This document shows, in pieces, positions 1 through 64,000 of a stretch of 64,000 nucleotides of DNA. Source of the DNA: Bacillota bacterium (GTDB taxonomy: Bacteria; Bacillota; Sulfobacillia; Sulfobacillales; Sulfobacillaceae); NCBI GenBank assembly GCA_021784595.1, contig JAJYHT010000080.1, positions 62,001 to 126,000 of the forward strand, read 5' to 3'. The stretch's first letter is position 1. Each line of letters starts with the position of its first letter. Under the pieces are notes generated by a model. The model did not search any database. It saw nothing but the letters and a program-made list of their open reading frames with translations, and had not been told where the DNA came from. Made by a program: the position numbers and the translations under genes.

Positions 1-2
1 CC

Positions 3-52
3 TTAACCGAATCTTTATGCGATCCCCATCAAACCTTAATCGATTTTTAGGA
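3..52 (+). promoter_or_regulatory. 11-bp-phased TTAAnn array and promoter upstream of uppP
   Basis: Hexamers TTAACC (3-8), TTTATG (14-19), a poor CCCATC (25-30), TTAATC (36-41) and TTAGGA (47-52) recur every 11 bp. This is the spacing used by OmpR/PhoB-type winged-helix activators and resembles a Gram-positive Pho box. A -10 GATAAT lies at 51-56 with no good -35, as in activator-dependent promoters; the array would then cover roughly -60 to -22. Two similar arrays occur before surE and beside the orphan regulator. The repeats are seen directly; phosphate control is inference. Confidence 0.5.
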
Positions 53-88
53 TAATGGGACAATATGAGTCAGGATGGAGGGGACACA

Positions 89-907
89 TTGTCGCTTAGC
101 ACGGCGGTGTTTCTAGGCATTTTGCAAGGATTTGCGGAATTGTTTCCGTTTTCCAGTCTCGGATTATTGGTGATTTTGCCTCATGTTGTGCACATGACGG
201 TGCCCACTTCCGGCGCCCGATATTTGCCTTTTGTGGTGGCGCTTCATTTAGGCACGGCACTGGCCTTGCTATGGTATTTCCGGGTCGAGTGGATGGCCGT
301 TGTGAAGGGTTGGTTGGCATGGTGGCGTGGCAAGAGAACATCGGAAGGCCGTCTCGGTTGGCTTTTGATTTGGGGCACGATACCGGCCGGAATAGTCGGC
401 CTCTTGCTCAAGCACCCCATTGCCACTCTGTTTGCCAAGCCCTTGTTGGCAGCGGTGTTTCTCATCATCAATGGTGGACTGATGCTATGGGGAGACCGAT
501 GGCAAAAATCGGCCTCTCGTCATGTCGCCTCGGTTGGGTCGCTGTCGATTGGTCAAACACTTAAAATTGGTTTGTTTCAAATTCTGGCGTTAATACCTGG
601 GATGTCGCGTTCTGGAGCTACAATCAGTGCCGGCGTAAGTGTCGGCCTCTCGTTTGAAGAAGCGGCTCACTTTAGCTTTTTGCTGGCAACACCAATAATT
701 TTGGCGGCAAGTCTGATCGAAATTCCCAAATTGCACGGAGGGTTGCATGGTTTGGCTCTGCAAGCCTTGGTTGGAGGCGTTTTAGCCGCAATTACGGCTT
801 GGCTCTCGACACGGTTTTTGATGCGATATTTTCAGGTTCACAACTTGTTTCGTTTGGCTCTCATCTCTATCGGATTGGGAATTGTATCATTGATTTTGGT
901 CCATTAG
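89..907 (+). CDS. uppP: Undecaprenyl-diphosphatase (UppP/BacA family)
   Basis: Integral membrane phosphatase that recycles the C55 lipid carrier of cell-wall synthesis by removing its terminal phosphate. The 272-residue, strongly hydrophobic protein has both family signatures: QGFAELFPFSS (residues 13-23, supplying the Q/E pair as Q13 and E17) and PGMSRSGATI from residue 170 with the catalytic arginine. The histidine normally found in the SSxGH motif is Leu26 here, which is unusual. An ATG at 65 also opens the frame, but GGAGGGG (77-83) lies 5 nt before TTG 89, which gives the usual N-terminus, so TTG is preferred. It is followed by surE, another phosphate-releasing enzyme. Confidence 0.9.
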   Translation: MSLSTAVFLGILQGFAELFPFSSLGLLVILPHVVHMTVPTSGARYLPFVVALHLGTALALLWYFRVEWMAVVKGWLAWWRGKRTSEGRLGWLLIWGTIPAGIVGLLLKHPIATLFAKPLLAAVFLIINGGLMLWGDRWQKSASRHVASVGSLSIGQTLKIGLFQILALIPGMSRSGATISAGVSVGLSFEEAAHFSFLLATPIILAASLIEIPKLHGGLHGLALQALVGGVLAAITAWLSTRFLMRYFQVHNLFRLALISIGLGIVSLILVH

Positions 908-950
908 TCTGCCGACCACGATGAGGATCCCCAGCGGCGTGTGGAGCGTC

Positions 951-978
951 TTCTTTTATCCTTAACCGAACGTTAACG
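951..978 (+). promoter_or_regulatory. 11-bp-phased TTAAnn array upstream of surE
   Basis: TTCTTT (951-956), TTAACC (962-967) and TTAACG (973-978) recur every 11 bp. The stretch CCTTAACCGAA, 7 nt, GCGATCC at 960-984 matches positions 1-25 upstream of uppP at the same spacing, so the two genes share an upstream element. No convincing sigma-A promoter was found next to it. It is probably an operator for an OmpR/PhoB-type regulator. Confidence 0.45.
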
Positions 979-993
979 CGATCCACACGCCAG

Positions 994-1015
994 AGTAAAC
1001 CAAATCTGGTTTACT
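994..1015. repeat. 9-bp inverted repeat in the surE leader
   Basis: Perfect arms AGTAAACCA (994-1002) and TGGTTTACT (1007-1015) are separated by 4 nt. No T-tract follows, so it is not an intrinsic terminator. It lies between the phased array and the surE start and could be a dimeric repressor site or an mRNA hairpin. Confidence 0.5.
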
Positions 1016-1091
1016 GAGCATGGGCACAGAATTCCCTGCGAGCGCTGTGCTCCACACAAAGGATTCTAGTCTAAGCGAGGAGGGGTGGATA

Positions 1092-1817
1092 GTGCGCGTA
1101 TGCGTTACGAATGATGACGGGATTGGTGCGCCGGGAATTGCAAGTTTGGTGGTGGCTCTCCAATCGCTCGGGCATGACGTGATGGTGGTTGCCCCTGATT
1201 CCAACCAAAGCGGGAAATCGCAATCGATTTCACTGAATCAAACATTGTCGGTACGGCCTTATTCAATGACAGTCGTAGCAGAGGCTTTTGCCGTATCAGG
1301 CACACCTACCGACTGTGTCCGTTTGATATGTGCTGGAGCATTTGGTGATTGGCCGGCCATAATACTGTCCGGAGTAAACGATGGTGCCAATTTAGGCAGT
1401 GATCAATATCTGTCGGGAACAGTCGGTGCCGCGAGAGAAGCAGCTTTGCATAAGATTCCCAGTATTGCCTGGTCCACCGAAAATATGGACTCGAGACAGC
1501 TTGCCCATTTGTTGCGACAATATCTACCACCGCTTACGGCATTAGCTTTGGGGCACCCCGGAGCATTTTACAACGTTAACTTCCCGGCGGCGGGGGGCGA
1601 GGACTCCGCGTTCACCGTACCTAGTCCGCCTTGGTTCCAAGACAAAGCAGTCGCCGTGGGTTCGGACCAGATTGTGCTGTTGCGGGAAATGAATGAGCAA
1701 GTTGAAGAAGGGACCGATGTAGCGTGTGTCATGGCGGGGTTGACATCGATATCGCCAGTCGTGGCAATAGCGCACCGGCGGTCTAGCATCAGCCAACAGG
1801 CCAGCATGGTGATTTAA
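1092..1817 (+). CDS. surE: 5'/3'-nucleotidase SurE
   Basis: Metal-dependent phosphatase of nucleoside monophosphates and short polyphosphates, cytoplasmic. The 241-residue product begins with the family hallmark TNDDG (residues 6-10), whose aspartates bind the metal, and retains the downstream SGTPTDCV and SGVNDGANLG motifs. A longer frame starts at 1020, but AGGAGGGG (1078-1085) stands 6 nt before GTG 1092, and that start gives the normal short N-terminus. It converges with the leftward regulator; a hairpin terminator follows. Confidence 0.92.
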   Translation: MRVCVTNDDGIGAPGIASLVVALQSLGHDVMVVAPDSNQSGKSQSISLNQTLSVRPYSMTVVAEAFAVSGTPTDCVRLICAGAFGDWPAIILSGVNDGANLGSDQYLSGTVGAAREAALHKIPSIAWSTENMDSRQLAHLLRQYLPPLTALALGHPGAFYNVNFPAAGGEDSAFTVPSPPWFQDKAVAVGSDQIVLLREMNEQVEEGTDVACVMAGLTSISPVVAIAHRRSSISQQASMVI

Positions 1818-1839
1818 AGATGGCCCTAATTAAGCGTGT

Positions 1840-1865
1840 CCGAACCGCTGTGGTTCGGTTTTTTT
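1840..1865 (+). terminator. Intrinsic terminator after surE
   Basis: Stem CCGAACC (1840-1846) and GGTTCGG (1852-1858), 5-nt loop, followed by seven T (1859-1865). It lies in the short gap between surE and the convergent regulator gene. Confidence 0.85.
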
Positions 1866-1883
1866 GCGGACTCAATAGAACCT

Positions 1884-2486
1884 TTAATCTGATAAAGGCT
1901 GGCATCCATAAAAACGATATCCTACCCGGCGGACTCGTTGAATATGGCGTGGCCCCAAGTGCTCTCGGACTGTGTGAATCACCCATTGCAAACTGCCTTT
2001 GGTGAACGGCTCTATGCCATGTTGGGGAGCTAGGGCATTTAATCGGTCCATCGTCCATAGGTCATTGGAATACGATTGGATGAGCAGCAAAAACTCTTGG
2101 GCCCGCTTAGGCAAATCGAGGGGGGTTCCTTGATGCCAGGCCGTGTGGGTCTCCCAGTCAACCACCAAGCAATTCGATTTAACGGGTGAAAAGTGTTCCT
2201 GATCTACCCACGGCACAACTTGCCAGGTTTTGGCTTGGATGTGGTCGGTGAGAAGAATTATGTTGATTTCGTTGGAGATAGCCAGTCCTATGACTGGGGA
2301 AAACCATTCCATGGGGAGCCATGTAGGATCAATGGCCAGGTAGTCGGTCTGTCTGCTGTGAATAATCTCCAGCAAGTGATTGACACTATTGACGGGAGTG
2401 ATGCGAACCTGGAAACGCCGGGTATCAATCCATTGCACCAATGATTTGTTGGTTGCGGCGGCTAGCCGGATCATCGCCATCGGCAT
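1884..2486 (-). CDS. Orphan OmpR/PhoB-type transcriptional regulator with degenerate receiver
   Basis: The C-terminal ~85 of 200 residues form a winged-helix DNA-binding domain of the OmpR/PhoB family (LDLPKRAQEFLLLI, then the recognition region and VRRVGYRF at the wing). The N-terminal ~110 residues have the size and hydrophobic strand pattern of a receiver (DYLAIDPTWLP, IILLTD) but lack the paired acidic residues near the N-terminus, so phosphorylation is doubtful. No histidine kinase is adjacent. ATG 2486 has AAAGGA upstream. The divergent intergenic region holds four TTAAnn-like hexamers at exact 11-bp steps, the kind of site this fold binds, so it may control that region, uppP and surE. 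The target assignment is inference. Confidence 0.75.
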   Translation of the reverse strand: MPMAMIRLAAATNKSLVQWIDTRRFQVRITPVNSVNHLLEIIHSRQTDYLAIDPTWLPMEWFSPVIGLAISNEINIILLTDHIQAKTWQVVPWVDQEHFSPVKSNCLVVDWETHTAWHQGTPLDLPKRAQEFLLLIQSYSNDLWTMDRLNALAPQHGIEPFTKGSLQWVIHTVREHLGPRHIQRVRRVGYRFYGCQPLSD

Positions 2487-2534
2487 GGTTCCTTTCTGTT
2501 AGATGGTCTCTACAGGCATTGAAGCAAATTCCCC

Positions 2535-2573
2535 TTAATGTTTTGTTGTCTTTTGATTAACTTTCGGTTAAAT
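2535..2573. promoter_or_regulatory. Four-repeat 11-bp-phased TTAAnn array between regulator and recombinase unit
   Basis: TTAATG (2535-2540), TTGTCT (2546-2551), TTAACT (2557-2562) and TTAAAT (2568-2573) are spaced exactly 11 bp apart. This is the best of the three arrays. It lies in the divergent space between the orphan regulator (leftward) and the 59-aa gene/recombinase unit (rightward), so either or both could be controlled. Confidence 0.5.
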
Positions 2574-2681
2574 CCCCCCAATTGCCGTATTCGACCACCA
2601 TATAGGATGTTAAGAAAAGATATTGGGATGGGCCTAGTGGGACCCGTTCGTGGCATATCAGTGATGGTAGGAGGGGATGAC

Positions 2682-2861
2682 ATGGCCGAGTCTAAACTCC
2701 ACACACGACGGCTGACCCAATGGAAAATAGGAATTCTGGTATCGGGCGGTAAGGACATTGCTCAAGAGGCGCATGACCATGCGCTCAAGATTATTGTCGA
2801 CTGGGTCCGAAGTCGACTAGCGGAAGAGTCCGCTGACCGGGACAGGGCCTGGGAGTCATGA
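2682..2861 (+). CDS. Small protein translationally coupled to the recombinase
   Basis: A 59-residue basic/acidic protein with no family I recognise. ATG 2682 has AGGAGGGG (2669-2676) at 5-nt spacing, an excellent initiation site. The stop overlaps the recombinase start (ATGA at 2858-2861), so the two are co-translated. The C-terminal half (residues ~25-55) is predicted helical (HDHALKIIVDWVRSRLAEES). Its placement suggests an accessory or directionality factor for the recombinase; this is inference from position only. Confidence 0.6.
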   Translation: MAESKLHTRRLTQWKIGILVSGGKDIAQEAHDHALKIIVDWVRSRLAEESADRDRAWES

Positions 2862-4369
2862 ACGCAGGCATTTATCTTCGGGTGTCAAGTGAGGATCAGG
2901 CTCAGCACGGGTATAGTCTTATGGCTCAACGGGACTCTTGTGTGGCCAAGGCGCGAGCGTTAGGAGCCGTGGAGGTGAGTGAATTTGCCGATGAAGGCGT
3001 TCCTGGCACCCTGCTGGACCGGCCCGGTCTAGGCGCCTTGCGGCAAGCTGTGGCGCGTCGAGCCGTGGATATCGTCGTGATCTATGACCCGGACCGCTTC
3101 GCCCGGTCGTTGGCTCACCAGCTGTTGGTAACAGAAGAGATCGAGCGGGCTGGAGTGCGGTTGGAATTTGTCAATTTTGAGTGGCAGAATACCCCCGAAG
3201 GCAAATTGTTTTATGCGATGCGAGGCGCCTTTGCAGAATATGAACGGGAAAAAATCCGCATCCGGACGAGTACTGGCCGCATCCAAAAGGCCCGGCAAGG
3301 GAAACTGCCGATGGTCGTGGAACCGTATGGCTATCGATATGATGCTCAACAATCTCTGTTAGTGGTCGATCCATATCAATCGGAGATTGTTCGGCGAATT
3401 TTTTCTGAAATTGTAGACCATGGTGAGGGACTCAACGGTATTGCAAAACTGTTGACCCGAGACCGCGTGCCGACTCAAAAAGGCCATAGCATATGGCATC
3501 GTCAGGTGGTGCGGCAAATCGCCAGGAATCCGGTTTATATGGGAATATTTTACGCAAACCGGTTGAATACGGCAGGGATGGGGATAAACCGCTTTCGCTC
3601 GGTAGGAGACAAAGTGCGACCCTCAATTCGTCCTCGTGAAGAATGGATTCCGATTCGGGTACCTCCTATTGTGGATCCCCAGACATGGCATCGGGCTCAG
3701 ATGTTGATGGATCAACGAGCAGCAGAATGGCAGCGACAGCGGCACGGGACGACATACCTATTGTCTGGATTGCTGCGGTGCGAGATCTGCGGGCAAACCA
3801 TGACGGGGCGTCAACGCAAGAACTGGGGACGGCTGCTAATCGAATATAGCTGCCGGAAAAACACTGCCGGAGACCGTGCTCCGGGCTGTGCCCGCCGTCC
3901 CCGGGTGGATGCCGGCCAGGTGGAGTCCATCGTGTGGAACCGCGTGATGGATTGGATTGACGATCCAAAGCGGTTTGGCGAAATGTTTTGGGCATCTGAT
4001 GCATTGGAGAGATTGAACAGGGAGACCGAAACGGCACAAATTAACTTGGAGAGGATTTTAGCGGGACAACGCAACTTGTTGAATGTCTTGGCAGGAGGAA
4101 TTGGAGATTCCGACATCGTGGTCCAAAGACTAAATGCATTGCAAGAACGCGAGCAAGCGGTTATGGGACAACTTCAGCAGTTAAAGCATGCCCACGGAGA
4201 AATAGTCGATTTGAGGCTCTCTCAAGATCCTGAATTTAGCAGGCGGTGGTTGCGCAGAGCGCGGCAAGAGCTGCCCCGTTCCTTTCGCTATACGATAGTG
4301 CATGCGTTAGTGCAGGAAATATTAATTGGCGATGAAACGATGACGATCCTTCCTCGCACATCAAACTAA
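2858..4369 (+). CDS. Large serine recombinase, SpoIVCA-like
   Basis: Site-specific DNA integrase/excisionase of 503 residues. The N-terminal resolvase domain has the catalytic Ser10 in YLRVSSEDQ and the conserved YDPDRFARS and EYEREKIRIRTSTGR segments. Then come the recombinase domain (WHRQVVRQIARNPVYMG), a zinc ribbon with cysteines near 308, 311, 332 and 344, a coiled coil (~375-440) and a C-terminal tail. Length, WHRQVVRQI and the LSGLLRCEICGQTMTG ribbon closely recall SpoIVCA, which excises the skin element from sigK in Bacillus subtilis; that comparison is from memory. The sigK 3' fragment at 13.5 kb lies downstream in the matching orientation. No phage structural genes are nearby. Start ATG 2858 overlaps the preceding stop. 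Confidence 0.9.
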   Translation: MNAGIYLRVSSEDQAQHGYSLMAQRDSCVAKARALGAVEVSEFADEGVPGTLLDRPGLGALRQAVARRAVDIVVIYDPDRFARSLAHQLLVTEEIERAGVRLEFVNFEWQNTPEGKLFYAMRGAFAEYEREKIRIRTSTGRIQKARQGKLPMVVEPYGYRYDAQQSLLVVDPYQSEIVRRIFSEIVDHGEGLNGIAKLLTRDRVPTQKGHSIWHRQVVRQIARNPVYMGIFYANRLNTAGMGINRFRSVGDKVRPSIRPREEWIPIRVPPIVDPQTWHRAQMLMDQRAAEWQRQRHGTTYLLSGLLRCEICGQTMTGRQRKNWGRLLIEYSCRKNTAGDRAPGCARRPRVDAGQVESIVWNRVMDWIDDPKRFGEMFWASDALERLNRETETAQINLERILAGQRNLLNVLAGGIGDSDIVVQRLNALQEREQAVMGQLQQLKHAHGEIVDLRLSQDPEFSRRWLRRARQELPRSFRYTIVHALVQEILIGDETMTILPRTSN

Positions 4370-4389
4370 AAATGGACCCACAGTGAATT

Positions 4390-4408
4390 CCCGTGGTTCA
4401 ACCACGGG
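4390..4408 (+). repeat. Orphan IS200/IS605-type right-end hairpin
   Basis: A near-perfect palindrome, arms CCCGTGGTT (4390-4398) and AACCACGGG (4400-4408), is preceded by GAATT and followed by GGAGG and, a few bases on, ATGTCA. This arrangement is typical of the right end of IS200/IS605 (TnpB) elements, which is also the 3' scaffold of the TnpB guide RNA. It starts 20 nt after the recombinase stop. No tnpA or tnpB is present, so it is a solo end or relic. Confidence 0.45.
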
Positions 4409-4474
4409 GAGGCGATATATGTCAGATCAAAAAACTGACTTACGTATTACTAAACACAGAAAATTCCCAGTAGA

Positions 4475-4509
4475 ATATGTTATCATATACGATGTAATAT
4501 TGGGATAAT
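4475..4509 (+). promoter_or_regulatory. Putative promoter and operator of the gntR-hpa operon
   Basis: Candidate -35 TTATCA (4480-4485), 18-bp spacer and -10 GATAAT (4504-4509). The palindrome ATATG-TTAT-CATAT (4475-4488) overlaps the -35 and could be the operator for the GntR regulator encoded next. The surrounding 4410-4626 stretch is AT-rich and holds no gene. Confidence 0.4.
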
Positions 4510-4626
4510 AAACATAAGGAAATGTGTCCACAGGCGGTGTCCGGGAACTAGAAACGGAATGCTTCTCCCGAATGCACAGGAATACCTTAGACCTCGGAGG
4601 ATTTTTTTAAAAGGAGTTTATGCCCG

Positions 4627-5292
4627 GTGTCAAAAACTGATGGAGTTTATCAGGAATTACGTCGCCGCATTTTAACTGGGGAATTAATCGCCGGCTATCG
4701 CCTGGTGATCGATGCCTTGGCCAGAGAATTTGGCGTAAGCCCTATTCCTGTGCGAGAAGCCATCCGACGGCTGGAAGCAGAAGACTTGGTGGATTTCCAT
4801 CCCAATGTGGGGGCTCAAGTAAGCCGCATTGACGAACAGACCTATGAAGAAGTGTTGTCGGTGAAAGCACGATTGGAGGGATGGGCAACGTCCTTGGCCG
4901 CACCGTATTTGACTGATGACGACTATCAAGCATTGCGCTTGACGGCGCAGAAAATGGACCAGGCATTGGATCGCGCGGACTTGGGGATGTACGCGGAATT
5001 GAATCGGACGTTTCATAAAATCATTCGCAGCCGCTGCCCCAACCGCTTTCTGGTAGAACAAATTGCCACTTGTGCCGCGAAACTGGACCGGGTGCGAGCC
5101 AATATGTTCACCTTGGTGCCGGAACGATCACGCAGCTCGTTGCAAGAACACTACCATATTTTGCAGTCTCTGGTGGAAAAGGCGCCGCGAGAGGTATTGG
5201 AGCGCATTGTCGAGGACCACCAGCTCAAAACCTGGGAGGCCTATCGCGAGCACCGTCGGCACCGCCACGCGACTTCGGCGATACAGGAATAG
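4627..5292 (+). CDS. GntR-family (FadR subfamily) transcriptional regulator
   Basis: A 221-residue regulator. The N-terminal winged helix shows the GntR pattern (VYQELRRRILTGEL, LAREFGVSPIPVREAIRRLEAEDLV, residues ~7-55). The C-terminal helical FCD-type domain (~80-210) has the metal/ligand pattern of the FadR group, including NRTFHKII and EHYHILQSLV. GTG 4627 is preceded by AAGGAG (4611-4616); an ATG at 4620 is out of frame. As first gene of the aromatic operon it probably represses it and responds to the substrate or a ring-cleavage intermediate. Confidence 0.88.
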   Translation: MSKTDGVYQELRRRILTGELIAGYRLVIDALAREFGVSPIPVREAIRRLEAEDLVDFHPNVGAQVSRIDEQTYEEVLSVKARLEGWATSLAAPYLTDDDYQALRLTAQKMDQALDRADLGMYAELNRTFHKIIRSRCPNRFLVEQIATCAAKLDRVRANMFTLVPERSRSSLQEHYHILQSLVEKAPREVLERIVEDHQLKTWEAYREHRRHRHATSAIQE

Positions 5293-5350
5293 CTGTGGAC
5301 GGAAAAGTTGCCAAGAAGAGAAAAACATGTTTTTCGAGGGAGTGAAAGCG

Positions 5351-6268
5351 ATGAAAGCTATCCATGAACGCTTACGAGGATCTATTACGCCGGTGGTCAC
5401 TCCATTTACCGATGACAACCAGGTAGACCATGAGACACTGAAAAGTCTTATAAACTGGCAAATTCGTGAAGGCAGTCATGGGATTTCGGTGACGGGAACC
5501 ACAGGCGAACCCAGTTCTTTGACGTTGGAAGAAAGAGAGGCGATTTTTAAGACCACCGTGTCTGCCGTGGCGGGCAGGGTTCCCGTGCTCTTAGGAAGTG
5601 GCAGCACCAATGTGGATGAAACATTGCGGTTAACCCATAGCGCCGAGATGTTGGGGGCCGATGCGGTCCTCATTATCGTGCCTTACTACAATCGCCCGTC
5701 ACAAGAAGGGCTATATCAATATTTTACGACGGTCGCCCGGTCCACCGCCTTGCCGGTGGTGATCTACAACATTCCCGGACGTACCGCCACCAATATAGAA
5801 CCCGCCACAGTCAAGAGGATCTGCCACACTGCCAACAACGTAATCGGAATAAAAGAGTCTAACCGTGATTTCGAGCAGGTGACAAAAGTCCTGCATCTGA
5901 TGGGTCGCAACTTTTTAGTCTACTCAGGCATTGAAGCCTTGTGCTTTCCCATGTTGGCCTTGGGCGGGGCTGGACACATTAGCGCGACGGCCAATATCTT
6001 ACCCCGAGAGGTTGCCGATTTGTATAACTTGGCAGCCCACGGTGAATGGGAAAAAGCGCGCGAACTCCACTATCACCTCTATCCCTTGAATGACGCGCTG
6101 TTTTGGGAAACCAATCCGGGTCCGCTTAAAGCCGCATTGGGCATGATGGACAAGATTCGGCCTCATCTGAGATTGCCCTTGGTTCCAGTATCTTCTGAAC
6201 ACTACCAAGGTCTGGCAAAAATTTTGCACCAATACGGGGTACTGGCGAAAGAAGGGGGCACTGAGTAA
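5351..6268 (+). CDS. DHDPS/DapA-family aldolase in aromatic-degradation operon
   Basis: Class I lyase of the dihydrodipicolinate synthase/N-acetylneuraminate lyase family, 305 residues, TIM barrel. The Schiff-base lysine is K168 (GIKES); T50-T51 (TGTTGE), Y139 and R144 (YNIPGR) match the DHDPS catalytic set, so true DHDPS activity cannot be excluded. Its place between the GntR regulator and the FAH gene suggests it cleaves the hydroxy-oxo acid at the end of the meta pathway, a role filled by HpaI elsewhere. ATG 5351 is chosen because GAGGGAG (5336-5342) lies 8 nt before it; ATG 5327 is possible. The stop overlaps the next start (TAATG). Confidence 0.85.
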   Translation: MKAIHERLRGSITPVVTPFTDDNQVDHETLKSLINWQIREGSHGISVTGTTGEPSSLTLEEREAIFKTTVSAVAGRVPVLLGSGSTNVDETLRLTHSAEMLGADAVLIIVPYYNRPSQEGLYQYFTTVARSTALPVVIYNIPGRTATNIEPATVKRICHTANNVIGIKESNRDFEQVTKVLHLMGRNFLVYSGIEALCFPMLALGGAGHISATANILPREVADLYNLAAHGEWEKARELHYHLYPLNDALFWETNPGPLKAALGMMDKIRPHLRLPLVPVSSEHYQGLAKILHQYGVLAKEGGTE

Positions 6269-7020
6269 TGAGGTTAGCGCGAATTGCGGTTGAAGGACGA
6301 ATTCATGTAGCACAGGTGATCGACGATCTTTTAGTGACCGCCGACCACCGTCGATTTGCATTTCATCAAGTCCATTGGCTGGCGCCGATTGAACCGCGCA
6401 ATATTATTGGTTTGGCACTAAATTATGGAGGTCACGCGGCAGAATTGGGATTGGAAGAACCAGGCGAGCCCGTGTTGTTCTTTAAGCCGACCTCTTCGGT
6501 GACAGGACACCAGGCTCCAGTGCGATATCCCCGGGGGGCTACCCATTGTCACTATGAAACCGAAGTGGCTGTGGTGATTGGCCAAGCTTGCCGAAATGTT
6601 CATTCCGAACACGCGCTGGATTATGTAATGGGATATACCATTGCCAATGACTTTACCTGCCGAGACTATATTCGCAATACATTTCGGCCACCCGTGCGAG
6701 CCAAGGGATTTGACAGCTTTTGTCCGTTGGGACCGGTTTTGGTGACACCAGATGAAGTGGGCGATCCAATGCGTCTGGCAATCACCACCAAGGTGAATGG
6801 CGAGTTGCGCCAACAAGGCCACACCGACCACTTGACCTATTCGATTTCAGAAATCATTGCCTATTTGTCATCATTTATGACCCTGGCTCCGGGTGATGTC
6901 ATTTTGACCGGTACGCCGGATGGCATCTCTCCCGTGTTTCCAGGCGACACCATGGAGTGTGCCATTGAAAAACTGGGAGTACTAGTAAACCCAGTGGTCA
7001 AGGAAGATGATCATTCATGA
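6268..7020 (+). CDS. FAH-family isomerase/decarboxylase (HpaG/HpcE-like)
   Basis: Fumarylacetoacetate hydrolase-family enzyme of 250 residues, a single catalytic domain. The metal ligands are visible as E97 and E99 (HYETE) and D128 (ANDFTCRD), with the conserved LTGTPDGI loop near the C-terminus. In homoprotocatechuate meta cleavage this family carries out decarboxylation of the dicarboxylated oxo-dienoate and isomerisation of its product. Enteric HpaG has two such domains; here there is one, so one of the two activities may be absent or shared. Starts at ATG 6268, sharing one base with the aldolase stop. Confidence 0.85.
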   Translation: MRLARIAVEGRIHVAQVIDDLLVTADHRRFAFHQVHWLAPIEPRNIIGLALNYGGHAAELGLEEPGEPVLFFKPTSSVTGHQAPVRYPRGATHCHYETEVAVVIGQACRNVHSEHALDYVMGYTIANDFTCRDYIRNTFRPPVRAKGFDSFCPLGPVLVTPDEVGDPMRLAITTKVNGELRQQGHTDHLTYSISEIIAYLSSFMTLAPGDVILTGTPDGISPVFPGDTMECAIEKLGVLVNPVVKEDDHS

Positions 7021-7141
7021 TTTTCCGTTTTCGGTATCGGCGGGGGCGGAACTGACACGTGTGAGAGTGTTGCGCACGCTATCAGTCAAGCGATGGGTGG
7101 CTGAGCACAGTGAACATGGCTGGGAGTTTTACACAGAATGA
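7007..7141 (+). CDS. Possible small ORF with in-frame TGA before a further 13 codons
   Basis: ATG 7007 lies inside the end of the FAH gene and opens 44 codons ending in VAEHSEHGWEFYTE at TGA 7139-7141; the frame then continues 13 sense codons to a second TGA at 7181-7183. AAGGA precedes the ATG at short spacing. The sequence looks protein-like but matches no family I know. It may be a small operon protein, the broken tail of a former gene, or non-coding. Confidence 0.25.
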   Translation: MIIHDFPFSVSAGAELTRVRVLRTLSVKRWVAEHSEHGWEFYTE

Positions 7142-7223
7142 AAACCGGTCCAGTTGGCGAAGCGAATCATCAACTTATTATGAGAGCGCATTTTAACTGA
7201 CTAAGTCACGAGGAGGACTATTT

Positions 7224-8705
7224 ATGGGAATTCGTACAGGGCAACAGTATCTTGACAACTTGGACAGCACCGCGCGCGATCTGTGGATTGATGGAGAGGC
7301 AGTTAAAGGTAAAATTACTGAGCACCCGGCCTTCCGCAATGTTGCCCGCGCGGTGGCGCACTTATACGATATGCAGCATGACCCCGCCCTGCAATCGGAG
7401 ATGACCTATTCGTCTCCAGCGACGGGGAATTTGGTCGGTCTCTCGTTCTTGCAACCTCACACCAAAGAAGACCTGACCCGGCGACGGGCTATGATGCAAC
7501 AATGGGCGCGCTATGCCCACGGCATGATGGGGAGAGCCCCAGATTATCTCAATAGTGAGCTGATGGCGATTGCCGCCGCCGCTCCCTTTTTTGGAGAAAA
7601 GGGTTCCCGTTATGCGGAAAATGTTCGGAGTTACTATGAGTATGTACGGGAACACGATCTCTGCTTAACCCATACACTAATCCTACCACAGGCGAATCGG
7701 GCCCTTTCGGCCAGTCAGCAGGCGGATCCTTACTTGGCAGCTCGGGTGGTGGAAAAGACCGCTGCCGGCGTCATTGTCCGAGGGGCTCGAATGCTGGCCA
7801 CTTTGCCGTTGGCTGATGAAATTTTGGTCTTTCCATCCACGGTGATTCGCAATACCGAGGAGGACCGTCCCTATGCTTTTGCCTTCGCTCTGCCGTTGTC
7901 AACCCCAGGTCTGCGCTTCATTTGCCGGGAGACCTTTGACTATGGCAAATCGCACTTTGACCATCCGCTGGGCTCTCGCTTTGAAGAAATGGATGCGGTG
8001 GTGGTGTTTCATGACGTCTTGGTTCCCTGGGAGCGGGTTTTTGTGCTGGAAGATGGAGAGCGGTGCAACAAACTCTATGCCGATACCGATGCTACTGTCC
8101 ATATGACCCATCAGGTCATTGTGAAAAATGTGGCCAAAGCGGAATTCATTTTAGGTGTGGCCAGTTTGGTTGTGGATACCATTGGAATTGAACAGTTCCA
8201 GCACGTGCAGGAAAAAATTGCAGAAGTAGTGATTGCTATGGAGACCATGAAGGCCTTTTTAGTAGCCAGCGAAGCCAATGCTAAATTAAACCGATGGGGC
8301 ATTATGACCCCAGACTGGACACCACTGAATATTGCGCGTAACACGTTTCCCAAAGTGTATCCTCGATTGGTGGAAATTGTGCAGCAACTGGCAGCTGGAG
8401 GCTTGATGGCGATCCCCTCCGAGAAAGACTTTCAAAGTGAACTGCGCCCGGACATTGACCGCTTCTACCAAGCCAAAAATACCAGCGCACTGGATCGCAC
8501 ACGCCTGTTTCGATTAGCTTGGGATGCTGCCGTATCCACCTTTGGCAGTCGGCAGGTCCTCTATGAGCGATTCTTTTTTGGCGACCCGGTCCGGATGGCC
8601 GGTGCCCTGTATAACAGTTATGACAAGGAGCCAGCTAAACAACTGATTCGTGAACTTTTGAACGAAACCGCGGATCCTCTGTTGCAACAGGAGGCCCATT
8701 TATGA
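7224..8705 (+). CDS. hpaB: 4-hydroxyphenylacetate 3-monooxygenase, oxygenase component (HpaB family)
   Basis: FADH2-dependent aromatic hydroxylase of 493 residues, the usual length of the HpaB/PheA1 group with an acyl-CoA-dehydrogenase-like fold. Recognisable stretches are MGIRTGQQYLDNL at the N-terminus, the LTHTLILPQANR segment (~residues 150-162) and the long helical C-terminal domain. It needs reduced flavin from the HpaC-type reductase encoded two genes downstream. GAGGAGGA precedes ATG 7224, and the stop overlaps the dioxygenase start (ATGA). The substrate could also be phenol or a related phenol; the extradiol dioxygenase and FAH neighbours favour 4-hydroxyphenylacetate. Confidence 0.9.
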   Translation: MGIRTGQQYLDNLDSTARDLWIDGEAVKGKITEHPAFRNVARAVAHLYDMQHDPALQSEMTYSSPATGNLVGLSFLQPHTKEDLTRRRAMMQQWARYAHGMMGRAPDYLNSELMAIAAAAPFFGEKGSRYAENVRSYYEYVREHDLCLTHTLILPQANRALSASQQADPYLAARVVEKTAAGVIVRGARMLATLPLADEILVFPSTVIRNTEEDRPYAFAFALPLSTPGLRFICRETFDYGKSHFDHPLGSRFEEMDAVVVFHDVLVPWERVFVLEDGERCNKLYADTDATVHMTHQVIVKNVAKAEFILGVASLVVDTIGIEQFQHVQEKIAEVVIAMETMKAFLVASEANAKLNRWGIMTPDWTPLNIARNTFPKVYPRLVEIVQQLAAGGLMAIPSEKDFQSELRPDIDRFYQAKNTSALDRTRLFRLAWDAAVSTFGSRQVLYERFFFGDPVRMAGALYNSYDKEPAKQLIRELLNETADPLLQQEAHL

Positions 8706-9694
8706 ATGGCAAAGAATTCAATGTACTGCGCACGCATCATGTCGAGTACATCGTGACCGATCTAGCCCGTGCCATGGCGTTTTACGTGGATGCGGTGGGC
8801 TTTTCTGTGACGGACCGGGACGTGGGTCTGGCATATCTGCGTGGGCTGGAAGACCGTACCCACCACAACCTGATATTGCGGCAGGGCAAAGAACCGGGCA
8901 TTGCTCATGTGGGCTTTCGGGTGGCTTCAGAAAGTGATCTGGATGCGATGGAACAATATTTAAGCCAACTAGGGATTGCCAACCACTGGGAAACGAAGGC
9001 GGAACGCGGGTTGGGCCGTTCGTTGCGAGCCTTGGACCCGTTCGGATTTCCCATTGAATTTTTCTATGAGGTGGAACAGGTGCCGTGGTTGTTGCAACGA
9101 TTTGAACAATATCGCGGAGCCGAGGTGATGCGGCTGGACCATATCAACTACATCACTCCGAAGGTTCAAGAGGCAGCTCAGTGGTATCAAGACCATTTTG
9201 GGTTTCAGTTAAGCGAATATACGGTTAGCGTCGAAAACGGGCGCGACCGCATTTGGGGTGCGTGGCTCCATCGTAAGCAAACATCGCATGATCTGGCGAT
9301 TTCTAATGGGAAGGGTCCACGCTTTCATCACGCATCCTTTATCGCCTCGTCCAAGAACCAGATCTTAGCGGTTGCAGATCGCTTGGCGGCCATGGGCTAT
9401 GTGGACAGCATCGAACGCGGTCCGGGCCGCCATGGGACTACCAACGCGTTCTTCCTATATCTAAGGGACCCGGACGGAAACCGGATTGAACTCTTTACCG
9501 GAGATTACTTGTTGGCAGACCCAGATTGGGAGCCCATTCGATGGGACCTGGAGGACCCCCAAAGACAGACTTTTTGGGGTGCGCCCGCCCCTAAGCGCTG
9601 GTTCGATGAGTCCATGGTGGCGTTTGACTGGAGCGGCAATCCCCAGCCGACGGAAAACCCCATATTGCCTGACCGGCCCATTATGGTGGATTAG
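8702..9694 (+). CDS. hpaD: Type I extradiol ring-cleavage dioxygenase (homoprotocatechuate 2,3-dioxygenase-like)
   Basis: Fe(II)/Mn(II) ring-cleaving dioxygenase of 330 residues with two vicinal-oxygen-chelate domains. The metal triad is visible in the C-terminal domain: H147 (RLDHIN), H210 (FHHASF) and E263 (NRIELFTG); the 53-residue spacing between the last two equals that of Brevibacterium homoprotocatechuate 2,3-dioxygenase as I recall it. It would open the ring of the catechol made by HpaB/HpaC. CAGGAGG precedes ATG 8702, which overlaps the hpaB stop. A catechol 2,3-dioxygenase specificity is the alternative. Confidence 0.88.
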   Translation: MNGKEFNVLRTHHVEYIVTDLARAMAFYVDAVGFSVTDRDVGLAYLRGLEDRTHHNLILRQGKEPGIAHVGFRVASESDLDAMEQYLSQLGIANHWETKAERGLGRSLRALDPFGFPIEFFYEVEQVPWLLQRFEQYRGAEVMRLDHINYITPKVQEAAQWYQDHFGFQLSEYTVSVENGRDRIWGAWLHRKQTSHDLAISNGKGPRFHHASFIASSKNQILAVADRLAAMGYVDSIERGPGRHGTTNAFFLYLRDPDGNRIELFTGDYLLADPDWEPIRWDLEDPQRQTFWGAPAPKRWFDESMVAFDWSGNPQPTENPILPDRPIMVD

Positions 9695-9731
9695 ACAGCC
9701 TGACGCTAGCAGCGAGCAAGGGGGTAGCATT

Positions 9732-10262
9732 ATGAGTGAATTCATTCAACGGCAGAGGGCATTTCGAAGCGCATGCGGAAAATTTGCGACCGGAATCACG
9801 GTGGTTATGGCCAAACGAGACTTAAAAATTCATGGAATGACCGCCAATGCCTTTATGTCTGTCTCTCTGGACCCGTTGCTGGTGGCAGTGTCCGTGAGTA
9901 AGTCTAGCCAAATGCACAAATATTTGGAACCATCTGATGCGCTGTTTACAATCAGCATTTTGCACTCCGATCAGCAAAACGTCTCAGAAATATTTGGCAG
10001 GCCGCACCATCATCCTGGCGCGCAGGTCAGGCTGGATTCGATAGAAGGAGGTTTTCCAGTGGTTCATGATGCTGCCGCCTGGTTTTTGTGCGAGAAAGAC
10101 CAGGGAATTGATGCCGGTGATCATACGATCATGGTCGGCCGGATCCATGACTTTGGGGAAAGGGAGCACCATAACCCCCTCATATTTTACCGAGGACAGT
10201 ATTTTTCTCGTCTAGAAGTGTGCCAAGATGACATCAGCGATTATTTCTTGCTAGAACAGTGA
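9732..10262 (+). CDS. hpaC: Flavin reductase component of the aromatic monooxygenase (HpaC family)
   Basis: NAD(P)H:flavin oxidoreductase of 176 residues with the flavin-reductase-like split-barrel fold: FATGITVVMA (~residues 19-28), the flavin-contact segment GMTANAFMSVSLDPLLVAVSV and a C-terminal LIFYRGQYFS. It supplies FADH2 to HpaB. ATG 9732 with AAGGGGG upstream is chosen; the frame extends left into hpaD but that part is its antiregister. It is the last gene of the operon; no genes for the CHMS dehydrogenase, isomerase or hydratase of the full pathway follow. Confidence 0.9.
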   Translation: MSEFIQRQRAFRSACGKFATGITVVMAKRDLKIHGMTANAFMSVSLDPLLVAVSVSKSSQMHKYLEPSDALFTISILHSDQQNVSEIFGRPHHHPGAQVRLDSIEGGFPVVHDAAAWFLCEKDQGIDAGDHTIMVGRIHDFGEREHHNPLIFYRGQYFSRLEVCQDDISDYFLLEQ

Positions 10263-10395
10263 ATCCCACGGAAAGCTCTTGGGATATGACTAATAAGCTT
10301 GATATAGGATTGCGCTGAATAAGAGCGGTAAAACTACATCGGCGGTCGTTGCATTAGAGTTAAGATCTGAAGTTTGTTTGGGGAGGGATGCAATA

Positions 10396-10599
10396 TTGAG
10401 TGAAAAGAATGGGAAACTGCGAAGTCATATCTACCCGGGTATTGAGGTGGACATCGTATTAAAAGCCGATCAACGCACTGGCAAATTGACTCGCGGCAAA
10501 GTCAAAGATATCTTGACGAATTCTCCCCAACATCCCCATGGTATAAAGGTCCGACTCGAGGACGGACAAGTTGGGCGTGTTCAAATGATAATTGAATGA
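10396..10599 (+). CDS. ywbE: YwbE family protein (DUF2196)
   Basis: A 67-residue protein of unknown function. The conserved core GIEVDIVLKADQRTGKLTRG and the following KDILTNS and HPHGIKVRLEDGQVGRVQ segments are near-invariant in this family, which is predicted to form a small beta-barrel that binds nucleic acid. TTG 10396 with GGAGGG (10382-10387) at 8 nt is preferred over TTG 10378. It stands alone between the hpa operon and a deaminase gene. Confidence 0.88.
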   Translation: MSEKNGKLRSHIYPGIEVDIVLKADQRTGKLTRGKVKDILTNSPQHPHGIKVRLEDGQVGRVQMIIE

Positions 10600-10694
10600 C
10601 AGCCAGTGTCGTCGAACGCCATGACACACGGGAAGAACACATGGCGACCCGCCCGGCCATCGCATCGAACAGCATTATGGGGCACCAAGGTCGC

Positions 10695-10745
10695 CTGGCC
10701 AAGTCCGGTTATCCCAAGGTGGGATGTCGCGGGGGAAGCGGCCAG
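10695..10745. repeat. Nested inverted repeats in the ywbE-deaminase gap
   Basis: Outer arms CTGGCC (10695-10700) and GGCCAG (10740-10745) enclose ATCCCA-AGG-TGGGAT (10711-10725), with asymmetric internal loops. The 213-bp gap 10600-10812 has no convincing ORF. It might be a structured RNA, but I could not match it to the SRP RNA, a tRNA or a known riboswitch. Confidence 0.3.
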
Positions 10746-10812
10746 CAGCGTATACGCCAATGTGCGAGTGCAAGCGCCTCGCCATTAGGGAAGTTGCTAA
10801 GGGGGATGGGTT

Positions 10813-11439
10813 GTGGCGTTTTCTGAGATTTGGCTGGCGTGTCTGGAGCAAGCATGGAAAGCCTATTGCCAGGGGTCGGTCCCTGTGGGTGCAGTTTGGG
10901 TTGATGCCGAAGGGCACGTGCGCTTACGTGGCCGCAATCGTATTCATGAATCTCTAGCCGAACCCCCGCATCTTGCTGGCAACCGATTGGCGCATGCCGA
11001 AATGAATGTCCTGGTTCAAGTGCCGCCCGACGACTATTTCAGCATGGCAACCGGGATTCTGTATTCAACACTAGAACCGTGTCCACTCTGCATGGGGGCA
11101 ATCGTCATGAGTGGCGTTCGCCAAGTCTATTATGGGGCTCGAGATCGGGAAGCAGGTGCCACCGCTCTGCTGCAAGCTACCCCATATGTTGCGCGCAAGC
11201 AGATACAAGCTATCGGCCCAGAGCCGGAAATCCAGTCAGTTTCATTGGTGTTGTTGACAGATCGCCTGTTGCGGTTGGACAGTCCACGTACTCCTGCTTT
11301 TATCCAGGCGTTCCAAGCAGATGATCCGTTGGCAGTCGCCTTAGCTCAAGTGTGGTATCGAGAAGATTATCTGCAAAGAGCAGCTCGGCAGCAATGGCCA
11401 GTTCAGCAAGTGATTGAAGGCATTGTGAAAGCCATATAA
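10813..11439 (+). CDS. Nucleoside/tRNA deaminase (CMP/dCMP deaminase family)
   Basis: Zinc-dependent deaminase of 208 residues. The N-terminal ~130 residues carry the catalytic HAE motif (LAHAEMNVL) and the zinc cysteines in EPCPLCMGAI. The C-terminal ~75 residues are an extension absent from typical TadA (about 150 residues), so the substrate may be a free base or nucleoside rather than tRNA adenosine. GTG 10813 has AAGGGGG upstream. No operon partner. Confidence 0.75.
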   Translation: MAFSEIWLACLEQAWKAYCQGSVPVGAVWVDAEGHVRLRGRNRIHESLAEPPHLAGNRLAHAEMNVLVQVPPDDYFSMATGILYSTLEPCPLCMGAIVMSGVRQVYYGARDREAGATALLQATPYVARKQIQAIGPEPEIQSVSLVLLTDRLLRLDSPRTPAFIQAFQADDPLAVALAQVWYREDYLQRAARQQWPVQQVIEGIVKAI

Positions 11440-11537
11440 AGAAATGCTCTGGCACGGCCTGGGCGAAACGGCAAGTGGGTACTGGGACGACTTACCCTAT
11501 GCTTACTCCTGCGCAGAACATGGCATCGAGGTGAACC

Positions 11538-13181
11538 TTACAATAGCTCCAATCGACCTTTACCCAAATGATAGGCGATGCCATCGAACTGTTCACGAAA
11601 CCATCGATCATGCGTGACCACAACGACTGAGCCGCGAAACGTCTGTAAAGCTTTTTCTAATTCATCCAGAAGATCGGGTGCCAAATGATTAGTGAGCTCG
11701 TCAAGAAGTAGGCACGAACTCTCGGACGCAATTAGGCGGGCCCATTCGAGCCGTCTGCGTTGACCCTCAGATAGGGCATTGACACGATGATGCAGTTGGT
11801 CAGGTTTAAATAACCCAGTCGATAAGAGTTGGTCGCGCAAGTCATCAGGGTGGCCCGCCCGGTCATGGCTGTAGGCTTGGATCACCGTCTCGCCATGCAA
11901 TGACCCCGCTTCCTGCCCGAAATAAGCGATGGGCACTGTGTGGCGCACAGAGCCCGCGATGGGAGACAACTCCCCATTGAGGATACGCAGCAACGTGGAT
12001 TTTCCCGCTCCGTTGTATCCTTGTATAAGGATGCGATCACGAGGATTTACTGCTAATGATACGTCACGGAGTATGGGCTCCGTATTGACGTAGAAAAATT
12101 CAATGTGTTCGGCTGCAATATGAGGTTCCTGGGAATCAATCGGCGGTCGAAGATCTATGGCAAACTGCCATGGTTCGGGTGGTTTAGCGACGCGCTGTGA
12201 CCGAAACCGTCGCAGTGTCTGTTCTGTTGCACGGATGCGTTGGGAAGAAGACTGTTGAACCCATTCGCCTTTTCCTTTGTAGTGCGCTTTATCATTGTCG
12301 CGTGGCGCTCGCTGGTGCCCGATGCGATAGGGTATTTCATGCAGGCGCTTCACCAAGCGCCTGTCTTCCTCACCTTCTCTCCGATACTGGTCTTGCCACC
12401 GCTGAAGCTCTTCGCAACGGTGTAATTGATATTGCTGATAGTTGCCCGGATAGAATTGCCCTTGGTGGTTTGAACCATCCAGTGCCAAAATTTCCGTGGC
12501 TATCCGATTCAAAAAGGCTCTGTCATGCGAAGCAAACAGCAAACCGCCTGTGTAGGTCAATAAGTATTCCTCCAGCCACTGGGCGGCGTTGTCGGCCAAG
12601 TGGTTAGTAGGTTCGTCCAAAACCAATAGCGGAGGGATATCGATGAGCAGTGTCGCGAGCCCGACTCGGGTTCGCTCTCCACCGGACAAAGACATAAGAG
12701 GGCGAGTCAAAGAGCCCCGTTGCAAGCCAAGTCCTTGCAATATTATAGGAATACGACGCATCAGGTCATGTCCGCCACGTAGCTCAAAACGCTCGTATAG
12801 CATTGCATAGTGATGCAATAGGTTCTCCAGCTGTTCACCACCTGTGCATTGAGCCATCTGGGTTGATAGCTGTTCAAGTTGATGGCTCAGAGAATAGAGT
12901 TCTCGTTGGGAAGCTTGCAGCCACTCCATTACAGTAACGGTGGGGGTGGCATCGGGTAACCTTTGCGCAAGATAGCCGATGGTCAGGGATGGAGAATAAT
13001 CCAGCACGCCGTTGTCGGGCGTTAGGACCCCCGCCATAATTTCAAGTAGGGTGCTTTTTCCGGAACCATTGTCCCCCACTACACCAAGCCGATCACCTGA
13101 GTGGATGATTAACGAAAGATCTTGCAACACGGTCATGTCACCGTAACTTTTTGCCAAGTTATGACCAGCGACCAATATCAT
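11538..13181 (-). CDS. ABC-F ATPase, probable antibiotic-resistance ribosome protection factor
   Basis: Soluble protein of 547 residues with two fused ATPase domains and no membrane part. Site 1: GDNGSGKST, LSGGERTRVGLA, LLVLDEPTNHL. Site 2: GYNGAGKST, LSEGQRRRLEWARL, LLLDELTNHL, where the usual proline after the Walker B glutamate is Leu. The charged interdomain linker (~245-320) is the segment that reaches the peptidyl-transferase centre in ABC-F proteins. Upstream lie a promoter, a 10-codon leader peptide with a strong ribosome site and an intrinsic terminator, the layout of drug-induced attenuation known for Vga/Msr/VmlR-type genes. GGGAGG lies 9 nt before ATG 13181. The drug class cannot be read from sequence. 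Confidence 0.9.
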   Translation of the reverse strand: MILVAGHNLAKSYGDMTVLQDLSLIIHSGDRLGVVGDNGSGKSTLLEIMAGVLTPDNGVLDYSPSLTIGYLAQRLPDATPTVTVMEWLQASQRELYSLSHQLEQLSTQMAQCTGGEQLENLLHHYAMLYERFELRGGHDLMRRIPIILQGLGLQRGSLTRPLMSLSGGERTRVGLATLLIDIPPLLVLDEPTNHLADNAAQWLEEYLLTYTGGLLFASHDRAFLNRIATEILALDGSNHQGQFYPGNYQQYQLHRCEELQRWQDQYRREGEEDRRLVKRLHEIPYRIGHQRAPRDNDKAHYKGKGEWVQQSSSQRIRATEQTLRRFRSQRVAKPPEPWQFAIDLRPPIDSQEPHIAAEHIEFFYVNTEPILRDVSLAVNPRDRILIQGYNGAGKSTLLRILNGELSPIAGSVRHTVPIAYFGQEAGSLHGETVIQAYSHDRAGHPDDLRDQLLSTGLFKPDQLHHRVNALSEGQRRRLEWARLIASESSCLLLDELTNHLAPDLLDELEKALQTFRGSVVVVTHDRWFREQFDGIAYHLGKGRLELL

Positions 13182-13219
13182 CTGCCTACGCCTCCCATCA
13201 CTTATGGAACGGCTGGCGC

Positions 13220-13248
13220 AAAAAAACCGCCAGCAATAGTGGCTGGCG
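13220..13248 (-). terminator. Attenuator terminator in the ABC-F leader
   Basis: On the minus strand, stem CGCCAGC (13248-13242) and GCTGGCG (13234-13228) with a 7-nt loop is followed after one C/G step by seven T (13226-13220). A third copy, GCGCCAGCC (13219-13211), just past the T-tract can pair with the same middle arm, giving an alternative hairpin that excludes the terminator. Located between the leader peptide and the ABC-F start. Confidence 0.8.
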
Positions 13249-13294
13249 ACGGAACCCTATGCAATGGGAAGGCTGGGATGCCATGCGTCACCAG

Positions 13295-13327
13295 TTAGAA
13301 TGCTGTAGTGCTAATGCTGATGACCAT
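13295..13327 (-). CDS. Leader peptide of the ABC-F gene (MVISISTTAF)
   Basis: Ten codons from ATG 13327 to TAA 13297-13295. GGAGGTG (13342-13336) is 8 nt upstream, a near-ideal ribosome site, and the -10 TATAAT lies only ~16 nt further up. The peptide is followed by a switchable terminator and then the ABC-F gene. It is most likely a sensor ORF on which a drug-bound ribosome stalls; the regulatory role is inferred from layout. Confidence 0.7.
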   Translation of the reverse strand: MVISISTTAF

Positions 13328-13357
13328 TGGCTTTTCACCTCCGAATTTGCCATCTCT

Positions 13358-13387
13358 ATTATAACGGCATCCACTATCGCAGAGCAA
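13358..13387 (-). promoter_or_regulatory. Promoter of the ABC-F leader
   Basis: On the minus strand a consensus -10 TATAAT (13363-13358) is preceded by a weak -35 TTGCTC (13387-13382) at 18 bp. Transcription would begin near 13351, just before the leader peptide's ribosome site. The 13182-13526 stretch thus holds the ABC-F leader on the minus strand; 13390-13510 shows no gene. Confidence 0.65.
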
Positions 13388-13526
13388 TTCTCTGTCGCCC
13401 ACGCAAGATCAGCGATTGACCCTGACCCAATTCATTGGAACGGGTAGTCAACTTCACCTTATGGGATAAGGACAACAGATCTGGAAGAAATTTACGGGGT
13501 GTCATGTCATCAAGCACGAAGTCTTA

Positions 13527-13895
13527 ATGCATCTGCGCAACCAGAAGAAAATCAACCGCGAGGTAAGTCTTTATACACCGATCGGAGTAGACCGGGAAGG
13601 CAACGAAATCATGTTGATGGATGTCTTGGCCTCGGGCGACGAAGTACCAGATACCGTGGAAGTCGCCATGATTATGCAATGGGTTACGGACTTTGTCAGG
13701 ACGCTAACCTCCAAAGAGAAGCTGGTGTTAAATCTGCGATTTGGGTTGAATGGGTATTCCGTGCGTCTCACCCAACGGGAAATTGCTCAGAAACTGGGCA
13801 TCTCCCGCAGCTATGTCTCACGTATTGAGAAACACGCGGTAGAAAAAATATTGGATGCGTTGAGCGATGATACACATCACGTGCGCCGCCGCTAA
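13527..13895 (+). pseudogene. sigK: 3' half of sigK (SpoIIIC-like fragment), gene probably split by a skin-like element
   Basis: Encodes the C-terminal half of the late mother-cell sigma factor sigma-K: the VSLYTPIGVDREGNEI segment of region 3, and region 4 with the helix-turn-helix TQREIAQKLGISRSYVSRIE. Homology begins at codons HEVLMHLR (13515 onward), the equivalent of NEILMHLR, the point where the skin element interrupts sigK in Bacillus subtilis; upstream codons show no sigma region 2 and hit a stop at about 13466. ATG 13527 has no Shine-Dalgarno sequence, so the fragment is unlikely to be translated alone. It is probably not decayed but silent until DNA excision joins it to the 5' half, which is outside this window. 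Alternative: an abandoned duplicate. Confidence 0.8.
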
Positions 13896-13912
13896 GCATA
13901 GCTCTTGACAAT

Positions 13913-13940
13913 TGCTCCCTTTGTCCCAATGTGGTACATT
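13913..13940 (+). promoter_or_regulatory. Putative promoter of the trans-sulfuration gene
   Basis: Extended -10 TGGTACATT ending at 13940, with TTGCTC (13913-13918) at 16 bp; a perfect TTGACA at 13905-13910 is too far away for that -10. Lies between the sigK fragment and the PLP enzyme. Confidence 0.35.
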
Positions 13941-13975
13941 TTGTGGCATCATGCACAGGCAGGAGGTGAGGTATT

Positions 13976-15166
13976 GTGACCCAATCTAGGTGGTCTTTGG
14001 AGACTTTGTTAGTTCATGCGGGAAATGACATCGTTAAAACGGAGCCTTATTTTGCAACATCTCCCGCAATCTATCCCAGCACCAGTTTTCAAGTTAGCTC
14101 ACCCGAACTCTTGGACCAGGTTATGGAGGGGTCTGTGCCTGGATTCTCTTATGCACGGCATGGCAATCCCACGGTGCAGGCCTTTGCCCATGCCATGGCT
14201 CGTCTGGAGGAGGCCGAAGTAGGGGTAGCGACCGCGTCCGGGATGGCCGCCATCGATATGGCGCTGTACGCTGCATGCCTCCAACCCGGAGATCGCCTGT
14301 TGCTAAGCCAGGATCTCTATGGGGCATCGCTCAATCTAGCGTCGACAATTTGGACCCAATATGGAATACGGTCGGTGGTTGCCGACTTCACAGATCTGAC
14401 GCAAGTCGAAGATGCCTTGCGCATCAATCATCCCAAGGCCATGTTTTTTGAGATGATTTCCAATCCGCTGCTTAAGGTGGTCGATATGTCTAGTATTGTT
14501 GAACTGGCCGAATCGTATGGATGCCAGGTGATTGTTGACAATACCTTTACGACCCCTTTAATGGTGCAGCCCGGTGTTCTTGGCGCTGATTTAGTGGTTC
14601 ACAGCGCAACGAAATATTTGGGCGGCCATGGCGATGCCATGGGAGGTGTAGTTGTGGGGAAAAGTGTCTACAGTGAACGCCTCCATCAATACCTAAAATT
14701 GCGGGGAGCCGTATTAGGGCCATTTGAAGCATGGCTGCTGCACCGGGGACTGAAGACTTTGGCGGTTCGGTTTGAACGCCAGTGCGCCAATGCCTTGGAC
14801 ATCGCAGAGAGCTTGGCTGCATCAGAACGATTTGAACGGATATATTACCCTTTGTTGCCTGACCATCCTACGCATCTTACGGCTCGCCGATATTTTGGGA
14901 CGATGGGTGGAGCCGTGGTCACTCTAGAGATTCCAGGAGGCAAAGACGGGGTTTATCAATTTATAAAAAACCTGCATCTCGTGGGTTCGGCCACCACCGT
15001 GGGGGACGTATATACCCTATGTTTGTATCCTCTGATTGCCTCGCACCGCAATCAGACGCCAGAAGAACGACGGACTATGGGAATCACCGAAGGAACTGTC
15101 CGTATTGCGGTGGGCCTAGAAGATCCTCAAGATGTTGCGCATGATATCTTGCAAGCAATGAAGTAA
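13976..15166 (+). CDS. Trans-sulfuration PLP enzyme (cystathionine gamma-synthase/lyase or methionine gamma-lyase family)
   Basis: Cys/Met-metabolism PLP enzyme of 396 residues, full length for the family. The cofactor lysine is K213 in HSATKYLGGHGD, and SYARHGNPT near residue 58 binds the phosphate of the neighbouring subunit. Family members interconvert homocysteine, cystathionine and cysteine or cleave methionine; sequence alone does not decide which. GTG 13976 is preceded by GGAGG. Monocistronic, ended by a strong hairpin. Confidence 0.88.
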   Translation: MTQSRWSLETLLVHAGNDIVKTEPYFATSPAIYPSTSFQVSSPELLDQVMEGSVPGFSYARHGNPTVQAFAHAMARLEEAEVGVATASGMAAIDMALYAACLQPGDRLLLSQDLYGASLNLASTIWTQYGIRSVVADFTDLTQVEDALRINHPKAMFFEMISNPLLKVVDMSSIVELAESYGCQVIVDNTFTTPLMVQPGVLGADLVVHSATKYLGGHGDAMGGVVVGKSVYSERLHQYLKLRGAVLGPFEAWLLHRGLKTLAVRFERQCANALDIAESLAASERFERIYYPLLPDHPTHLTARRYFGTMGGAVVTLEIPGGKDGVYQFIKNLHLVGSATTVGDVYTLCLYPLIASHRNQTPEERRTMGITEGTVRIAVGLEDPQDVAHDILQAMK

Positions 15167-15198
15167 AGAAACCGGGACCCGTGCCCCGGTTTCTTTTT
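15167..15198. terminator. Terminator between convergent PLP-enzyme and suf genes
   Basis: Ten-base arms AGAAACCGGG (15167-15176) and CCCGGTTTCT (15185-15194) followed by TTTT. It begins directly after the stop of the rightward gene and touches the stop of the leftward ferredoxin gene at 15197; being symmetrical it can serve both. Confidence 0.85.
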
Positions 15199-15514
15199 AA
15201 ATTTCGATGAAGATGTCTTCGTTTTCAATTCGGAGCGGGAACGTTCGTATGGGGGAAAATACCGGAAAATGCTTGGGTGCTCCGGTGCGGATATCGAACT
15301 GTCCGCCATGGCGAGGGCACGTGATAATGTAGCCGTTTTGGTCTCCCTCCGCGAGCGATGCTTCAGCATGCGTGCATAGATCATCGGTTGCAAAAATCTC
15401 GTCGTTCACCCGAAACAATGCAATGTCCTCGTTGTCAACGACGACGAGCATCGGCGCTCCTTCGTTAACATCAGACACCGATGCAACGCGTCTCCATTCT
15501 GCCACGTTATCCAA
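15197..15514 (-). CDS. Rieske-type [2Fe-2S] ferredoxin of the suf operon
   Basis: A 105-residue soluble Rieske protein. The cluster ligands are CTH (LCTHAEASL) and CPRH (CPRHGGQFD) in the standard C-x-H ... C-x-x-H order. It resembles the small ferredoxin subunits of ring dioxygenases and NirD, but as the last gene of the suf operon it probably feeds electrons to, or is a client of, cluster assembly. The start is a TTG at 15514 within the end of sufB, just after AAGGAG. Confidence 0.85.
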
Positions 15515-16910
15515 TGGCTCCTTCCATTTCGAACTTGATGAGTCGGTTCATCTCAACTGCGAATTCCATCGGAAGTTCTCTGGTAAAGGGTTCGATGAAG
15601 CCCATAACTATCAACCTGGTGGCTTCTTCTTCAGTCAATCCTCTACTTGTTAGGTAAAACAACTGCTCTTCGCTCACTTTGGTAACCGTGGCCTCATGTT
15701 CCATCTCAACATTGCTGTCTGCCACTTCGCTGTAGGGCACGGTATCCGACGTGGAGGCGTTATCCATAATGAGGGTGTCGCACTTGACGTTCGACTTGCT
15801 GTGGTCGGCTCCTGGAGCGAAATGGACTAACCCGCGATAGGTCGTTTTGCCTCCGTGCTGGCTGATGGATTTGGAAACGATGGTAGACGTGGTATTGGGG
15901 GCGGCATGGATCATTTTGGCACCGGTATCCTGGTGCTGATCTTTTCCAGCCACGGCAATTGATAACACCATACCGCGCGCGCCTTCGCCAAGCAAGTACA
16001 CGGAGGGATATTTCATGGTGAGCTTTGAACCAATGTTGCCATCCACCCATTCCATGGTGGCGTTCTTATACGCCACTGCGCGCTTGGTCACCAGGTTATA
16101 CACGTTGGGAGCCCAGTTTTGAACCGTGGTGTAGCGCATGCGAGCCTCATCCTTGACAATGATTTCCACCACGGCCGAGTGCAATGACTCACTTGAATAG
16201 ATGGGCGCCGTGCATCCTTCCACGTAATGCCCAAAGGATCCTTCTTCGGCAATAATTAAAGTGCGTTCAAACTGTCCCATGTTTTCCGAGTTGATCCGAA
16301 AGTACGCCTGCATGGGCACATCACACGTTACACCCTTGGGAATGTATACAAACGAGCCGCCAGACCATACGGCCGAATTCAGCGCGGCAAATTTGTTATC
16401 CTCAGGAGGAATGATGGTTCCGAAATATTCACGAAGAATTTCCGGATACTCGCGCAGCGCGGAGTCGGTATCGGTGAAAATAATGCCCTTTTCTTGAAGA
16501 TCTTTGCGAATGCTGTGATAGACAACTTCCGACTCATATTGCGCCGAAACGCCCGCCAAAAATTTTCGTTCGGCTTCGGGAATGCCAAGCCGCTCAAAAG
16601 TGTCTTTAATGGCCTGGGGCACATCTTCCCAAGTCCGGCCCTGATTTTCTGAGGGCTTGACGTAATACACAATGTCATCGAAGTTTAACGTGTTCAGATT
16701 CCCACCCCAGTGAGGCATGGGCTTTTTAAAAAACACATCCAGTGCGTGGAGTCGAAAGTCCAGCATCCACTTGGGTTCCTTCTTAATCCTTGAAATTTCC
16801 TCTACGGTGCCACGACTGAGTCCCCGATTAAACTTCAGAACTCCTACGTTGCCGTCGTTAAAACCATATTGGTATTCCTCATTGACCAACGATTGTCTAG
16901 TGGTAGCCAT
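15507..16910 (-). CDS. sufB: Fe-S cluster scaffold protein SufB
   Basis: Core scaffold subunit of the SufBCD complex on which Fe-S clusters are built. At 467 residues it is full length, with the family's NYQYGF-like N-terminus ([11 protein letters not shown]) and the C-terminal beta-helix/helical region ([20 protein letters not shown], containing the conserved Cys, then [17 protein letters not shown]). Fifth gene of the leftward suf operon, 59 bp after sufU. Confidence 0.95.
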
Positions 16911-16969
16911 GAATTTCCCTCCCTTAATCGGTTTATTTTTTTCGATGCGTAAGCTTTAGGTCTTGCTGT

Positions 16970-17413
16970 TCACTGTCGGTTCGGTGGCGATTCGTCAACA
17001 TCGTCGGAGAGAGCTTTCTCTAGTGCATTGTGCGCCAAAGTTGCGCATTTAACGCGGCTAGGAAACTGGGAAACACCCTGCAAAGCCTCTAAATCACCCA
17101 AACTCTCGCCATTATTGGCACCGGTTAGGAAGGCTTTGAATTGACGCGCCAACGCTCTAGCGTCTTCGATGCTTTTGCCCTTGACGGCTTCTGTCATCAT
17201 AGAAGCCGATGCCATGCTAATCGAGCACCCTTGACCCGCGAACCGAATGTCTGACACTTTGCCATCGTCCAACAGTAATTCAAGCTCGATTTGATCGCCG
17301 CAGGTGGGGTTCAGCATGCCCACAGTTTTGGTAGCGTGACCCAAATGTCCGCGGTTGCGGGGGTTTTGGTTATGGTCCAAAATAGTTTCCCGATACATGT
17401 CATCTAGATTCAT
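16970..17413 (-). CDS. sufU: Sulfur-transfer protein SufU
   Basis: Zinc protein of 147 residues that accepts persulfide sulfur from SufS. The zinc/sulfur ligands are C38 and D40 (NPTCGD), C63 (QGCSIS) and a third cysteine in VKCATLAHNAL. The spacer between the second and third cysteine has the length characteristic of SufU rather than IscU. The start overlaps the sufS stop. Confidence 0.93.
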   Translation of the reverse strand: MNLDDMYRETILDHNQNPRNRGHLGHATKTVGMLNPTCGDQIELELLLDDGKVSDIRFAGQGCSISMASASMMTEAVKGKSIEDARALARQFKAFLTGANNGESLGDLEALQGVSQFPSRVKCATLAHNALEKALSDDVDESPPNRQ

Positions 17414-18633
17414 CGTCGAAAATACCTCTTTGTTCCCTCAACGGCTTCTGTCAACCCATCAATATCCTCTTCTGTGTTGTAAAAATAGAAGCTAGCGCGG
17501 GCAGTGGATCCGACTCCTAGCCATTGCATAAGAGGTTGAGCGCAATGGTGTCCTGCACGAATTGCGACCCCTCGAGAGTCGAATACCTGCGCTACATCAT
17601 GAGGATGGATTTGGTCAATGTTAAATGCCACTAACCCGCTGCGGGGACGACTGGGCCCATAGACTGTGACCCCGTCCATCGATCGAAGACGGCGATAGGC
17701 TTCTTCGCCTAAATTGATGCTGTGACGGTAGATGTGGTCCATACCGACGCCTTCCAGATAGTGCACCGCAGCACCCAAGCCTATAGCTCCGGCAATATTA
17801 GGAGTGCCGCCTTCAAATTTTTCAGGCACCTCGGCCCACGTGGCATGTTCACGGTCCACAAAAGAAATCATTTCGCCGCCAAACATGATGGGGTCGCACG
17901 CTTCGAGCAAGGATAGTTTTCCCCATAACACGCCGATGCCGGTAGGGCCGCACATTTTGTGCCCCGAAAATGCGAGAAAATCAGCTCCCAAAGTTGCGAC
18001 ATCAGTAGGTTGGTGGGGCACGGATTGCGCGCCATCAACGACCATAATGGCGCCCACGGAATGAGCCATGGTCGCAATCTCTGATATCGGATTAATGGTG
18101 CCGAGCACATTGGAAATGGCTGACAATGCCACAATGCGGGTATGCTCGCCAATAACAGCCCGGGCTGCATCGCGTGTAATTTGGCCATCTGGCGTCAGCT
18201 CAATGAACTTTAAATGGGCTCCGGTACGCCGAGCAACCTCTTGCCATGGGATGAGATTGGAATGGTGCTCCATGGGCGAGACCACAATTTCATCGCCGGC
18301 AGTAAGAAACTTGTCTCCCCACCCACGGGCCACCAAATTCAAACTTTCGGTGGTACCGCGCGTAAAAACGACTTCTTCGGGTCGACGCGCATGGATGAAA
18401 CGCGCCACGCTTTCTCGGGCCTGGCTGTACAATGTCGTAGCCTCTTCGGCTAGCGTGTGCACACTGCGCAAGATGTTGGCGTTGTGTTGAGTATAGAAAT
18501 CGAGTTCAGCCTCGATAACTGACACCGGTTTTTGACTGGTCGCCGCCGAGTCGAGATAGACAAGACGATGTCCATTGATAGTTCTGGATAAAATGGGAAA
18601 GTCTAACTTGAGATCTGCCAGCGAACCGGTCAT
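17410..18633 (-). CDS. sufS: Cysteine desulfurase SufS
   Basis: Class V PLP aminotransferase fold, 407 residues; removes sulfur from cysteine and passes it to SufU. The PLP lysine is in SGHKMCGPTGIG and the persulfide cysteine is C364 in RAGHHCAQPLM, the group II arrangement. ATG 18633 is preferred over ATG 18663 because it overlaps the sufD stop (ATGA) and has AAAGGAAG upstream. Confidence 0.94.
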   Translation of the reverse strand: MTGSLADLKLDFPILSRTINGHRLVYLDSAATSQKPVSVIEAELDFYTQHNANILRSVHTLAEEATTLYSQARESVARFIHARRPEEVVFTRGTTESLNLVARGWGDKFLTAGDEIVVSPMEHHSNLIPWQEVARRTGAHLKFIELTPDGQITRDAARAVIGEHTRIVALSAISNVLGTINPISEIATMAHSVGAIMVVDGAQSVPHQPTDVATLGADFLAFSGHKMCGPTGIGVLWGKLSLLEACDPIMFGGEMISFVDREHATWAEVPEKFEGGTPNIAGAIGLGAAVHYLEGVGMDHIYRHSINLGEEAYRRLRSMDGVTVYGPSRPRSGLVAFNIDQIHPHDVAQVFDSRGVAIRAGHHCAQPLMQWLGVGSTARASFYFYNTEEDIDGLTEAVEGTKRYFRR

Positions 18634-19913
18634 TGGGCAATCTTCCTTTCCACAGCATTCCAAACGTCTTGACGCAGTGGACCCAAGGGAATCGCATCGA
18701 TGACCGGCGCTAGGAATCCCTGCACGATAAGGCGAACTGCTTCTGGCTTTGATAATCCGCGACTCATCAGGTAGAAAATGGTTGCCTCATCCACGGGCCC
18801 TGCACTGGCCGCATGCGCCGCGAAAACATCGTTTTCTTCAATTAAGAGCGACGGAATGGCATCGGCCCGCGCCGTATCAGAAAGCATCAAGATTTTCTCT
18901 TTTTGACGCCCGTCAGACCCTACTGCGCCTTTTTTAATGTCGGTAATCCCGGTAAACACACTGCGCGCTTCATTCTTCATAACACCGCGGGCGACCATCC
19001 GACTGGTCGTGTGGGGAGCTATATGGCGATCTATGGCAGTGTAGTCCTGATGTTGATTGGACGACCCAAAAAACACCGTCGTGCTTTCACTTTTGCCCCC
19101 TGGTTCGCCCAGTATGCTGAGATGTTCAGACACTACCAAACCGGCGCCAAACTCACCAATGTGCCAATTGACCACGGCATCTCGGCCCACTGTACATCCT
19201 CTGCGCACAAACACCTCAGCGGCGGGAGCGAGTTGCTGAATCGCGCCATAATGCATCACAGCGCCTTCCTTCAGGACTATTTCGGTGGCGGCGGACCATA
19301 AACTCTTGGCGGCGCCAGGTTCAGATAGATATTGTTCCACGATAACCACGCTTGATTCTTTATCCGCGATGATTAAATTGCGCGGTAAAATGCTAGTCGC
19401 CTGAGCATCGCCATAGTGCATGACGGTAATCGGTTCATCCAATGCAACTCGCGGAGGAATGTATACAAAGAGACCATCTTGCCACAATGCCCCGTTCAAG
19501 GCTTGGAATTTATCGACCTCATCGTTAATCACGGTTCCCAAATACTCTTGTACCAGTTGCGGAACGGACTGCACGGCGTCTTTCATGGATAAGAGAATAA
19601 CGCCTTTGTCCTTCCATGACTGAGGGATAGCGATTTGGACCACTCGCCCGTTAACCATGGCCAGATTGACTAATTTTAGCAACTCCGTTAAAGAGTCCGA
19701 TGCAAGAGCATCAGGTTGCACGGTGAGAATGGGAATACGGTCAAGCTTTCGATTTTTTAGCGGTGTGCGCTGCCTCACTGGCAGAGGCAAGGCCAAATAT
19801 GTGTCTGCCAAATGCAGACGCCGATTCATAAGCCAATTCGGTTCGTCGCGATGTTGCTCGGCGGCAAACTGGTGAAGTTGATTGGTGATTTTTATATCCG
19901 CCATCGAGGCCAT
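18630..19913 (-). CDS. sufD: Fe-S cluster assembly protein SufD
   Basis: Partner of SufB in the SufBC2D scaffold, 427 residues. The beta-helix core includes YIPPRVALDEPITV and the C-terminal region has the SufB/D signature SRGLSKPEAVRLIVQGFLAPV. ATG 19913 lies 8 nt after GGAGGAGA. The stop is coupled to sufS. Confidence 0.93.
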   Translation of the reverse strand: MASMADIKITNQLHQFAAEQHRDEPNWLMNRRLHLADTYLALPLPVRQRTPLKNRKLDRIPILTVQPDALASDSLTELLKLVNLAMVNGRVVQIAIPQSWKDKGVILLSMKDAVQSVPQLVQEYLGTVINDEVDKFQALNGALWQDGLFVYIPPRVALDEPITVMHYGDAQATSILPRNLIIADKESSVVIVEQYLSEPGAAKSLWSAATEIVLKEGAVMHYGAIQQLAPAAEVFVRRGCTVGRDAVVNWHIGEFGAGLVVSEHLSILGEPGGKSESTTVFFGSSNQHQDYTAIDRHIAPHTTSRMVARGVMKNEARSVFTGITDIKKGAVGSDGRQKEKILMLSDTARADAIPSLLIEENDVFAAHAASAGPVDEATIFYLMSRGLSKPEAVRLIVQGFLAPVIDAIPLGPLRQDVWNAVERKIAQ

Positions 19914-19934
19914 GTTGCAAATCTCCTCCCCGTC

Positions 19935-20699
19935 CTACACTTCATGTAATAATTCGGAGCGCACCCAATCGTATCCCTTGGCCTCTAGCTCTTTAGCCAA
20001 CGAACTATCGCCGGATTTTACGACCCGTCCATCCATCATAATGTGGACTACATCGGGCTTGAGGTAATTTAAAATTCTTTGATAATGGGTAATCACTAAT
20101 GCGCCGAAATCAGGACCGATTAACGAGTGCACCCCCATGGCGACTACTTTGATGGCGTCGATATCCAGTCCAGAGTCGATTTCATCCAAAATTGCGATGC
20201 GTGGCTTTAACATCAGCATTTGCAAAATTTCATTGCGCTTCTTCTCTCCACCGGAAAATCCTTCATTTAGATACCGATTGGAGAACTTAGGATCCATCTC
20301 TAAAAATCGCATGGCATCGTCAAGCTTATCGCGAAATTCTTTCAAAGGAATGGGCTTTCCCTCGCCACGTTGCGAGTTAATGGCTGTACGCAAGAAGTTG
20401 GCGGTAGTGACTCCAGAAATTTCACTCGGATATTGCATGGCTAAAAACAGTCCATGCCGCGCTCTTTGGTCAGTTCTCATAGCTAATACGTCTTGGCCGT
20501 CCAAAAGTACTTGCCCTGAAGTCACTTGATAATGTGGATGGCCCATCAAGGTTTGGGCTAACGAGGTTTTCCCGGTCCCATTGGGACCCATGATGGCATG
20601 AACCTCGCCGCCTTTCACCGACAAGGTCAACCCTTTTAAAATTGGTTTGCCATCAATTTCCACGTGCAAATCTTTTATCTCTAATACCGGCGTTGCCAT
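19935..20699 (-). CDS. sufC: Fe-S assembly ATPase SufC
   Basis: ABC-type ATPase of 254 residues that drives SufBCD. Walker A GPNGTGKTS, signature FSGGEKKRNEI, Walker B IAILDEIDSGLDIDA, all typical of SufC. First gene of the leftward operon sufC-D-S-U-B-ferredoxin; GGGGAGG precedes its ATG. Confidence 0.95.
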   Translation of the reverse strand: MATPVLEIKDLHVEIDGKPILKGLTLSVKGGEVHAIMGPNGTGKTSLAQTLMGHPHYQVTSGQVLLDGQDVLAMRTDQRARHGLFLAMQYPSEISGVTTANFLRTAINSQRGEGKPIPLKEFRDKLDDAMRFLEMDPKFSNRYLNEGFSGGEKKRNEILQMLMLKPRIAILDEIDSGLDIDAIKVVAMGVHSLIGPDFGALVITHYQRILNYLKPDVVHIMMDGRVVKSGDSSLAKELEAKGYDWVRSELLHEV

Positions 20700-20726
20700 G
20701 CTGGACCTCCCCTAAACCGCTCATTT

Positions 20727-20784
20727 CTGAGTAGTTTACTCAGTATTTCTATTCATAGTGTATCCCACCCTCTATAAAAGTCAA
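20727..20784 (-). promoter_or_regulatory. suf operon promoter with downstream palindrome
   Basis: On the minus strand: -35 TTGACT (20784-20779), 16-bp spacer, -10 TACACT (20762-20757). The palindrome CTGAGTAGTTTACTCAG (20743-20727), 7-bp arms, would lie about +8 to +24 in the transcript, a position suited to a repressor roadblock by an Fe-S-sensing Rrf2/SufR-type factor. The promoter and palindrome are seen; the regulator is unknown. Confidence 0.5.
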
Positions 20785-20846
20785 CCGTAGTAAGGTTTGG
20801 TAGCGGTGAAAAGGCAGGGTAAAACCTCCTGATCCTGTATAGCCCA

Positions 20847-20855
20847 TGGTATAAT
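20847..20855 (+). promoter_or_regulatory. Extended -10 promoter of yqeG
   Basis: TGGTATAAT combines a consensus TATAAT (20850-20855) with a TGn extension; no clear -35. It lies 33 bp before the GTG start. Confidence 0.5.
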
Positions 20856-20888
20856 TAAGCACACTGGGGGCGGAAAAGGAGGCGCGGC

Positions 20889-21389
20889 GTGATAAGTCTG
20901 TTGAAACCACACTTGTCGGTTGGTTCAATATTTGATTTAGATATTGGGATATTGCGCAAGAGAGGCTATCGGGGATTGATTATGGATCTTGACAACACAT
21001 TAGTAGCGTGGAATCATCCTGAAGCACCTCAAGAACTCCTGGACTGGCTGGCCAAAGTACGGCACTACGGAATTGACATGTGCATTGTATCTAACAATCT
21101 GGGTCGACGAGTTGAAGAATTTGCCGCTCAAATTGGGGTTTCCTTTATCGCCAAAGCGGCAAAGCCGCGACGGCGCGCTTTTCGCCTGGCAATGAGAAAA
21201 ATGGGAACGCATCGCGGGGATACGGCGGTAGTTGGTGATCAGGTTTTTACGGATATATTGGGCGGGAATCGATTGAAACTTTTTACTATTTTAGTAAGAC
21301 CAGTAGCGGCAGAAGAATTTTGGACCACCCGTTTGGTGCGTATGGTGGAACACCGCATGGTGCGAAGGCACCTTGCGCATCATTCCTAG
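20889..21389 (+). CDS. YqeG family HAD-IIIA phosphatase
   Basis: HAD-superfamily phosphatase of 166 residues. The nucleophile motif is MDLDNTLV (residues ~34-41), motif II is IVSNN, and motif III/IV is AKPRRRAF ... VVGDQVFTDILGGN. YqeG proteins are related to phosphatidylglycerophosphate phosphatases of the Gep4 type; the substrate here is not certain. GTG 20889 has AAGGAGG. Followed by aroE, as in many Firmicutes where yqeG precedes yqeH-aroE. Confidence 0.85.
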   Translation: MISLLKPHLSVGSIFDLDIGILRKRGYRGLIMDLDNTLVAWNHPEAPQELLDWLAKVRHYGIDMCIVSNNLGRRVEEFAAQIGVSFIAKAAKPRRRAFRLAMRKMGTHRGDTAVVGDQVFTDILGGNRLKLFTILVRPVAAEEFWTTRLVRMVEHRMVRRHLAHHS

Positions 21390-21482
21390 AAATTTAAGAA
21401 CTAGAATGGTTCTTTCCCTGCACGGTTAATCGTCGATAGAATGGGTTTTTGGCCTGCAGGATTAGATCGAGGAGGATTATCC

Positions 21483-22277
21483 ATTAGCGTCCGTGTCGCA
21501 CTTTACGCCGTGTTTGGCTCCCCAATAGCGCATTCCTTGTCACCGAAAATGCATAACGCTGCGTTTTTGCAGCATAGACCGGGACATTATTACGTTCCCA
21601 TTGAATCTTCGTCAGACAAGCTACCAGGAGACTTGGAGGCTTTTCGTCGGATAGGTGGTATGGGCGCTAATTTAACACGTCCTTTAAAAGAAGGGATTGT
21701 TCCGCATTTAGCCGACTATACTGACCGCGTAGCGAGGGCTAAAGCCGCTAATACCATCGTGTGGAGCTCTCGCGGTTGGCTCGGTGACAATACGGATATA
21801 TTGGCTCTGTCGGAAAAATTGCCCCCAGGACAGGGAAAAAGTGCCGTGATTTTGGGCTCTGGCGGTGTGGCCCGAGCTTCCTGGGTCGCTTTGTCAGATC
21901 GTGGCTATCAAGTCACTGTGATGGCTCGGCATCCCGATCAAGTATGGGCAGGCCCTGTGGTGGTGAGCTGGGATTGGCGATTTTTAGATAGTGGATTTGA
22001 CGTGTTGGTGAATGCGACTCCCGTAGGGCAGCAGGAGGAAGCTTCGGTTGAAGTCGGCGATCTGCCGCACTTAAACAAACCTGTGTTGATTGTCGACTGG
22101 GTGTACACACCGCGCTTAACGCCATTTATGAAATGGGCCCAATTGTACCCTGATGCACAGTTGATTGACGGACTGAGCCTTTTGATTGGACAGGCACGAT
22201 GGGCTTGGAACGTATGGTTCGGACAATTGGCGCCGGAAGGTATTTTCGAAGAGGCGGTGCGATGGCAGCCGCTATAA
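21483..22277 (+). CDS. aroE: Shikimate dehydrogenase, likely ATT start
   Basis: NADPH-dependent reduction of 3-dehydroshikimate. SLSPKMHN binds shikimate, ANLTRPLK carries the catalytic lysine (NVTxPxK in most), GDNTD carries the conserved aspartate, and LGSGGVARAS is the nucleotide loop. The only ATG (21441) has no ribosome site and adds 14 residues, whereas GAGGAGG (21468-21474) lies about 8 nt before ATT 21483, giving ISVRVALYAVFGSPIAHS, the normal N-terminus. No ATG, GTG or TTG occurs in frame there. Overlaps the prepilin peptidase gene by 16 bp. Confidence 0.88.
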   Translation: MSVRVALYAVFGSPIAHSLSPKMHNAAFLQHRPGHYYVPIESSSDKLPGDLEAFRRIGGMGANLTRPLKEGIVPHLADYTDRVARAKAANTIVWSSRGWLGDNTDILALSEKLPPGQGKSAVILGSGGVARASWVALSDRGYQVTVMARHPDQVWAGPVVVSWDWRFLDSGFDVLVNATPVGQQEEASVEVGDLPHLNKPVLIVDWVYTPRLTPFMKWAQLYPDAQLIDGLSLLIGQARWAWNVWFGQLAPEGIFEEAVRWQPL

Positions 22278-22855
22278 TGGCTATGGGGTGGTCGGCAGCC
22301 TTTTGGCTAGTCCCTGTGCAATGGTGGGGTGGGACAAAATCCATTGCCCGTTCCCTTCGCTGGGTGGCGACTTTTTTCGTGGCATTGGGGACTATCGGAT
22401 TGCAAGTATGGGTGTCTTCCCCCGATGTGTGGGTCACGGTGGGATACCTGGGGCTGTGGTTAGTGATCGCGATGGTCGACGCCACCGAGCGCATAATACC
22501 CAATCGATTGGTGTTGGGGTCGGCGCTCTGGACTGTGACGACTTATCCGTGGACACACTTTTTGCCGGTATCAGCGGCCGCTAGTGCCTTGGGTTTGGGA
22601 TTAACCTTCTTGTTGGTTCATGTGCTGACGCGGGGCGGGCTTGGCATGGGGGACGTCAAATATAGTGCGGCTATTGGGCTGGCACTGGGTTGGCCGCAGG
22701 GCCTTTTGGCCGCTGTGGCGGGAATTTGGGCAGGCGGATTGTACGCGCTCATCTTGGTGCTGGCGCATAAGGCAAAACGTCACGACAGTATACCGTTGGG
22801 ACCGTTTTTGGTCCTCGGGGGCCTGTTAGGCTTGCTGGGCACTCTTGGCCATTAA
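22262..22855 (+). CDS. Prepilin peptidase (A24 family), catalytic domain only
   Basis: Membrane aspartyl protease that trims prepilin-type signal peptides. The two catalytic aspartates are in VDATERIIPN and GLGMGDVKY (GxGD). About six membrane helices in 197 residues. The cytoplasmic zinc/methyltransferase domain of PilD/ComC is absent, so only cleavage and not N-methylation is expected. ATG 22262 follows GAGGCGG inside the end of aroE. No pilin genes in the window. Confidence 0.85.
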   Translation: MAAAIMAMGWSAAFWLVPVQWWGGTKSIARSLRWVATFFVALGTIGLQVWVSSPDVWVTVGYLGLWLVIAMVDATERIIPNRLVLGSALWTVTTYPWTHFLPVSAAASALGLGLTFLLVHVLTRGGLGMGDVKYSAAIGLALGWPQGLLAAVAGIWAGGLYALILVLAHKAKRHDSIPLGPFLVLGGLLGLLGTLGH

Positions 22856-22932
22856 AAGCTCATGAAGTTCTGACGGGATAGGCCAAAGTCTCTAGTGGCA
22901 GAAAATTTTGGGTTAAGGGAGCGAGTGACTCT

Positions 22933-24090
22933 ATGGCGCAATGGCGGTGGATGACAGCTGGGGAATCACATGGGCCGGGTTTAATGGGACTTATCGAAGG
23001 AGTGCCCGCGGGAGTGCCATTGACGCGGGATACCATTGATGCAGATTTGTCGCGTAGGCAACAAGGGTATGGGCGTGGGGGCCGAATGGCGATCGAACGT
23101 GATCAGGTGAAAATCTACGGCGGTGTTCGCCACGGACAAACCTTGGGCAGTCCGGTCGCATTATTGGTGGAGAATCGTGATTTTGCCAATTGGGCTGAGA
23201 GCATGTCTCCCGATCCTGGAACTCCCGACCGCGTTGTCACCAGGCCTAGACCTGGCCACGCCGACTTAGTGGGGGGGATCAAATATGGGCACCGTGATTT
23301 ACGCAACATATTGGAAAGAGCATCGGCGCGTGAGACGACAATGCGTGTGGCATTGGGTGCCGTAGCCCGAAGTTTTCTAAAAACGCTCGGGGTGACGGTG
23401 GTTGGACACGTGGTGTCCATTGGCTCTGTACATGTCACACCCGCACCGTGGTCCTTGGACGATTTTGCGCGTGCGGAGACTTCACCGGTACGAGTTCTCG
23501 ATCAGGAGGCCCAAGCCGCTATGATGGCTTTAATCGACGAAGCTAAGGCGGCTGGTGATACTTTGGGGGGCACTTTTGAGGTGATGGCCTTTGGATTGCC
23601 GGTCGGGCTAGGCAGCTACGTTCAATGGGACCGCCGTTTGGAATCCCAGTTGGCTGCGGCATTGCTGTCAATCCCCGCTATGAAGGCTGTGGAAGTAGGA
23701 ACAGGGTTTCAACAGGCAGATCAGGCAGGGTCTCAAGTGCATGATGCGATTTGGTGGAATGCCGACCAAGGTTTTACTCGACGCAGCAATCGCGCTGGCG
23801 GTCTCGAAGGTGGCATTACCACAGGAATGCCACTGACGGTTCGGGTAGGCATGAAGCCTTTATCGACCTTGATGTCTCCTTTGGGATCTTTCGACATAGA
23901 TTCCAAGGAACCCTTTTTGGCACAAGTGGAGCGCTCTGACGTGACGGCTGTGCCGGCGGCGGTCACCATTGGCGAAGCGATGGTTCTTCATGTGTTGGCC
24001 CAAGCTATGCTCGATAAATTTGGCGGCGACAGTGTGCAGGAAATTCAAGAACGATTGACTTCATGGAACGCCCATGTCCGCAAATTCTAA
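22933..24090 (+). CDS. aroC: Chorismate synthase
   Basis: FMN-dependent last step of the shikimate pathway, 385 residues. Signatures: GESHGPGLMGLIEGVPAG, the arginine-rich RRQQGYGRGGRM, RPRPGHADLVGGIKYGH and RSNRAGGLEGGI. AAGGGAG precedes ATG 22933. The 3' end overlaps aroK by 17 bp. Confidence 0.96.
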   Translation: MAQWRWMTAGESHGPGLMGLIEGVPAGVPLTRDTIDADLSRRQQGYGRGGRMAIERDQVKIYGGVRHGQTLGSPVALLVENRDFANWAESMSPDPGTPDRVVTRPRPGHADLVGGIKYGHRDLRNILERASARETTMRVALGAVARSFLKTLGVTVVGHVVSIGSVHVTPAPWSLDDFARAETSPVRVLDQEAQAAMMALIDEAKAAGDTLGGTFEVMAFGLPVGLGSYVQWDRRLESQLAAALLSIPAMKAVEVGTGFQQADQAGSQVHDAIWWNADQGFTRRSNRAGGLEGGITTGMPLTVRVGMKPLSTLMSPLGSFDIDSKEPFLAQVERSDVTAVPAAVTIGEAMVLHVLAQAMLDKFGGDSVQEIQERLTSWNAHVRKF

Positions 24091-24589
24091 GAGCCCTATT
24101 GTACTAACCGGTATGATGGGGGCGGGCAAGTCCACGGTGGGCACTCTGCTCGCCCGCCGGTTGGGATGGCCTTTTGTGGATTTGGATGAATTCATCATTG
24201 AGCGGATGGGCAAATCGATTGCAGAAATTTTTTTGCATGATGGAGAAGCTGTTTTTCGAGAGTGGGAACACCAGGCCTTAGAGGCGTGTTTGTCAGCGGC
24301 AAAATTCCAAGTCGTGGCGTTAGGTGGGGGAACGGTTGAACGCCAAGACAACCGTGAGTTGTTGCAACAGACCTTCGTGGTCTGGCTACAGGCACCGTTA
24401 AGTCTTTTGTATGCTCGGGTTTGTGATAGTGGACGACCGCTGGCAGCGGGCGGCTGGGAGCACTTTAAGATTCGCTACGACCAACGCACACCGTGGTTCC
24501 AGTCTTTGGCCCAGCTTACGGTGCAAGCAGGCTCTCTGTCTGCCCAAGACATTGCCGATAGCATTATTGATTTTTGGGATGACCTGTAA
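24074..24589 (+). CDS. aroK: Shikimate kinase
   Basis: ATP-dependent phosphorylation of shikimate, 171 residues. Walker A GMMGAGKST (residues ~13-21), substrate residues in DLDEFIIERMG and ALGGGTV, and the lid GRPLAAGG. Starts inside aroC, indicating translational coupling. Confidence 0.95.
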   Translation: MSANSKSPIVLTGMMGAGKSTVGTLLARRLGWPFVDLDEFIIERMGKSIAEIFLHDGEAVFREWEHQALEACLSAAKFQVVALGGGTVERQDNRELLQQTFVVWLQAPLSLLYARVCDSGRPLAAGGWEHFKIRYDQRTPWFQSLAQLTVQAGSLSAQDIADSIIDFWDDL

Positions 24590-24639
24590 GGAGAAGGTCT
24601 GTTGGGCAAGCTTTAACTGATAAAGGAGAGAGAATTAGG

Positions 24640-25719
24640 ATGAAGACGTGGCAAATCCGTACCTCGTCTCTAAAAACAAGCACAATTCTATTTAGGCGAG
24701 GTCTGCGAAACTTAGTAGATGCCCAAGACATCGTGGCGCTCGGGCTACCCGTGGCAATCATTGGCGACCCGACGGTTTTGCCTCGCTTTGAGCCTCTCGT
24801 CGGTCGATTGGCAGACCAAGGCCACTCCGTGACCATTCATCCTTTGGCCATCGGCGAAGCAAAGAAAGACCTAGCCACTGCGGCGGAATTGTACCAATGG
24901 CTCGGACAGCAAGGAGTGCGGCGCGATACCGTAGTGATTGCCGTTGGTGGAGGCGTGCTGACGGACACCGTGGGCTATGTGGCGGCCACCTATTTAAGGG
25001 GACTGACATGGATAGCGGTACCCACCACGTTGCTAGGCCAGGTTGATGCGGCGATAGGCGGAAAAGTGGCGGTAAATGTGCCGTGGGGTAAAAATTTGGT
25101 CGGTGCGTTTCATCTTTCCGATATGGTGCTGATTGACCCCGAGGTCCTTGACACATTGCCGTTGAGGGAATGGCAAGCGGGCGTCGGTGAAGTCATGAAG
25201 TCCGCGCTGATTGCGGGTGGGTGGCTTTGGGATCGGTTGAACAACTCGGCGCCCCCGTTTGGAACGGCCGACTGGGACGACTTGATCCGCCATACTGTGG
25301 AAATAAAAGTTAATATAGTCAATGCGGATTTAGAAGAGCATGACCAACGGATGCACCTTAATTTTGGCCATACCGTGGCGCATGGGTTGGAACAAGCCTT
25401 GGGTTACGGCAAGTTGACCCACGGCGAAGCCGTGGCTATGGGTTGCCGCGTCGCCTTGTCCATATCGGAGAATCTTTTGGGATTGGATCCTAATGTGCGC
25501 TGGACCGTGGAGCAATGGATGCGGGTATGGGAATTGCCCCTGGCGGTGCCTGATGTGGATTGGGACCGGGTGCTGGCTGCCATGACTCAGGACAAAAAAG
25601 CTCGGGCGCATGGTTTGCAGTGGATTCTACTCGAGCAGGTTGGACACCCGGTGATCAGGCGTGATATCGATGAGGGACTGGTCCGGAGCGCAATGGAGCG
25701 AATTTTGGGCGCGCGTTGA
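24640..25719 (+). CDS. aroB: 3-dehydroquinate synthase
   Basis: NAD+- and metal-dependent cyclisation of DAHP, 359 residues. GGGVLTDTVGYVAATYLRG and the PTTLLGQVDAAIGGKVAVN block are family signatures; metal ligands are expected at E (GEVMKSALI), H (FGHTVAHGLE) and HGEAVAMG. AAGGAGA precedes ATG 24640. Closes the aroE-pilD-aroC-aroK-aroB cluster; aroA is not in the window and aroQ lies at 31.5 kb. Confidence 0.95.
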   Translation: MKTWQIRTSSLKTSTILFRRGLRNLVDAQDIVALGLPVAIIGDPTVLPRFEPLVGRLADQGHSVTIHPLAIGEAKKDLATAAELYQWLGQQGVRRDTVVIAVGGGVLTDTVGYVAATYLRGLTWIAVPTTLLGQVDAAIGGKVAVNVPWGKNLVGAFHLSDMVLIDPEVLDTLPLREWQAGVGEVMKSALIAGGWLWDRLNNSAPPFGTADWDDLIRHTVEIKVNIVNADLEEHDQRMHLNFGHTVAHGLEQALGYGKLTHGEAVAMGCRVALSISENLLGLDPNVRWTVEQWMRVWELPLAVPDVDWDRVLAAMTQDKKARAHGLQWILLEQVGHPVIRRDIDEGLVRSAMERILGAR

Positions 25720-25924
25720 TGAACACCCCAGTATCATCAGGACGCTGACCGCCACCAAGAAGGTTTTGCGGCACCGATTGTATTGCTGTGCATGCGAGGG
25801 TATCATCAAACTGAAACAGAATTCTTGGCTTGAACATCGGAGTGTGTAGGGATATTCGAAACATAGCGTCAAGGATGAGGATTTTGGCATCACTTTCAGA
25901 ACCTCATCATGAAGGGGGTTGCGT

Positions 25925-27007
25925 GTGAAACAAACACCGCTTACCGATTGGCATCATCGTCATGGCGCCAAGTTAATGGAATTTGGCGGGTACAATATGC
26001 CGATTGATTATGGCTCGATTATGGACGAACATGTTGCAGTACGCACGGCAACGGGCATCTTTGACGTGTCCCATATGGGGGAGTTTATGGTTCAAGGGCC
26101 GGGGGCATCGGCCTTTTTAGACCAGTTGGTAACCAATCTGCCGTCAGCATTGGAAAATCAACAAGCGCTATATACGCCGATGTGCTATCCCGATGGAGGT
26201 ACTGTCGACGATTTGTTGATATACCGCTTGGGGGAAGAAAAGTTTCTTTTGGTCGTCAACGCGTCCAACATTGACAAGGATTGGGAGTGGATAAAGAAGG
26301 CGGCCCAGCATTGGCCTCTCTTGGAGTTGGAAAACGTCTCCGATAACATGGCGTTGATTGCAGTCCAGGGTCCTAACACCTTGCAGCTGCTGCAACCGCT
26401 CACAGAAATCCACCTAGATGATGTAGCCTATTATCATTTTATTCCTAACGCGGTGGTCGCGGGAGTGCCCGTCTTGCTGTCTCGGACTGGATATACGGGC
26501 GAGGACGGGTTTGAACTGTATGTCGATCCCTCTCGCACGCTCGAACTATGGGAAACTTTAGTCGGCCGGGGAGCCACGCCTGTGGGTTTGGGCGCCCGCG
26601 ACACCTTGAGGCTAGAGGCGCGGTTGCCGCTCTATGGGCATGAATTGTCTCCCACAATTTTACCGTTGGAGGCAGGGTTAGGTCCTTTTGTGCGATTTAA
26701 GAACAAAGGTGATTTTGTCGGACGTGGAGCGTTGGAACGCCTAAAGGGCGAGGGATTAAGGCGCAAGGTGGTAGGATTGGAAATCGAGGGAGGCATTGCT
26801 CGGGCTTTATATCTGGTCCATGATGCCCAAGGTCAAACGGTCGGGGTAGTCACCTCGGGGACTTATTCCCCCACCTTAAAGAAAGCCATCGCATTGGCTT
26901 TGGTACCGATTGAGCTGGCATCTATCGGAACCACGCTGCAGGTTGCGATTCGCAGCAAGCAGGTGCCGGCCCGGGTAGTCAAGACACCTTTTTATAAACG
27001 GACGTAG
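25925..27007 (+). CDS. gcvT: Glycine cleavage T protein (aminomethyltransferase)
   Basis: Transfers the methylene group of glycine to tetrahydrofolate, releasing ammonia; 360 residues. N-terminus KQTPLTDWHHRHGAKLMEF and the VSHMGEF, RTGYTGEDGFELY and GLGARDTLRLEA segments are diagnostic. GTG 25925 lies 6 nt after AAGGGGG (25912-25918); TTG 25919 is the other candidate. First of gcvT-H-PA-PB. A GATGAGG/CCTCATC hairpin lies just upstream (25874-25909); no glycine riboswitch is recognisable. Confidence 0.95.
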   Translation: MKQTPLTDWHHRHGAKLMEFGGYNMPIDYGSIMDEHVAVRTATGIFDVSHMGEFMVQGPGASAFLDQLVTNLPSALENQQALYTPMCYPDGGTVDDLLIYRLGEEKFLLVVNASNIDKDWEWIKKAAQHWPLLELENVSDNMALIAVQGPNTLQLLQPLTEIHLDDVAYYHFIPNAVVAGVPVLLSRTGYTGEDGFELYVDPSRTLELWETLVGRGATPVGLGARDTLRLEARLPLYGHELSPTILPLEAGLGPFVRFKNKGDFVGRGALERLKGEGLRRKVVGLEIEGGIARALYLVHDAQGQTVGVVTSGTYSPTLKKAIALALVPIELASIGTTLQVAIRSKQVPARVVKTPFYKRT

Positions 27008-27052
27008 GAGTGGGCAAAGGTCTCTAACCAGCATTTTCAGAGGGGGATAACG

Positions 27053-27421
27053 ATGAATTTTCCGGAAAATCTTTTGTATACAGCGGATCACGAATGGATT
27101 GGCAGTGATGGTACTGTGGGCATTACCGAATATGCCCAGGATGCATTAGGAGACGTGGTGTTCGTGGATCTGCCGGAAGTGGGTCGCGAATTGAAGGCGG
27201 GTGAAGCTTTCGGTGTCGTGGAGTCCGTCAAGTCTGTATCGGACTTGTATAGTCCGGTTGATGGGACGGTTGCCGCAGTGAACAGCGGCCTGGTCAACCA
27301 ACCCGAGTTGGTTAACCAGGATCCCTATGGAGAAGGATGGATTATTCGCCTGGAGCCCCGCACAAATACGGATGATTTGATGACTGCTGCAGCTTACAGA
27401 ACACAGATCGAAGGAGCATAA
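27053..27421 (+). CDS. gcvH: Glycine cleavage H protein
   Basis: Lipoyl carrier of the glycine cleavage system, 122 residues. The lipoylated lysine is in VESVKSVSDLYSPVDG, and NQDPYGEGWI is the family C-terminal motif. AGAGGGGG precedes ATG 27053. Sits between gcvT and gcvPA. Confidence 0.95.
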   Translation: MNFPENLLYTADHEWIGSDGTVGITEYAQDALGDVVFVDLPEVGRELKAGEAFGVVESVKSVSDLYSPVDGTVAAVNSGLVNQPELVNQDPYGEGWIIRLEPRTNTDDLMTAAAYRTQIEGA

Positions 27422-27424
27422 GGC

Positions 27425-28759
27425 TTGCGATACATACCTCACACCTCAAATGATCGGGATGCTATGTTGAACGCCATGAATATTGCGTCAATCGACGCAC
27501 TCTTTGACGACATTCCCGAATCTGCCCGGCTTAACCGTCCCCTTCAATTGCCGCCAGCTCTGACAGAGTTGGAGCTGCGGCGCCACCTAACCGCGCTCGC
27601 CGCCAAAAACAAAAGCGCTGAGGATTTGGTGATGTTTTTAGGAGGGGGATTTTATGATCGTTTCATCCCCGCCACCGTTAATGCCCTAGCCAGCCGAGGG
27701 GAGTTTGCTACCGCATACACGCCTTATCAGCCCGAATTGTCCCAAGGCACGCTAGCTGCGATTTATGAGTTTCAAACCATGATCGCGGGTTTGACCGGTA
27801 CTTATGCAGCTCAAGCATCGATGTATGATGGTGCCTCCGCAGTGGGAGAGGCGGCCTTGTTGGCTATGGCGCAGACTCAGCGGAAACGGATTGTGGCACA
27901 CCAAGCAGTCCATCCCGATAGCTTGGCCGTAGCAAAAACTTACGTAAATGCGCGCGGGGGCACGGTAGACATTGTGCAAGATGTGGAACAGTTGGAAACG
28001 GCCTTGTCGACTGGCGAGCCGGTAGCAGCAGTGGTATGGCAATATCCTGACATGTTGGGTCGGCTCCGAGGATTGGATTCAGTGATCGAAGCCGCCCATC
28101 GCCATCAATCGCTGTCCATCGTCTCGTCTGATCCGGTGGCATTGGCATTACTGACCCCGCCCGGTGAAATGGGTGCAGATGTCGTGGTGGGTGAAGGACA
28201 ACCTTTGGGAAATCCCATGAACTACGGAGGACCTACTTTCGGATATTTTGCCGTGCAAGCTCCATTGGTGCGCAAGATGCCGGGGAGATTGGTTGGAGGA
28301 ACGGTGGACCATAGCGGGTCGCGAGGGTTCGTGCTGACCCTTCAGGCCCGTGAGCAGCATATTCGACGTGAAAAAGCCACTTCCAATATTTGTTCCAACC
28401 ATTCACTAAATGCTTTGATGGCGACTATCTACATGGCCTCTTTAGGTCCTCAAGGACTGCGTGACGTGGCCATGCTGTCTACAGCCAAAGCGCATTACTT
28501 AGCTCAGCAACTCGCAGGACAAGGGATGCATTTGGCATATCCGGATGAGCCCTATCTCTACGAATTTGCCGTCCGTGTACCGGGGTCTGTGCAAGATTTG
28601 AATGAGCATTTGCTTTTCAAGGGATATCTCGGTGGTTTTGACCTTGGCCGATGGCATCCCGAATGGGAAGGGTATTGGCAGTTGGCGACAACAGAAAAGC
28701 GCACTAAAGAAGAGTGTGACGGATTGACTGAGGAGGTGGCAGCATGGATGTCCCGGTAA
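27425..28759 (+). CDS. gcvPA: Glycine dehydrogenase (decarboxylating) subunit 1
   Basis: N-terminal half of the two-subunit PLP glycine decarboxylase (P protein), 444 residues. Typical [40 protein letters not shown] and [17 protein letters not shown] 27425 is 8 nt after AAGGAG at the end of gcvH. The 3' end overlaps gcvPB by 16 bp, ensuring equal synthesis. Confidence 0.94.
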
Positions 28760-30198
28760 TATTTGAGAAATCGGTGGCAGGTCGACGGGGTGTCTCATTA
28801 CCTGCGAGCGATGTGCCGGTGCCAGACTTGGCCGAGATATTGCCGGAGTCCTATATTCGGCAAAGCGCAACGCGTTTGCCCGAAGTATCCGAGATGGACG
28901 TGGTGCGGCACTATACTTACTTGTCCAGTCTCAATTACGGTGTAGACACCGGATTTTATCCGTTGGGTTCTTGCACCATGAAATATAATCCTAAGATTAA
29001 TGAATGGGCTGCCAACTTGCCAGGCTTTGCCGCGTTGCATCCGTTGCAACCTGTCGATACGGTGCAGGGAATTTTGGAACTGATGCATGACCTGGAAGTG
29101 GCTTTAGCAGAGATCTCAGGAATGGACCGGGTGACACTGCAGCCAGCGGCTGGTGCGCACGGCGAATTGACCGGAATTTTGATGATAAAAAAGTACCTTG
29201 AACACCGAGGGGAACATCGAACCACGGTTTTGGTTCCTGACTCTGCGCATGGCACGAACCCCGCGACTGCGGCCATGGCGGGATTCAAAGTGCAAGAAGT
29301 GCCATCCAACAGCAGGGGCGGGGTAGATGTTGAGGCATTGCGCGGGTTGGTCAATCAAGACACAGCGGGTTTGATGCTGACCAACCCCAATACGCTTGGC
29401 CTCTTTGAGGAAGATATAGTGGAGATTGCCGAAATCGTTCACGCCGCAGGCGGCTTGCTATATTATGACGGAGCCAATGCCAATGCCATCATGGGCAAAG
29501 TCAGGCCAGGCGATATGGGATTTGACGTCGTACACCTGAACCTGCATAAAACGTTCTCCACCCCCCACGGAGGTGGCGGTCCGGGGGCTGGGCCCGTGGG
29601 AGTGAAAGCCCAACTGATTCCGTTTTTGCCAGGCCCTTCGATTGTCTGGAACAATGGGCGTTGGGAGTTTTCCGACCAAAGCCCACAATCCATTGGCAAG
29701 ATGCGGTCATATTATGGCAATGTTGGCATTTTGGTGCGAGCCTATGCGTACTTGCGCAGTCACGGCGCACAGGGTCTGCGCGAAGTGTCAGATACGGCGG
29801 TGCTCAATGCCAATTATCTCTTGTCGTTGATCAAGGATATTTATCATACGCCGCATGAACGGCCGGTCAAACACGAATTTGTGCTATCCCTGGTGGATCA
29901 GAAGAAGCGGGGGGCAAGAGCGCTGGACGTGGCCAAGCGGTTGATTGACTACGGATATTATCCACCTACCGTATATTTTCCGCTGGTGGTAGGCGAGGCG
30001 CTTATGGTGGAGCCTACGGAAACGGAGTCTAAAGAGACTTTAGACCGGTTTGCGGCGGTATTGCGTCAAATCGACCAGGAAATTGACACCAACCCTGATC
30101 TCTTGCATCAAGCGCCTCACGATACGATTGTCAGCCGGCTTGACGAAGCGTTGGCTGCACGTCAACCTAACCTAACTTACGCACCCAAAACCTTGTGA
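28744..30198 (+). CDS. gcvPB: Glycine dehydrogenase (decarboxylating) subunit 2
   Basis: Catalytic half of the P protein, 484 residues. The PLP lysine is in [18 protein letters not shown], preceded by [25 protein letters not shown] precedes ATG 28744, inside gcvPA. Its product, methylamine-lipoyl-H protein, is used by GcvT. Confidence 0.95.
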
Positions 30199-30244
30199 TC
30201 TTTTTGAGCAAACTTGTAAAATTTCTTTTCATAGGAGGCACCAA

Positions 30245-31504
30245 ATGACCCCGAGTGTATTACAACAAGCAGATCCCGACGTGTATCAGGCAATTCGCAA
30301 CGAAGAACGGCGGCAAGCCTTGCACCTGGAACTCATTGCATCAGAGAATTGGACCTCGCTTGCTGTACGTGAAGCAGTGGGGTCGGTAATGACGGATAAA
30401 TATGCTGAAGGCTATCCCGCCCATCGTTATTACGGAGGGTGTGAGTACGTGGATGTGGTGGAAGAATTGGCCCGCCAAAGAGTTAAGGCACTGTATCATG
30501 CCGAGCATGCCAATGTTCAACCCCACGCCGGTGCCTCCGCCAATTTGGCGGTCTATTTCACTGCGTTAAAACCCGGTGACAAGATCTTGGGGATGAACTT
30601 GAGCCATGGCGGCCATCTCACCCACGGCAGTCCGGTGAATTTGTCGGGTCAATTATATCAGGTAGAGAGTTATGGAGTAGACAAGACTACCGAAAAGTTG
30701 GATATGGAACAAGTACGGACGATTGCTCGCACCTTTCGGCCTCATATGATCGTGGCGGGAGCTTCGGCCTATCCCAGGCAATTGGACTTTGCCGCCTTTG
30801 CCAGCATAGCCCAGGAAGTGGGCGCGCTGTTGATGGTGGATATGGCCCATATTGCCGGACTGGTGGCAGCGGGCTTGCATCCGACCCCGGTTGGCCATGC
30901 CGACTTTGTGACCTCGACTACGCACAAGACACTGCGCGGACCCCGCGGGGGATTTATTTTAACCAATGCCGATTGGGGCAAGAAAATAGATAAAGTAGTC
31001 TTTCCCGGATTGCAGGGAGGACCATTGATGCATGTCATCGCGGGTAAAGCGGTGGCTTTTGGCGAAGCGCTCACGCCCGAGTTTCGCTCCTACCAATCTC
31101 AGGTGGTTGCCAATGCGCGCCGACTGGCCAACCAATTGCAGGCCCATGGTTTGCGCTTGGTCTCTGGCGGCACCGACAATCATCTGATGCTCCTTGACGT
31201 GAAGTTTAGCGGTTTGACGGGGAGTGAGGCTCAACGTCGTCTGGCAGCGGTCGGGATCACGGTGAACAAAAACACGATTCCTTATGAGACCGAAAAGCCG
31301 ACGGTGACCTCCGGGATCCGGATTGGCACCCCGCAAGTGACCACCCGCGGGTTGGGAGAATTGGAAATGGATGAATTAGCTCAAATCATTGCGGAAGTGA
31401 TCCAAGGACCCAAAGAATTTTCGGCCGAGCCTTTGGCATTGCGAGTGGAACGTTTAGCCAGAGCGTTTCCCTTGCCAGGTCTGGAGCCGGTTGGCAATGA
31501 CTAA
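30245..31504 (+). CDS. glyA: Serine hydroxymethyltransferase
   Basis: Interconverts serine and glycine with methylene-tetrahydrofolate, so it couples directly to the glycine cleavage genes just upstream. 419 residues, full length; PLP lysine in [14 protein letters not shown], plus [15 protein letters not shown] and the N-terminal [17 protein letters not shown] precedes ATG 30245. Overlaps aroQ by 8 bp. Confidence 0.96.
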
Positions 31505-31937
31505 GATTCATATCATCAACGGGCCGAATTTAGGAAGATTGGGTCGGCGACAGCCCGAAATTTACGGGAAACAAACCTGGAATGACATCATGGATGATCT
31601 GCGGCAGGGATTTCCGCAAGCCTTATTGGAAGACTTCCAATCAAATCATGAAGGAGCCTTGATCGACTACATCGAATCACTAGAGGACCGGGCCGCGAAT
31701 GGCTTGGTCATCAATCCCGGCGCTTTGACCCACCAGAGCTACGCCTTGCGCGATGCTCTGGCGGCGCTTTCCATCCCGGTCATCGAAGTGCATCTGAGCA
31801 ACGTGCACGCACGGGAGAGTTTTCGCGCCCAATCTTTAACGGCCCCGGTATGCGTGGGTCAAATCAGCGGTCTGGGGGCAGATGGATATCGGTTGGCCAT
31901 CGGCTATCTATTGCGGCAGGGGGAGGGGAACGTGTGA
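31497..31937 (+). CDS. aroQ: 3-dehydroquinate dehydratase, type II
   Basis: Dodecameric dehydratase of the shikimate pathway, 146 residues. Contains [18 protein letters not shown] (catalytic Arg and Tyr), [24 protein letters not shown] and the [11 protein letters not shown] loop. ATG 31497 is preferred to TTG 31491. Its separation from the aroE-aroB cluster is common in Firmicutes, where aroQ precedes pepP and efp. Confidence 0.94.
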
Positions 31938-33028
31938 CGGTGCATGGGGAGCGGGCTCGTAATTTGCTGCACGAAGGGAAGGGTCAGGCTGATGCCTATT
32001 TGAGCCTTTCGCCGTACAATCGCTATTATCTTACGGGATTTTCAGGCTCTCAAGGAGCAGTTTTGGTGGCGCCGGAGGAATACCGGTGGCTGTTGTGCGA
32101 CTTTCGATACACTGAACAAGCTGCTAGCCAAGCACCGGACTACGAAATTGTACCAGTGGCGAACGACCTGTTTAAACGCGTAGGAGCTTTGGCTCATGAT
32201 GTGGGAGCGCAACGTATTGCATTCGAAGCCGATCATCTTACAGTAGAAGAGTGGAATAGACTAACCGAGGCCGTTCCGGATATCGCCTGGATTCCGGTCA
32301 GCGGCATGACTGAGAAAATGCGGATGATCAAAACGGCGGACGAGATTGTTCTATTGCGTCGGGCCGCCCAAGTTGCGTCAACCGCCCTATCGAAGGTGTT
32401 GGCGACCACCATTCGCCCTGGCATAAGCGAGCGTCAAGTGGCCTTATCCCTCGAACTGGTTATGAGGGAGTCGGGTGCGGACCGCCTATCGTTTGACACC
32501 ATCGTAGCATCAGGACCCCGTGGCTCGTTGCCGCACGGACAACCCAGCACTCGGATTTTGGAACCGGGCGATTATGTGACGATTGATTTCGGAGCCGTTG
32601 TCGGCGGATACCATTCGGATGAAACAGTGACCGTCGTATTGCCTGGTTCTTCCTCTACGGCAGCAGAAATGCGCCAGATTTATGAAATTGTTTATGCGGC
32701 GCAACAAGCCGGGTTGGAGGCTGTGAAGTCAGGGACACCGGTGTCGGCAGTGGATCGTGCGGCTCGGCGCGTAATTGAAGCCGCAGGGTTTGGTGCCCAA
32801 TTTGGCCACGGAACCGGCCATGGGGTGGGGCTGGAGGTTCACGAACCGCCTTATTTGTCGTGGCGGGCGGCACCTGATGACGTGTTGCAATCAGGGATGG
32901 CAATCACCGTTGAGCCAGGTATCTACCTGCCTAACATTGGCGGGGTGCGGCTAGAAGATACGGTGATGGTGACCGACCGGGGCTACCAACGGCTGACCAC
33001 GGTGGACAAAGCATGGCGAGTCTTGTAG
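31934..33028 (+). CDS. Xaa-Pro aminopeptidase-type metallopeptidase (M24B)
   Basis: Creatinase-fold peptidase of 364 residues. N-terminal non-catalytic domain (~1-125), then the M24 domain with the dinuclear metal ligands: DFGAVVGGYHSDET (two Asp), GTGHGVGLEVHE (His), VEPGIYLP (Glu) and RLEDTVMVT (Glu). GTG 31934 overlaps the aroQ stop, and GGGGAGGGG precedes it. Always found just before efp in Firmicutes, as here. Confidence 0.92.
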   Translation: MTVHGERARNLLHEGKGQADAYLSLSPYNRYYLTGFSGSQGAVLVAPEEYRWLLCDFRYTEQAASQAPDYEIVPVANDLFKRVGALAHDVGAQRIAFEADHLTVEEWNRLTEAVPDIAWIPVSGMTEKMRMIKTADEIVLLRRAAQVASTALSKVLATTIRPGISERQVALSLELVMRESGADRLSFDTIVASGPRGSLPHGQPSTRILEPGDYVTIDFGAVVGGYHSDETVTVVLPGSSSTAAEMRQIYEIVYAAQQAGLEAVKSGTPVSAVDRAARRVIEAAGFGAQFGHGTGHGVGLEVHEPPYLSWRAAPDDVLQSGMAITVEPGIYLPNIGGVRLEDTVMVTDRGYQRLTTVDKAWRVL

Positions 33029-33067
33029 GATTCCAAATGAGGTCTTTTAGGTAAGGGGTGGCATAAA

Positions 33068-33625
33068 TTGATTTCCAGCAACGATTTTCGTAACGGTGTG
33101 ACTATTGAATTGGACGGTGTGTTATACCAGGTCGTAGAATTCCAACATGTAAAACCCGGCAAGGGGTCAGCATTTGTTCGCACCAAACTAAAAAATTTGC
33201 AGACCGGCGGCGTATTGGAGAGAACCTTCAACGCAGGAGAACGAGTGCCTGCAGCCAAAGTGGAAAAGCGCGAGATGCAATACCTTTATAACTCGGGCGA
33301 CGAATACACCTTTATGGATACTGAAACCTACGAGCAACTGGCACTCAAGGCAGAGGATATCGGAGACGGCGTCAAGTTCTTAAAGGAAAACATGTTGTGC
33401 TACGTGGTGCTCTTTAAGGGTGCCAGCATTGGTGTGGACCTACCTAATACTGTGGTCTTGGAAGTCACCGAAACTGAACCGGGCTTTAAGGGCGACACCA
33501 CATCTGGAGCCACTAAACTGGCCACTTTGGAGACGGGCGCTGTCGTCAAGGTGCCGTTATTTGTTAATGTGGGCGATAAACTGTCAGTGGACACCCGGAC
33601 TGGACAGTATACTGGCCGCGCTTAG
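33068..33625 (+). CDS. efp: Elongation factor P
   Basis: Relieves ribosome stalling at polyproline. 185 residues in three beta-barrel domains. The loop [10 protein letters not shown] (residues ~30-39) carries the tip lysine. TTG 33068 with AAGGGG upstream is the start. A long hairpin terminator follows at 33.7 kb. Confidence 0.96.
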
Positions 33626-33684
33626 TATGGAGTATTGAGGCTGGGGATCGCTCGCTGATTCAAAGAGTCTAGACGGTGGAACCG

Positions 33685-33729
33685 ACACTTATTGGCTCCT
33701 GAAGCAGATGGGGCCAATAAGTGTTTCTT
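33685..33729 (+). terminator. Terminator after efp
   Basis: Twelve-base arms ACACTTATTGGC (33685-33696) and GCCAATAAGTGT (33713-33724) with a 16-nt loop, then TTCTTC. Confidence 0.7.
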
Positions 33730-33805
33730 CGCAACATTTTCCCGCATGAACTATCATCGGATTGGTTAGGTTAACACTGTAACGGCGTATAAGGAGGTGT
33801 AGCGC

Positions 33806-34279
33806 ATGGCAGATCTTCGACGAAAGGTCTCGTACCTGTCAGGCATGGCGGAGCGTTACGATCTAGCTGACCAAGGCCGACAAGGCAAAATTCTTGCGGA
33901 AATGGTGCAGGTTCTGCGGGAGTTAAGTTTGGACGTCGAGGAAGTCCAAGCTAATCAACTCGAACTCGAAGAGTATGTAGAGGAAATCGATTCGGACTTA
34001 ATGACACTGGAAGAAGACGTCTATGTGGGCACGAGCGAGGACGAGGATGATGATGACGACGATGACCTTCGTTTCGAAGAAGACGACAATGAAGGCTACA
34101 TCGAATTGGAATGTCCTGTCTGTCTCCAAGACTCGCTCTACAATGAAGCTTTGTTCGATGAAGAAGGCATTCAGCTCAGCTGTCCTCACTGCGGCAACAT
34201 TGTCTTTGACTCCGACGAAGATTGCATTGTAACGGATGACCAGGCTGACGAAGATGGGTTTGACGAGGAATATTTGTAA
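33806..34279 (+). CDS. CD1247 N-terminal-domain protein, acidic zinc-ribbon
   Basis: A 157-residue strongly acidic protein. Residues 1-60 form a helical/coiled-coil domain (VSYLSGMAERYDLADQ), as in the clostridial CD1247 family. A run of seven Asp follows at ~80-88, then a zinc ribbon CPVC ... CPHCGN (~107-137) and an acidic tail. The function is unknown. AAGGAGG precedes ATG 33806. The family typically lies near the spoIIIA-efp region in spore formers, consistent with this position. Confidence 0.75.
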   Translation: MADLRRKVSYLSGMAERYDLADQGRQGKILAEMVQVLRELSLDVEEVQANQLELEEYVEEIDSDLMTLEEDVYVGTSEDEDDDDDDDLRFEEDDNEGYIELECPVCLQDSLYNEALFDEEGIQLSCPHCGNIVFDSDEDCIVTDDQADEDGFDEEYL

Positions 34280-34306
34280 CCTCTGCAACTTCGGCCGATT
34301 ACCGCG

Positions 34307-34336
34307 CGGCATGGAGCAAACGCTCCATGCCGTTTA
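34307..34336 (+). terminator. Hairpin between CD1247-like gene and convergent response regulator
   Basis: Eleven-base arms CGGCATGGAGC (34307-34317) and GCTCCATGCCG (34322-34332), 4-nt loop, followed by TTTA. Strong stem, short T-tract. Confidence 0.65.
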
Positions 34337-34354
34337 GCGTATGGTGCGATGGCA

Positions 34355-35026
34355 TTATTCCGATCCTTCCAGCCGATGCTGGGCAAAAAAGGCCGCCGCC
34401 TCGGAACGCCGAGTGTACCCTAGTTTGCTCAGAATATTGCTAACGTAATGTTTGACCGTTTTTTCGCTGAGGAAAATATCTTGTCCGATTTCTTTATTGG
34501 TTTTTCCTTGGGCAATTAACGCTAATATTTTTTGCTCTTGGGGGCTTAACACGGCCAAGGGGTCAACGGGCGAGGGTTGTCTCAAACGAGCCAGCAATTT
34601 CTCCGCAATTTGCGGCCCAAATAAAGACCCGCCTGAGGCCACGGTACGTATCGCGTCAATGACTGAGCGTCCCCGGGATTCTTTCAAGAGATAGCCGGAG
34701 GCCCCGCCCATCAACGCATCAAGTACTAAATCATCGCCTCCAAAAGACGTCAACATGATGACTTTGACGTTAGGATCGTATTCCTTAAGAGCTTTGAGCA
34801 CGCTTAAGCCATCGGACGCTCCTAAACGAATATCAAGAACTACCACGTCAGCCTGCCCCGGAATCCGTGCCAGAGCTTCGTCAGCGCTGCCTACGTCTAC
34901 AGTAACTTGCATGTCAGGTTGGCGTTCAATCATGTTGGACAGGCCGATGCGCACTATTTCATGGTCATCAACTAAGGCGACCCGGATCTTTTCTTCGCTT
35001 GCGTCAATCTCGCTGTCATCATGCAT
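34355..35026 (-). CDS. NarL/LuxR-family response regulator
   Basis: A 223-residue regulator: receiver domain with the acidic pair in VALVDDHEIVR, phosphoacceptor Asp in VVVLDIRLG and the conserved Lys in GYLLKES, followed by a LuxR-type helix-turn-helix (LSPQEQKILALIAQGKTNKEIG). Second gene of a leftward pair with the kinase, 1 bp apart. Most similar in layout to DevR/LiaR-type systems; the signal is unknown. Confidence 0.9.
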   Translation of the reverse strand: MHDDSEIDASEEKIRVALVDDHEIVRIGLSNMIERQPDMQVTVDVGSADEALARIPGQADVVVLDIRLGASDGLSVLKALKEYDPNVKVIMLTSFGGDDLVLDALMGGASGYLLKESRGRSVIDAIRTVASGGSLFGPQIAEKLLARLRQPSPVDPLAVLSPQEQKILALIAQGKTNKEIGQDIFLSEKTVKHYVSNILSKLGYTRRSEAAAFFAQHRLEGSE

Positions 35027-35027
35027 T

Positions 35028-36437
35028 TTAGCGCCCCCTCGATAAAGTAGTTTCTGTCATGCTAGTCCCTTCTCCATGCGTTAAGGAGGTTCGGTGTTTG
35101 CGGGTCAATGCGGTCGCACGATCTACCGTGAGGCTAATGGTGGTGCCGTGTCCAAGTCGGCTGTTGACAGTCAAGGAACCGTGCCAATCGGTCATACGCC
35201 GGTTCATATTGCGCAAGCCATGATGCGAGGGGCTATCCATGGGTTTTGGAGAAAATCCTACTCCATTGTCGGTGATCATCACATGATAACTATCCTCTGT
35301 AGATCGCCAATGAATGGTGATTTTAGTAGCTTGACCATGCCGGCTGGCATTGGATAGAGCTTCTTGAATGCACAGAATCAATTCGTGAATGAGTTCTCTA
35401 GGCATTTCTAAATATTTGTCATCATCTAGAATCGTTTCAACCGTGGCTGATATGGAAAGCCGGCGAATCAAATCGTCGAGTGCGATTCGAAAATCTACTG
35501 GCGTTACTTCCAAAGTCTGAATAAAAAATCGAATATCGGTCATTAAAAGACCTAGCACATCGGCTACCTGAGACAGTTCGCGAACCATGGCGGGCGGGGC
35601 TTCAGGAAGGTCCGAGAGGTTGTCTAGGGCCAGTGTCGCACCGTAAAGCGTTTGCAATACGCCGTCATGCAGATCTCGTCCAATGCGTTCGCGTTCATTA
35701 AGGGTGGCCAAGCGGGAGCGATCTTCGGAAAGGCGGGCGTTGGCAATGACGGCTGCGGCATGACGCGCAAACAATTCTCCAACCTCTTGGTCTTCTTCCG
35801 TAAAGCCCCCTTCTTTTTCGGTCAAATACAAGTGTCCAACCACTTGATTGTGATAGAGCAATGGCAATCCTAAAAAGGTGGTCATTATGGGATGGTAGCG
35901 TGGCACACCAGAGGCTAGCGGGTGTTCCCGAAGATTGGCAACTCTGAGAGGGGCTTTTGACGCCAGCACATGGCCTAGAATACCGTGGCCTTGTGGGAAG
36001 TCGCCGATTTTCTCGCGTTCTTCGGGAGTTAAGCCCGATGTAATAAAACGCGCCACCTGCTGGGGATTTTCGTCCGTCAATACCGAGAGCGCTGCATAGC
36101 GAGCACCCAACAATTGTCGAGCTACCTCCACCACTTGTTGCAACACGTCCTCCCAGTCAAAATTCGAGGTGATAGCTAAAGTGGCGTCTCTAAGAGCATT
36201 TAGTCCGTCTCGTTGCCGGGCTAGAGTGGCGTTGACCCGTGTCAAGGTTTTATGCTGTTGGCCTAAAATGCCAAAGACCACAAAAGAAAAGAGTCCCGTA
36301 AAAAGAACTAAAATAGCCCACAACCACAAAATGTTCGCATTGTGCGAAAGACGAGGCACCAATAACAGGCGATCTACGATGATGACTAAGGTCACGCCCA
36401 CCATGGCTAACATTGTAGCCCCAATTTGCCGCACCAT
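35028..36437 (-). CDS. Membrane histidine kinase with GAF domain (HisKA_3 type)
   Basis: Sensor kinase of about 469 residues: two N-terminal membrane helices with little extracellular loop, a GAF domain (~100-235), HisKA_3 dimerisation domain with the phospho-His in RIGRDLHDGVLQ, and a HATPase domain (ALSNASRHGQA, DNGVGF, GLRNMNRR). GAF plus short membrane anchor suggests an intracellular or redox/gas signal as in DevS, which is inference. Start: AAGGAGGG abuts ATG 36446 but is 9 nt from ATG 36437, so the latter is preferred. Pairs with the downstream NarL-type regulator. Confidence 0.9.
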   Translation of the reverse strand: MVRQIGATMLAMVGVTLVIIVDRLLLVPRLSHNANILWLWAILVLFTGLFSFVVFGILGQQHKTLTRVNATLARQRDGLNALRDATLAITSNFDWEDVLQQVVEVARQLLGARYAALSVLTDENPQQVARFITSGLTPEEREKIGDFPQGHGILGHVLASKAPLRVANLREHPLASGVPRYHPIMTTFLGLPLLYHNQVVGHLYLTEKEGGFTEEDQEVGELFARHAAAVIANARLSEDRSRLATLNERERIGRDLHDGVLQTLYGATLALDNLSDLPEAPPAMVRELSQVADVLGLLMTDIRFFIQTLEVTPVDFRIALDDLIRRLSISATVETILDDDKYLEMPRELIHELILCIQEALSNASRHGQATKITIHWRSTEDSYHVMITDNGVGFSPKPMDSPSHHGLRNMNRRMTDWHGSLTVNSRLGHGTTISLTVDRATALTRKHRTSLTHGEGTSMTETTLSRGR

Positions 36438-36458
36438 GCGCTGCATCCCTCCTTATTG

Positions 36459-36467
36459 ATTATAACA
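36459..36467 (-). promoter_or_regulatory. Extended -10 promoter of the kinase-regulator pair
   Basis: On the minus strand TGTTATAAT (36467-36459) is a TGn-extended consensus -10, 13 bp before the AAGGAGGG ribosome site; no good -35. Confidence 0.55.
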
Positions 36468-36542
36468 AACCCAGACCGCAACCCGCCTACCGCTCTCAGA
36501 TTGACACAAAAATGCCGAGAGGCCATCGGGGTCGGACCATTT

Positions 36543-36572
36543 GGAATAAGTTGGCTGGGCTGTCCATACATA
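36543..36572 (+). promoter_or_regulatory. Putative sigma-E promoter of the spoIIIA operon
   Basis: GGAATAA (36543-36549), 15-bp spacer, CATACATA (36565-36572). The -10 resembles the sigma-E consensus CATACAnT and the spacing fits; spoIIIA is sigma-E dependent in Bacillus subtilis. The -35 match is partial. Confidence 0.4.
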
Positions 36573-36617
36573 TCAACTACTGGGACAGGATGTCTCAGAG
36601 TCAGGAGGCGAGACACT

Positions 36618-37532
36618 ATGGAGCCATGGCTTTTTCTTCCACCCACACCGTGGCGGGAAGCGATTAGTGCTCTTGGCACAGGTGTCTTGTCGCGTCTTGA
36701 GGAAATCCGTTTTCGAGTCGACGTTCCGGTCATGCTTTACACAGACCGTGAAAGCATTCAATTAACTCATGAAGGCGTCCCGGTGATCGCCAGGGGACAA
36801 GACATCCGGCGAATACTGGCTATTCTTGTCGACCACTCGCTGTATGCCCGTGTGGAGGAATTGCGCCAAGGATACATTACGCTTCCTGGGGGGCACCGGG
36901 TTGGTGTAGCGGGTCGTGCAGTATGGCAAGACGGACACATTGTTACCCAAACCGACATCACGGGTCTCAACATACGATATGCCCGCGACGTCAACGGGGG
37001 AGCCAAAGTGTTGATGGAAAACCTTCGGAGGCGCGGCATCGCCGGCAACTCATGGGTGATTGTAGCGCCGCCCCGGGCGGGAAAGACAACGATGCTGAGG
37101 GACTTGACACGCTGGTTTAGTCAAGCCGGATGGCGTGTGGTGGTGGTTGATGAACGGTCGGAAATTGCGGGCCCTGGAACGGGGCACCGGGGTTTCGATC
37201 TGGGCCCGCACACCGATGTGCTCGAGGGATGGAGCAAGTCCGAAGGAATTCTCACGGCTGTGCGCACGTTGGGTCCGGACATGGTGGTAGTTGATGAGTT
37301 GGGCCCGGAGGCAGATCTGGATGCGGTGATAAAGGCTCGTCACGCCGGGGTGGAAGTAATCACGACCTTGCATGGCTCTGAACAAAATGGGTTGGCGGGC
37401 GCTCGGCTTAAACGGCTTTGGCAATCCCAGATATTTGACGCGGTAGTTTTTCTAGGGCGCTCTCCTGGTCCTGGAGCAGTGGTTGGGGTCTGGCCGCCCG
37501 CGCCTTGGGGGCGCGATGGGATAGCGCTATGA
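36618..37532 (+). CDS. spoIIIAA: Stage III sporulation protein AA (ATPase)
   Basis: Secretion-type ATPase powering the mother-cell half of the SpoIIIA-SpoIIQ feeding-tube channel. 304 residues; Walker A APPRAGKTT (residues 150-158), Walker B VVVDELG. ATG 36618 with AGGAGG (36603-36608) is chosen over the long frame from 36426. The stop overlaps spoIIIAB (ATGA). First gene of a complete spoIIIAA-AH operon. Confidence 0.95.
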   Translation: MEPWLFLPPTPWREAISALGTGVLSRLEEIRFRVDVPVMLYTDRESIQLTHEGVPVIARGQDIRRILAILVDHSLYARVEELRQGYITLPGGHRVGVAGRAVWQDGHIVTQTDITGLNIRYARDVNGGAKVLMENLRRRGIAGNSWVIVAPPRAGKTTMLRDLTRWFSQAGWRVVVVDERSEIAGPGTGHRGFDLGPHTDVLEGWSKSEGILTAVRTLGPDMVVVDELGPEADLDAVIKARHAGVEVITTLHGSEQNGLAGARLKRLWQSQIFDAVVFLGRSPGPGAVVGVWPPAPWGRDGIAL

Positions 37533-38029
37533 AAGGAATAGGGGCGCTTTTAGTGTTGGGGTCTGCCGTGTGGTTGGGCCGCGCGTTGGCCAAGCCATTG
37601 CGTCGTCGGGTCATGTTGCTGGAGGCGTGGGCAAATTGCATCGGGTTTTTGATTCCTGCCATTGTCTGGCAGCAGACGCCATTACCCACGGCATTGTCAG
37701 ATGCAGCCCGCGCCTACCCGATTTTGTCCAAGGTACTCAACAGTATAACCCAGCAACTCGCAGAGCGGTTGATAGATGTAGGGACAGCGTTTGAACGTGC
37801 ATTAGTTGAGGAAAGCGCTTTGCGACCGAGGGACCGGCAACTATTGGGCGACATGGCTGCAAAGTTGGGGACGTCGGCAACCTCCTATCAAAGCGACATG
37901 CTTCGAACCACCGAAGCGTTGGTACGCCAAGTGGCCAAGGAAGCCCGGGGGGAAGATCTAAAACAGGCTCGCCTTGTGGAATCGCTAATTTCCCTTTCGG
38001 GCTTGGCTCTGGTAATTCTCTTACTTTAA
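37529..38029 (+). CDS. spoIIIAB: Stage III sporulation protein AB
   Basis: A 166-residue membrane-anchored protein resembling the type II secretion platform protein GspF; hydrophobic segments at both ends and a charged helical middle (EESALRPRDRQLLGDMAAKLGTS). Coupled to spoIIIAA. Confidence 0.93.
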   Translation: MKGIGALLVLGSAVWLGRALAKPLRRRVMLLEAWANCIGFLIPAIVWQQTPLPTALSDAARAYPILSKVLNSITQQLAERLIDVGTAFERALVEESALRPRDRQLLGDMAAKLGTSATSYQSDMLRTTEALVRQVAKEARGEDLKQARLVESLISLSGLALVILLL

Positions 38030-38060
38030 CCCGCTCTAAGGAGCGGATGGGAGTGGACAC

Positions 38061-38258
38061 ATGACCAACATCGATTTGATTGTGAAATTGGCTGGTATCG
38101 GAATTCTTGTCACAGTGGCCTATAGCGTGTTGGAACGATTGGACCGTAAAGAGTGGGGTCAATTAGTAGCCTTAGCGGGTGTTGCCATTGGGTTTGTCCT
38201 GGTCCTGCGCGAAGTCCAACAGTTATTCCAGGCCGTTCGCACCATGTTCAATCTTTAA
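38061..38258 (+). CDS. spoIIIAC: Stage III sporulation protein AC
   Basis: A 65-residue protein with two membrane helices flanking LERLDRKEWGQ, the invariant turn of the family. AAGGAG precedes ATG 38061. Confidence 0.94.
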   Translation: MTNIDLIVKLAGIGILVTVAYSVLERLDRKEWGQLVALAGVAIGFVLVLREVQQLFQAVRTMFNL

Positions 38259-38270
38259 GGGGTCGATTCT

Positions 38271-38663
38271 GTGCACATTATTCTGAAGGTCGCTTCCATC
38301 GCCCTTATTGCCACCGTGCTGTTAGTGGTGTTGAGAGAAGAACGTAAGGAATGGGGGGTGGTTATTCGTTTCGCCGTGGGCGCGGTGGTGCTCCTGATGA
38401 TTCTGACCCCGCTACAAACTGTGATCTCGCAAGTTTTACAGCTGGCTAGCGTGGTTAGGGTTCGGGGATTATATCTAGCTATTTTGCTTAAAGTGATTGG
38501 GATCGCATACATTTCCACCTTTGCTGCGCAAATGGCATATGACACCGGAGAGTCTGGACTGGGCTGGCGGGTCGAATTGGCTGGGAAGGTAGCTATTTTA
38601 GCCATTTCACTACCGCTGATTAGCGCAATCATTAACGCCATCTTTAAAATGATTCCGTCGTGA
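38271..38663 (+). CDS. spoIIIAD: Stage III sporulation protein AD
   Basis: A 130-residue polytopic membrane protein; the second half contains the conserved KVIGIAYISTFAAQMAYDTGE and AGKVAILAISLPLI. GTG start at 38271, 12 bp after spoIIIAC. Confidence 0.93.
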   Translation: MHIILKVASIALIATVLLVVLREERKEWGVVIRFAVGAVVLLMILTPLQTVISQVLQLASVVRVRGLYLAILLKVIGIAYISTFAAQMAYDTGESGLGWRVELAGKVAILAISLPLISAIINAIFKMIPS

Positions 38664-38679
38664 CGGGAGGATTCGGTCG

Positions 38680-39837
38680 ATGCGCTGCATAATCGTTAGC
38701 TTATGCGCACTGATATTGGTGTTTATCGGTTCGCCCTTGGCCATGGCGCACGGTTTAGACACTATGGTCAAGACGCAGGCTGAATCTGTGAACACACAGG
38801 TGCTGGAGCAAGAAGTGTCGCGCCTGGTGGGGCAGTATCCGAGCGTCCATATTCCTTCGCCCCTGTCCATCGCGACCGACCTCTTGCATCACCGGAATCC
38901 TTTTAATGTGCCACAACTTTTAAGCGGAATGGGTTCTGCCATTGCGGGCGATTTAGCCGTAGAAGGCCGTGTCTTGGGAATCATCTTCGTGCTGTCGGTT
39001 TTAGCAGCCGTGTTGGGACGACTGACTGATTCCCTGGGCCAGGGTGGCATAGCCGAAATCTCACGATTGGCAGTTTTGTCCGCACTGATCTTAGTGGCAT
39101 TGCATTCTTTCGGGGTGGCTATTGTGATGGTCACCAACCTCATTGGGGACCTATGGCACTTGATGGAAGCGATTATTCCCCTGATTGTCGTATTGATGGC
39201 GGGGAGCGGTGCGTTTGCCTCCGCTGGCATCTTTCATCCCTTGATGTTACTGACGGTCAACGTCGTGGCTATGTTGACCAGGGATTGGGTCCTTCCCCTG
39301 ATCCTATTCGCTACCATAGTCGAACTGGTGGGCCATTGGCTGCCAAAGTTTTCGCTGCACTATCTAGGTCAATTGCTGCGAACCACCGGACTGACCTTGT
39401 TGGGCGGATTGATGACGTTATTTTTGGGTGTGATGGCTGTGGAAGGGGCAGCGGGCTCGGTGGCTGACGGAGTGGCGCTACGTACCGGAAAATTTTTGGC
39501 CAACACCTTTGTGCCGGTAGTGGGGAAAATGTTTTCCGATGCCATGGAAGCAGTGCTGGGGTCGTCGCTGCTGCTAAAGAACGCGGTGTCGATGGTGGGC
39601 GCTCTCACGATTATTGTGATCGTGGCCTTTCCGTTGTTAAAGCTCTTCGTGATGATGTTTTTATATCGATTGGGAGCCGCAGCGACAGAACCTTTGAATG
39701 TGGGCGGGGTCAGCGCGACGCTGGCTACCATGGCCAACGCTCTGGGATGGCTGTTGGCTATAACAGGGGCCGTCGCGCTGATGTTCTTTTTAGTGGTGAC
39801 GGTGGTAGCATCGGCCTCCAATGGGGTGATTCTATGA
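38680..39837 (+). CDS. spoIIIAE: Stage III sporulation protein AE
   Basis: A 385-residue membrane protein with a cleavable-type signal segment (SLCALILVFIGSPLAMA) and about eight membrane helices in the C-terminal two thirds; forms part of the SpoIIIA channel. GGGAGG precedes ATG 38680; the stop overlaps spoIIIAF. Confidence 0.93.
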   Translation: MRCIIVSLCALILVFIGSPLAMAHGLDTMVKTQAESVNTQVLEQEVSRLVGQYPSVHIPSPLSIATDLLHHRNPFNVPQLLSGMGSAIAGDLAVEGRVLGIIFVLSVLAAVLGRLTDSLGQGGIAEISRLAVLSALILVALHSFGVAIVMVTNLIGDLWHLMEAIIPLIVVLMAGSGAFASAGIFHPLMLLTVNVVAMLTRDWVLPLILFATIVELVGHWLPKFSLHYLGQLLRTTGLTLLGGLMTLFLGVMAVEGAAGSVADGVALRTGKFLANTFVPVVGKMFSDAMEAVLGSSLLLKNAVSMVGALTIIVIVAFPLLKLFVMMFLYRLGAAATEPLNVGGVSATLATMANALGWLLAITGAVALMFFLVVTVVASASNGVIL

Positions 39838-40337
39838 TGTTAGGAGTGGTGGGGACGTGGGTAAAGTCTTTGATAATTATCGTACTCTTGGGCAACTTGG
39901 CAGAATTCATCTTGCCCAAAGGCGATTTGCGTCGTTATACCGGTTTGGTTGTCGGCCTGATTTTACTGTTGGCCATGGTCAGCCCCCTGTGGCGATTTAT
40001 TCAAGGCGCTCATCCGACGGTCATAGAGCGGGAGTTGTTGGGTGCCGGGACCGGTCAAAACTTGACTGCAGTGATTAAAACAGAAGAGTGGAATCAAGCA
40101 ACGGCCATGATTCTATCCTACCCTGGGGTGTCGTCGTGCGTTATCCGAGCTGGCACCCATGGCGGAGTGGAAGTGGCTGTGAGCACAGCGAAATCGGTTG
40201 TTTTAAGCCAATTAAGGTCATACATCAAGGGTGCCATAGAGATTGCCACAGGCAATGCCCCGGCGAGCATGCAGATTCGAGTTAACACTGGGCAGACCGT
40301 AAAGTCGTTTGGGACAGGAAACAAACGAAAGGAGTGA
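39834..40337 (+). CDS. spoIIIAF: Stage III sporulation protein AF
   Basis: A 167-residue protein with two N-terminal membrane helices (GTWVKSLIIIVLLGNLAEFILP) and a C-terminal ring-building-motif domain facing the intermembrane space. ATG 39834 overlaps the spoIIIAE stop; the frame's leftward extension is antiregister. Confidence 0.88.
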   Translation: MMLGVVGTWVKSLIIIVLLGNLAEFILPKGDLRRYTGLVVGLILLLAMVSPLWRFIQGAHPTVIERELLGAGTGQNLTAVIKTEEWNQATAMILSYPGVSSCVIRAGTHGGVEVAVSTAKSVVLSQLRSYIKGAIEIATGNAPASMQIRVNTGQTVKSFGTGNKRKE

Positions 40338-40342
40338 TGTCG

Positions 40343-40852
40343 GTGCAAACCCGTTTTAGTGATTGGTGGAAGCGCATGGTTAGCGAGGATCGCCCCACAT
40401 TGGTCCGATTGCTGGTCGTTGGGTCATTGGGGGTTGGGCTTCTGGCCTTCAGCGGATTTGGGTCAAAACCCAGTCAAGGAACACCCGGACCGCCAGTTGA
40501 CACGTCAAGCCTTGCCGGTCAACAGTCCATTGTTGGAAAGCAGCTGCAAGGCATCTTGGAAGCCATTCCTCATGTGGGGGTGGTGTCGGTGGCCGTGACT
40601 TTGGATCGTACCGTTCAAAGTCAGTATGTCACTTCCAACCAGGGGCTTTCGAGTCCGAGCACGAGTCCCGTAGTGGTGACCAATGCCCAAGGAGACTCCG
40701 TCGTACCTCTTGATCAATTAGGGCCATTGGTCGGTGGTGTGGTGGTGGTGGCCCCTTCGGCGGTAAATCCCAATATCCGGTCCGAATTAGCACAGGCGGT
40801 GCAGACACTGCTGCAAATCCAACCTTATCAAGTGCTGATTTTGCCAAATTGA
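40343..40852 (+). CDS. spoIIIAG: Stage III sporulation protein AG
   Basis: A 169-residue protein with one N-terminal membrane helix (LLVVGSLGVGLLAFSGF) and a ring-forming domain similar to type III secretion EscJ; makes a large ring in the channel. AAAGGAG (40328-40334) is 8 nt before GTG 40343; GTG 40334 and ATG 40337 are alternatives but too close to that site. Confidence 0.9.
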   Translation: MQTRFSDWWKRMVSEDRPTLVRLLVVGSLGVGLLAFSGFGSKPSQGTPGPPVDTSSLAGQQSIVGKQLQGILEAIPHVGVVSVAVTLDRTVQSQYVTSNQGLSSPSTSPVVVTNAQGDSVVPLDQLGPLVGGVVVVAPSAVNPNIRSELAQAVQTLLQIQPYQVLILPN

Positions 40853-40953
40853 CGGCCAGAGCTGGGCGTTGAGAAAACTTTGGGCAAAGAACCCTTGCCA
40901 GAGGATGAGCAACACAAAATCGGAGTATTTCTTATAAGAGGAGGAGTACCATT

Positions 40954-41454
40954 ATGAAGAGGCCTCAAATGATTCGGTTTGCCGCTTTTGTTACGGTACT
41001 GGCGGTGCTTTTGGGCTACGTAGTCTACCATCGTACGGAGGCCAACACATCAGTGGCCACATCGATCGCCACGCCTAATAAAAACGCCTCCCAGGTGACC
41101 AATTTGGAGAACTATTTTGTCAATTATCGCATGCAACGGGACCGTATGATGAGTCAGGAGATATCTACCCTAAAGAGCATTGTCGGAAATCCTGGCATTT
41201 CACAAGCTGCAAAAGATCAGGCTACCCTGACTATGGTGGCCGATACTCAACAGTTAAAAGAAGAAACCCAAATCGAAGGGTTGCTAAGTGCGCGTGGGTT
41301 CCCGCTCAGTGCGGTCACCGTAACGTCCAACCGAGTCGATGTGGTTGTGGGGGCGGATAGCCTTACCACTACGCAAGTTGCCCGGATTGCCGACACGGCC
41401 ACTCAAGTAACGGGATTGTCTCCGCAAGACGTGATAATACTCCCCAAAAACTAG
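40954..41454 (+). CDS. spoIIIAH: Stage III sporulation protein AH
   Basis: A 166-residue bitopic protein, one N-terminal membrane helix then an intermembrane domain that binds SpoIIQ in the forespore membrane (YRMQRDRMMSQEISTLKSI, DVIILPKN). GAGGAGG precedes ATG 40954. Lies 101 bp after spoIIIAG. Confidence 0.92.
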   Translation: MKRPQMIRFAAFVTVLAVLLGYVVYHRTEANTSVATSIATPNKNASQVTNLENYFVNYRMQRDRMMSQEISTLKSIVGNPGISQAAKDQATLTMVADTQQLKEETQIEGLLSARGFPLSAVTVTSNRVDVVVGADSLTTTQVARIADTATQVTGLSPQDVIILPKN

Positions 41455-41462
41455 TTCACAGA

Positions 41463-41503
41463 CAAGGGAAGGAGCCGACATTCAAAGTCGGCTCCTTCCC
41501 TTG
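41463..41503 (+). terminator. 17-bp perfect hairpin after spoIIIAH without T-tract
   Basis: Arms 41463-41479 and 41487-41503 are fully complementary (17 bp) with a 7-nt loop. There is no T-run after it, so classical intrinsic termination is uncertain. It may be a transcript 3'-end stabiliser or a partial terminator separating spoIIIA from accC. Confidence 0.5.
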
Positions 41504-41513
41504 GGCGTTCCCC

Positions 41514-41544
41514 TAGACAAGCCATAACGAATGTGGTCTATTAT
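41514..41544 (+). promoter_or_regulatory. Putative sigma-A promoter of the accC operon
   Basis: -35 TAGACA (41514-41519), 19-bp spacer, -10 TATTAT (41539-41544). It would give the housekeeping genes from accC onward a vegetative promoter independent of spoIIIA. Confidence 0.4.
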
Positions 41545-41570
41545 GGGGGGAGAAATCGGAGGTGTCACTT

Positions 41571-42917
41571 TTGTTTACGAAAATTCTTGTCGCCAACCGA
41601 GGAGAAATTGCCATACGCGTGATGCGGGCAGCCAAAGAATTGGGGGTGAAAACGGTTGCCGTCTATTCCGATGCTGACAAAGACGCACCGCATGTCCAAT
41701 ATGCCGATGAGGCATTTCCTATAGGTCCCGCAGCTGCCCAGTTAAGCTATCTACATATTCCAAACATCATCAATGCAGCGGTGCAAACTGGCGCTCAAGC
41801 CATTCATCCGGGCTATGGATTTCTATCGGAGAATCACCATTTTGCTGCTGTATGCAAGACCTGGGGCCTGGTTTTTATTGGCCCCCCATCCACAGCCATT
41901 GAACAAATGGGCATCAAGGCGCAAGCCCGGCAGATGATGCAAAATGCGGGCGTACCCGTTGTTCCTGGCACGGAAGGCACCGTAAGCGATTTAGATGAAG
42001 CCCGACAAATCGCCGAAAGCATTGGCTACCCTATCTTGGTCAAAGCGTCGTTTGGCGGGGGCGGCCGCGGCATCCGCATCGTGGAGGGGTCCGATGAATT
42101 GGCTGAGGCCATCGAAAGAGCCAGTCGAGAAGCTAAATCGGCTTTTGGACAAGGTGATGTATATTTGGAGAAGTACTTACGCAAGCCGCGGCATATTGAA
42201 ATTCAGGTAATCGCTGACCAATTTGGCAATGTGGTGGCTTTAGGCGAAAGAGAGTCCTCGCTGCAACGAAGACGTCAAAAGATCTTGGAAGAAGCTCCAT
42301 CGGTGGCGGTCACCCCAGAGTTGCGCCGCGATATGAGCGACGCTGCAGTACGTGCCGCCAAAGCGGTGGGGTACACTAGCGCCGGCACCCTGGAGTTTTT
42401 GTTGGATGAAGCGGGCCGATTTTACTTTATGGAAATGAATACCCGTATACAGGTTGAACACGCCTGCACCGAGATGGTTACCGGCTTTGATATTGTCAAG
42501 GAGCAGATCCGCGTTGCAGCAGGCCTTCCCTTGTCGATTGCACAAGAAGATGTCCAAATGAACGGCTGGAGTATGGAATGCCGGATTAATGCCGAAGATC
42601 CCAGCAAGCAATTTCGACCTAGCCCGGGCACCATTACCGTGTGGCGGGAACCGGGCGGCCCCGGCGTACGGGTGGATTCTGGCGCTGCGCCGGGATATGT
42701 AGTCCAGTCTTTTTATGATTCTTTGTTGGCCAAGTTGGTTACCTGGGGCCGAACGAGAGAAGAGGCAATGGAACGCATGCGTCGCGCGTTGGACGAGTTT
42801 CGCATTGAAGGGGTTAAAACCACATTGGAATTGCACCAACAGCTGCTGTTAAACCCCGAGTTTATCAAAGGTGAGATTCATACCAACTTTTTGGCAGAAC
42901 GCATCGAAGGAGCATAG
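41571..42917 (+). CDS. accC: Acetyl-CoA carboxylase biotin carboxylase subunit
   Basis: ATP-dependent carboxylation of biotin on the carrier protein, first half-reaction of acetyl-CoA carboxylase. 448 residues: FTKILVANRGEIAIRV, ATP-grasp loop KASFGGGGRGIRIV, EKYLRKPRHIEIQV, MEMNTRIQVEH. TTG 41571 lies 8 nt after GGAGG; GTG 41562 overlaps that site. Unusually, accB, which normally precedes accC here, is absent. A related acyl-CoA or pyruvate carboxylase role is possible. Confidence 0.92.
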   Translation: MFTKILVANRGEIAIRVMRAAKELGVKTVAVYSDADKDAPHVQYADEAFPIGPAAAQLSYLHIPNIINAAVQTGAQAIHPGYGFLSENHHFAAVCKTWGLVFIGPPSTAIEQMGIKAQARQMMQNAGVPVVPGTEGTVSDLDEARQIAESIGYPILVKASFGGGGRGIRIVEGSDELAEAIERASREAKSAFGQGDVYLEKYLRKPRHIEIQVIADQFGNVVALGERESSLQRRRQKILEEAPSVAVTPELRRDMSDAAVRAAKAVGYTSAGTLEFLLDEAGRFYFMEMNTRIQVEHACTEMVTGFDIVKEQIRVAAGLPLSIAQEDVQMNGWSMECRINAEDPSKQFRPSPGTITVWREPGGPGVRVDSGAAPGYVVQSFYDSLLAKLVTWGRTREEAMERMRRALDEFRIEGVKTTLELHQQLLLNPEFIKGEIHTNFLAERIEGA

Positions 42918-42935
42918 ACCTAAAGGAGGCTCGCC

Positions 42936-43328
42936 ATGGATGACGTGGAAAACCAGGCTGTTCTTCAGCCGTCGGTCCAAATTGCCAATGACGTCATTGC
43001 CGCGATTGCCGGTTTAGCGGCCGCCGACGTAGATGGTGTAGTCGGAATGACCGGTGGGCTGGCAGGCGGTCTTTCCGAAATGCTGGGGAAAAAAGATCCG
43101 ACTAAGTGTGTCAAGCTAGAGATAAAGGATAATCAAGTGGGGCTCGACCTATACCTTATTGTGCGCTTTGGTAAGAAAATCCCTGAGGTAGCCAGTCGTG
43201 TTCAGGAACAGGTGAAAATACAGGTGGAAAACATGACCGGACTGCACGTCACCCATGTAAATATACACGTGCAGGGAGTGTCTTTTGCGTCTCCTGTCGA
43301 ACCATCCGACAATTCGGAGCGTACTTAG
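42936..43328 (+). CDS. Asp23/YqhY family protein
   Basis: A 130-residue Asp23/Gls24-family protein (IANDVIAAIAGLAAADVDGVVGM ... HVTHVNIHVQGVSF). The Bacillus homologue YqhY is encoded between accC and nusB and affects acetyl-CoA carboxylase activity; the same position is kept here. AAAGGAGG precedes ATG 42936. Confidence 0.92.
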   Translation: MDDVENQAVLQPSVQIANDVIAAIAGLAAADVDGVVGMTGGLAGGLSEMLGKKDPTKCVKLEIKDNQVGLDLYLIVRFGKKIPEVASRVQEQVKIQVENMTGLHVTHVNIHVQGVSFASPVEPSDNSERT

Positions 43329-43342
43329 CAAGGAGGACCAGC

Positions 43343-43768
43343 ATGGCACGCCATCGCGGACGAGAGCTGGCATTAAGGGTATTGTTTGAACAGGATTTAG
43401 CTCATACCGACGCTGAGGAGTTGTTGCGCCGGGCCTTGCTCGATGAATCCGATGACAATCGTCGGTTTGCTCGTGCACTGGTATTAGGAACCTTGGAACA
43501 CCGTGACGCACTCGATGCCGTGATTGGCGGCGCCGCGATCGATTGGAAACTTCATCGAATGCCTACTATTGATCGCAATATTTTGCGTCTGGCTGCCTTT
43601 GAAATGCAATATGCGCCCGATGTGCCAGTTTCAGTGATTATTAACGAAGCATTGGAATTAGCCCAAGAATACAGTACCGTGGACGCCAAGAAATTTGTCA
43701 ACGGAGTGCTGGCGACACTTGCCCATACCATGCGACCAGAAGGTGATCCGGATAGGCCGTCGAGTTAG
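43343..43768 (+). CDS. nusB: Transcription antitermination factor NusB
   Basis: RNA-binding helical protein of rRNA antitermination complexes, 141 residues (RHRGRELALRVLFEQD at the N-terminus, IDRNILRLAAFEMQY and VINEALELAQEYS in the core). AAGGAGG precedes ATG 43343. Confidence 0.94.
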   Translation: MARHRGRELALRVLFEQDLAHTDAEELLRRALLDESDDNRRFARALVLGTLEHRDALDAVIGGAAIDWKLHRMPTIDRNILRLAAFEMQYAPDVPVSVIINEALELAQEYSTVDAKKFVNGVLATLAHTMRPEGDPDRPSS

Positions 43769-43769
43769 T

Positions 43770-44735
43770 GTGCCCCAATACGTTTTGGGAATTGATACCA
43801 GCGCCTATACGACATCCGTGGCGGTAGTCGATGGCATCCGGGTATGTTTTGACGAGCGGCGGGTGTTGCCGGTGCCGCTAGGGCAGCGCGGATTGCGGTC
43901 CAGCGACGCGGTCTATTCCCATGTTCGCTACCTGCCGGCATTGTATCAAGCATGGTGCAACACGCAGGGCATTGAGGCTCGGTCATTGGCGGCTGTGGCG
44001 GTCTCTACCCGTCCACGGCCTCAGCCGGATTCTTACCTTCCTTCGTTTGCAGCAGGGGAGGGATTCGGCAAGGTGATCGCTGAAAGTTTAGATATTCCAT
44101 TGTTCAAAACATCGCACCAGGAAGGCCACATTCGCGCTGGTTTGTTTTCGGCGGCACAAGATTTTGACGTGCCATTTCACGTACTTCATGTTTCGGGCGG
44201 GACCACCGAACTGTTGCGAGTAATTCCGGAACAAGCCGGCCACTGGGATATTCTTGTGGTCGGCGGAAGCGACGATCTATACGCGGGCCAATTTATTGAC
44301 CGAGTCGGGGTGCGATTGGGATTGCCATTTCCAGCCGGCGCGGAATTGGAAAAGTTGGCTATGGCATCGGAGCACCCGGTCCGCTTTAATCAGAGTCCGC
44401 CAAGATCAAGGGACGGCAAGATGTGGATCAGCTTTTCAGGCATGGCCTCTGCTGCCGAACGCGCTATCGATAATGGCGATGTGCCGGCTGATATTGCACG
44501 TGGAGTAGAGTGGGCCGTAGCCCACGCGTTGTTTCGTTTGCTAAAGGCAGCGCTCCCACCGGGACCAGTGCTGGTGGTGGGTGGCGTAGCGGCCAATCAA
44601 ACCATTCGACAATATTTATCGCAACAATTGGTTCCTGAAAAAGGATGGACCGTGTCTTTCGGCTCGCCTTCGTTAAGCCGGGACAATGCGGTCGGAGTGG
44701 CTTGGATTGGGTGGGACCAATGGAGCGCACCATGA
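43770..44735 (+). CDS. Kae1/TsaD-like ASKHA-fold protein
   Basis: A 321-residue relative of TsaD/Kae1, the tRNA threonylcarbamoyl transferase, but clearly diverged. It keeps the N-terminal LGIDTSAYTTSVAVV, the metal pair HQEGH and the VSGGTTELLRV nucleotide loop, with VVGGVAANQTIR near the C-terminus. Canonical TsaD is probably encoded elsewhere with TsaB/TsaE. It sits between nusB and folD, where Bacillus has nothing; some deep Firmicutes carry such a protein at this place. The GTG at 43770 has only a weak ribosome site and probably depends on coupling to nusB. Confidence 0.75.
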   Translation: MPQYVLGIDTSAYTTSVAVVDGIRVCFDERRVLPVPLGQRGLRSSDAVYSHVRYLPALYQAWCNTQGIEARSLAAVAVSTRPRPQPDSYLPSFAAGEGFGKVIAESLDIPLFKTSHQEGHIRAGLFSAAQDFDVPFHVLHVSGGTTELLRVIPEQAGHWDILVVGGSDDLYAGQFIDRVGVRLGLPFPAGAELEKLAMASEHPVRFNQSPPRSRDGKMWISFSGMASAAERAIDNGDVPADIARGVEWAVAHALFRLLKAALPPGPVLVVGGVAANQTIRQYLSQQLVPEKGWTVSFGSPSLSRDNAVGVAWIGWDQWSAP

Positions 44736-44745
44736 GGGGGATTAT

Positions 44746-45600
44746 ATGACACAAATCTTAGACGGAAAGTTGGTAGGTTTGTCCATAAGACAGGGAATAA
44801 AAGAGAAGGTTGCGGATTATCAACTGCACCATGGTCGAAGGCCGGGACTTGCTGTGATTTTGGTGGGCGATGATCCGGCATCTCACATTTACGTCCGCAA
44901 CAAACAACGAGCGTGCGAGAAAGCGGGGATTTTTTCCCGCACCATTCAGTTAACATCGGCTGCGGACACACCAACCGTGGTGCAGGAAGTTCACCAGGCC
45001 AACCAGGATCCTGCTATTCACGGCATATTGGTTCAAATGCCGCTTCCTCCTCATGTCAATGTCCGTCAAGTGCTGGCTGCGATAGACCCCGCCAAAGATG
45101 TGGACGGCCTTACCACTGAGAATTTAGGGCGGTTGTCTCAAGGCGAGCCTGGGCTGTTTGCCTGCACTCCGCGCGGGGTGATAGCCTTGTTGGATTATTA
45201 TAACATTCCGCTGGTCGGGTGCCGGGCATTGGTTGTAGGCCGAAGCGTGCTTGTAGGCAAGCCGCTTGGACTTCTCTTGCTGGGGCGCGATGCCACGGTT
45301 ACAATGGCTCATTCGCGATCACGCAATCTACCCGAACTGGTACACGAAGCTGATCTGGTGGTAGCTGCCGTGGGAAGGCCCGAGATGATCCGAGGGGATT
45401 GGATCCGGCCCGGTGCTGCCGTGATAGATGTGGGTATTAATCGAATGCCTTCCGGGATTGTAGGCGATGTGGCATTTCGAGAAGCCTGGGGGCGGGCCGA
45501 TTGGATCACTCCGGTGCCCGGAGGTGTAGGACCCATGACCATCGCTATGTTGCTGGACAATACCTGGGAGGCGTTTGTCCGCCAGGAGGACAAAATATGA
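44746..45600 (+). CDS. folD: Methylenetetrahydrofolate dehydrogenase/cyclohydrolase
   Basis: Bifunctional one-carbon enzyme, 284 residues. VGDDPASHIYVRNKQRACE carries the catalytic lysine; PAKDVDGLT and the Rossmann VVGRSVLVGKPLG follow; ends with TPVPGGVGPMT. ATG 44746 with GAGGGGG is preferred over the longer frame. The stop overlaps xseA. Confidence 0.95.
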   Translation: MTQILDGKLVGLSIRQGIKEKVADYQLHHGRRPGLAVILVGDDPASHIYVRNKQRACEKAGIFSRTIQLTSAADTPTVVQEVHQANQDPAIHGILVQMPLPPHVNVRQVLAAIDPAKDVDGLTTENLGRLSQGEPGLFACTPRGVIALLDYYNIPLVGCRALVVGRSVLVGKPLGLLLLGRDATVTMAHSRSRNLPELVHEADLVVAAVGRPEMIRGDWIRPGAAVIDVGINRMPSGIVGDVAFREAWGRADWITPVPGGVGPMTIAMLLDNTWEAFVRQEDKI

Positions 45601-46790
45601 CCGGAGTGCCGCTGAAAATGACGGTTAGCCAACTGGTGCAAGAGATTCGCCAATTGGTCGAAGGAGTCGCGGCATGGCAACGGATTTGGGTTCAAGGGGA
45701 ATTGTCTGGTGTCAAACATCATTCTTCCGGGCATTGGTATTTCACCTTGAAAGATGATCAGGCTCAGTTGCGGTCCGTTATGTTTCGGCGAGACGCCCTG
45801 TCGTTGGAGGCCGGTCTCAAAGACGGCATGCAGGTGTTGGCGTTAGGCCGCGTGGGCGTGTTTGAGCGTGATGGGCAAACCCAGTTGTATGTTAGCGTGG
45901 TTCACGATCTCGGGGCGGGGAAAGCGCACTTAGCTTTGGAAGCGCTAAAAGAAAAATTGGCCGCGGAAGGTTTATTTTCCCGGCCCAAACGAGGTTTGCC
46001 CTTGTTGCCTAAAGCAGTGGGCATAATTACCTCGCCGACTGGGGCAGCGCGCCACGATATAGAAACCGTCATTGCCCGCCGGTATCCGGGTATGCAGGTC
46101 AAGTTGTATCCTGTGTTGGTGCAGGGAAAAGCGGCTCCGCTGGCGGTTGTTGAAGCTCTCGGAGCGGTCTCAGCCAATGATGTGGATGTCGTCATTTTAG
46201 GACGCGGTGGAGGCTCGAAAGAGGATTTGATGGCGTTCAATGATGAGGGGGTGGTGCGGGCGGTAGCATTGTGCCCGGTTCCGGTGATTTCGGCCGTAGG
46301 CCATGAGATAGACACCACGCTCGTGGATTTGGTGGCGGACCTGCGTGCACCAACACCATCGGCGGCTGCCGAACTGGCAGTGCCGGAAGTCGACCGTCTG
46401 ATCAAGTGGCAAGCTGGACTCCTGAATAGGGCTCGCCAGGCTATGTTGTTGCGCCTGGCATCAGAGAAGAAACGACTAGCTGGATGGACCACCCACGGAA
46501 TCTTGACGCGGCCAGAGAATTTGGTTCGCGACGCGCGGGTGCGCCTGGACCGATTGGGTGAGCGGTCAGACCGAGCCTGGGAAAAACGACTGTCAGATCA
46601 GCGGCATCGGCTGGATAAGGCGCAAGTACAACTGAAAAGTCTTAACCCGGAGGCTATTTTGGATCGCGGCTATGCTTATGTTACCCAAGCTGACGGCACT
46701 TTGGTAACAGCGGTGGACATCATGCCTAATGAGTTCTATCGGGTCCACTGGTATAATGGGAGTCACTGGGTCACCAGAGCCGATGGGTAG
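45597..46790 (+). CDS. xseA: Exodeoxyribonuclease VII large subunit
   Basis: Single-strand nuclease large subunit, 397 residues: N-terminal OB fold (VSQLVQEIRQLVEG ... WVQGELSGVKHHSSGHWYF), catalytic domain with GIITSPTGAARHDIE and ILGRGGGSKEDL ... AVGHEIDTTLVDLVADLRAPTPS, then a coiled coil. Starts in the folD stop. Confidence 0.95.
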   Translation: MTGVPLKMTVSQLVQEIRQLVEGVAAWQRIWVQGELSGVKHHSSGHWYFTLKDDQAQLRSVMFRRDALSLEAGLKDGMQVLALGRVGVFERDGQTQLYVSVVHDLGAGKAHLALEALKEKLAAEGLFSRPKRGLPLLPKAVGIITSPTGAARHDIETVIARRYPGMQVKLYPVLVQGKAAPLAVVEALGAVSANDVDVVILGRGGGSKEDLMAFNDEGVVRAVALCPVPVISAVGHEIDTTLVDLVADLRAPTPSAAAELAVPEVDRLIKWQAGLLNRARQAMLLRLASEKKRLAGWTTHGILTRPENLVRDARVRLDRLGERSDRAWEKRLSDQRHRLDKAQVQLKSLNPEAILDRGYAYVTQADGTLVTAVDIMPNEFYRVHWYNGSHWVTRADG

Positions 46791-46801
46791 GAGGAGACGG
46801 C

Positions 46802-47032
46802 ATGCCTGAAGAACCCGATGAATATGAACGTGATTTAAGTCAATATGAAAGCATCATTGAACGGCTGGAAGAAATCGTAAGACTCCTGGAATCGGGGAGG
46901 ACCCCTTTAGCAGAGGGGCTGCGGCTTTATTCGGAAGCCAAAGCGCTCACGGAGCGCGCCAATGGGTTGCTGGAACGTGCAGAATCTAGTCTGGCGCCTC
47001 AACCCGTGGCATTTGAGACGGAGGGCCGCTAG
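46802..47032 (+). CDS. xseB: Exodeoxyribonuclease VII small subunit
   Basis: A 76-residue helical subunit (YESIIERLEEIVRLLESGRTPLAEGLRLYSEA is the family pattern, split over residues ~14-45). GGAGGAG precedes ATG 46802; shares one base with the ispA start. Confidence 0.93.
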   Translation: MPEEPDEYERDLSQYESIIERLEEIVRLLESGRTPLAEGLRLYSEAKALTERANGLLERAESSLAPQPVAFETEGR

Positions 47033-47916
47033 TGGATATTGATGCCTGGCTGTCAGACACGCGGGCACTAATCGAACATTGGATTGAAGAGGATATGCCC
47101 CAGACTGCTATCGACCAGGGATCTGTTGAGGATGCCATGCGATATTCGGTACTAGCGGGCGGCAAGAGGTTGCGCCCTCAGTTGGTTTTGGCTAGTGCTG
47201 TCTATTTGGGACAACCTATGGAGAATTTTCGCGATGCGGCTCTGGCTGTGGAATACCTTCATACCTATTCCCTGATTCACGATGATTTGCCAGCCATGGA
47301 CAACGACGATTGGCGTCGAGGGCACCTCACAGCCCACAAAGTATATGGTGAAGCCATGGCGATTTTAGCGGGAGATGCCTTGTTGACGGAGGCCTTCGCA
47401 AAACTTGCGCATCCCGACTGGATGGATCGATTCAATCCGTCGCGGGTCCTTCTAGCCGTCCGACGAGTGGCTCTGGCGGCGGGACGCCAAGGTCTGATTG
47501 AGGGCCAGGTGAAAGATCTGGCTGCAGAAGGCCGACAGCTCGAGTTGGAACAACTAGAAGAAATTCACCGAAAGAAAACTGGCGCGCTCATTGTCGCTTG
47601 TGTCCAACTGCCCTCAGTCATGGTGGGCGATGCTCAAGCAGAGGCGCGATTGACGGAATTTGGCAAGCATTTTGGTTTGGCCTTTCAAATTGTCGATGAT
47701 ATTTTGAACGAAATCGGTGACGCGCAGGTGATGGGAAAGGCCACAGGCACAGATCGCGCATTGGGCAAAGCCACCTATCCGGCAATTCTCGGTATGGAGG
47801 CATCGCGTGCTCTTGCGGAACATCACCGTGCATTGGCCAAAGCCGCATTGGAGACTGGTGCCCGTTCGGGCATTTTAAGAAGCTTGATTGACTTTGCGGT
47901 TGACCGACAGTGGTAG
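47032..47916 (+). CDS. ispA: Polyprenyl (farnesyl/geranylgeranyl) diphosphate synthase
   Basis: Trans-prenyltransferase of 294 residues. First aspartate-rich motif DDLPAMDND starts at D84, second DDILNEIGD at D222; substrate lysine in GGKRLRPQL. GTG 47032 overlaps the xseB stop (TAGTG). Product chain length cannot be fixed from sequence. Confidence 0.93.
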   Translation: MDIDAWLSDTRALIEHWIEEDMPQTAIDQGSVEDAMRYSVLAGGKRLRPQLVLASAVYLGQPMENFRDAALAVEYLHTYSLIHDDLPAMDNDDWRRGHLTAHKVYGEAMAILAGDALLTEAFAKLAHPDWMDRFNPSRVLLAVRRVALAAGRQGLIEGQVKDLAAEGRQLELEQLEEIHRKKTGALIVACVQLPSVMVGDAQAEARLTEFGKHFGLAFQIVDDILNEIGDAQVMGKATGTDRALGKATYPAILGMEASRALAEHHRALAKAALETGARSGILRSLIDFAVDRQW

Positions 47917-47938
47917 GGGTTGAGGGGAGGGGCAAAAA

Positions 47939-49828
47939 GTGTTGTTGGAGTCGATAGGATCACCAAAGGATTTGCGCAATTTCAGCATGACACAGTTGCA
48001 CCGATTGGCCGGCGAGTTGCGCCAATCCATTATTGAAACCACGTCGCGAACCGGCGGGCATATCGGGGCCAGCTTAGGAACGGTGGAACTGACCTTAGCG
48101 TTGCATAAAGTTTACGATACCCCCTACGATAAGCTGTTGTGGGATATCGGCCATCAAGCCTATGCGCACAAGTTGATAACGGGTCGATTGGAAGAATTCA
48201 GCAGTCTTCGGCAACTAGGAGGATTATCGGGCTTTTTAAAGCGCCGCGAAAGCGAGTATGACGTGTGGGAAGCTGGTCATGCGTCGACATCGCTGTCTGC
48301 AGCGTTAGGCATGGCTGCTGCCCGTGATTTGACCCATGCCAGTTACCGAGTGGTAGCGGTCATTGGGGATGGGGCGCTGACGGCGGGTATGGCATGGGAG
48401 GCACTGAATCAAATTGGTCATTTAAGAACTCCTATGGTTGTGGTCGTGAACGACAATTCCATGTCCATCGCTCCCAACGTCGGCGCTTTCTCTCGATACT
48501 TGACGGATCTTCGGTCAGCCCCGGCATACTCTCGGTTAAAACAGGAAGTCGAAGGGCTGTTGGAAGGAATTCCGGTGTTCGGCAACCAGATTAAACGATC
48601 AGTGGAGCGTCTTAAGGACTTAGTGCATTATGCCATGTTGGCGGGCAATGTTTTTGAGGAATTGGGTTTTCGGTATTTTGGACCTTTGGATGGCCATAGC
48701 CTGGACGATTTGATACCTGTATTGGCCAATGCCCGTGATGTTGCTGAACCAGTGATAGTGCATGTTATCACGCAAAAAGGCAAGGGGTATCGCCCAGCGG
48801 AAGAGCATCCCGGGGAATTTCACGGACCGGGACCTTTTGACGTCGCCAGTGGACATTTTATTAAGAAGATAGAACCTCCATCATATAGCCAAGTGTTTAG
48901 CCAAACCCTCATTGAAGTGGGTAGGGTCCGTCCCGAGGTGGTGGCCATCACCGCCGCAATGCCTGACGGCACTAAATTGGATAAATTTGGGGAGGTGTTT
49001 CCGGACCGTCTTTTTGATGTTGGGATAGCGGAGCAACATGCCGCGACATTTGCCGCTGGGCTGGCCTTAGCGGGCATGAGGCCGGTGTTTGCGGTCTACA
49101 GCACCTTTATTCAAAGAGCATACGATCAAGTGATTCATGATGTGTGTCACCAAGACCTGCCGGTGGTTTTTGGGGTGGACCGAGCGGGGTTGGTTGGAGC
49201 CGATGGAGCAACCCATCAAGGAATTTTCGACATAAGTTTTCTGCGCACTGTGCCCAATCTGGAAATTGCCATGGGCAAAGATGAAGGAGAACTGCGGAGT
49301 TTGGTGGCGGAAGCGCTGAACCGTCCGCATCCGGTTGCGATTCGTTATCCTCGCGGTTTTGGCCAAGGCATTGATTTGTCCGGTCCGATTCCCCCCATTG
49401 CCTGGGGCGAAGCGGAATGGACGCATCGAGGAGAGGACATTACCCTGATTGCTTTTGGGCCAATTTATTATACCGGGTTGGCGGTTCGTAAGATGCTGAT
49501 GGCTCACAATCTGTCAGTGGGTTTGGTTAACGCGCGCTTTGTCAAGCCGCTGGACACGGCAACCTTGGAAAAGGTTGCGGAGTCTACCAGAGCCATCATG
49601 ACAATCGAGGAGCACGTATTAGCCGGGGGCTTTGGCAGTGCTGTCAACGAATGGGCAAACCGGGAGGGTATTGCAACGCCTATCCGCAACGAGGGGTTGC
49701 CGGACGAGTTTATTGACCACGGACCGGTAAATTACTTTTTAAATCTTTATGAGTTGGACGCGCAAGGTCTGTCGCGCAAAGCCTTAGCTTGGGTTGAGGC
49801 ACTAAAGAGTCTTTCATCCGAGCGATGA
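47939..49828 (+). CDS. dxs: 1-deoxy-D-xylulose-5-phosphate synthase
   Basis: TPP enzyme of the MEP isoprenoid pathway, 629 residues: GHQAYAHKLITGR, TPP motif GDGALTAGMAWEALN ... NDN, and the pyrimidine-domain DVGIAEQHAATFAAGLA. GTG 47939 lies 6 nt after GGGGAGGGG. Shares its pathway with the adjacent ispA. The stop overlaps tlyA. Confidence 0.95.
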   Translation: MLLESIGSPKDLRNFSMTQLHRLAGELRQSIIETTSRTGGHIGASLGTVELTLALHKVYDTPYDKLLWDIGHQAYAHKLITGRLEEFSSLRQLGGLSGFLKRRESEYDVWEAGHASTSLSAALGMAAARDLTHASYRVVAVIGDGALTAGMAWEALNQIGHLRTPMVVVVNDNSMSIAPNVGAFSRYLTDLRSAPAYSRLKQEVEGLLEGIPVFGNQIKRSVERLKDLVHYAMLAGNVFEELGFRYFGPLDGHSLDDLIPVLANARDVAEPVIVHVITQKGKGYRPAEEHPGEFHGPGPFDVASGHFIKKIEPPSYSQVFSQTLIEVGRVRPEVVAITAAMPDGTKLDKFGEVFPDRLFDVGIAEQHAATFAAGLALAGMRPVFAVYSTFIQRAYDQVIHDVCHQDLPVVFGVDRAGLVGADGATHQGIFDISFLRTVPNLEIAMGKDEGELRSLVAEALNRPHPVAIRYPRGFGQGIDLSGPIPPIAWGEAEWTHRGEDITLIAFGPIYYTGLAVRKMLMAHNLSVGLVNARFVKPLDTATLEKVAESTRAIMTIEEHVLAGGFGSAVNEWANREGIATPIRNEGLPDEFIDHGPVNYFLNLYELDAQGLSRKALAWVEALKSLSSER

Positions 49829-50634
49829 CGACATCTAAGTCGCGTCTGGACCGGCGGTTGGTGGAATTGGGATTGGTAGAGTCACGGGCGAGAGCGCAAG
49901 GTTTGGTGCTGGCGGGCCAAGTGAAGGTCAACGGACAGACACAAACTAAGGCAGGGTTCATGGTACAAGAGACCGATGAAATTTTATTAAGCGAACCCAA
50001 ATTGGCATATGTCAGCCGGGGTGGATTGAAATTGGAAGCGGCACTGGATCATTTTGGCATTCAGCCTCATGGATGGACGGTGCTTGATGTGGGTGCATCG
50101 ACTGGGGGCTTTACTGACTGCTGGTTGCAGCATGGAGCCCAGAGCGTGTACGCCGTGGATGTTGGGTATGGCCAACTGGCTTGGTCATTGCGAAATGACC
50201 CGAGGGTGGTGGTGCACGAGCATCTTAACGCACGCTGGCTAACGTTAGATCAGATTGGCCGGCAGGCACCACTGGATGCTGCCTCTATTGACGCGTCCTT
50301 CATCGGCATTTCTCTATTGTTGGCACCGGTGGCGGCTATGTTACAGCCTGGCGGATCAGTAATGGCCTTAGTCAAACCACAGTTTGAGGCGGGGCCGGAG
50401 AACTTAGGCAAACGGGGCGTGGTACGAGATCCTAAAGTTCACCAGACTGTTCTGAAACGGTTTTGGCAATCAGCCCAAAATATGGGATATTCTGTGCAGG
50501 GTCTCATTCCATCGCCAATCAAAGGCCCTGAGGGAAATATCGAATTTTTAGCGTATCTGCAACTCGGCGGCACGTCTTTGGAAATGGCCGTGGACAGCGT
50601 CGTGGACCAAGCCTGGCAGGGGGAGTCGGAGTGA
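49825..50634 (+). CDS. TlyA-family rRNA methyltransferase
   Basis: A 269-residue protein: N-terminal S4 RNA-binding domain (RLDRRLVELGLVESRARAQGLVLAG, spread over residues ~6-30) and a Rossmann methyltransferase domain with LDVGASTGGFTD. Family members 2'-O-methylate rRNA or act as hemolysin A homologues. Standard neighbour of dxs and argR/recN. Confidence 0.92.
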   Translation: MTTSKSRLDRRLVELGLVESRARAQGLVLAGQVKVNGQTQTKAGFMVQETDEILLSEPKLAYVSRGGLKLEAALDHFGIQPHGWTVLDVGASTGGFTDCWLQHGAQSVYAVDVGYGQLAWSLRNDPRVVVHEHLNARWLTLDQIGRQAPLDAASIDASFIGISLLLAPVAAMLQPGGSVMALVKPQFEAGPENLGKRGVVRDPKVHQTVLKRFWQSAQNMGYSVQGLIPSPIKGPEGNIEFLAYLQLGGTSLEMAVDSVVDQAWQGESE

Positions 50635-51485
50635 AGCACGCGTTGGTATGGCCTAACCCAGAGAAAGATCAGGTGCGGGGCTTAATCGGGCAAATGGCCC
50701 GATGGTTTGACCAACATCGCGTAACGATGAGGGTTCCAAAAGATTTGGCGGATACTGTCGGATTTCCTGACAACGGCATCGAATGGACCGATCTGTCTTC
50801 TGAAACCATCGACTGGATCATTGTTTTGGGTGGGGATGGAACACTGCTTAGGGCAGCCAAAGAACTGGCCTTCTTGGACCGACCGATCTTGGGAGTCAAT
50901 CTGGGACACTTAGGATTTTTGACAGAGGTTGAAGTGCCGGATTTACTACTGGCTTTGTCGGCCATGCTTCAAGGCGAGTATGTCTTGGATGAGCGCCGCT
51001 TGCTATCGGCGCGCGTATTGCGGGACGGACAGGAGCTAGCCCGGTTTGATGCCATGAACGATGTGGTGGTGGCCAAGGGCCCATTTGCAAGACTGATTAA
51101 CCTGGAAACCTTTGTGGATAACGCTTATGTCACCACATATCCGGCGGATGGATTGATTGTGGCCACTCCGACAGGCTCTACCGCGTATTCGCTGTCAGCC
51201 GGAGGGCCTATTTTGGCACCGGATTTAAGCAACATGGTCATCACCCCCATTTGCCCTCATTCCTTCTTTGACCGATCGATCGTGATTGACGGAAGTCATC
51301 AAATAAAAATTCGGATTCGTACCATCCATCGTGATACATTGGTTACAATTGATGGGCAAGAGGGTCATCCTTTGGAAGACGGGGATGAGGTGGTAGTGCA
51401 AACTAGCCCCGTTACCATCCGACTCATTCGTAGACCTGGATGGAGTTTCTTTCATGTGTTGCGTGGATGGAGGAAAGGACATTAG
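50631..51485 (+). CDS. nadK: NAD kinase
   Basis: ATP- or polyphosphate-dependent NAD+ phosphorylation, 284 residues. VLGGDGTLLRAAK holds the catalytic Asp; GVNLGHLGFLTEVE, FDAMNDVVVAKG and TPTGSTAYSLSAGGPI are diagnostic. GTG 50631 overlaps the tlyA stop. Confidence 0.95.
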   Translation: MKHALVWPNPEKDQVRGLIGQMARWFDQHRVTMRVPKDLADTVGFPDNGIEWTDLSSETIDWIIVLGGDGTLLRAAKELAFLDRPILGVNLGHLGFLTEVEVPDLLLALSAMLQGEYVLDERRLLSARVLRDGQELARFDAMNDVVVAKGPFARLINLETFVDNAYVTTYPADGLIVATPTGSTAYSLSAGGPILAPDLSNMVITPICPHSFFDRSIVIDGSHQIKIRIRTIHRDTLVTIDGQEGHPLEDGDEVVVQTSPVTIRLIRRPGWSFFHVLRGWRKGH

Positions 51486-51486
51486 A

Positions 51487-51942
51487 ATGCATCAGGACAA
51501 GCGGTCACGTCAGGCGATAATTCAAGAAATAATTAGGTCCCATGCGGTCGAAACCCAAGAAGAACTGTCGGAATTACTGGCTCTAAGAGGAATGCCGACG
51601 ACTCAAGCAACAATTTCGCGGGATATTAAAGAGTTGGGTTTGTTGAAAGTGCCATATGAAGACCGACATCGGTATTCGATGCCAGATTACTCAACCATCG
51701 CAGGTTCTCGGGACCGTCTAGCCCGGCTGTTGAGAGAAGTGTTGGTGAGTTATGTAGTAAGCGAAAATCTCGTGGTGGTTAAAACCTTACCGGCCGGGGC
51801 CAACGTTGTATCGGAGGCCATAGACGGATTGGATTGGCCCGAAGTGGCGGGGACCCTGGCGGGGGAGAATACGGTGCTGGTAGTGGCTAAGAGTGCCAAA
51901 GACGCCCCGGCTTTGGCACAACGACTAGAGGCCTTGCGATAG
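51487..51942 (+). CDS. argR: Arginine repressor ArgR/AhrC
   Basis: A 151-residue arginine-responsive regulator; winged helix with TQEELSELLALRGMPTTQAT / ISRDIKELGL, and a C-terminal hexamerisation/arginine-binding domain (GTLAGENTVLVVAKS). ATG 51487 with AAAGGA is preferred to ATG 51454. Classical position before recN. Confidence 0.93.
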   Translation: MHQDKRSRQAIIQEIIRSHAVETQEELSELLALRGMPTTQATISRDIKELGLLKVPYEDRHRYSMPDYSTIAGSRDRLARLLREVLVSYVVSENLVVVKTLPAGANVVSEAIDGLDWPEVAGTLAGENTVLVVAKSAKDAPALAQRLEALR

Positions 51943-51960
51943 AGCATACTGAGGAGAGCT

Positions 51961-53616
51961 ATGATAAAGGGACTTGTAGTGGAGAACCTCGGCCTCATTC
52001 GTGAGACCACTGTCGAGTTTGGCGGCGGATTTAATGTGATTACCGGAGAATCGGGATCGGGAAAATCCTTGTTGCTCAATGCGATTGGGTTTGTGTTGGG
52101 CGCTCGGGCATCGGACTTGGTAGGACCTTTTAGCGACTCGGCTCGTGTCCGGGCTACGTTTTCTGTTTTGAGCGGCGCATCTTTGTGGGCAGACTTGCAA
52201 GGGCAGGGAATAGAACCGGATGACTGGATTATAATCCAGCGTGAGCTTACGAAGGACGGACGTAGCACCTATAGAGTACAGGGCCAGTTGGTTGCTGCGC
52301 AAACGGTTAGGCGCATCGCCACCCACTTGGTGGAGATGACAGCTCAGCATCACTCGTTGAAGGTGGCTGAACCGGATACCCTGATACTATGGGTTGACCG
52401 GGTTGGGGATCTTGAAGGGCTAAAAAATCAGGTGGCTGACGATTATCGGAGATGGCACGAAGCCAAAGAAGCATGGGATGCTGTCAAACGCTCTGCGCGC
52501 CCTGAGGAGATAGAACAACTCCAAACGGTGGTAGAGGAAATTAACGCAGCACACCCGCTGCCTAATGAAGACGAATTGTTAAATCAAGAATTGGTTCGAT
52601 TGCGGCAGGGCCAGCGGTTGATGGAGGGTTATCAGGAAGTGATTCGGATTTTAGACCAGGATGATGGAGGGGTTGTCCAGGGTTTTGCCAAACTAAGCCG
52701 ACTATTGGACTCTTTGCAGCGCATGGATCCATCGTTGGAAGGGGCTTCGCAATTGATGGAGCAGGCATCAACTTTAATCGAGGAGGCCCATTGGGCGTTA
52801 AATCAGTGGTATGAGAGCTTAAACCTGGATCCAGATCATCTAGAGCAAGTTGAACAGCGCGCAGACTGGCTGGCGCGGCTCAAAAGGAAATATGGCCCAC
52901 GCTTGGACGACGTGATTGGACTTCTGGAAGAATCAGCCGCTCGGTTGGCGGAAGTGGATAATTTAGGTTGGGAACTGGCGCAACGGGAACGCTTGGTTGA
53001 GACAAGCTACCAGGAATATGAGCGCAATGCCAAGAGCTTGTCGACAGCGCGTCGCGCCTGTGTTGATAAACTTGCTGCTGATATTTTGGAATTGCTGAAG
53101 GAAATGGAAATGCCGGGCGCAAATATGGAATTTTCAATAACGCAAGGTGCCCCTCGGCCAACCGGGATGGACACGATAGAGTGCCTGTTTGCAGCGAATC
53201 CCGGCCAGGTTGCCAAGCCCCTGGCGAAAATGGCGTCGGGAGGAGAACTGTCAAGGGTAGCGTTGGCGATGGCCGTGGTAGAAGGACGGGTGGGATCTGC
53301 AACGCTGGTGTTGGACGAGTTAGATACGGGGTTGGGAGGCATTAGCGCAGGGCGGGTGGGAGAATTGCTGGCTCGCCTAGGTAGTTCTCGGCAAGTGTTG
53401 GTGGTGAGCCATCAACCGACCGTAGCAGCTAGAGCGTCAGTGCACATCAAAATTCAAAAGGTTGTTGACGGTTCATCTGCGGAGTCGCGGGCAATAGGAT
53501 TGGACGACACGCAAGGACGTCCTGTGGAGGTGGCTCGCATGTTAAGCGGCCATCCAGATTCTGTGGCGTTAAAGCATGCGCGGCAATTATTGTCGCGGGA
53601 GGTCGAAGGTGCATAA
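51961..53616 (+). CDS. recN: DNA repair protein RecN
   Basis: SMC-like ATPase of double-strand break repair, 551 residues: Walker A GESGSGKSLLLNAIGF, coiled coils around residues 160-350 and a C-terminal ATPase half with SGGELSRVALA and LVLDELDTGLGG. GAGGAG precedes ATG 51961. The 3' end overlaps the next gene by 8 bp. Confidence 0.95.
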   Translation: MIKGLVVENLGLIRETTVEFGGGFNVITGESGSGKSLLLNAIGFVLGARASDLVGPFSDSARVRATFSVLSGASLWADLQGQGIEPDDWIIIQRELTKDGRSTYRVQGQLVAAQTVRRIATHLVEMTAQHHSLKVAEPDTLILWVDRVGDLEGLKNQVADDYRRWHEAKEAWDAVKRSARPEEIEQLQTVVEEINAAHPLPNEDELLNQELVRLRQGQRLMEGYQEVIRILDQDDGGVVQGFAKLSRLLDSLQRMDPSLEGASQLMEQASTLIEEAHWALNQWYESLNLDPDHLEQVEQRADWLARLKRKYGPRLDDVIGLLEESAARLAEVDNLGWELAQRERLVETSYQEYERNAKSLSTARRACVDKLAADILELLKEMEMPGANMEFSITQGAPRPTGMDTIECLFAANPGQVAKPLAKMASGGELSRVALAMAVVEGRVGSATLVLDELDTGLGGISAGRVGELLARLGSSRQVLVVSHQPTVAARASVHIKIQKVVDGSSAESRAIGLDDTQGRPVEVARMLSGHPDSVALKHARQLLSREVEGA

Positions 53617-54040
53617 CGGATGGTCGCACTTGGTAATGGAATCCAACCGCGTGTTGCTGGTCGCGTTGATTGCGGTCGGATCAGCACAGCTAATGAAATT
53701 CGTCCTCTATGCTTGGTATAAAAAACGCACACGATTCGAAAGACTTTTCGGCTCGGGAGGGATGCCTTCGTCGCATTCTGCCATGGTGTCGGCATTAGCG
53801 ACCGGGGTGGGCTTTCAGACGGGTTGGCGTTCTCCCGTGTTTGCGGTGAGTTGCGTAATGGGGATCATTGTATTGTATGATGCTATTGGGGTGCGCCGCA
53901 CGGTGGGATTGCAGTCAAAATATTTAAATCAGATGAGTGAAACTGAGGATTTTCCCGAGTTTGTAGGCCACACGCCTTTTGAGGTGCTGATGGGCGCCCT
54001 CTGGGGCGTATTTTTAGGTGTGCTCCTATATACGGTATAA
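53609..54040 (+). CDS. YuiD family membrane protein (DUF212, PAP2-like)
   Basis: A ~143-residue membrane protein with the acid-phosphatase-like GSGGMPSSHSAMVSALATG and YDAIGVRR motifs and a C-terminal GHTPFEVLMGALWG. Function unproven; the motifs resemble lipid phosphatases. GTG 53609 has GGGAGG 7 nt upstream and overlaps recN; ATG 53636 is the alternative. Confidence 0.85.
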   Translation: MHNGWSHLVMESNRVLLVALIAVGSAQLMKFVLYAWYKKRTRFERLFGSGGMPSSHSAMVSALATGVGFQTGWRSPVFAVSCVMGIIVLYDAIGVRRTVGLQSKYLNQMSETEDFPEFVGHTPFEVLMGALWGVFLGVLLYTV

Positions 54041-54050
54041 AGGGGGACCT

Positions 54051-55106
54051 ATGCGGTTATTAATCGCAAGCCTGCCTATAGGCACAGGACATGATATTGC
54101 TGCTCAAGCATTGGCTGAGGCGGCCTACCTTGATGGGTGGCAAGTAGAATTTTCCCACCATCTGGTGGCGGCGGCCAGAGTGGAAACCGCGCTCTATTTT
54201 TTTAGTTTGCGATATTTTGGTCAAAGCTATGGCTCTTTATTTCGATGGGCCGACCATACCAAGTTCAACTGGGTGCAGCACCGTCGTCATTGGCGTCAAA
54301 TAGGTGCTCGCGTGTTGCCTGAAGTGTATGATGAATACCGGCCTGATGTAGTGATAGCGACTCACCCGTTTGCGTTGAGCGCATGGAGCGCGATGCGTGA
54401 AAGGCACCGGAATTTGAGAATTGCGGGGGTGTTAACGGACCTATCGGTACATCGATTTTGGTATGAGCCACTGTCAGATGCCTACACCGTATGGTTGCCT
54501 GAGCAGATAGAAGATTTAACCCGATTGGGAGTTTTGAAACAAAGAGTATTCACTACGGGAATTCCTATTCGAGCGTCTTTTCAGGAAACCGTTCCCCCTC
54601 TGCCAATCTATGACCGCGGCCCCATTATCTTATTGGGTGGAGGCTTGGGAATGGGGCCTTACAACCGCATCTTGCGCGAATTGGCTGAGGTTCGATGGCC
54701 TGTGGTTGCAGTGTGCGGCCACAATGAAAAGCTACGTTGGCGGTTGTCGGAGCAAAAGTGGCCTGAGACCGTGACTATTGCGGGTTATATTGAAAACATG
54801 CCCGTGTTTTTGCGCCATGCTCAGTTGGTAGTAGGCAAGCCGGGCGGTGTTACTGCTGCCGAAGTAGCACAATCGGGTGTCCCCTGGATTGTTACTCATT
54901 GGATTCCCGGTCAAGAAGAAATTAATCGTGATCGTCTTATTGAACACAATTTAGCGGTTCGAGGCGATACCCACTTCACCGATAGGGTACGCGATTTAAT
55001 ACCAGCGGATACGTCGCTGCGAGAAAAAATGTTAGCCTCTCAACGGCAATGGGCGCGTCCAATGGCAGCGCGCGACATTATGGAAAATCTTAAGCGGTTG
55101 CTTTAA
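54051..55106 (+). CDS. MurG/UgtP-like glycosyltransferase (GT28, diacylglycerol glucosyltransferase type)
   Basis: A 351-residue GT-B glycosyltransferase: N-terminal SLPIGTGHDIAAQALAEAA (the MGDG-synthase G-x-GH loop), a middle TGIPIR, and the C-terminal nucleotide-sugar segment VVGKPGGVTAAEVAQSGVPW. Probably adds sugar to membrane diacylglycerol or a related lipid; MurG itself is less likely. ATG 54051 has AGGGGGA. Followed by a strong terminator. Confidence 0.85.
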   Translation: MRLLIASLPIGTGHDIAAQALAEAAYLDGWQVEFSHHLVAAARVETALYFFSLRYFGQSYGSLFRWADHTKFNWVQHRRHWRQIGARVLPEVYDEYRPDVVIATHPFALSAWSAMRERHRNLRIAGVLTDLSVHRFWYEPLSDAYTVWLPEQIEDLTRLGVLKQRVFTTGIPIRASFQETVPPLPIYDRGPIILLGGGLGMGPYNRILRELAEVRWPVVAVCGHNEKLRWRLSEQKWPETVTIAGYIENMPVFLRHAQLVVGKPGGVTAAEVAQSGVPWIVTHWIPGQEEINRDRLIEHNLAVRGDTHFTDRVRDLIPADTSLREKMLASQRQWARPMAARDIMENLKRLL

Positions 55107-55133
55107 CAAAAGTAAAAGATTGTTGGCAACATC

Positions 55134-55180
55134 ACCAGGGACTCGGATGCTGATCACCGAGTGGCCTTGGTCTTTTTTTT
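55134..55180 (+). terminator. Terminator after the glycosyltransferase gene
   Basis: Imperfect long stem ACCAGGGACTCGG (55134-55146) with CCGAGTGGCCTTGGT (55157-55171), then CTTTTTTTT to 55180. It closes the long accC-to-glycosyltransferase gene run. Confidence 0.85.
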
Positions 55181-55283
55181 CGAGTTCCCTCCACTGACAG
55201 ACACTGACTTTGTTGCCGGGGATGAATCGAGTCGTGCTTCGGGATGTTATGTAAGAGCAAACCAAGCGGGAGGTGAACCGTTT

Positions 55284-56582
55284 ATGGACCAGAAAGACCC
55301 GAACCAAAAGGGATGGAGAAATCAAAAGAGATTACTGGGCGTGGTTGGGGCTGCTCTGGTAGTGGGCGCGGGTTTTGCACCTCCGATAGAACATCTGGCA
55401 AAATGGCCAAGTCATCTTATGGTGCCCCAAGGCGCGCGGATCGCGTTGCCATGGAGCGCGTATCTTCCGATTCGTGTTGAGTCGGCCGGCGCGGTGGCCG
55501 TAACCCGCACTCATGCTAGTCACTTTTTAATGGTAAAAGGTTTGCAGCCAGGTCGTTATCATGTCAATTTTCGTCTCTTTGGCTGGATTCCTTATCGCTC
55601 GATTCCTGTTGCCGTGACCAAACCTGTTACCACGGTCATTCCAGGAGGCGAATCGCTAGGAGTGATTACGCAAACCAAGGGTTTAGTGGTGACCAGGCTT
55701 CAACCCATTCATCAATCTGGACAATGGGTGGATCCTGCCGCGCAAGCGGGCATTGAGCGAGGCGACATTATTATGGCCATAAACCGCCAACCTGCCGAGT
55801 CTGACCAACAATTGCAGCAAGCTGTCAACCGTGCTGGCACGAGCGGTCAGTCGTTGCAGTTGATGGTTGAGGGCGCTCGCGCTATGCACCAACGATGGGT
55901 TCATCCCATATGGGTTCCCCAGGCGCATCGATTTGAAATGGGAATTTTGGTAGAAGACGGTGCAAGTGGCGTGGGCACCCTAACATTTTATATGCCATCG
56001 ACCCAACAGTATGCCGCATTGGGACATAGTATTACGGACGGTTTGACGCGTCATCCGGTAAGAATTCGCCAGGGCCATGTAGTCGGGGCCGAGATTGTCG
56101 GAATTATTGCGGGCACCGTTCACACACCAGGCCAGAAAGTCGGGGTGCTGGCCAGTGGTTTTAATATTTCTGGCAGTGTGACCCATAACGGTCAGTTTGG
56201 CATTGTGGGAAGGTTGTCCCATGTGCCCGTGTGGGGCCCAAAACATTCCATTCCGCTGGCATTGCCGGACCAAGTAGAGCCCGGGCCTGCCCAAATTATT
56301 ACCGTGGTTAAGGGCCAGCATCCGGAACGGTTTCAAATTCGTATTTTACGCACTTATCCTCAATGGGTTCCCAACACTAAGGGCTTATTGTTTCAGGTTA
56401 CCGATCCTCGACTGTTGACACAGGCCGGAGGCGTGGTCCAAGGGATGAGTGGCAGCCCTATAATCCAAAATGGACGCATGGTGGGTGCGGTAACCCATGT
56501 ATTGCTAAGTCGACCCACTCTGGGTTTTGGATGCTATGCCTATTGGATGGCAACCCAGTCTTCGATGCGCCAGAGTCAGTGA
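55284..56582 (+). CDS. spoIVB: SpoIVB peptidase
   Basis: Forespore serine protease that crosses into the intermembrane space and triggers pro-sigma-K processing. 432 residues: N-terminal membrane anchor (LLGVVGAALVVGAGFA), PDZ domain (~120-210), S55 peptidase domain with catalytic H248 (ALGHSITD) and S389 (GMSGSPI). ATG 55284 with GGGAGGTGA is chosen over the longer frame. It is functionally linked to sigK, whose 3' half lies in this window. Confidence 0.94.
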   Translation: MDQKDPNQKGWRNQKRLLGVVGAALVVGAGFAPPIEHLAKWPSHLMVPQGARIALPWSAYLPIRVESAGAVAVTRTHASHFLMVKGLQPGRYHVNFRLFGWIPYRSIPVAVTKPVTTVIPGGESLGVITQTKGLVVTRLQPIHQSGQWVDPAAQAGIERGDIIMAINRQPAESDQQLQQAVNRAGTSGQSLQLMVEGARAMHQRWVHPIWVPQAHRFEMGILVEDGASGVGTLTFYMPSTQQYAALGHSITDGLTRHPVRIRQGHVVGAEIVGIIAGTVHTPGQKVGVLASGFNISGSVTHNGQFGIVGRLSHVPVWGPKHSIPLALPDQVEPGPAQIITVVKGQHPERFQIRILRTYPQWVPNTKGLLFQVTDPRLLTQAGGVVQGMSGSPIIQNGRMVGAVTHVLLSRPTLGFGCYAYWMATQSSMRQSQ

Positions 56583-56620
56583 GTTGCGAGAAAATTTTGT
56601 ACGATCTCCTTTAGGGGCAG

Positions 56621-56660
56621 GAATTTTGACGTTCGATCGAGAAATCGTTCGTCAAAATTC
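56621..56660. promoter_or_regulatory. Long inverted repeat with a 0A-box-like heptamer
   Basis: Perfect 11-bp arms GAATTTTGACG (56621-56631) and CGTCAAAATTC (56650-56660) enclose a smaller CGAT/ATCG stem. The minus strand of 56648-56654 reads TGACGAA, matching the Spo0A box TGNCGAA. No T-tract follows. Located between spoIVB and the small membrane gene that precedes spo0A; could be an operator or an mRNA hairpin. Confidence 0.45.
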
Positions 56661-56697
56661 TTGTTCATGTGGCGAATGTAGAGGGAGGGATCATCAT

Positions 56698-56928
56698 GTG
56701 AATCGTAATTTAGAGTGGTTCTTAATCTGGCTGTTTTTGTCGGCCTGGTTGGCGGTGACATGGATCTTGATTCGTTATGGCCGCGAATTGTGGAATCGTA
56801 CTCAACATCTAATGGCCCACACCTATTACCTCCAACAATTACAAATAATGTCGAAATTAGAAGAAGAGCGCGGTATTTTAAATGGTCACGACTCTTCCGA
56901 TGAGGGAGGAGATTCGGCAGAATCGTAG
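56698..56928 (+). CDS. Small single-pass membrane protein upstream of spo0A
   Basis: A 76-residue protein not recognised. Residues ~6-26 (EWFLIWLFLSAWLAVTWILI) form one membrane helix, followed by a basic/helical stretch and an acidic tail. GTG 56698 has GAGGGAGGG (56681-56689) 8 nt upstream, so it is likely real although the longer frame begins inside spoIVB. Lies between spoIVB and spo0A. Confidence 0.6.
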   Translation: MNRNLEWFLIWLFLSAWLAVTWILIRYGRELWNRTQHLMAHTYYLQQLQIMSKLEEERGILNGHDSSDEGGDSAES

Positions 56929-56956
56929 AAGGATTAAATTAGGAAAAACTGTAAAT
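56928..56956 (+). promoter_or_regulatory. Putative sigma-H-type promoter of spo0A
   Basis: GAAGGATTA (56928-56936) fits the sigma-H -35 consensus RnAGGAWWW; 14 bp on, GTAAAT (56951-56956) is a weak match to the -10. spo0A has a sigma-H promoter in Bacillus subtilis. Confidence 0.35.
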
Positions 56957-56978
56957 TCTGACCGCAGGGGGCAAGCAC

Positions 56979-57764
56979 ATGGCAATTAAGGTTTTAATCG
57001 CAGACGACAATCGCGAATTTTGCGAGCTGTTAAACGAGACGATTCGAAATGAAGACGGATTAGAGGTGGCGGGGGTCGCTAATCACGGTGTGGAGGTGTT
57101 AGAGTTCCTATCACACCAAACGGTGGATGTGGTGGTGCTAGATATCATTATGCCGCACTTAGATGGCATTGGGGTGCTAGAACGGCTGCGGCAAATGGAT
57201 TTGGCGCGACCGCCCAAAGTTATTGTGTTGACCGCGTTTGGCCAAGAGACGATGACGCAAAAAGCGTTGGAATTGGGAGCGGACTACTATATTTTGAAAC
57301 CCTTCAACCTAAAAGTATTGGCTGAACGGGTCAAGCAACTCGGAGGAGATCCAACTCCGCAGCCGAAACCAGTGGCGCCGATAGGCGGCAAACTTCAAGT
57401 GGTGCCGGTTAAGCACCTGGATGTTGAAGTAACCAACATTATTCATGAGATTGGCATTCCCGCGCATATCAAAGGATATCTGTACTTGCGCGAAGCGATA
57501 TTGATGGTGATTAATCGGGTGGACTTGTTAAGCGGAGTAACCAAAGAACTATACCCGGCCATTGCGGTGAAGTTTAAGACCACACCCAGCCGTGTGGAAA
57601 GGGCAATCCGTCATGCCATCGAAGTGGCCTGGGCCCGAGGAAATGTTGATGTGATAAACGGCATATTCGGCCATACTGTGAATCGTGATCGTGGCAAACC
57701 GACCAACAGCGAATTTATCGCGATGGTGGCTGATAAATTGCGTATGCAAATAAAAGCCAGTTGA
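56979..57764 (+). CDS. spo0A: Sporulation master regulator Spo0A
   Basis: Response regulator that starts sporulation. 261 residues: receiver with acidic pair D9/D10, phosphoacceptor D55 (VVVLDIIMP) and the conserved Lys in ILKPF; C-terminal Spo0A DNA-binding domain ([50 protein letters not shown]). CAGGGGG precedes ATG 56979. Kept in the classical spoIVB-spo0A order. No adjacent kinase. Confidence 0.97.
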
Positions 57765-57787
57765 TGGCAGCTAAGTTTGCCCCTGCG

Positions 57788-57814
57788 AGAGGTGCCGATA
57801 CGGCACCTCTTTTA
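57788..57814 (+). terminator. Terminator after spo0A
   Basis: Ten-base arms AGAGGTGCCG (57788-57797) and CGGCACCTCT (57801-57810) with a 3-nt loop, followed by TTT. Confidence 0.85.
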
Positions 57815-57960
57815 GATTGCAGAAAATCAGCGAATACTAATCGTCGGCAACCTGTTTACCCTGGAGTCTAAGTGTGCCATTATGATGAACGGTATGGGTT
57901 CCGCAAGTGAACCCCCAACAGCGAACGAAAGGGAGTGGAGCTCGCGCAAGCGAGAAATTC

Positions 57961-59028
57961 ATGAACATATTCGAAGCGATGGAAAAGTTTGGCCATGAAG
58001 AATTAGTGTTTTGGTACGATAAAACTACCGGTTTAAAGGCAATTGTAGGAATTCACGACACCACACTGGGCCCTGCTTTGGGAGGATGTCGCATGTGGCC
58101 TTACGAAAACGAAGAAGACGCCATCGTGGACGTGTTGCGGTTGTCTCGTGGGATGACCTACAAAAACGCTGCCATGGGACTAGACTTAGGCGGAGGGAAA
58201 TCAGTCATCTGGGCTGACAGCCGTCAGGATAAGTCTGAAGCACTGTTCCGGGCTTTCGGCCGGTTGATTCAAAGCTTGGGCGGTCGATACATCACGGCTG
58301 AAGATGTCGGCATCAATGCGGATGACATGGCGGTAGTAGCCCGTGAGACCGAGTTTGTAGGGGGATTGAAGGAGACTAGCGGAGATCCCTCTCCGGCCAC
58401 TGCAGTGGGAGTGCTTGAAGGCATGAAAGCTGCCGCGAAAACGGTTTGGGGGACAGATGATCTCAGCGGGAAAACTGTGGCTATCCAAGGGCTCGGACAC
58501 GTGGGAAGCATTTTAGCCAAGATGTTAAAAGAGGAGCAAGCGCAACTTATCGTGACCGATATTCACCCCGAAGAGGGCAAGTTGGTGGCAGAAGAGCTCG
58601 GTGCTGAGTGGGTTGAACCGGGAAATATTTACGGTGTAGCCGCTGACATTTTTGCCCCGTGTGCCTTGGGTGCTATTTTAAACGATGAGACAATCCCCCA
58701 ATTGCAATGCAGAGTCATTGCGGGATCAGCTAACAATCAACTTAAAGAGCCCCGTCACGGTTTGGACTTGTTGAAAAAACAGATTGTCTATGTGCCTGAT
58801 TACGTGATAAATGGTGGCGGGGTAGTCAATGTCGCCGATGAATTTCATCGTGATGGCTATCATCCCGATCGGGCCTATGCGCGGGTACGGCAAATCGGAA
58901 CCCAAGTGGCAGAAATTCTTCGTCGCGCCAACACTGAACGCATTCCTACTCAAGAAGCGGCAGATCGCATGGCGGAGTCCCGAATTCATGTTCTTGGCCG
59001 AGTCAACGCTACATACGTTCCAGAATAG
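57961..59028 (+). CDS. Leucine dehydrogenase (Leu/Phe/Val dehydrogenase family)
   Basis: NAD+-dependent oxidative deamination of branched-chain amino acids. 355 residues; MTYKNAAMGLDLGGGKSVI contains both catalytic lysines, HDTTLGPALGG binds substrate, and GLGHVGS is the nucleotide loop. ATG 57961 gives the normal N-terminus; its likely ribosome site GAAAGGGAG (57927-57935) is 25 nt away but a CTCGC-GCAA-GCGAG hairpin (57941-57954) lies between. GTG 57907 is less likely. Confidence 0.9.
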   Translation: MNIFEAMEKFGHEELVFWYDKTTGLKAIVGIHDTTLGPALGGCRMWPYENEEDAIVDVLRLSRGMTYKNAAMGLDLGGGKSVIWADSRQDKSEALFRAFGRLIQSLGGRYITAEDVGINADDMAVVARETEFVGGLKETSGDPSPATAVGVLEGMKAAAKTVWGTDDLSGKTVAIQGLGHVGSILAKMLKEEQAQLIVTDIHPEEGKLVAEELGAEWVEPGNIYGVAADIFAPCALGAILNDETIPQLQCRVIAGSANNQLKEPRHGLDLLKKQIVYVPDYVINGGGVVNVADEFHRDGYHPDRAYARVRQIGTQVAEILRRANTERIPTQEAADRMAESRIHVLGRVNATYVPE

Positions 59029-59055
59029 CAGCGGTTAGAAAGAGGAATTTGCCAG

Positions 59056-59094
59056 AAGGGTATCGAATATTCATTCGGTACCCTTGGTATTTTT
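59056..59094 (+). terminator. Terminator after leucine dehydrogenase
   Basis: Thirteen-base arms (59056-59068 and 59073-59085, one G-U type mismatch), tetraloop, then GGTATTTTT. Confidence 0.75.
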
Positions 59095-59127
59095 GTGGAT
59101 ATGGCCAATAAAGGAGTTTTTTGTCAG

Positions 59128-59853
59128 ATGGCAGGTGAAATGGAACAGGTACCGGTAACCGATATAGAAATCCTGATCCGGCGGATTCCTACGGTGTTGC
59201 GGTGCCACGTGACAGTTAACGACTGGGGAGGCGTGGAGGAAATTCACGTTCTCAGTACGGTCGCGCGCACACCTAAACAAATTGTGCGCGATATTGAAAG
59301 CGCCTTGCTGGCCCAATGGAATTTGCGGGTAGACCACAAACGAATTTCCGTGGCTCAAATTTTAGAAGATCAGCCTACATATCCGTTGGGGCGTATAACG
59401 GTAGTAGAGTTTCACATGGATTGGGATACGGTGCAACAACAAGGCCATGCTTCCGTGGTGCTTCAACCCTCTAATGATATAAGCACGTCTTATAGGGGGG
59501 AATGGCACGGGCGGTACGTGCCCAGTCAATACCACCAAGTCATGGCTTGGGCTGCAGTAGAAGCCATCAACCAAATTCCCGAATTTGGCGATCGCTTTGT
59601 GCTGTCGGAATTGCGGTCGTTTCCGTTGGGTGGTCGATCAGTGGTGGCGGTGGCATTAAGTTATCTTAACCCCAGACGGCGCGAGGATATTTTGGTGGGC
59701 GCAGTGCAAGAAAAGGGCGATGGACAAGGTGCGGCCATCCGAGCTGTCCTAGACGCAGTTAACCGTCGTCTCGGCCGGATACGGCGAGCTAAGACCCAGG
59801 CGGCAGAAAGTCTAGACGCAAACGAGGAGGAGATGGCCGATGGCGGATCATAA
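59128..59853 (+). CDS. Conserved protein of unknown function
   Basis: A 241-residue soluble protein. Residues ~10-75 (ILIRRIPTVLRCHVTVND, GGVEEIHVLS, PKQIVRDIESALLAQWNLRVDH) recall a domain in many actinobacterial and deep Firmicute proteins of unknown role; residues ~90-215 form a second domain, followed by a basic/acidic tail. I do not recognise a function. ATG 59128 has AAAGGAG (59110-59116) upstream; earlier GTG/ATG codons at 59095-59101 lack one. Overlaps the Hfq-like gene by 14 bp, so the two are co-expressed. Confidence 0.7.
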   Translation: MAGEMEQVPVTDIEILIRRIPTVLRCHVTVNDWGGVEEIHVLSTVARTPKQIVRDIESALLAQWNLRVDHKRISVAQILEDQPTYPLGRITVVEFHMDWDTVQQQGHASVVLQPSNDISTSYRGEWHGRYVPSQYHQVMAWAAVEAINQIPEFGDRFVLSELRSFPLGGRSVVAVALSYLNPRRREDILVGAVQEKGDGQGAAIRAVLDAVNRRLGRIRRAKTQAAESLDANEEEMADGGS

Positions 59854-60172
59854 GGGGCAATGGGTGGAGGTCCCTCAGTATCAACGTCCGGGCAAGGCCA
59901 GGGTGCCTAGCACAAAGCCAAGGAATCAAAGTGGCGCGCCTAGGCAGGCTCAGACTCCAGCAGGACGTCACAGCCAGGCCCAAGAAGCGTTGTATCGAGA
60001 CTGGCTAGCGCAACAGACGGTGCTTGAAGTCATGTTTAGCGACGGAGCAGCAATTGTTGGAACACTGACGGACTATGATACCTATGCCTTAACCATTGCC
60101 AGCGATGGTCAACCGCGGCTAGTGTTCAAGTCAGCGGTGCGTTGGATGCGGGCAATTCCCGAGGATGGCTAG
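59840..60172 (+). CDS. Hfq-like Sm-fold protein with basic N-terminal extension
   Basis: A 110-residue protein. Residues ~47-105 follow the Hfq pattern: helix QEALYRDWLAQQT, Sm1 VLEVMFSDGAAIVGTLTDYDTY (residues 61-82), Sm2 QPRLVFKSAVRWM (91-103), where Hfq has LVYKHAIST. The YKH tyrosine and histidine are replaced by F and S. Residues 1-45 are basic, Pro/Gln/Arg-rich and disordered. Probably an RNA-binding hexamer, but sequence drift leaves it open. GAGGAGGAG lies 7 nt before ATG 59840. Confidence 0.65.
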   Translation: MADHKGQWVEVPQYQRPGKARVPSTKPRNQSGAPRQAQTPAGRHSQAQEALYRDWLAQQTVLEVMFSDGAAIVGTLTDYDTYALTIASDGQPRLVFKSAVRWMRAIPEDG

Positions 60173-60287
60173 GTTTGCCATGTTTAGTGCTAATGAAAAG
60201 AGCTTCCATGGTGATGAACAGAGGCCATTGCTTCATTGTTTGCCTCAACTCAGTGACGGTGCCGACAAAAATCCATTTTTGGGACAT
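60126..60287 (-). CDS. Possible small minus-strand gene
   Basis: Fifty-three codons from ATG 60287 to TGA 60126, opening MSQKWIFVGTVTELRQTMKQ; GGAGGAG lies 5 nt upstream on that strand, stronger than chance. It overlaps the 3' end of the Hfq-like gene on the opposite strand by 47 bp. No family recognised; could be a small protein or antisense RNA. Confidence 0.3.
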   Translation of the reverse strand: MSQKWIFVGTVTELRQTMKQWPLFITMEALFISTKHGKPSHPRELPASNAPLT

Positions 60288-60364
60288 CTTTACTCCTCCG
60301 GAATACTAGTAGGTTAAAATAGGCTATCCAAAGTTCCGAAAAAATATTCTAGGAGGATGTCCTG

Positions 60365-60904
60365 ATGGAAGAAGCTAATGGACCAGGACAGACGGTATTT
60401 TCTGGCCGTGCCGTTTCAGTCAGGGTCGACCCAGTCAAAGTAGCAGGCCGCACTTCTACGCGAGAAGTGGTGCAGCGTGTGCCCGCCGTGGGAATTTTGG
60501 CGGAGACCGATGACCACCGTTTGGTTGTTATTCAGCAATATCGTTGGGCGGTGCAGCAATGGCTGTGGGAATTGCCAGCAGGCAAAGTTGACGCGGACGA
60601 AGAACCTTTGGCCGCTGCCGTGCGCGAGTTGAAAGAAGAGACAGGATATCGGGCGAACCAATGGCAGTTGATTTACCGTTTTTATCCGTCGCCAGGATAC
60701 ACCAATGAAGAAATTTATCTATTTTATGCAACCGGGTTGGATGCCGATCTAGCTCAGCCAGAGCCTGATGAAGATATTCGAGTCGAGTCGTGGGACAAGG
60801 ACCGGATTTGCGATATTCTCAAAGCCACACAACCTTTGAATGCGATTTGGTTGGTGGGAATCCACTGGTGGTTGGCTAAAAACACTGACAAGCACTCTTT
60901 GTAA
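60365..60904 (+). CDS. NUDIX hydrolase, ADP-ribose pyrophosphatase type
   Basis: A 179-residue NUDIX enzyme with the complete box GKVDADEEPLAAAVRELKEE plus TGY (residues ~77-99) and the ADP-ribose-type YRWAVQQWLWELPAG and PSPGYTNEEIYLF segments. Hydrolyses ADP-ribose to AMP and ribose phosphate. CTAGGAGG precedes ATG 60365. In Bacillus nudF also sits near spoIIM. Confidence 0.9.
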   Translation: MEEANGPGQTVFSGRAVSVRVDPVKVAGRTSTREVVQRVPAVGILAETDDHRLVVIQQYRWAVQQWLWELPAGKVDADEEPLAAAVRELKEETGYRANQWQLIYRFYPSPGYTNEEIYLFYATGLDADLAQPEPDEDIRVESWDKDRICDILKATQPLNAIWLVGIHWWLAKNTDKHSL

Positions 60905-60950
60905 GGAAATATATACCTTTTTTGGAATACCCTATAGAGCATGGGAATAA

Positions 60951-60972
60951 GTTGTCCCTGAGGGGGGACAAC
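60951..60972 (+). promoter_or_regulatory. Hairpin over the spoIIM ribosome binding site
   Basis: Arms GTTGTCCC (60951-60958) and GGGACAAC (60965-60972) with loop TGAGGG, ending just before ATG 60974. The Shine-Dalgarno GAGGGGGG lies in the loop and 3' arm, so the fold would limit translation. Confidence 0.45.
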
Positions 60973-60973
60973 C

Positions 60974-61606
60974 ATGGTAACTGCTCGACCAGGCTGGGTA
61001 TTAGACAATCAGTTCCGGCGCTATCGGACCCCGTTGTTTATCGCTATTGCCACTTTCGGGCTGGGAGTCGTTTTCGGCTCCATGGCCATCAGCACATTAA
61101 CGGTCGCGGATAAAGCGTTGCTGATGGATTATGTGCATCGGTTTATCGTGCTTGAAGCGGCGCGCCCAGTGGGCCCGGCGTTATTTACCAGTGCTCTGGT
61201 CAACAACCTTAAATTGCTAGGGTTAATCTATATTATGGGCGTTTCCGTAGCTGGCATGCCTCTCGTTCCGATTGTTTTGTTCTTCCGGGGTTTTGTCGCG
61301 GGGTTTGCAGTGGCGTTTCTGACGACAACGATGGCGTGGCAAGGAATTTGGCTTACGGTCATAACGATCGGACTGCAAAGCCTCTTTATAGTTCCTGCCA
61401 CGTTATTGACGAGTGCTGTGGCATTAGGATTCTCCTGGAGTCTTATCTTTCCTCAAACGCGTTCTGCAAACCAGAGCGTGCTGCAAAATTTTGTAGCATT
61501 CACCATATTAGTGGCGTTGATGGGTATGGTTGCGGTCGTGGGCACGGCGTGCGAAACTGCGGTGGCGCCATTCTTACTCCACCTATTGGGAACCTGGGGA
61601 ATTTGA
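60974..61606 (+). CDS. spoIIM: Stage II sporulation protein M
   Basis: Membrane component of the SpoIIDMP engulfment machine. 210 residues, about five membrane helices, with the family stretch LKLLGLIYIMGVSVAGMPLVPIVLFFRGFVAGF split across helices 2-3 (residues ~77-110). ATG 60974 follows GAGGGGGG. spoIID and spoIIP are not in the window. Confidence 0.92.
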   Translation: MVTARPGWVLDNQFRRYRTPLFIAIATFGLGVVFGSMAISTLTVADKALLMDYVHRFIVLEAARPVGPALFTSALVNNLKLLGLIYIMGVSVAGMPLVPIVLFFRGFVAGFAVAFLTTTMAWQGIWLTVITIGLQSLFIVPATLLTSAVALGFSWSLIFPQTRSANQSVLQNFVAFTILVALMGMVAVVGTACETAVAPFLLHLLGTWGI

Positions 61607-61635
61607 TACACTTTAAGTAAAGGGGACCGAATGTC

Positions 61636-62424
61636 ATGCAGCAAACAGTCGATATCAATTGCGATATGGGCGAGAGTTTTGGGGTTTATCGGCTCGGCGA
61701 CGATGCCGCCATGATGGCGTCCATCACCTCTGCCAACGTGGCGTGCGGGTTTCATGCGGGTGATCCCAAAACCATGAAGCACACCGTAGAAATGGCGGTG
61801 AGTCACGGGGTGTCGGTCGGCGCACATCCGGGTTTTCCTGATCTGGTCGGCTTTGGTCGACGTAATCTAGCGGTTAGTCCAGATGATGCGTATGCAGACG
61901 TCCTGTATCAAATTGGCGCATTGCAAGCCTTTTGTCGGTCTTATGCAGTGCCTCTGCGGCACGTGAAGCCCCATGGCCAACTAAATAATATGGCGTTTGT
62001 CGATGTCGCATTAGCTGATGCGATTGCCCAAGCAGTCTTTGACTTCGATCCTGGATTGGTGATGGTGTCCTACGGGGGCGCTCTGGCCAGAGCTGCCGAA
62101 AAGCGCGGGTTAACGGTTGCTTATGAAATTTATGCTGATCGAGCCTATGACAATGACGGAGCCTTGGTGCCCCGATCCCTCCCGGGCGCAGTGATAAGTG
62201 ACCCGTCGACAGTGGTGGAACGGGTGATCTCGATGGTTAGACGACAAGCTATTGTTTCCCAAAGTGGTCAATGGATCCCGACTAACATTGATACCATCTG
62301 CGTGCACGGCGACACTTTTGGCGCAACCGAGTTGGCCGCTCGGGTCAAAGCGGGACTCGTTGAGGCAGGCATTTTGATCAGACCGTTAGGGTTTGGGAAC
62401 ACTTTGCGTGCAAGATCCGAATAA
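61636..62424 (+). CDS. pxpA: 5-oxoprolinase subunit A (LamB/YcsF family)
   Basis: Subunit of the PxpABC ATP-dependent 5-oxoproline (pyroglutamate) hydrolase; 262 residues with the near-invariant DINCDMGESFG, NVACGFHAGDP, GAHPGFPDLVGFGRR and VKPHGQLNN. AAAGGGGA precedes ATG 61636. pxpB and pxpC are not seen before the next gene, so they would have to be elsewhere. Confidence 0.93.
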   Translation: MQQTVDINCDMGESFGVYRLGDDAAMMASITSANVACGFHAGDPKTMKHTVEMAVSHGVSVGAHPGFPDLVGFGRRNLAVSPDDAYADVLYQIGALQAFCRSYAVPLRHVKPHGQLNNMAFVDVALADAIAQAVFDFDPGLVMVSYGGALARAAEKRGLTVAYEIYADRAYDNDGALVPRSLPGAVISDPSTVVERVISMVRRQAIVSQSGQWIPTNIDTICVHGDTFGATELAARVKAGLVEAGILIRPLGFGNTLRARSE

Positions 62425-62434
62425 AAACTCCTAA

Positions 62435-62464
62435 TTGACAATTGATTCGTATCCTCGAGATAAT
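62435..62464 (+). promoter_or_regulatory. Strong sigma-A promoter of the binding-protein gene
   Basis: Perfect -35 TTGACA (62435-62440), 18-bp spacer, -10 GATAAT (62459-62464). Confidence 0.75.
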
Positions 62465-62531
62465 GGGTCATTACTGTGGGTGGACTCCTCTGGTTGTTCA
62501 CCTTGTTACCCAATGAAAGGATGGATGACGA

Positions 62532-64000
62532 ATGGGCATTTCAAGAAAATGGGCGGTTTGGGCCGCAATACTTCCTTTGAGCGCTGTAGTGGCCGGTTGT
62601 GGGTCGACCGCGGCGCCATCATCAAGTCCGCCCAGCCTTACGGCGGTCGTTGCCCTTCCCGTGCAAACCTCACCGAATTGGTTTTTTCCGATTCTCGCTT
62701 CCACCGGATATACCGACACCAATAGCCAAATGAACTATATGATGTATAAGTCATTGGTCTACATTAATAAAACCGATGGCGTCAATTATCACAAATCCTT
62801 GGCAGCCTCCATTACGTCTAATGCCAACGGAACTCGGTATACCATTAAGTTGAACGGCCGCTATCGATGGTCTAATGGGCAGCCTGTCACTGCCGAAGAC
62901 GTGGTGTTCACCTGGAATATTATGAAAGCAGCCAGCCAAAACGGCACCTTGCCTTGGACTTATGGCGGAGCTGGGGGCGGGGGTGTGCCCGCCGATTGGA
63001 CGGACGTTTATGCACAAAATGCTGATACGGTGATTGTCACGTTGGCCAATCCCGCCAACCAGTCATGGTTCATCCACAATGGCTTGGCCCAAATCATTCC
63101 GGTGCCTGAAAAGGTTTGGAATCGTTATCCTGATAATATGACCCAAGAGCTCCAGTTCATTGCTAGTGTAGCCAACCAACCGACCAATGCGGTATATAAA
63201 GTGGTGGATGGACCGTATCAGTTTGGGGCCATGGTTCCCAATGACTATTGGAGCTTCGTGCCAAACCCCCGCTACGGAGGGCAGAAATCGCAACTCACCA
63301 AAGTCGTGTTCCAATACGAAACGTCTTCTGCTGCCGAATATGCGGCATTGAAAACGGGAACTGTCAGTGTGGGATACTTGCCGCCATCACTGTGGGCGTC
63401 CAGAGCTGCATTGACCAAGGATCATTTTTGGCCAGCCTATCTGTTTGGGTTTAATATGGCCCGAATCAATCAAAGCCCTTTAGCCATGGGCGGACTCGGA
63501 CCCACTTTCAGCCAGCGCTATGTGCGCGCAGCGTTGGAAATGGGGATCAACCAAGAGGGCATTATCCAAAGCATCTACCACGGTCAAGGGACGGTGGAAG
63601 ATGGCCCAGTGCCATCACAGCCCCCCACTGAATTCTTTGATCCGGCGCTGTCCAAGCCTCCTTATCCCTATAATCCGGCTGCTGGCAAAGCGCTGCTGCT
63701 CAGCCATGGTTGGCAATTGGTCAACGGGGTGATGACGCGCCACGGGGTGCAGTTGTCCTTTCCGTTAATGTACACTTCGGGGAGCAATTCGATTACCGAT
63801 ACGGTGGAGCTCTTAAAGCAAGACTGGGCGTTGGAGGGCATCCAAGTTCAACTGGAACCTCAACCCTTTGACAACGTGATTGCGGTCATGCACGGCAATC
63901 CTGCCAAGTGGGATGCGGCGTACTGGGGCGGGGGATGGACCTATCAACCGGACTATTACCCTACAGGTGGCGAGTTGTTTGCGACAGGAGCGGCAGCCAA
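62532..64000 (+). CDS. Oligopeptide-type ABC transporter substrate-binding lipoprotein (partial, runs off window)
   Basis: Family 5 extracellular solute-binding protein, open for 489 codons to the window edge with no stop. The N-terminus is a lipoprotein signal: SRKW, hydrophobic core, lipobox VVAGC with Cys23, then a Ser/Pro-rich linker. Family features include WSNGQPVTAEDVVFTWNIMK and the VRAALEMGINQEGII segment. AAAGGA (62516-62521) precedes ATG 62532 by 10 nt. The typical sequel is a permease pair and two ATPases, which would lie outside. Binds peptides or related solutes; specificity unknown. Confidence 0.9.
   Translation, partial: MGISRKWAVWAAILPLSAVVAGCGSTAAPSSSPPSLTAVVALPVQTSPNWFFPILASTGYTDTNSQMNYMMYKSLVYINKTDGVNYHKSLAASITSNANGTRYTIKLNGRYRWSNGQPVTAEDVVFTWNIMKAASQNGTLPWTYGGAGGGGVPADWTDVYAQNADTVIVTLANPANQSWFIHNGLAQIIPVPEKVWNRYPDNMTQELQFIASVANQPTNAVYKVVDGPYQFGAMVPNDYWSFVPNPRYGGQKSQLTKVVFQYETSSAAEYAALKTGTVSVGYLPPSLWASRAALTKDHFWPAYLFGFNMARINQSPLAMGGLGPTFSQRYVRAALEMGINQEGIIQSIYHGQGTVEDGPVPSQPPTEFFDPALSKPPYPYNPAAGKALLLSHGWQLVNGVMTRHGVQLSFPLMYTSGSNSITDTVELLKQDWALEGIQVQLEPQPFDNVIAVMHGNPAKWDAAYWGGGWTYQPDYYPTGGELFATGAAA

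Follow-up and report, generated by a model that had tools for sequence, protein, structure and literature searches.

The 206 bases that precede the ABC-F gene of the window analyzed here (the whole stretch of DNA, 64 kb in length) very probably constitute a ribosome-mediated transcription attenuator of a gene encoding an ABC-F ribosome-protection protein. Three lines of evidence support ribosome-mediated attenuation well: the anatomy of the leader, its computed switching, and a second, independent leader in another genus that follows the same design. The mechanism is of an already known kind. An earlier note on this DNA had proposed drug-sensing attenuation, with the leader peptide MVISISTTAF as a possible mark of a new inducer specificity. 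The first part of this proposal holds up on the evidence just named; the second is not supported, as the peptide of the relative differs and the feature common to both leaders is a start-proximal switch.

Minus-strand positions 13387-13182 contain a promoter, a strong ribosome binding site, a leader frame, an intrinsic terminator, a third complementary segment and then the start of the ABC-F gene, and each of these elements is found where the earlier note had placed it. The features, as seen in the sequence or, for segments 1 to 3 and the Shine-Dalgarno hairpin, as obtained from computed folds, are as follows.

13387-13382, minus strand: -35-like hexamer TTGCTC, poor, with three of six consensus matches
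13363-13358, minus strand: -10 box TATAAT, perfect, after an 18-nt spacer
13342-13336, minus strand: Shine-Dalgarno sequence of the leader frame, GGAGGTG
13331-13317, minus strand: segment 1, GCCAAUGGUCAUCAG, spanning the leader start codon, predicted 5' arm of the anti-antiterminator
13327-13295, minus strand: predicted leader frame ATG...TAA, 10 codons, MVISISTTAF
13294-13280, minus strand: segment 2, CUGGUGACGCAUGGC, predicted partner of segment 1 or, through its first 9 nt, of the terminator 5' arm
13251-13243, minus strand: segment 3, CGUCGCCAG, terminator 5' arm, also used by the predicted antiterminator
13250-13220, minus strand: intrinsic terminator, a 25-nt stem-loop (13250-13226) and a U7 tract (13226-13220)
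13234-13227, minus strand: terminator 3' arm, GCUGGCGG
13218-13212, minus strand: segment 5, CGCCAGC, which repeats the terminator 5' arm
13219-13191, minus strand: hairpin region predicted to pair the ABC-F Shine-Dalgarno sequence GGGAGG (13196-13191)
11538-13181, minus strand: ABC-F protein P0001, 547 amino acids, ATG at 13181, from profile, sequence and structure comparison

The leader frame reads ATG GTC ATC AGC ATT AGC ACT ACA GCA TTC TAA. Right after its stop codon begins CUGGUGACG (13294-13286), the third segment of the earlier note, which pairs with the terminator 5' arm at nine of nine positions, including one G-U. What makes the switch work is a further pairing, absent from that description, between segments 1 and 2 over the leader start codon; in the free RNA segment 1 is computed to sequester CUGGUGACG, and its pairing probability is 1.00 when no ribosome is present.

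While the total folding energy of the leader is unremarkable (z of -1.3 to -1.5), the combination of helices is not what shuffled sequences provide. With the leader start and the terminator kept fixed and the intervening stretch shuffled, none of 1000 dinucleotide shuffles gave both competing helices at the observed strength. A ribosome footprint covering 15 nt on each side of the start codon raises the computed probability that the terminator 5' arm pairs with RNA upstream of it from 0.22 to 0.98, and not one shuffle in 500 switched as strongly. Eight terminator-like sites occur in the 64-kb window and only that of the ABC-F leader comes with such a kit, scoring 14.7 where the next best reaches 7.5. 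An Rfam scan of the window gave no family at gathering score, and none matches the leader.

An antiterminator that excludes the terminator and depends on the position of the ribosome is obtained in silico. The folding of the two conformers suggested in the earlier note gives a flip from anti-antiterminator to antiterminator with a ribosome on codons 1-7: with the P site on any of these codons and the terminator 3' arm not yet made, the probability of the antiterminator is 0.85-0.98, and it is 0.00 without a ribosome or with one on codons 8-11. The leader stop codon is thus outside the effective range, and a ribosome that completes the peptide therefore favors termination. Once the terminator is complete, equilibrium clearly favors the antiterminator only for codons 1 and 2 (0.98 and 0.84); its probability is nearly balanced at codon 3 (0.43) and amounts to 0.02-0.40 over codons 4-7. 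Since stalls on codons 4-7 favor the terminator at equilibrium, the antiterminator must form first, that is, control must be kinetic, and because the terminator also wins at equilibrium in the relative described below, the attenuator model as a whole leans on kinetics.

We propose the following sequence of events. In the absence of drug, segment 1 would pair with segment 2 over the leader start codon as an anti-antiterminator or, alternatively, a ribosome completing the 10-codon frame would cover segment 2; by either route the terminator would form and transcription would end before the ABC-F gene. If an antibiotic held the ribosome early in the frame, on codons 1-7 in this leader or 1-4 in that of the relative, segment 1 would be covered and segment 2 left free to capture the terminator 5' arm before the 3' arm exists, leading to read-through and production of the ABC-F protein. 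The inducers are likely drugs that arrest the ribosome during initiation (lincosamides, streptogramin A, pleuromutilins), and not drugs that require a special peptide. We infer translation of the peptide, drug-induced stalling during its synthesis, transcript ends at the terminator and protection of ribosomes by the protein. A translational layer may come in addition from the hairpin that covers the ABC-F Shine-Dalgarno sequence, for which the computed unpaired probability in the free RNA is 0.30. Segment 5 could pair with the freed terminator 3' arm and thereby open this hairpin; constrained folding gives -51.2 vs -52.3 kcal/mol for the two states, with neither clearly favored.

The ABC-F gene is found in two of 154 genomes of the class. 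A first-pass contig scan with the single ABC-F protein as query found no relative, and the gene is absent from the congeners G003 and G004; the other carrier, G012, belongs to a different genus of the same family, and its protein is 50% identical. The leader of this relative (locus L003, about 3370-3140, minus strand) has TTGCTCT at the same place, a -10 box TACAAT, a Shine-Dalgarno sequence, an 11-bp helix of segments 1 and 2 over the start codon, a terminator with a U7 tract and an antiterminator, built from different bases. The third arm is present in the relative in the form of other bases that pair in the same manner. A ribosome on the start codon moves the computed switch from 0.28 to 1.00, a change equaled by 1 of 500 shuffles, and the switch is active for codons 1-4 and partly for codon 5; at equilibrium the terminator wins, the antiterminator being ahead only as long as the terminator 3' arm has yet to be transcribed. 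The upstream open reading frame (uORF) comprises 20 codons, (M)INTREIFQAGGSPDALPIG, and begins GTG ATC AAC ACA CGC. The leader peptide is not conserved because this uORF encodes a different, longer product, and MVISISTTAF, whose retention in relatives had been put forward as a check, is thus not kept. Segment 2 lies at a roughly maintained distance from the start codon, 28 and 34 nt in the two leaders. In this pair the design is conserved while the peptide is not, an argument that amounts to one comparison because there are only two leaders among the 154 genomes.

A match in G279 (L004, 38%) was inspected and has no leader of this kind, its product being a general ABC-F protein with a C-terminal extension. 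In a wider set of 80 ABC-F relatives, scanned by pattern in the region before the gene, 10 had a terminator there, with uORF candidates in L006 and L020. In L006 (1-2000, a Litorilinea MAG) another TlrC-like ABC-F gene has a strong terminator 128-161 nt upstream, possibly a further attenuator in another phylum.

The ABC-F protein combines two ABC domains and an ABC-F linker in a single chain that lacks a membrane part, and the Walker motifs and both catalytic Glu residues are present. The second Walker B, at residue 496, reads DELTNHL where DEPTNHL is usual, with the catalytic Glu kept. The best curated model is TlrC/CarA/OleB/SrmB (NF000171), matched over the full length with 433.3 bits where its cut-off is 800; NF000355, the model for resistance ABC-F proteins in general, gives 361 bits against a cut-off of 380, so that neither resistance cut-off is reached. 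The interdomain linker is extended, a trait common to TlrC-type proteins and missing in most others compared; in the predicted structure (mean pLDDT 90) it forms two long helices, at residues 248-290 and 298-328. Identity to actinobacterial TlrC-type members is 37-40%, with plasmid-borne Streptomyces ones at about 38-40%. The solved structures of PoxtA, VmlR2 and EttA match about equally, and structure comparison does not separate resistance from housekeeping (EttA-type) ABC-F proteins. As judged by profile scores the protein is nearest the TlrC/CarA/OleB/SrmB group, under that model's cut-off, and a function in antibiotic resistance is likely.

Several other explanations must be considered. 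Macrolides stall ribosomes on the MsrDL or ErmCL peptides. By analogy, the nascent MVISISTTAF chain might stall the ribosome late with a particular drug, its sequence encoding the specificity for the inducer. TlrC, from the nearest protein group, protects from macrolides (PMC10201436), and on MsrDL (MYLIFM), a peptide likewise short and hydrophobic, the stall occurs at the stop codon (PMC10314930). Against this, segment 2 is covered once the ribosome reaches codons 8-11, which abolishes the computed antiterminator, and the peptide is not retained in the relative; we regard a peptide-coded sensor as improbable, with the qualification that peptide-dependent stalls specifically on codons 3-7 may occur. 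Since conservation extends to the architecture but not to the peptide, a vmlR-type attenuator that senses start-proximal stalling, rather than a peptide-coded sensor of a new inducer, is the most likely reading.

Somewhat less improbable, though still unlikely, is that the attenuator is real and the ABC-F protein an EttA-like translation factor, the signal then being slow initiation or starvation with no antibiotic involved. Bit scores under the resistance-model cut-offs and structural matches that do not divide resistance from EttA-type proteins would fit such a role, but the best model, at 433 bits, is that of a producer self-resistance group whose extended linker the protein shares, and a gene that is rare (2 of 154 genomes) and carried as cargo of an element does not resemble a housekeeping factor. 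That the leader is nothing but an intrinsic terminator beside a small frame that arose by chance, lowering basal ABC-F expression without drug sensing, we consider very improbable: the folding energy is indeed ordinary and short frames bearing a Shine-Dalgarno sequence are common, yet the joint helices and the switch were matched by 0 of 1000 and 0 of 500 shuffles, respectively, and recur with other bases in another genus.

The leader lies next to one half of a split sigK gene, and the features that define the intervening element are as follows.

13527-13895, plus strand: C-terminal half of sigK, the leader's right-hand neighbor
13518-13519, plus strand: right end of the element, GA, from joining of the flanks
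2858-4369, plus strand: large serine recombinase of the element, with Resolvase, Recombinase and Zn-ribbon domains
G000:C12:61038: left end of the element, about 960 bases to the left of the window
G000:C12:60687-61067: N-terminal half of sigK, to the left of the window, whose first base is C12:62001

The element is 14,480 bp (14.5 kb) long, and joining its flanks at the common GA gives ...CARCIENEVLMHLRNQ..., an intact sigK frame as in G006, a member of another genus in which the gene is uninterrupted. As in skin-like elements, sigK is in two parts, a recombinase lies inside and the flanks restore one intact frame. The recombinase is 58% identical to that adjoining a split sigK in G004, and sister species carry 5.2-kb elements at the same point of sigK without the ABC-F gene. 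The ABC-F gene and its leader, lying within this element, are thus cargo at its right end, with the predicted promoter about 130 bp from the junction. It is, in our estimate, slightly better than an even bet that an antibiotic-inducible ABC-F gene with a complete attenuator is cargo of a developmentally excised sigK element, which would tie resistance to the completion of sporulation. A literature search for ABC-F together with sigK returned nothing relevant, which does not by itself prove absence.

The element carries other genes as well. Positions 4627-10262 hold a GntR-type regulator, a DHDPS-like protein, an FAA hydrolase, an HpaB-type 4-hydroxyphenylacetate hydroxylase, a glyoxalase/dioxygenase-superfamily protein and a probable flavin reductase (the latter by eye), and the region looks like an aromatic-degradation cluster. 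A BacA/UppP-type gene (bacitracin resistance family) is found at 65-907, adjoined by a SurE gene at 1020-1817. At 10813-11439 there is a long (208 aa) tadA-like deaminase, whose best match in G004 lies in two frames; the idea that this is the essential tadA residing on an excisable element was rejected, a second, shorter tadA-like gene being located at G000:C10:31717-32046.

With these data an independent lineage, contributing two divergent leaders, joins the known drug-sensing ABC-F attenuators, and the conserved trait, the spacing between start codon and switch segment, can be told apart from the peptide, which is not conserved. This argues that the uORF of such attenuators reports the position at which the ribosome stops and not the peptide that is made. 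Besides the arsenic operon of B. subtilis skin, the element context suggests a possible entry route of such genes into spore-formers.

In B. subtilis skin the resistance cargo is the arsenic (ars) operon (PMC12607644). The element described here likewise is a recombinase element that splits sigK and carries probable resistance cargo, ABC-F in place of ars; it differs in being 14.5 kb long, in that the genes examined are not phage-like and in having ABC-F and aromatic-degradation genes instead of ars. With the TlrC/CarA/OleB/SrmB proteins (NF000171) the ABC-F protein shares the best-scoring model over its full length and the extended linker, whereas its 433 bits lie below the cut-off of 800 and identity to the actinobacterial members is 37-40%.

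Ribosome-mediated attenuation has been described as common for ABC-F resistance genes (PMC12421871, PMC10201436, PMC8546547). In Streptomyces coelicolor, tiaA and are5sc are preceded by a uORF and a terminator/antiterminator; their leaders respond to lincosamides, streptogramin A and pleuromutilins through stalls at the start codon, and tiaAL has 9 codons (PMC12421871). The present leader similarly places a short uORF and a terminator/antiterminator before an ABC-F gene, but the peptides differ, the tiaA/are5sc proteins are actinobacterial ARE5 and their uORF ribosome-binding sites overlap the antiterminator hairpins, unlike the situation here. The closest parallel in design is B. subtilis vmlR, with a proven arrangement of an anti-antiterminator with the uORF MIN, an antiterminator, a terminator and a Shine-Dalgarno hairpin, and induction by start-stalling drugs (PMC9226507). 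Here too an anti-antiterminator is predicted over the uORF start, followed by antiterminator, terminator and a hairpin over the Shine-Dalgarno sequence of the gene, and the uORF of the relative even starts GUG AUC AAC, which reads (f)M-I-N like the MIN uORF of vmlR. In contrast to the 3 codons of vmlR there are 10 here and 20 in the relative, the leader here is without an Rfam match and the protein is nearer the TlrC-type group than VmlR. Since the vmlR uORF variants MDN and MDK are as effective as MIN, with MRK less so (PMC9226507), peptide identity counts little for stalls of the lincosamide, streptogramin A and pleuromutilin type. In both systems a start-proximal stall opens the switch, as computed here and proven for vmlR.
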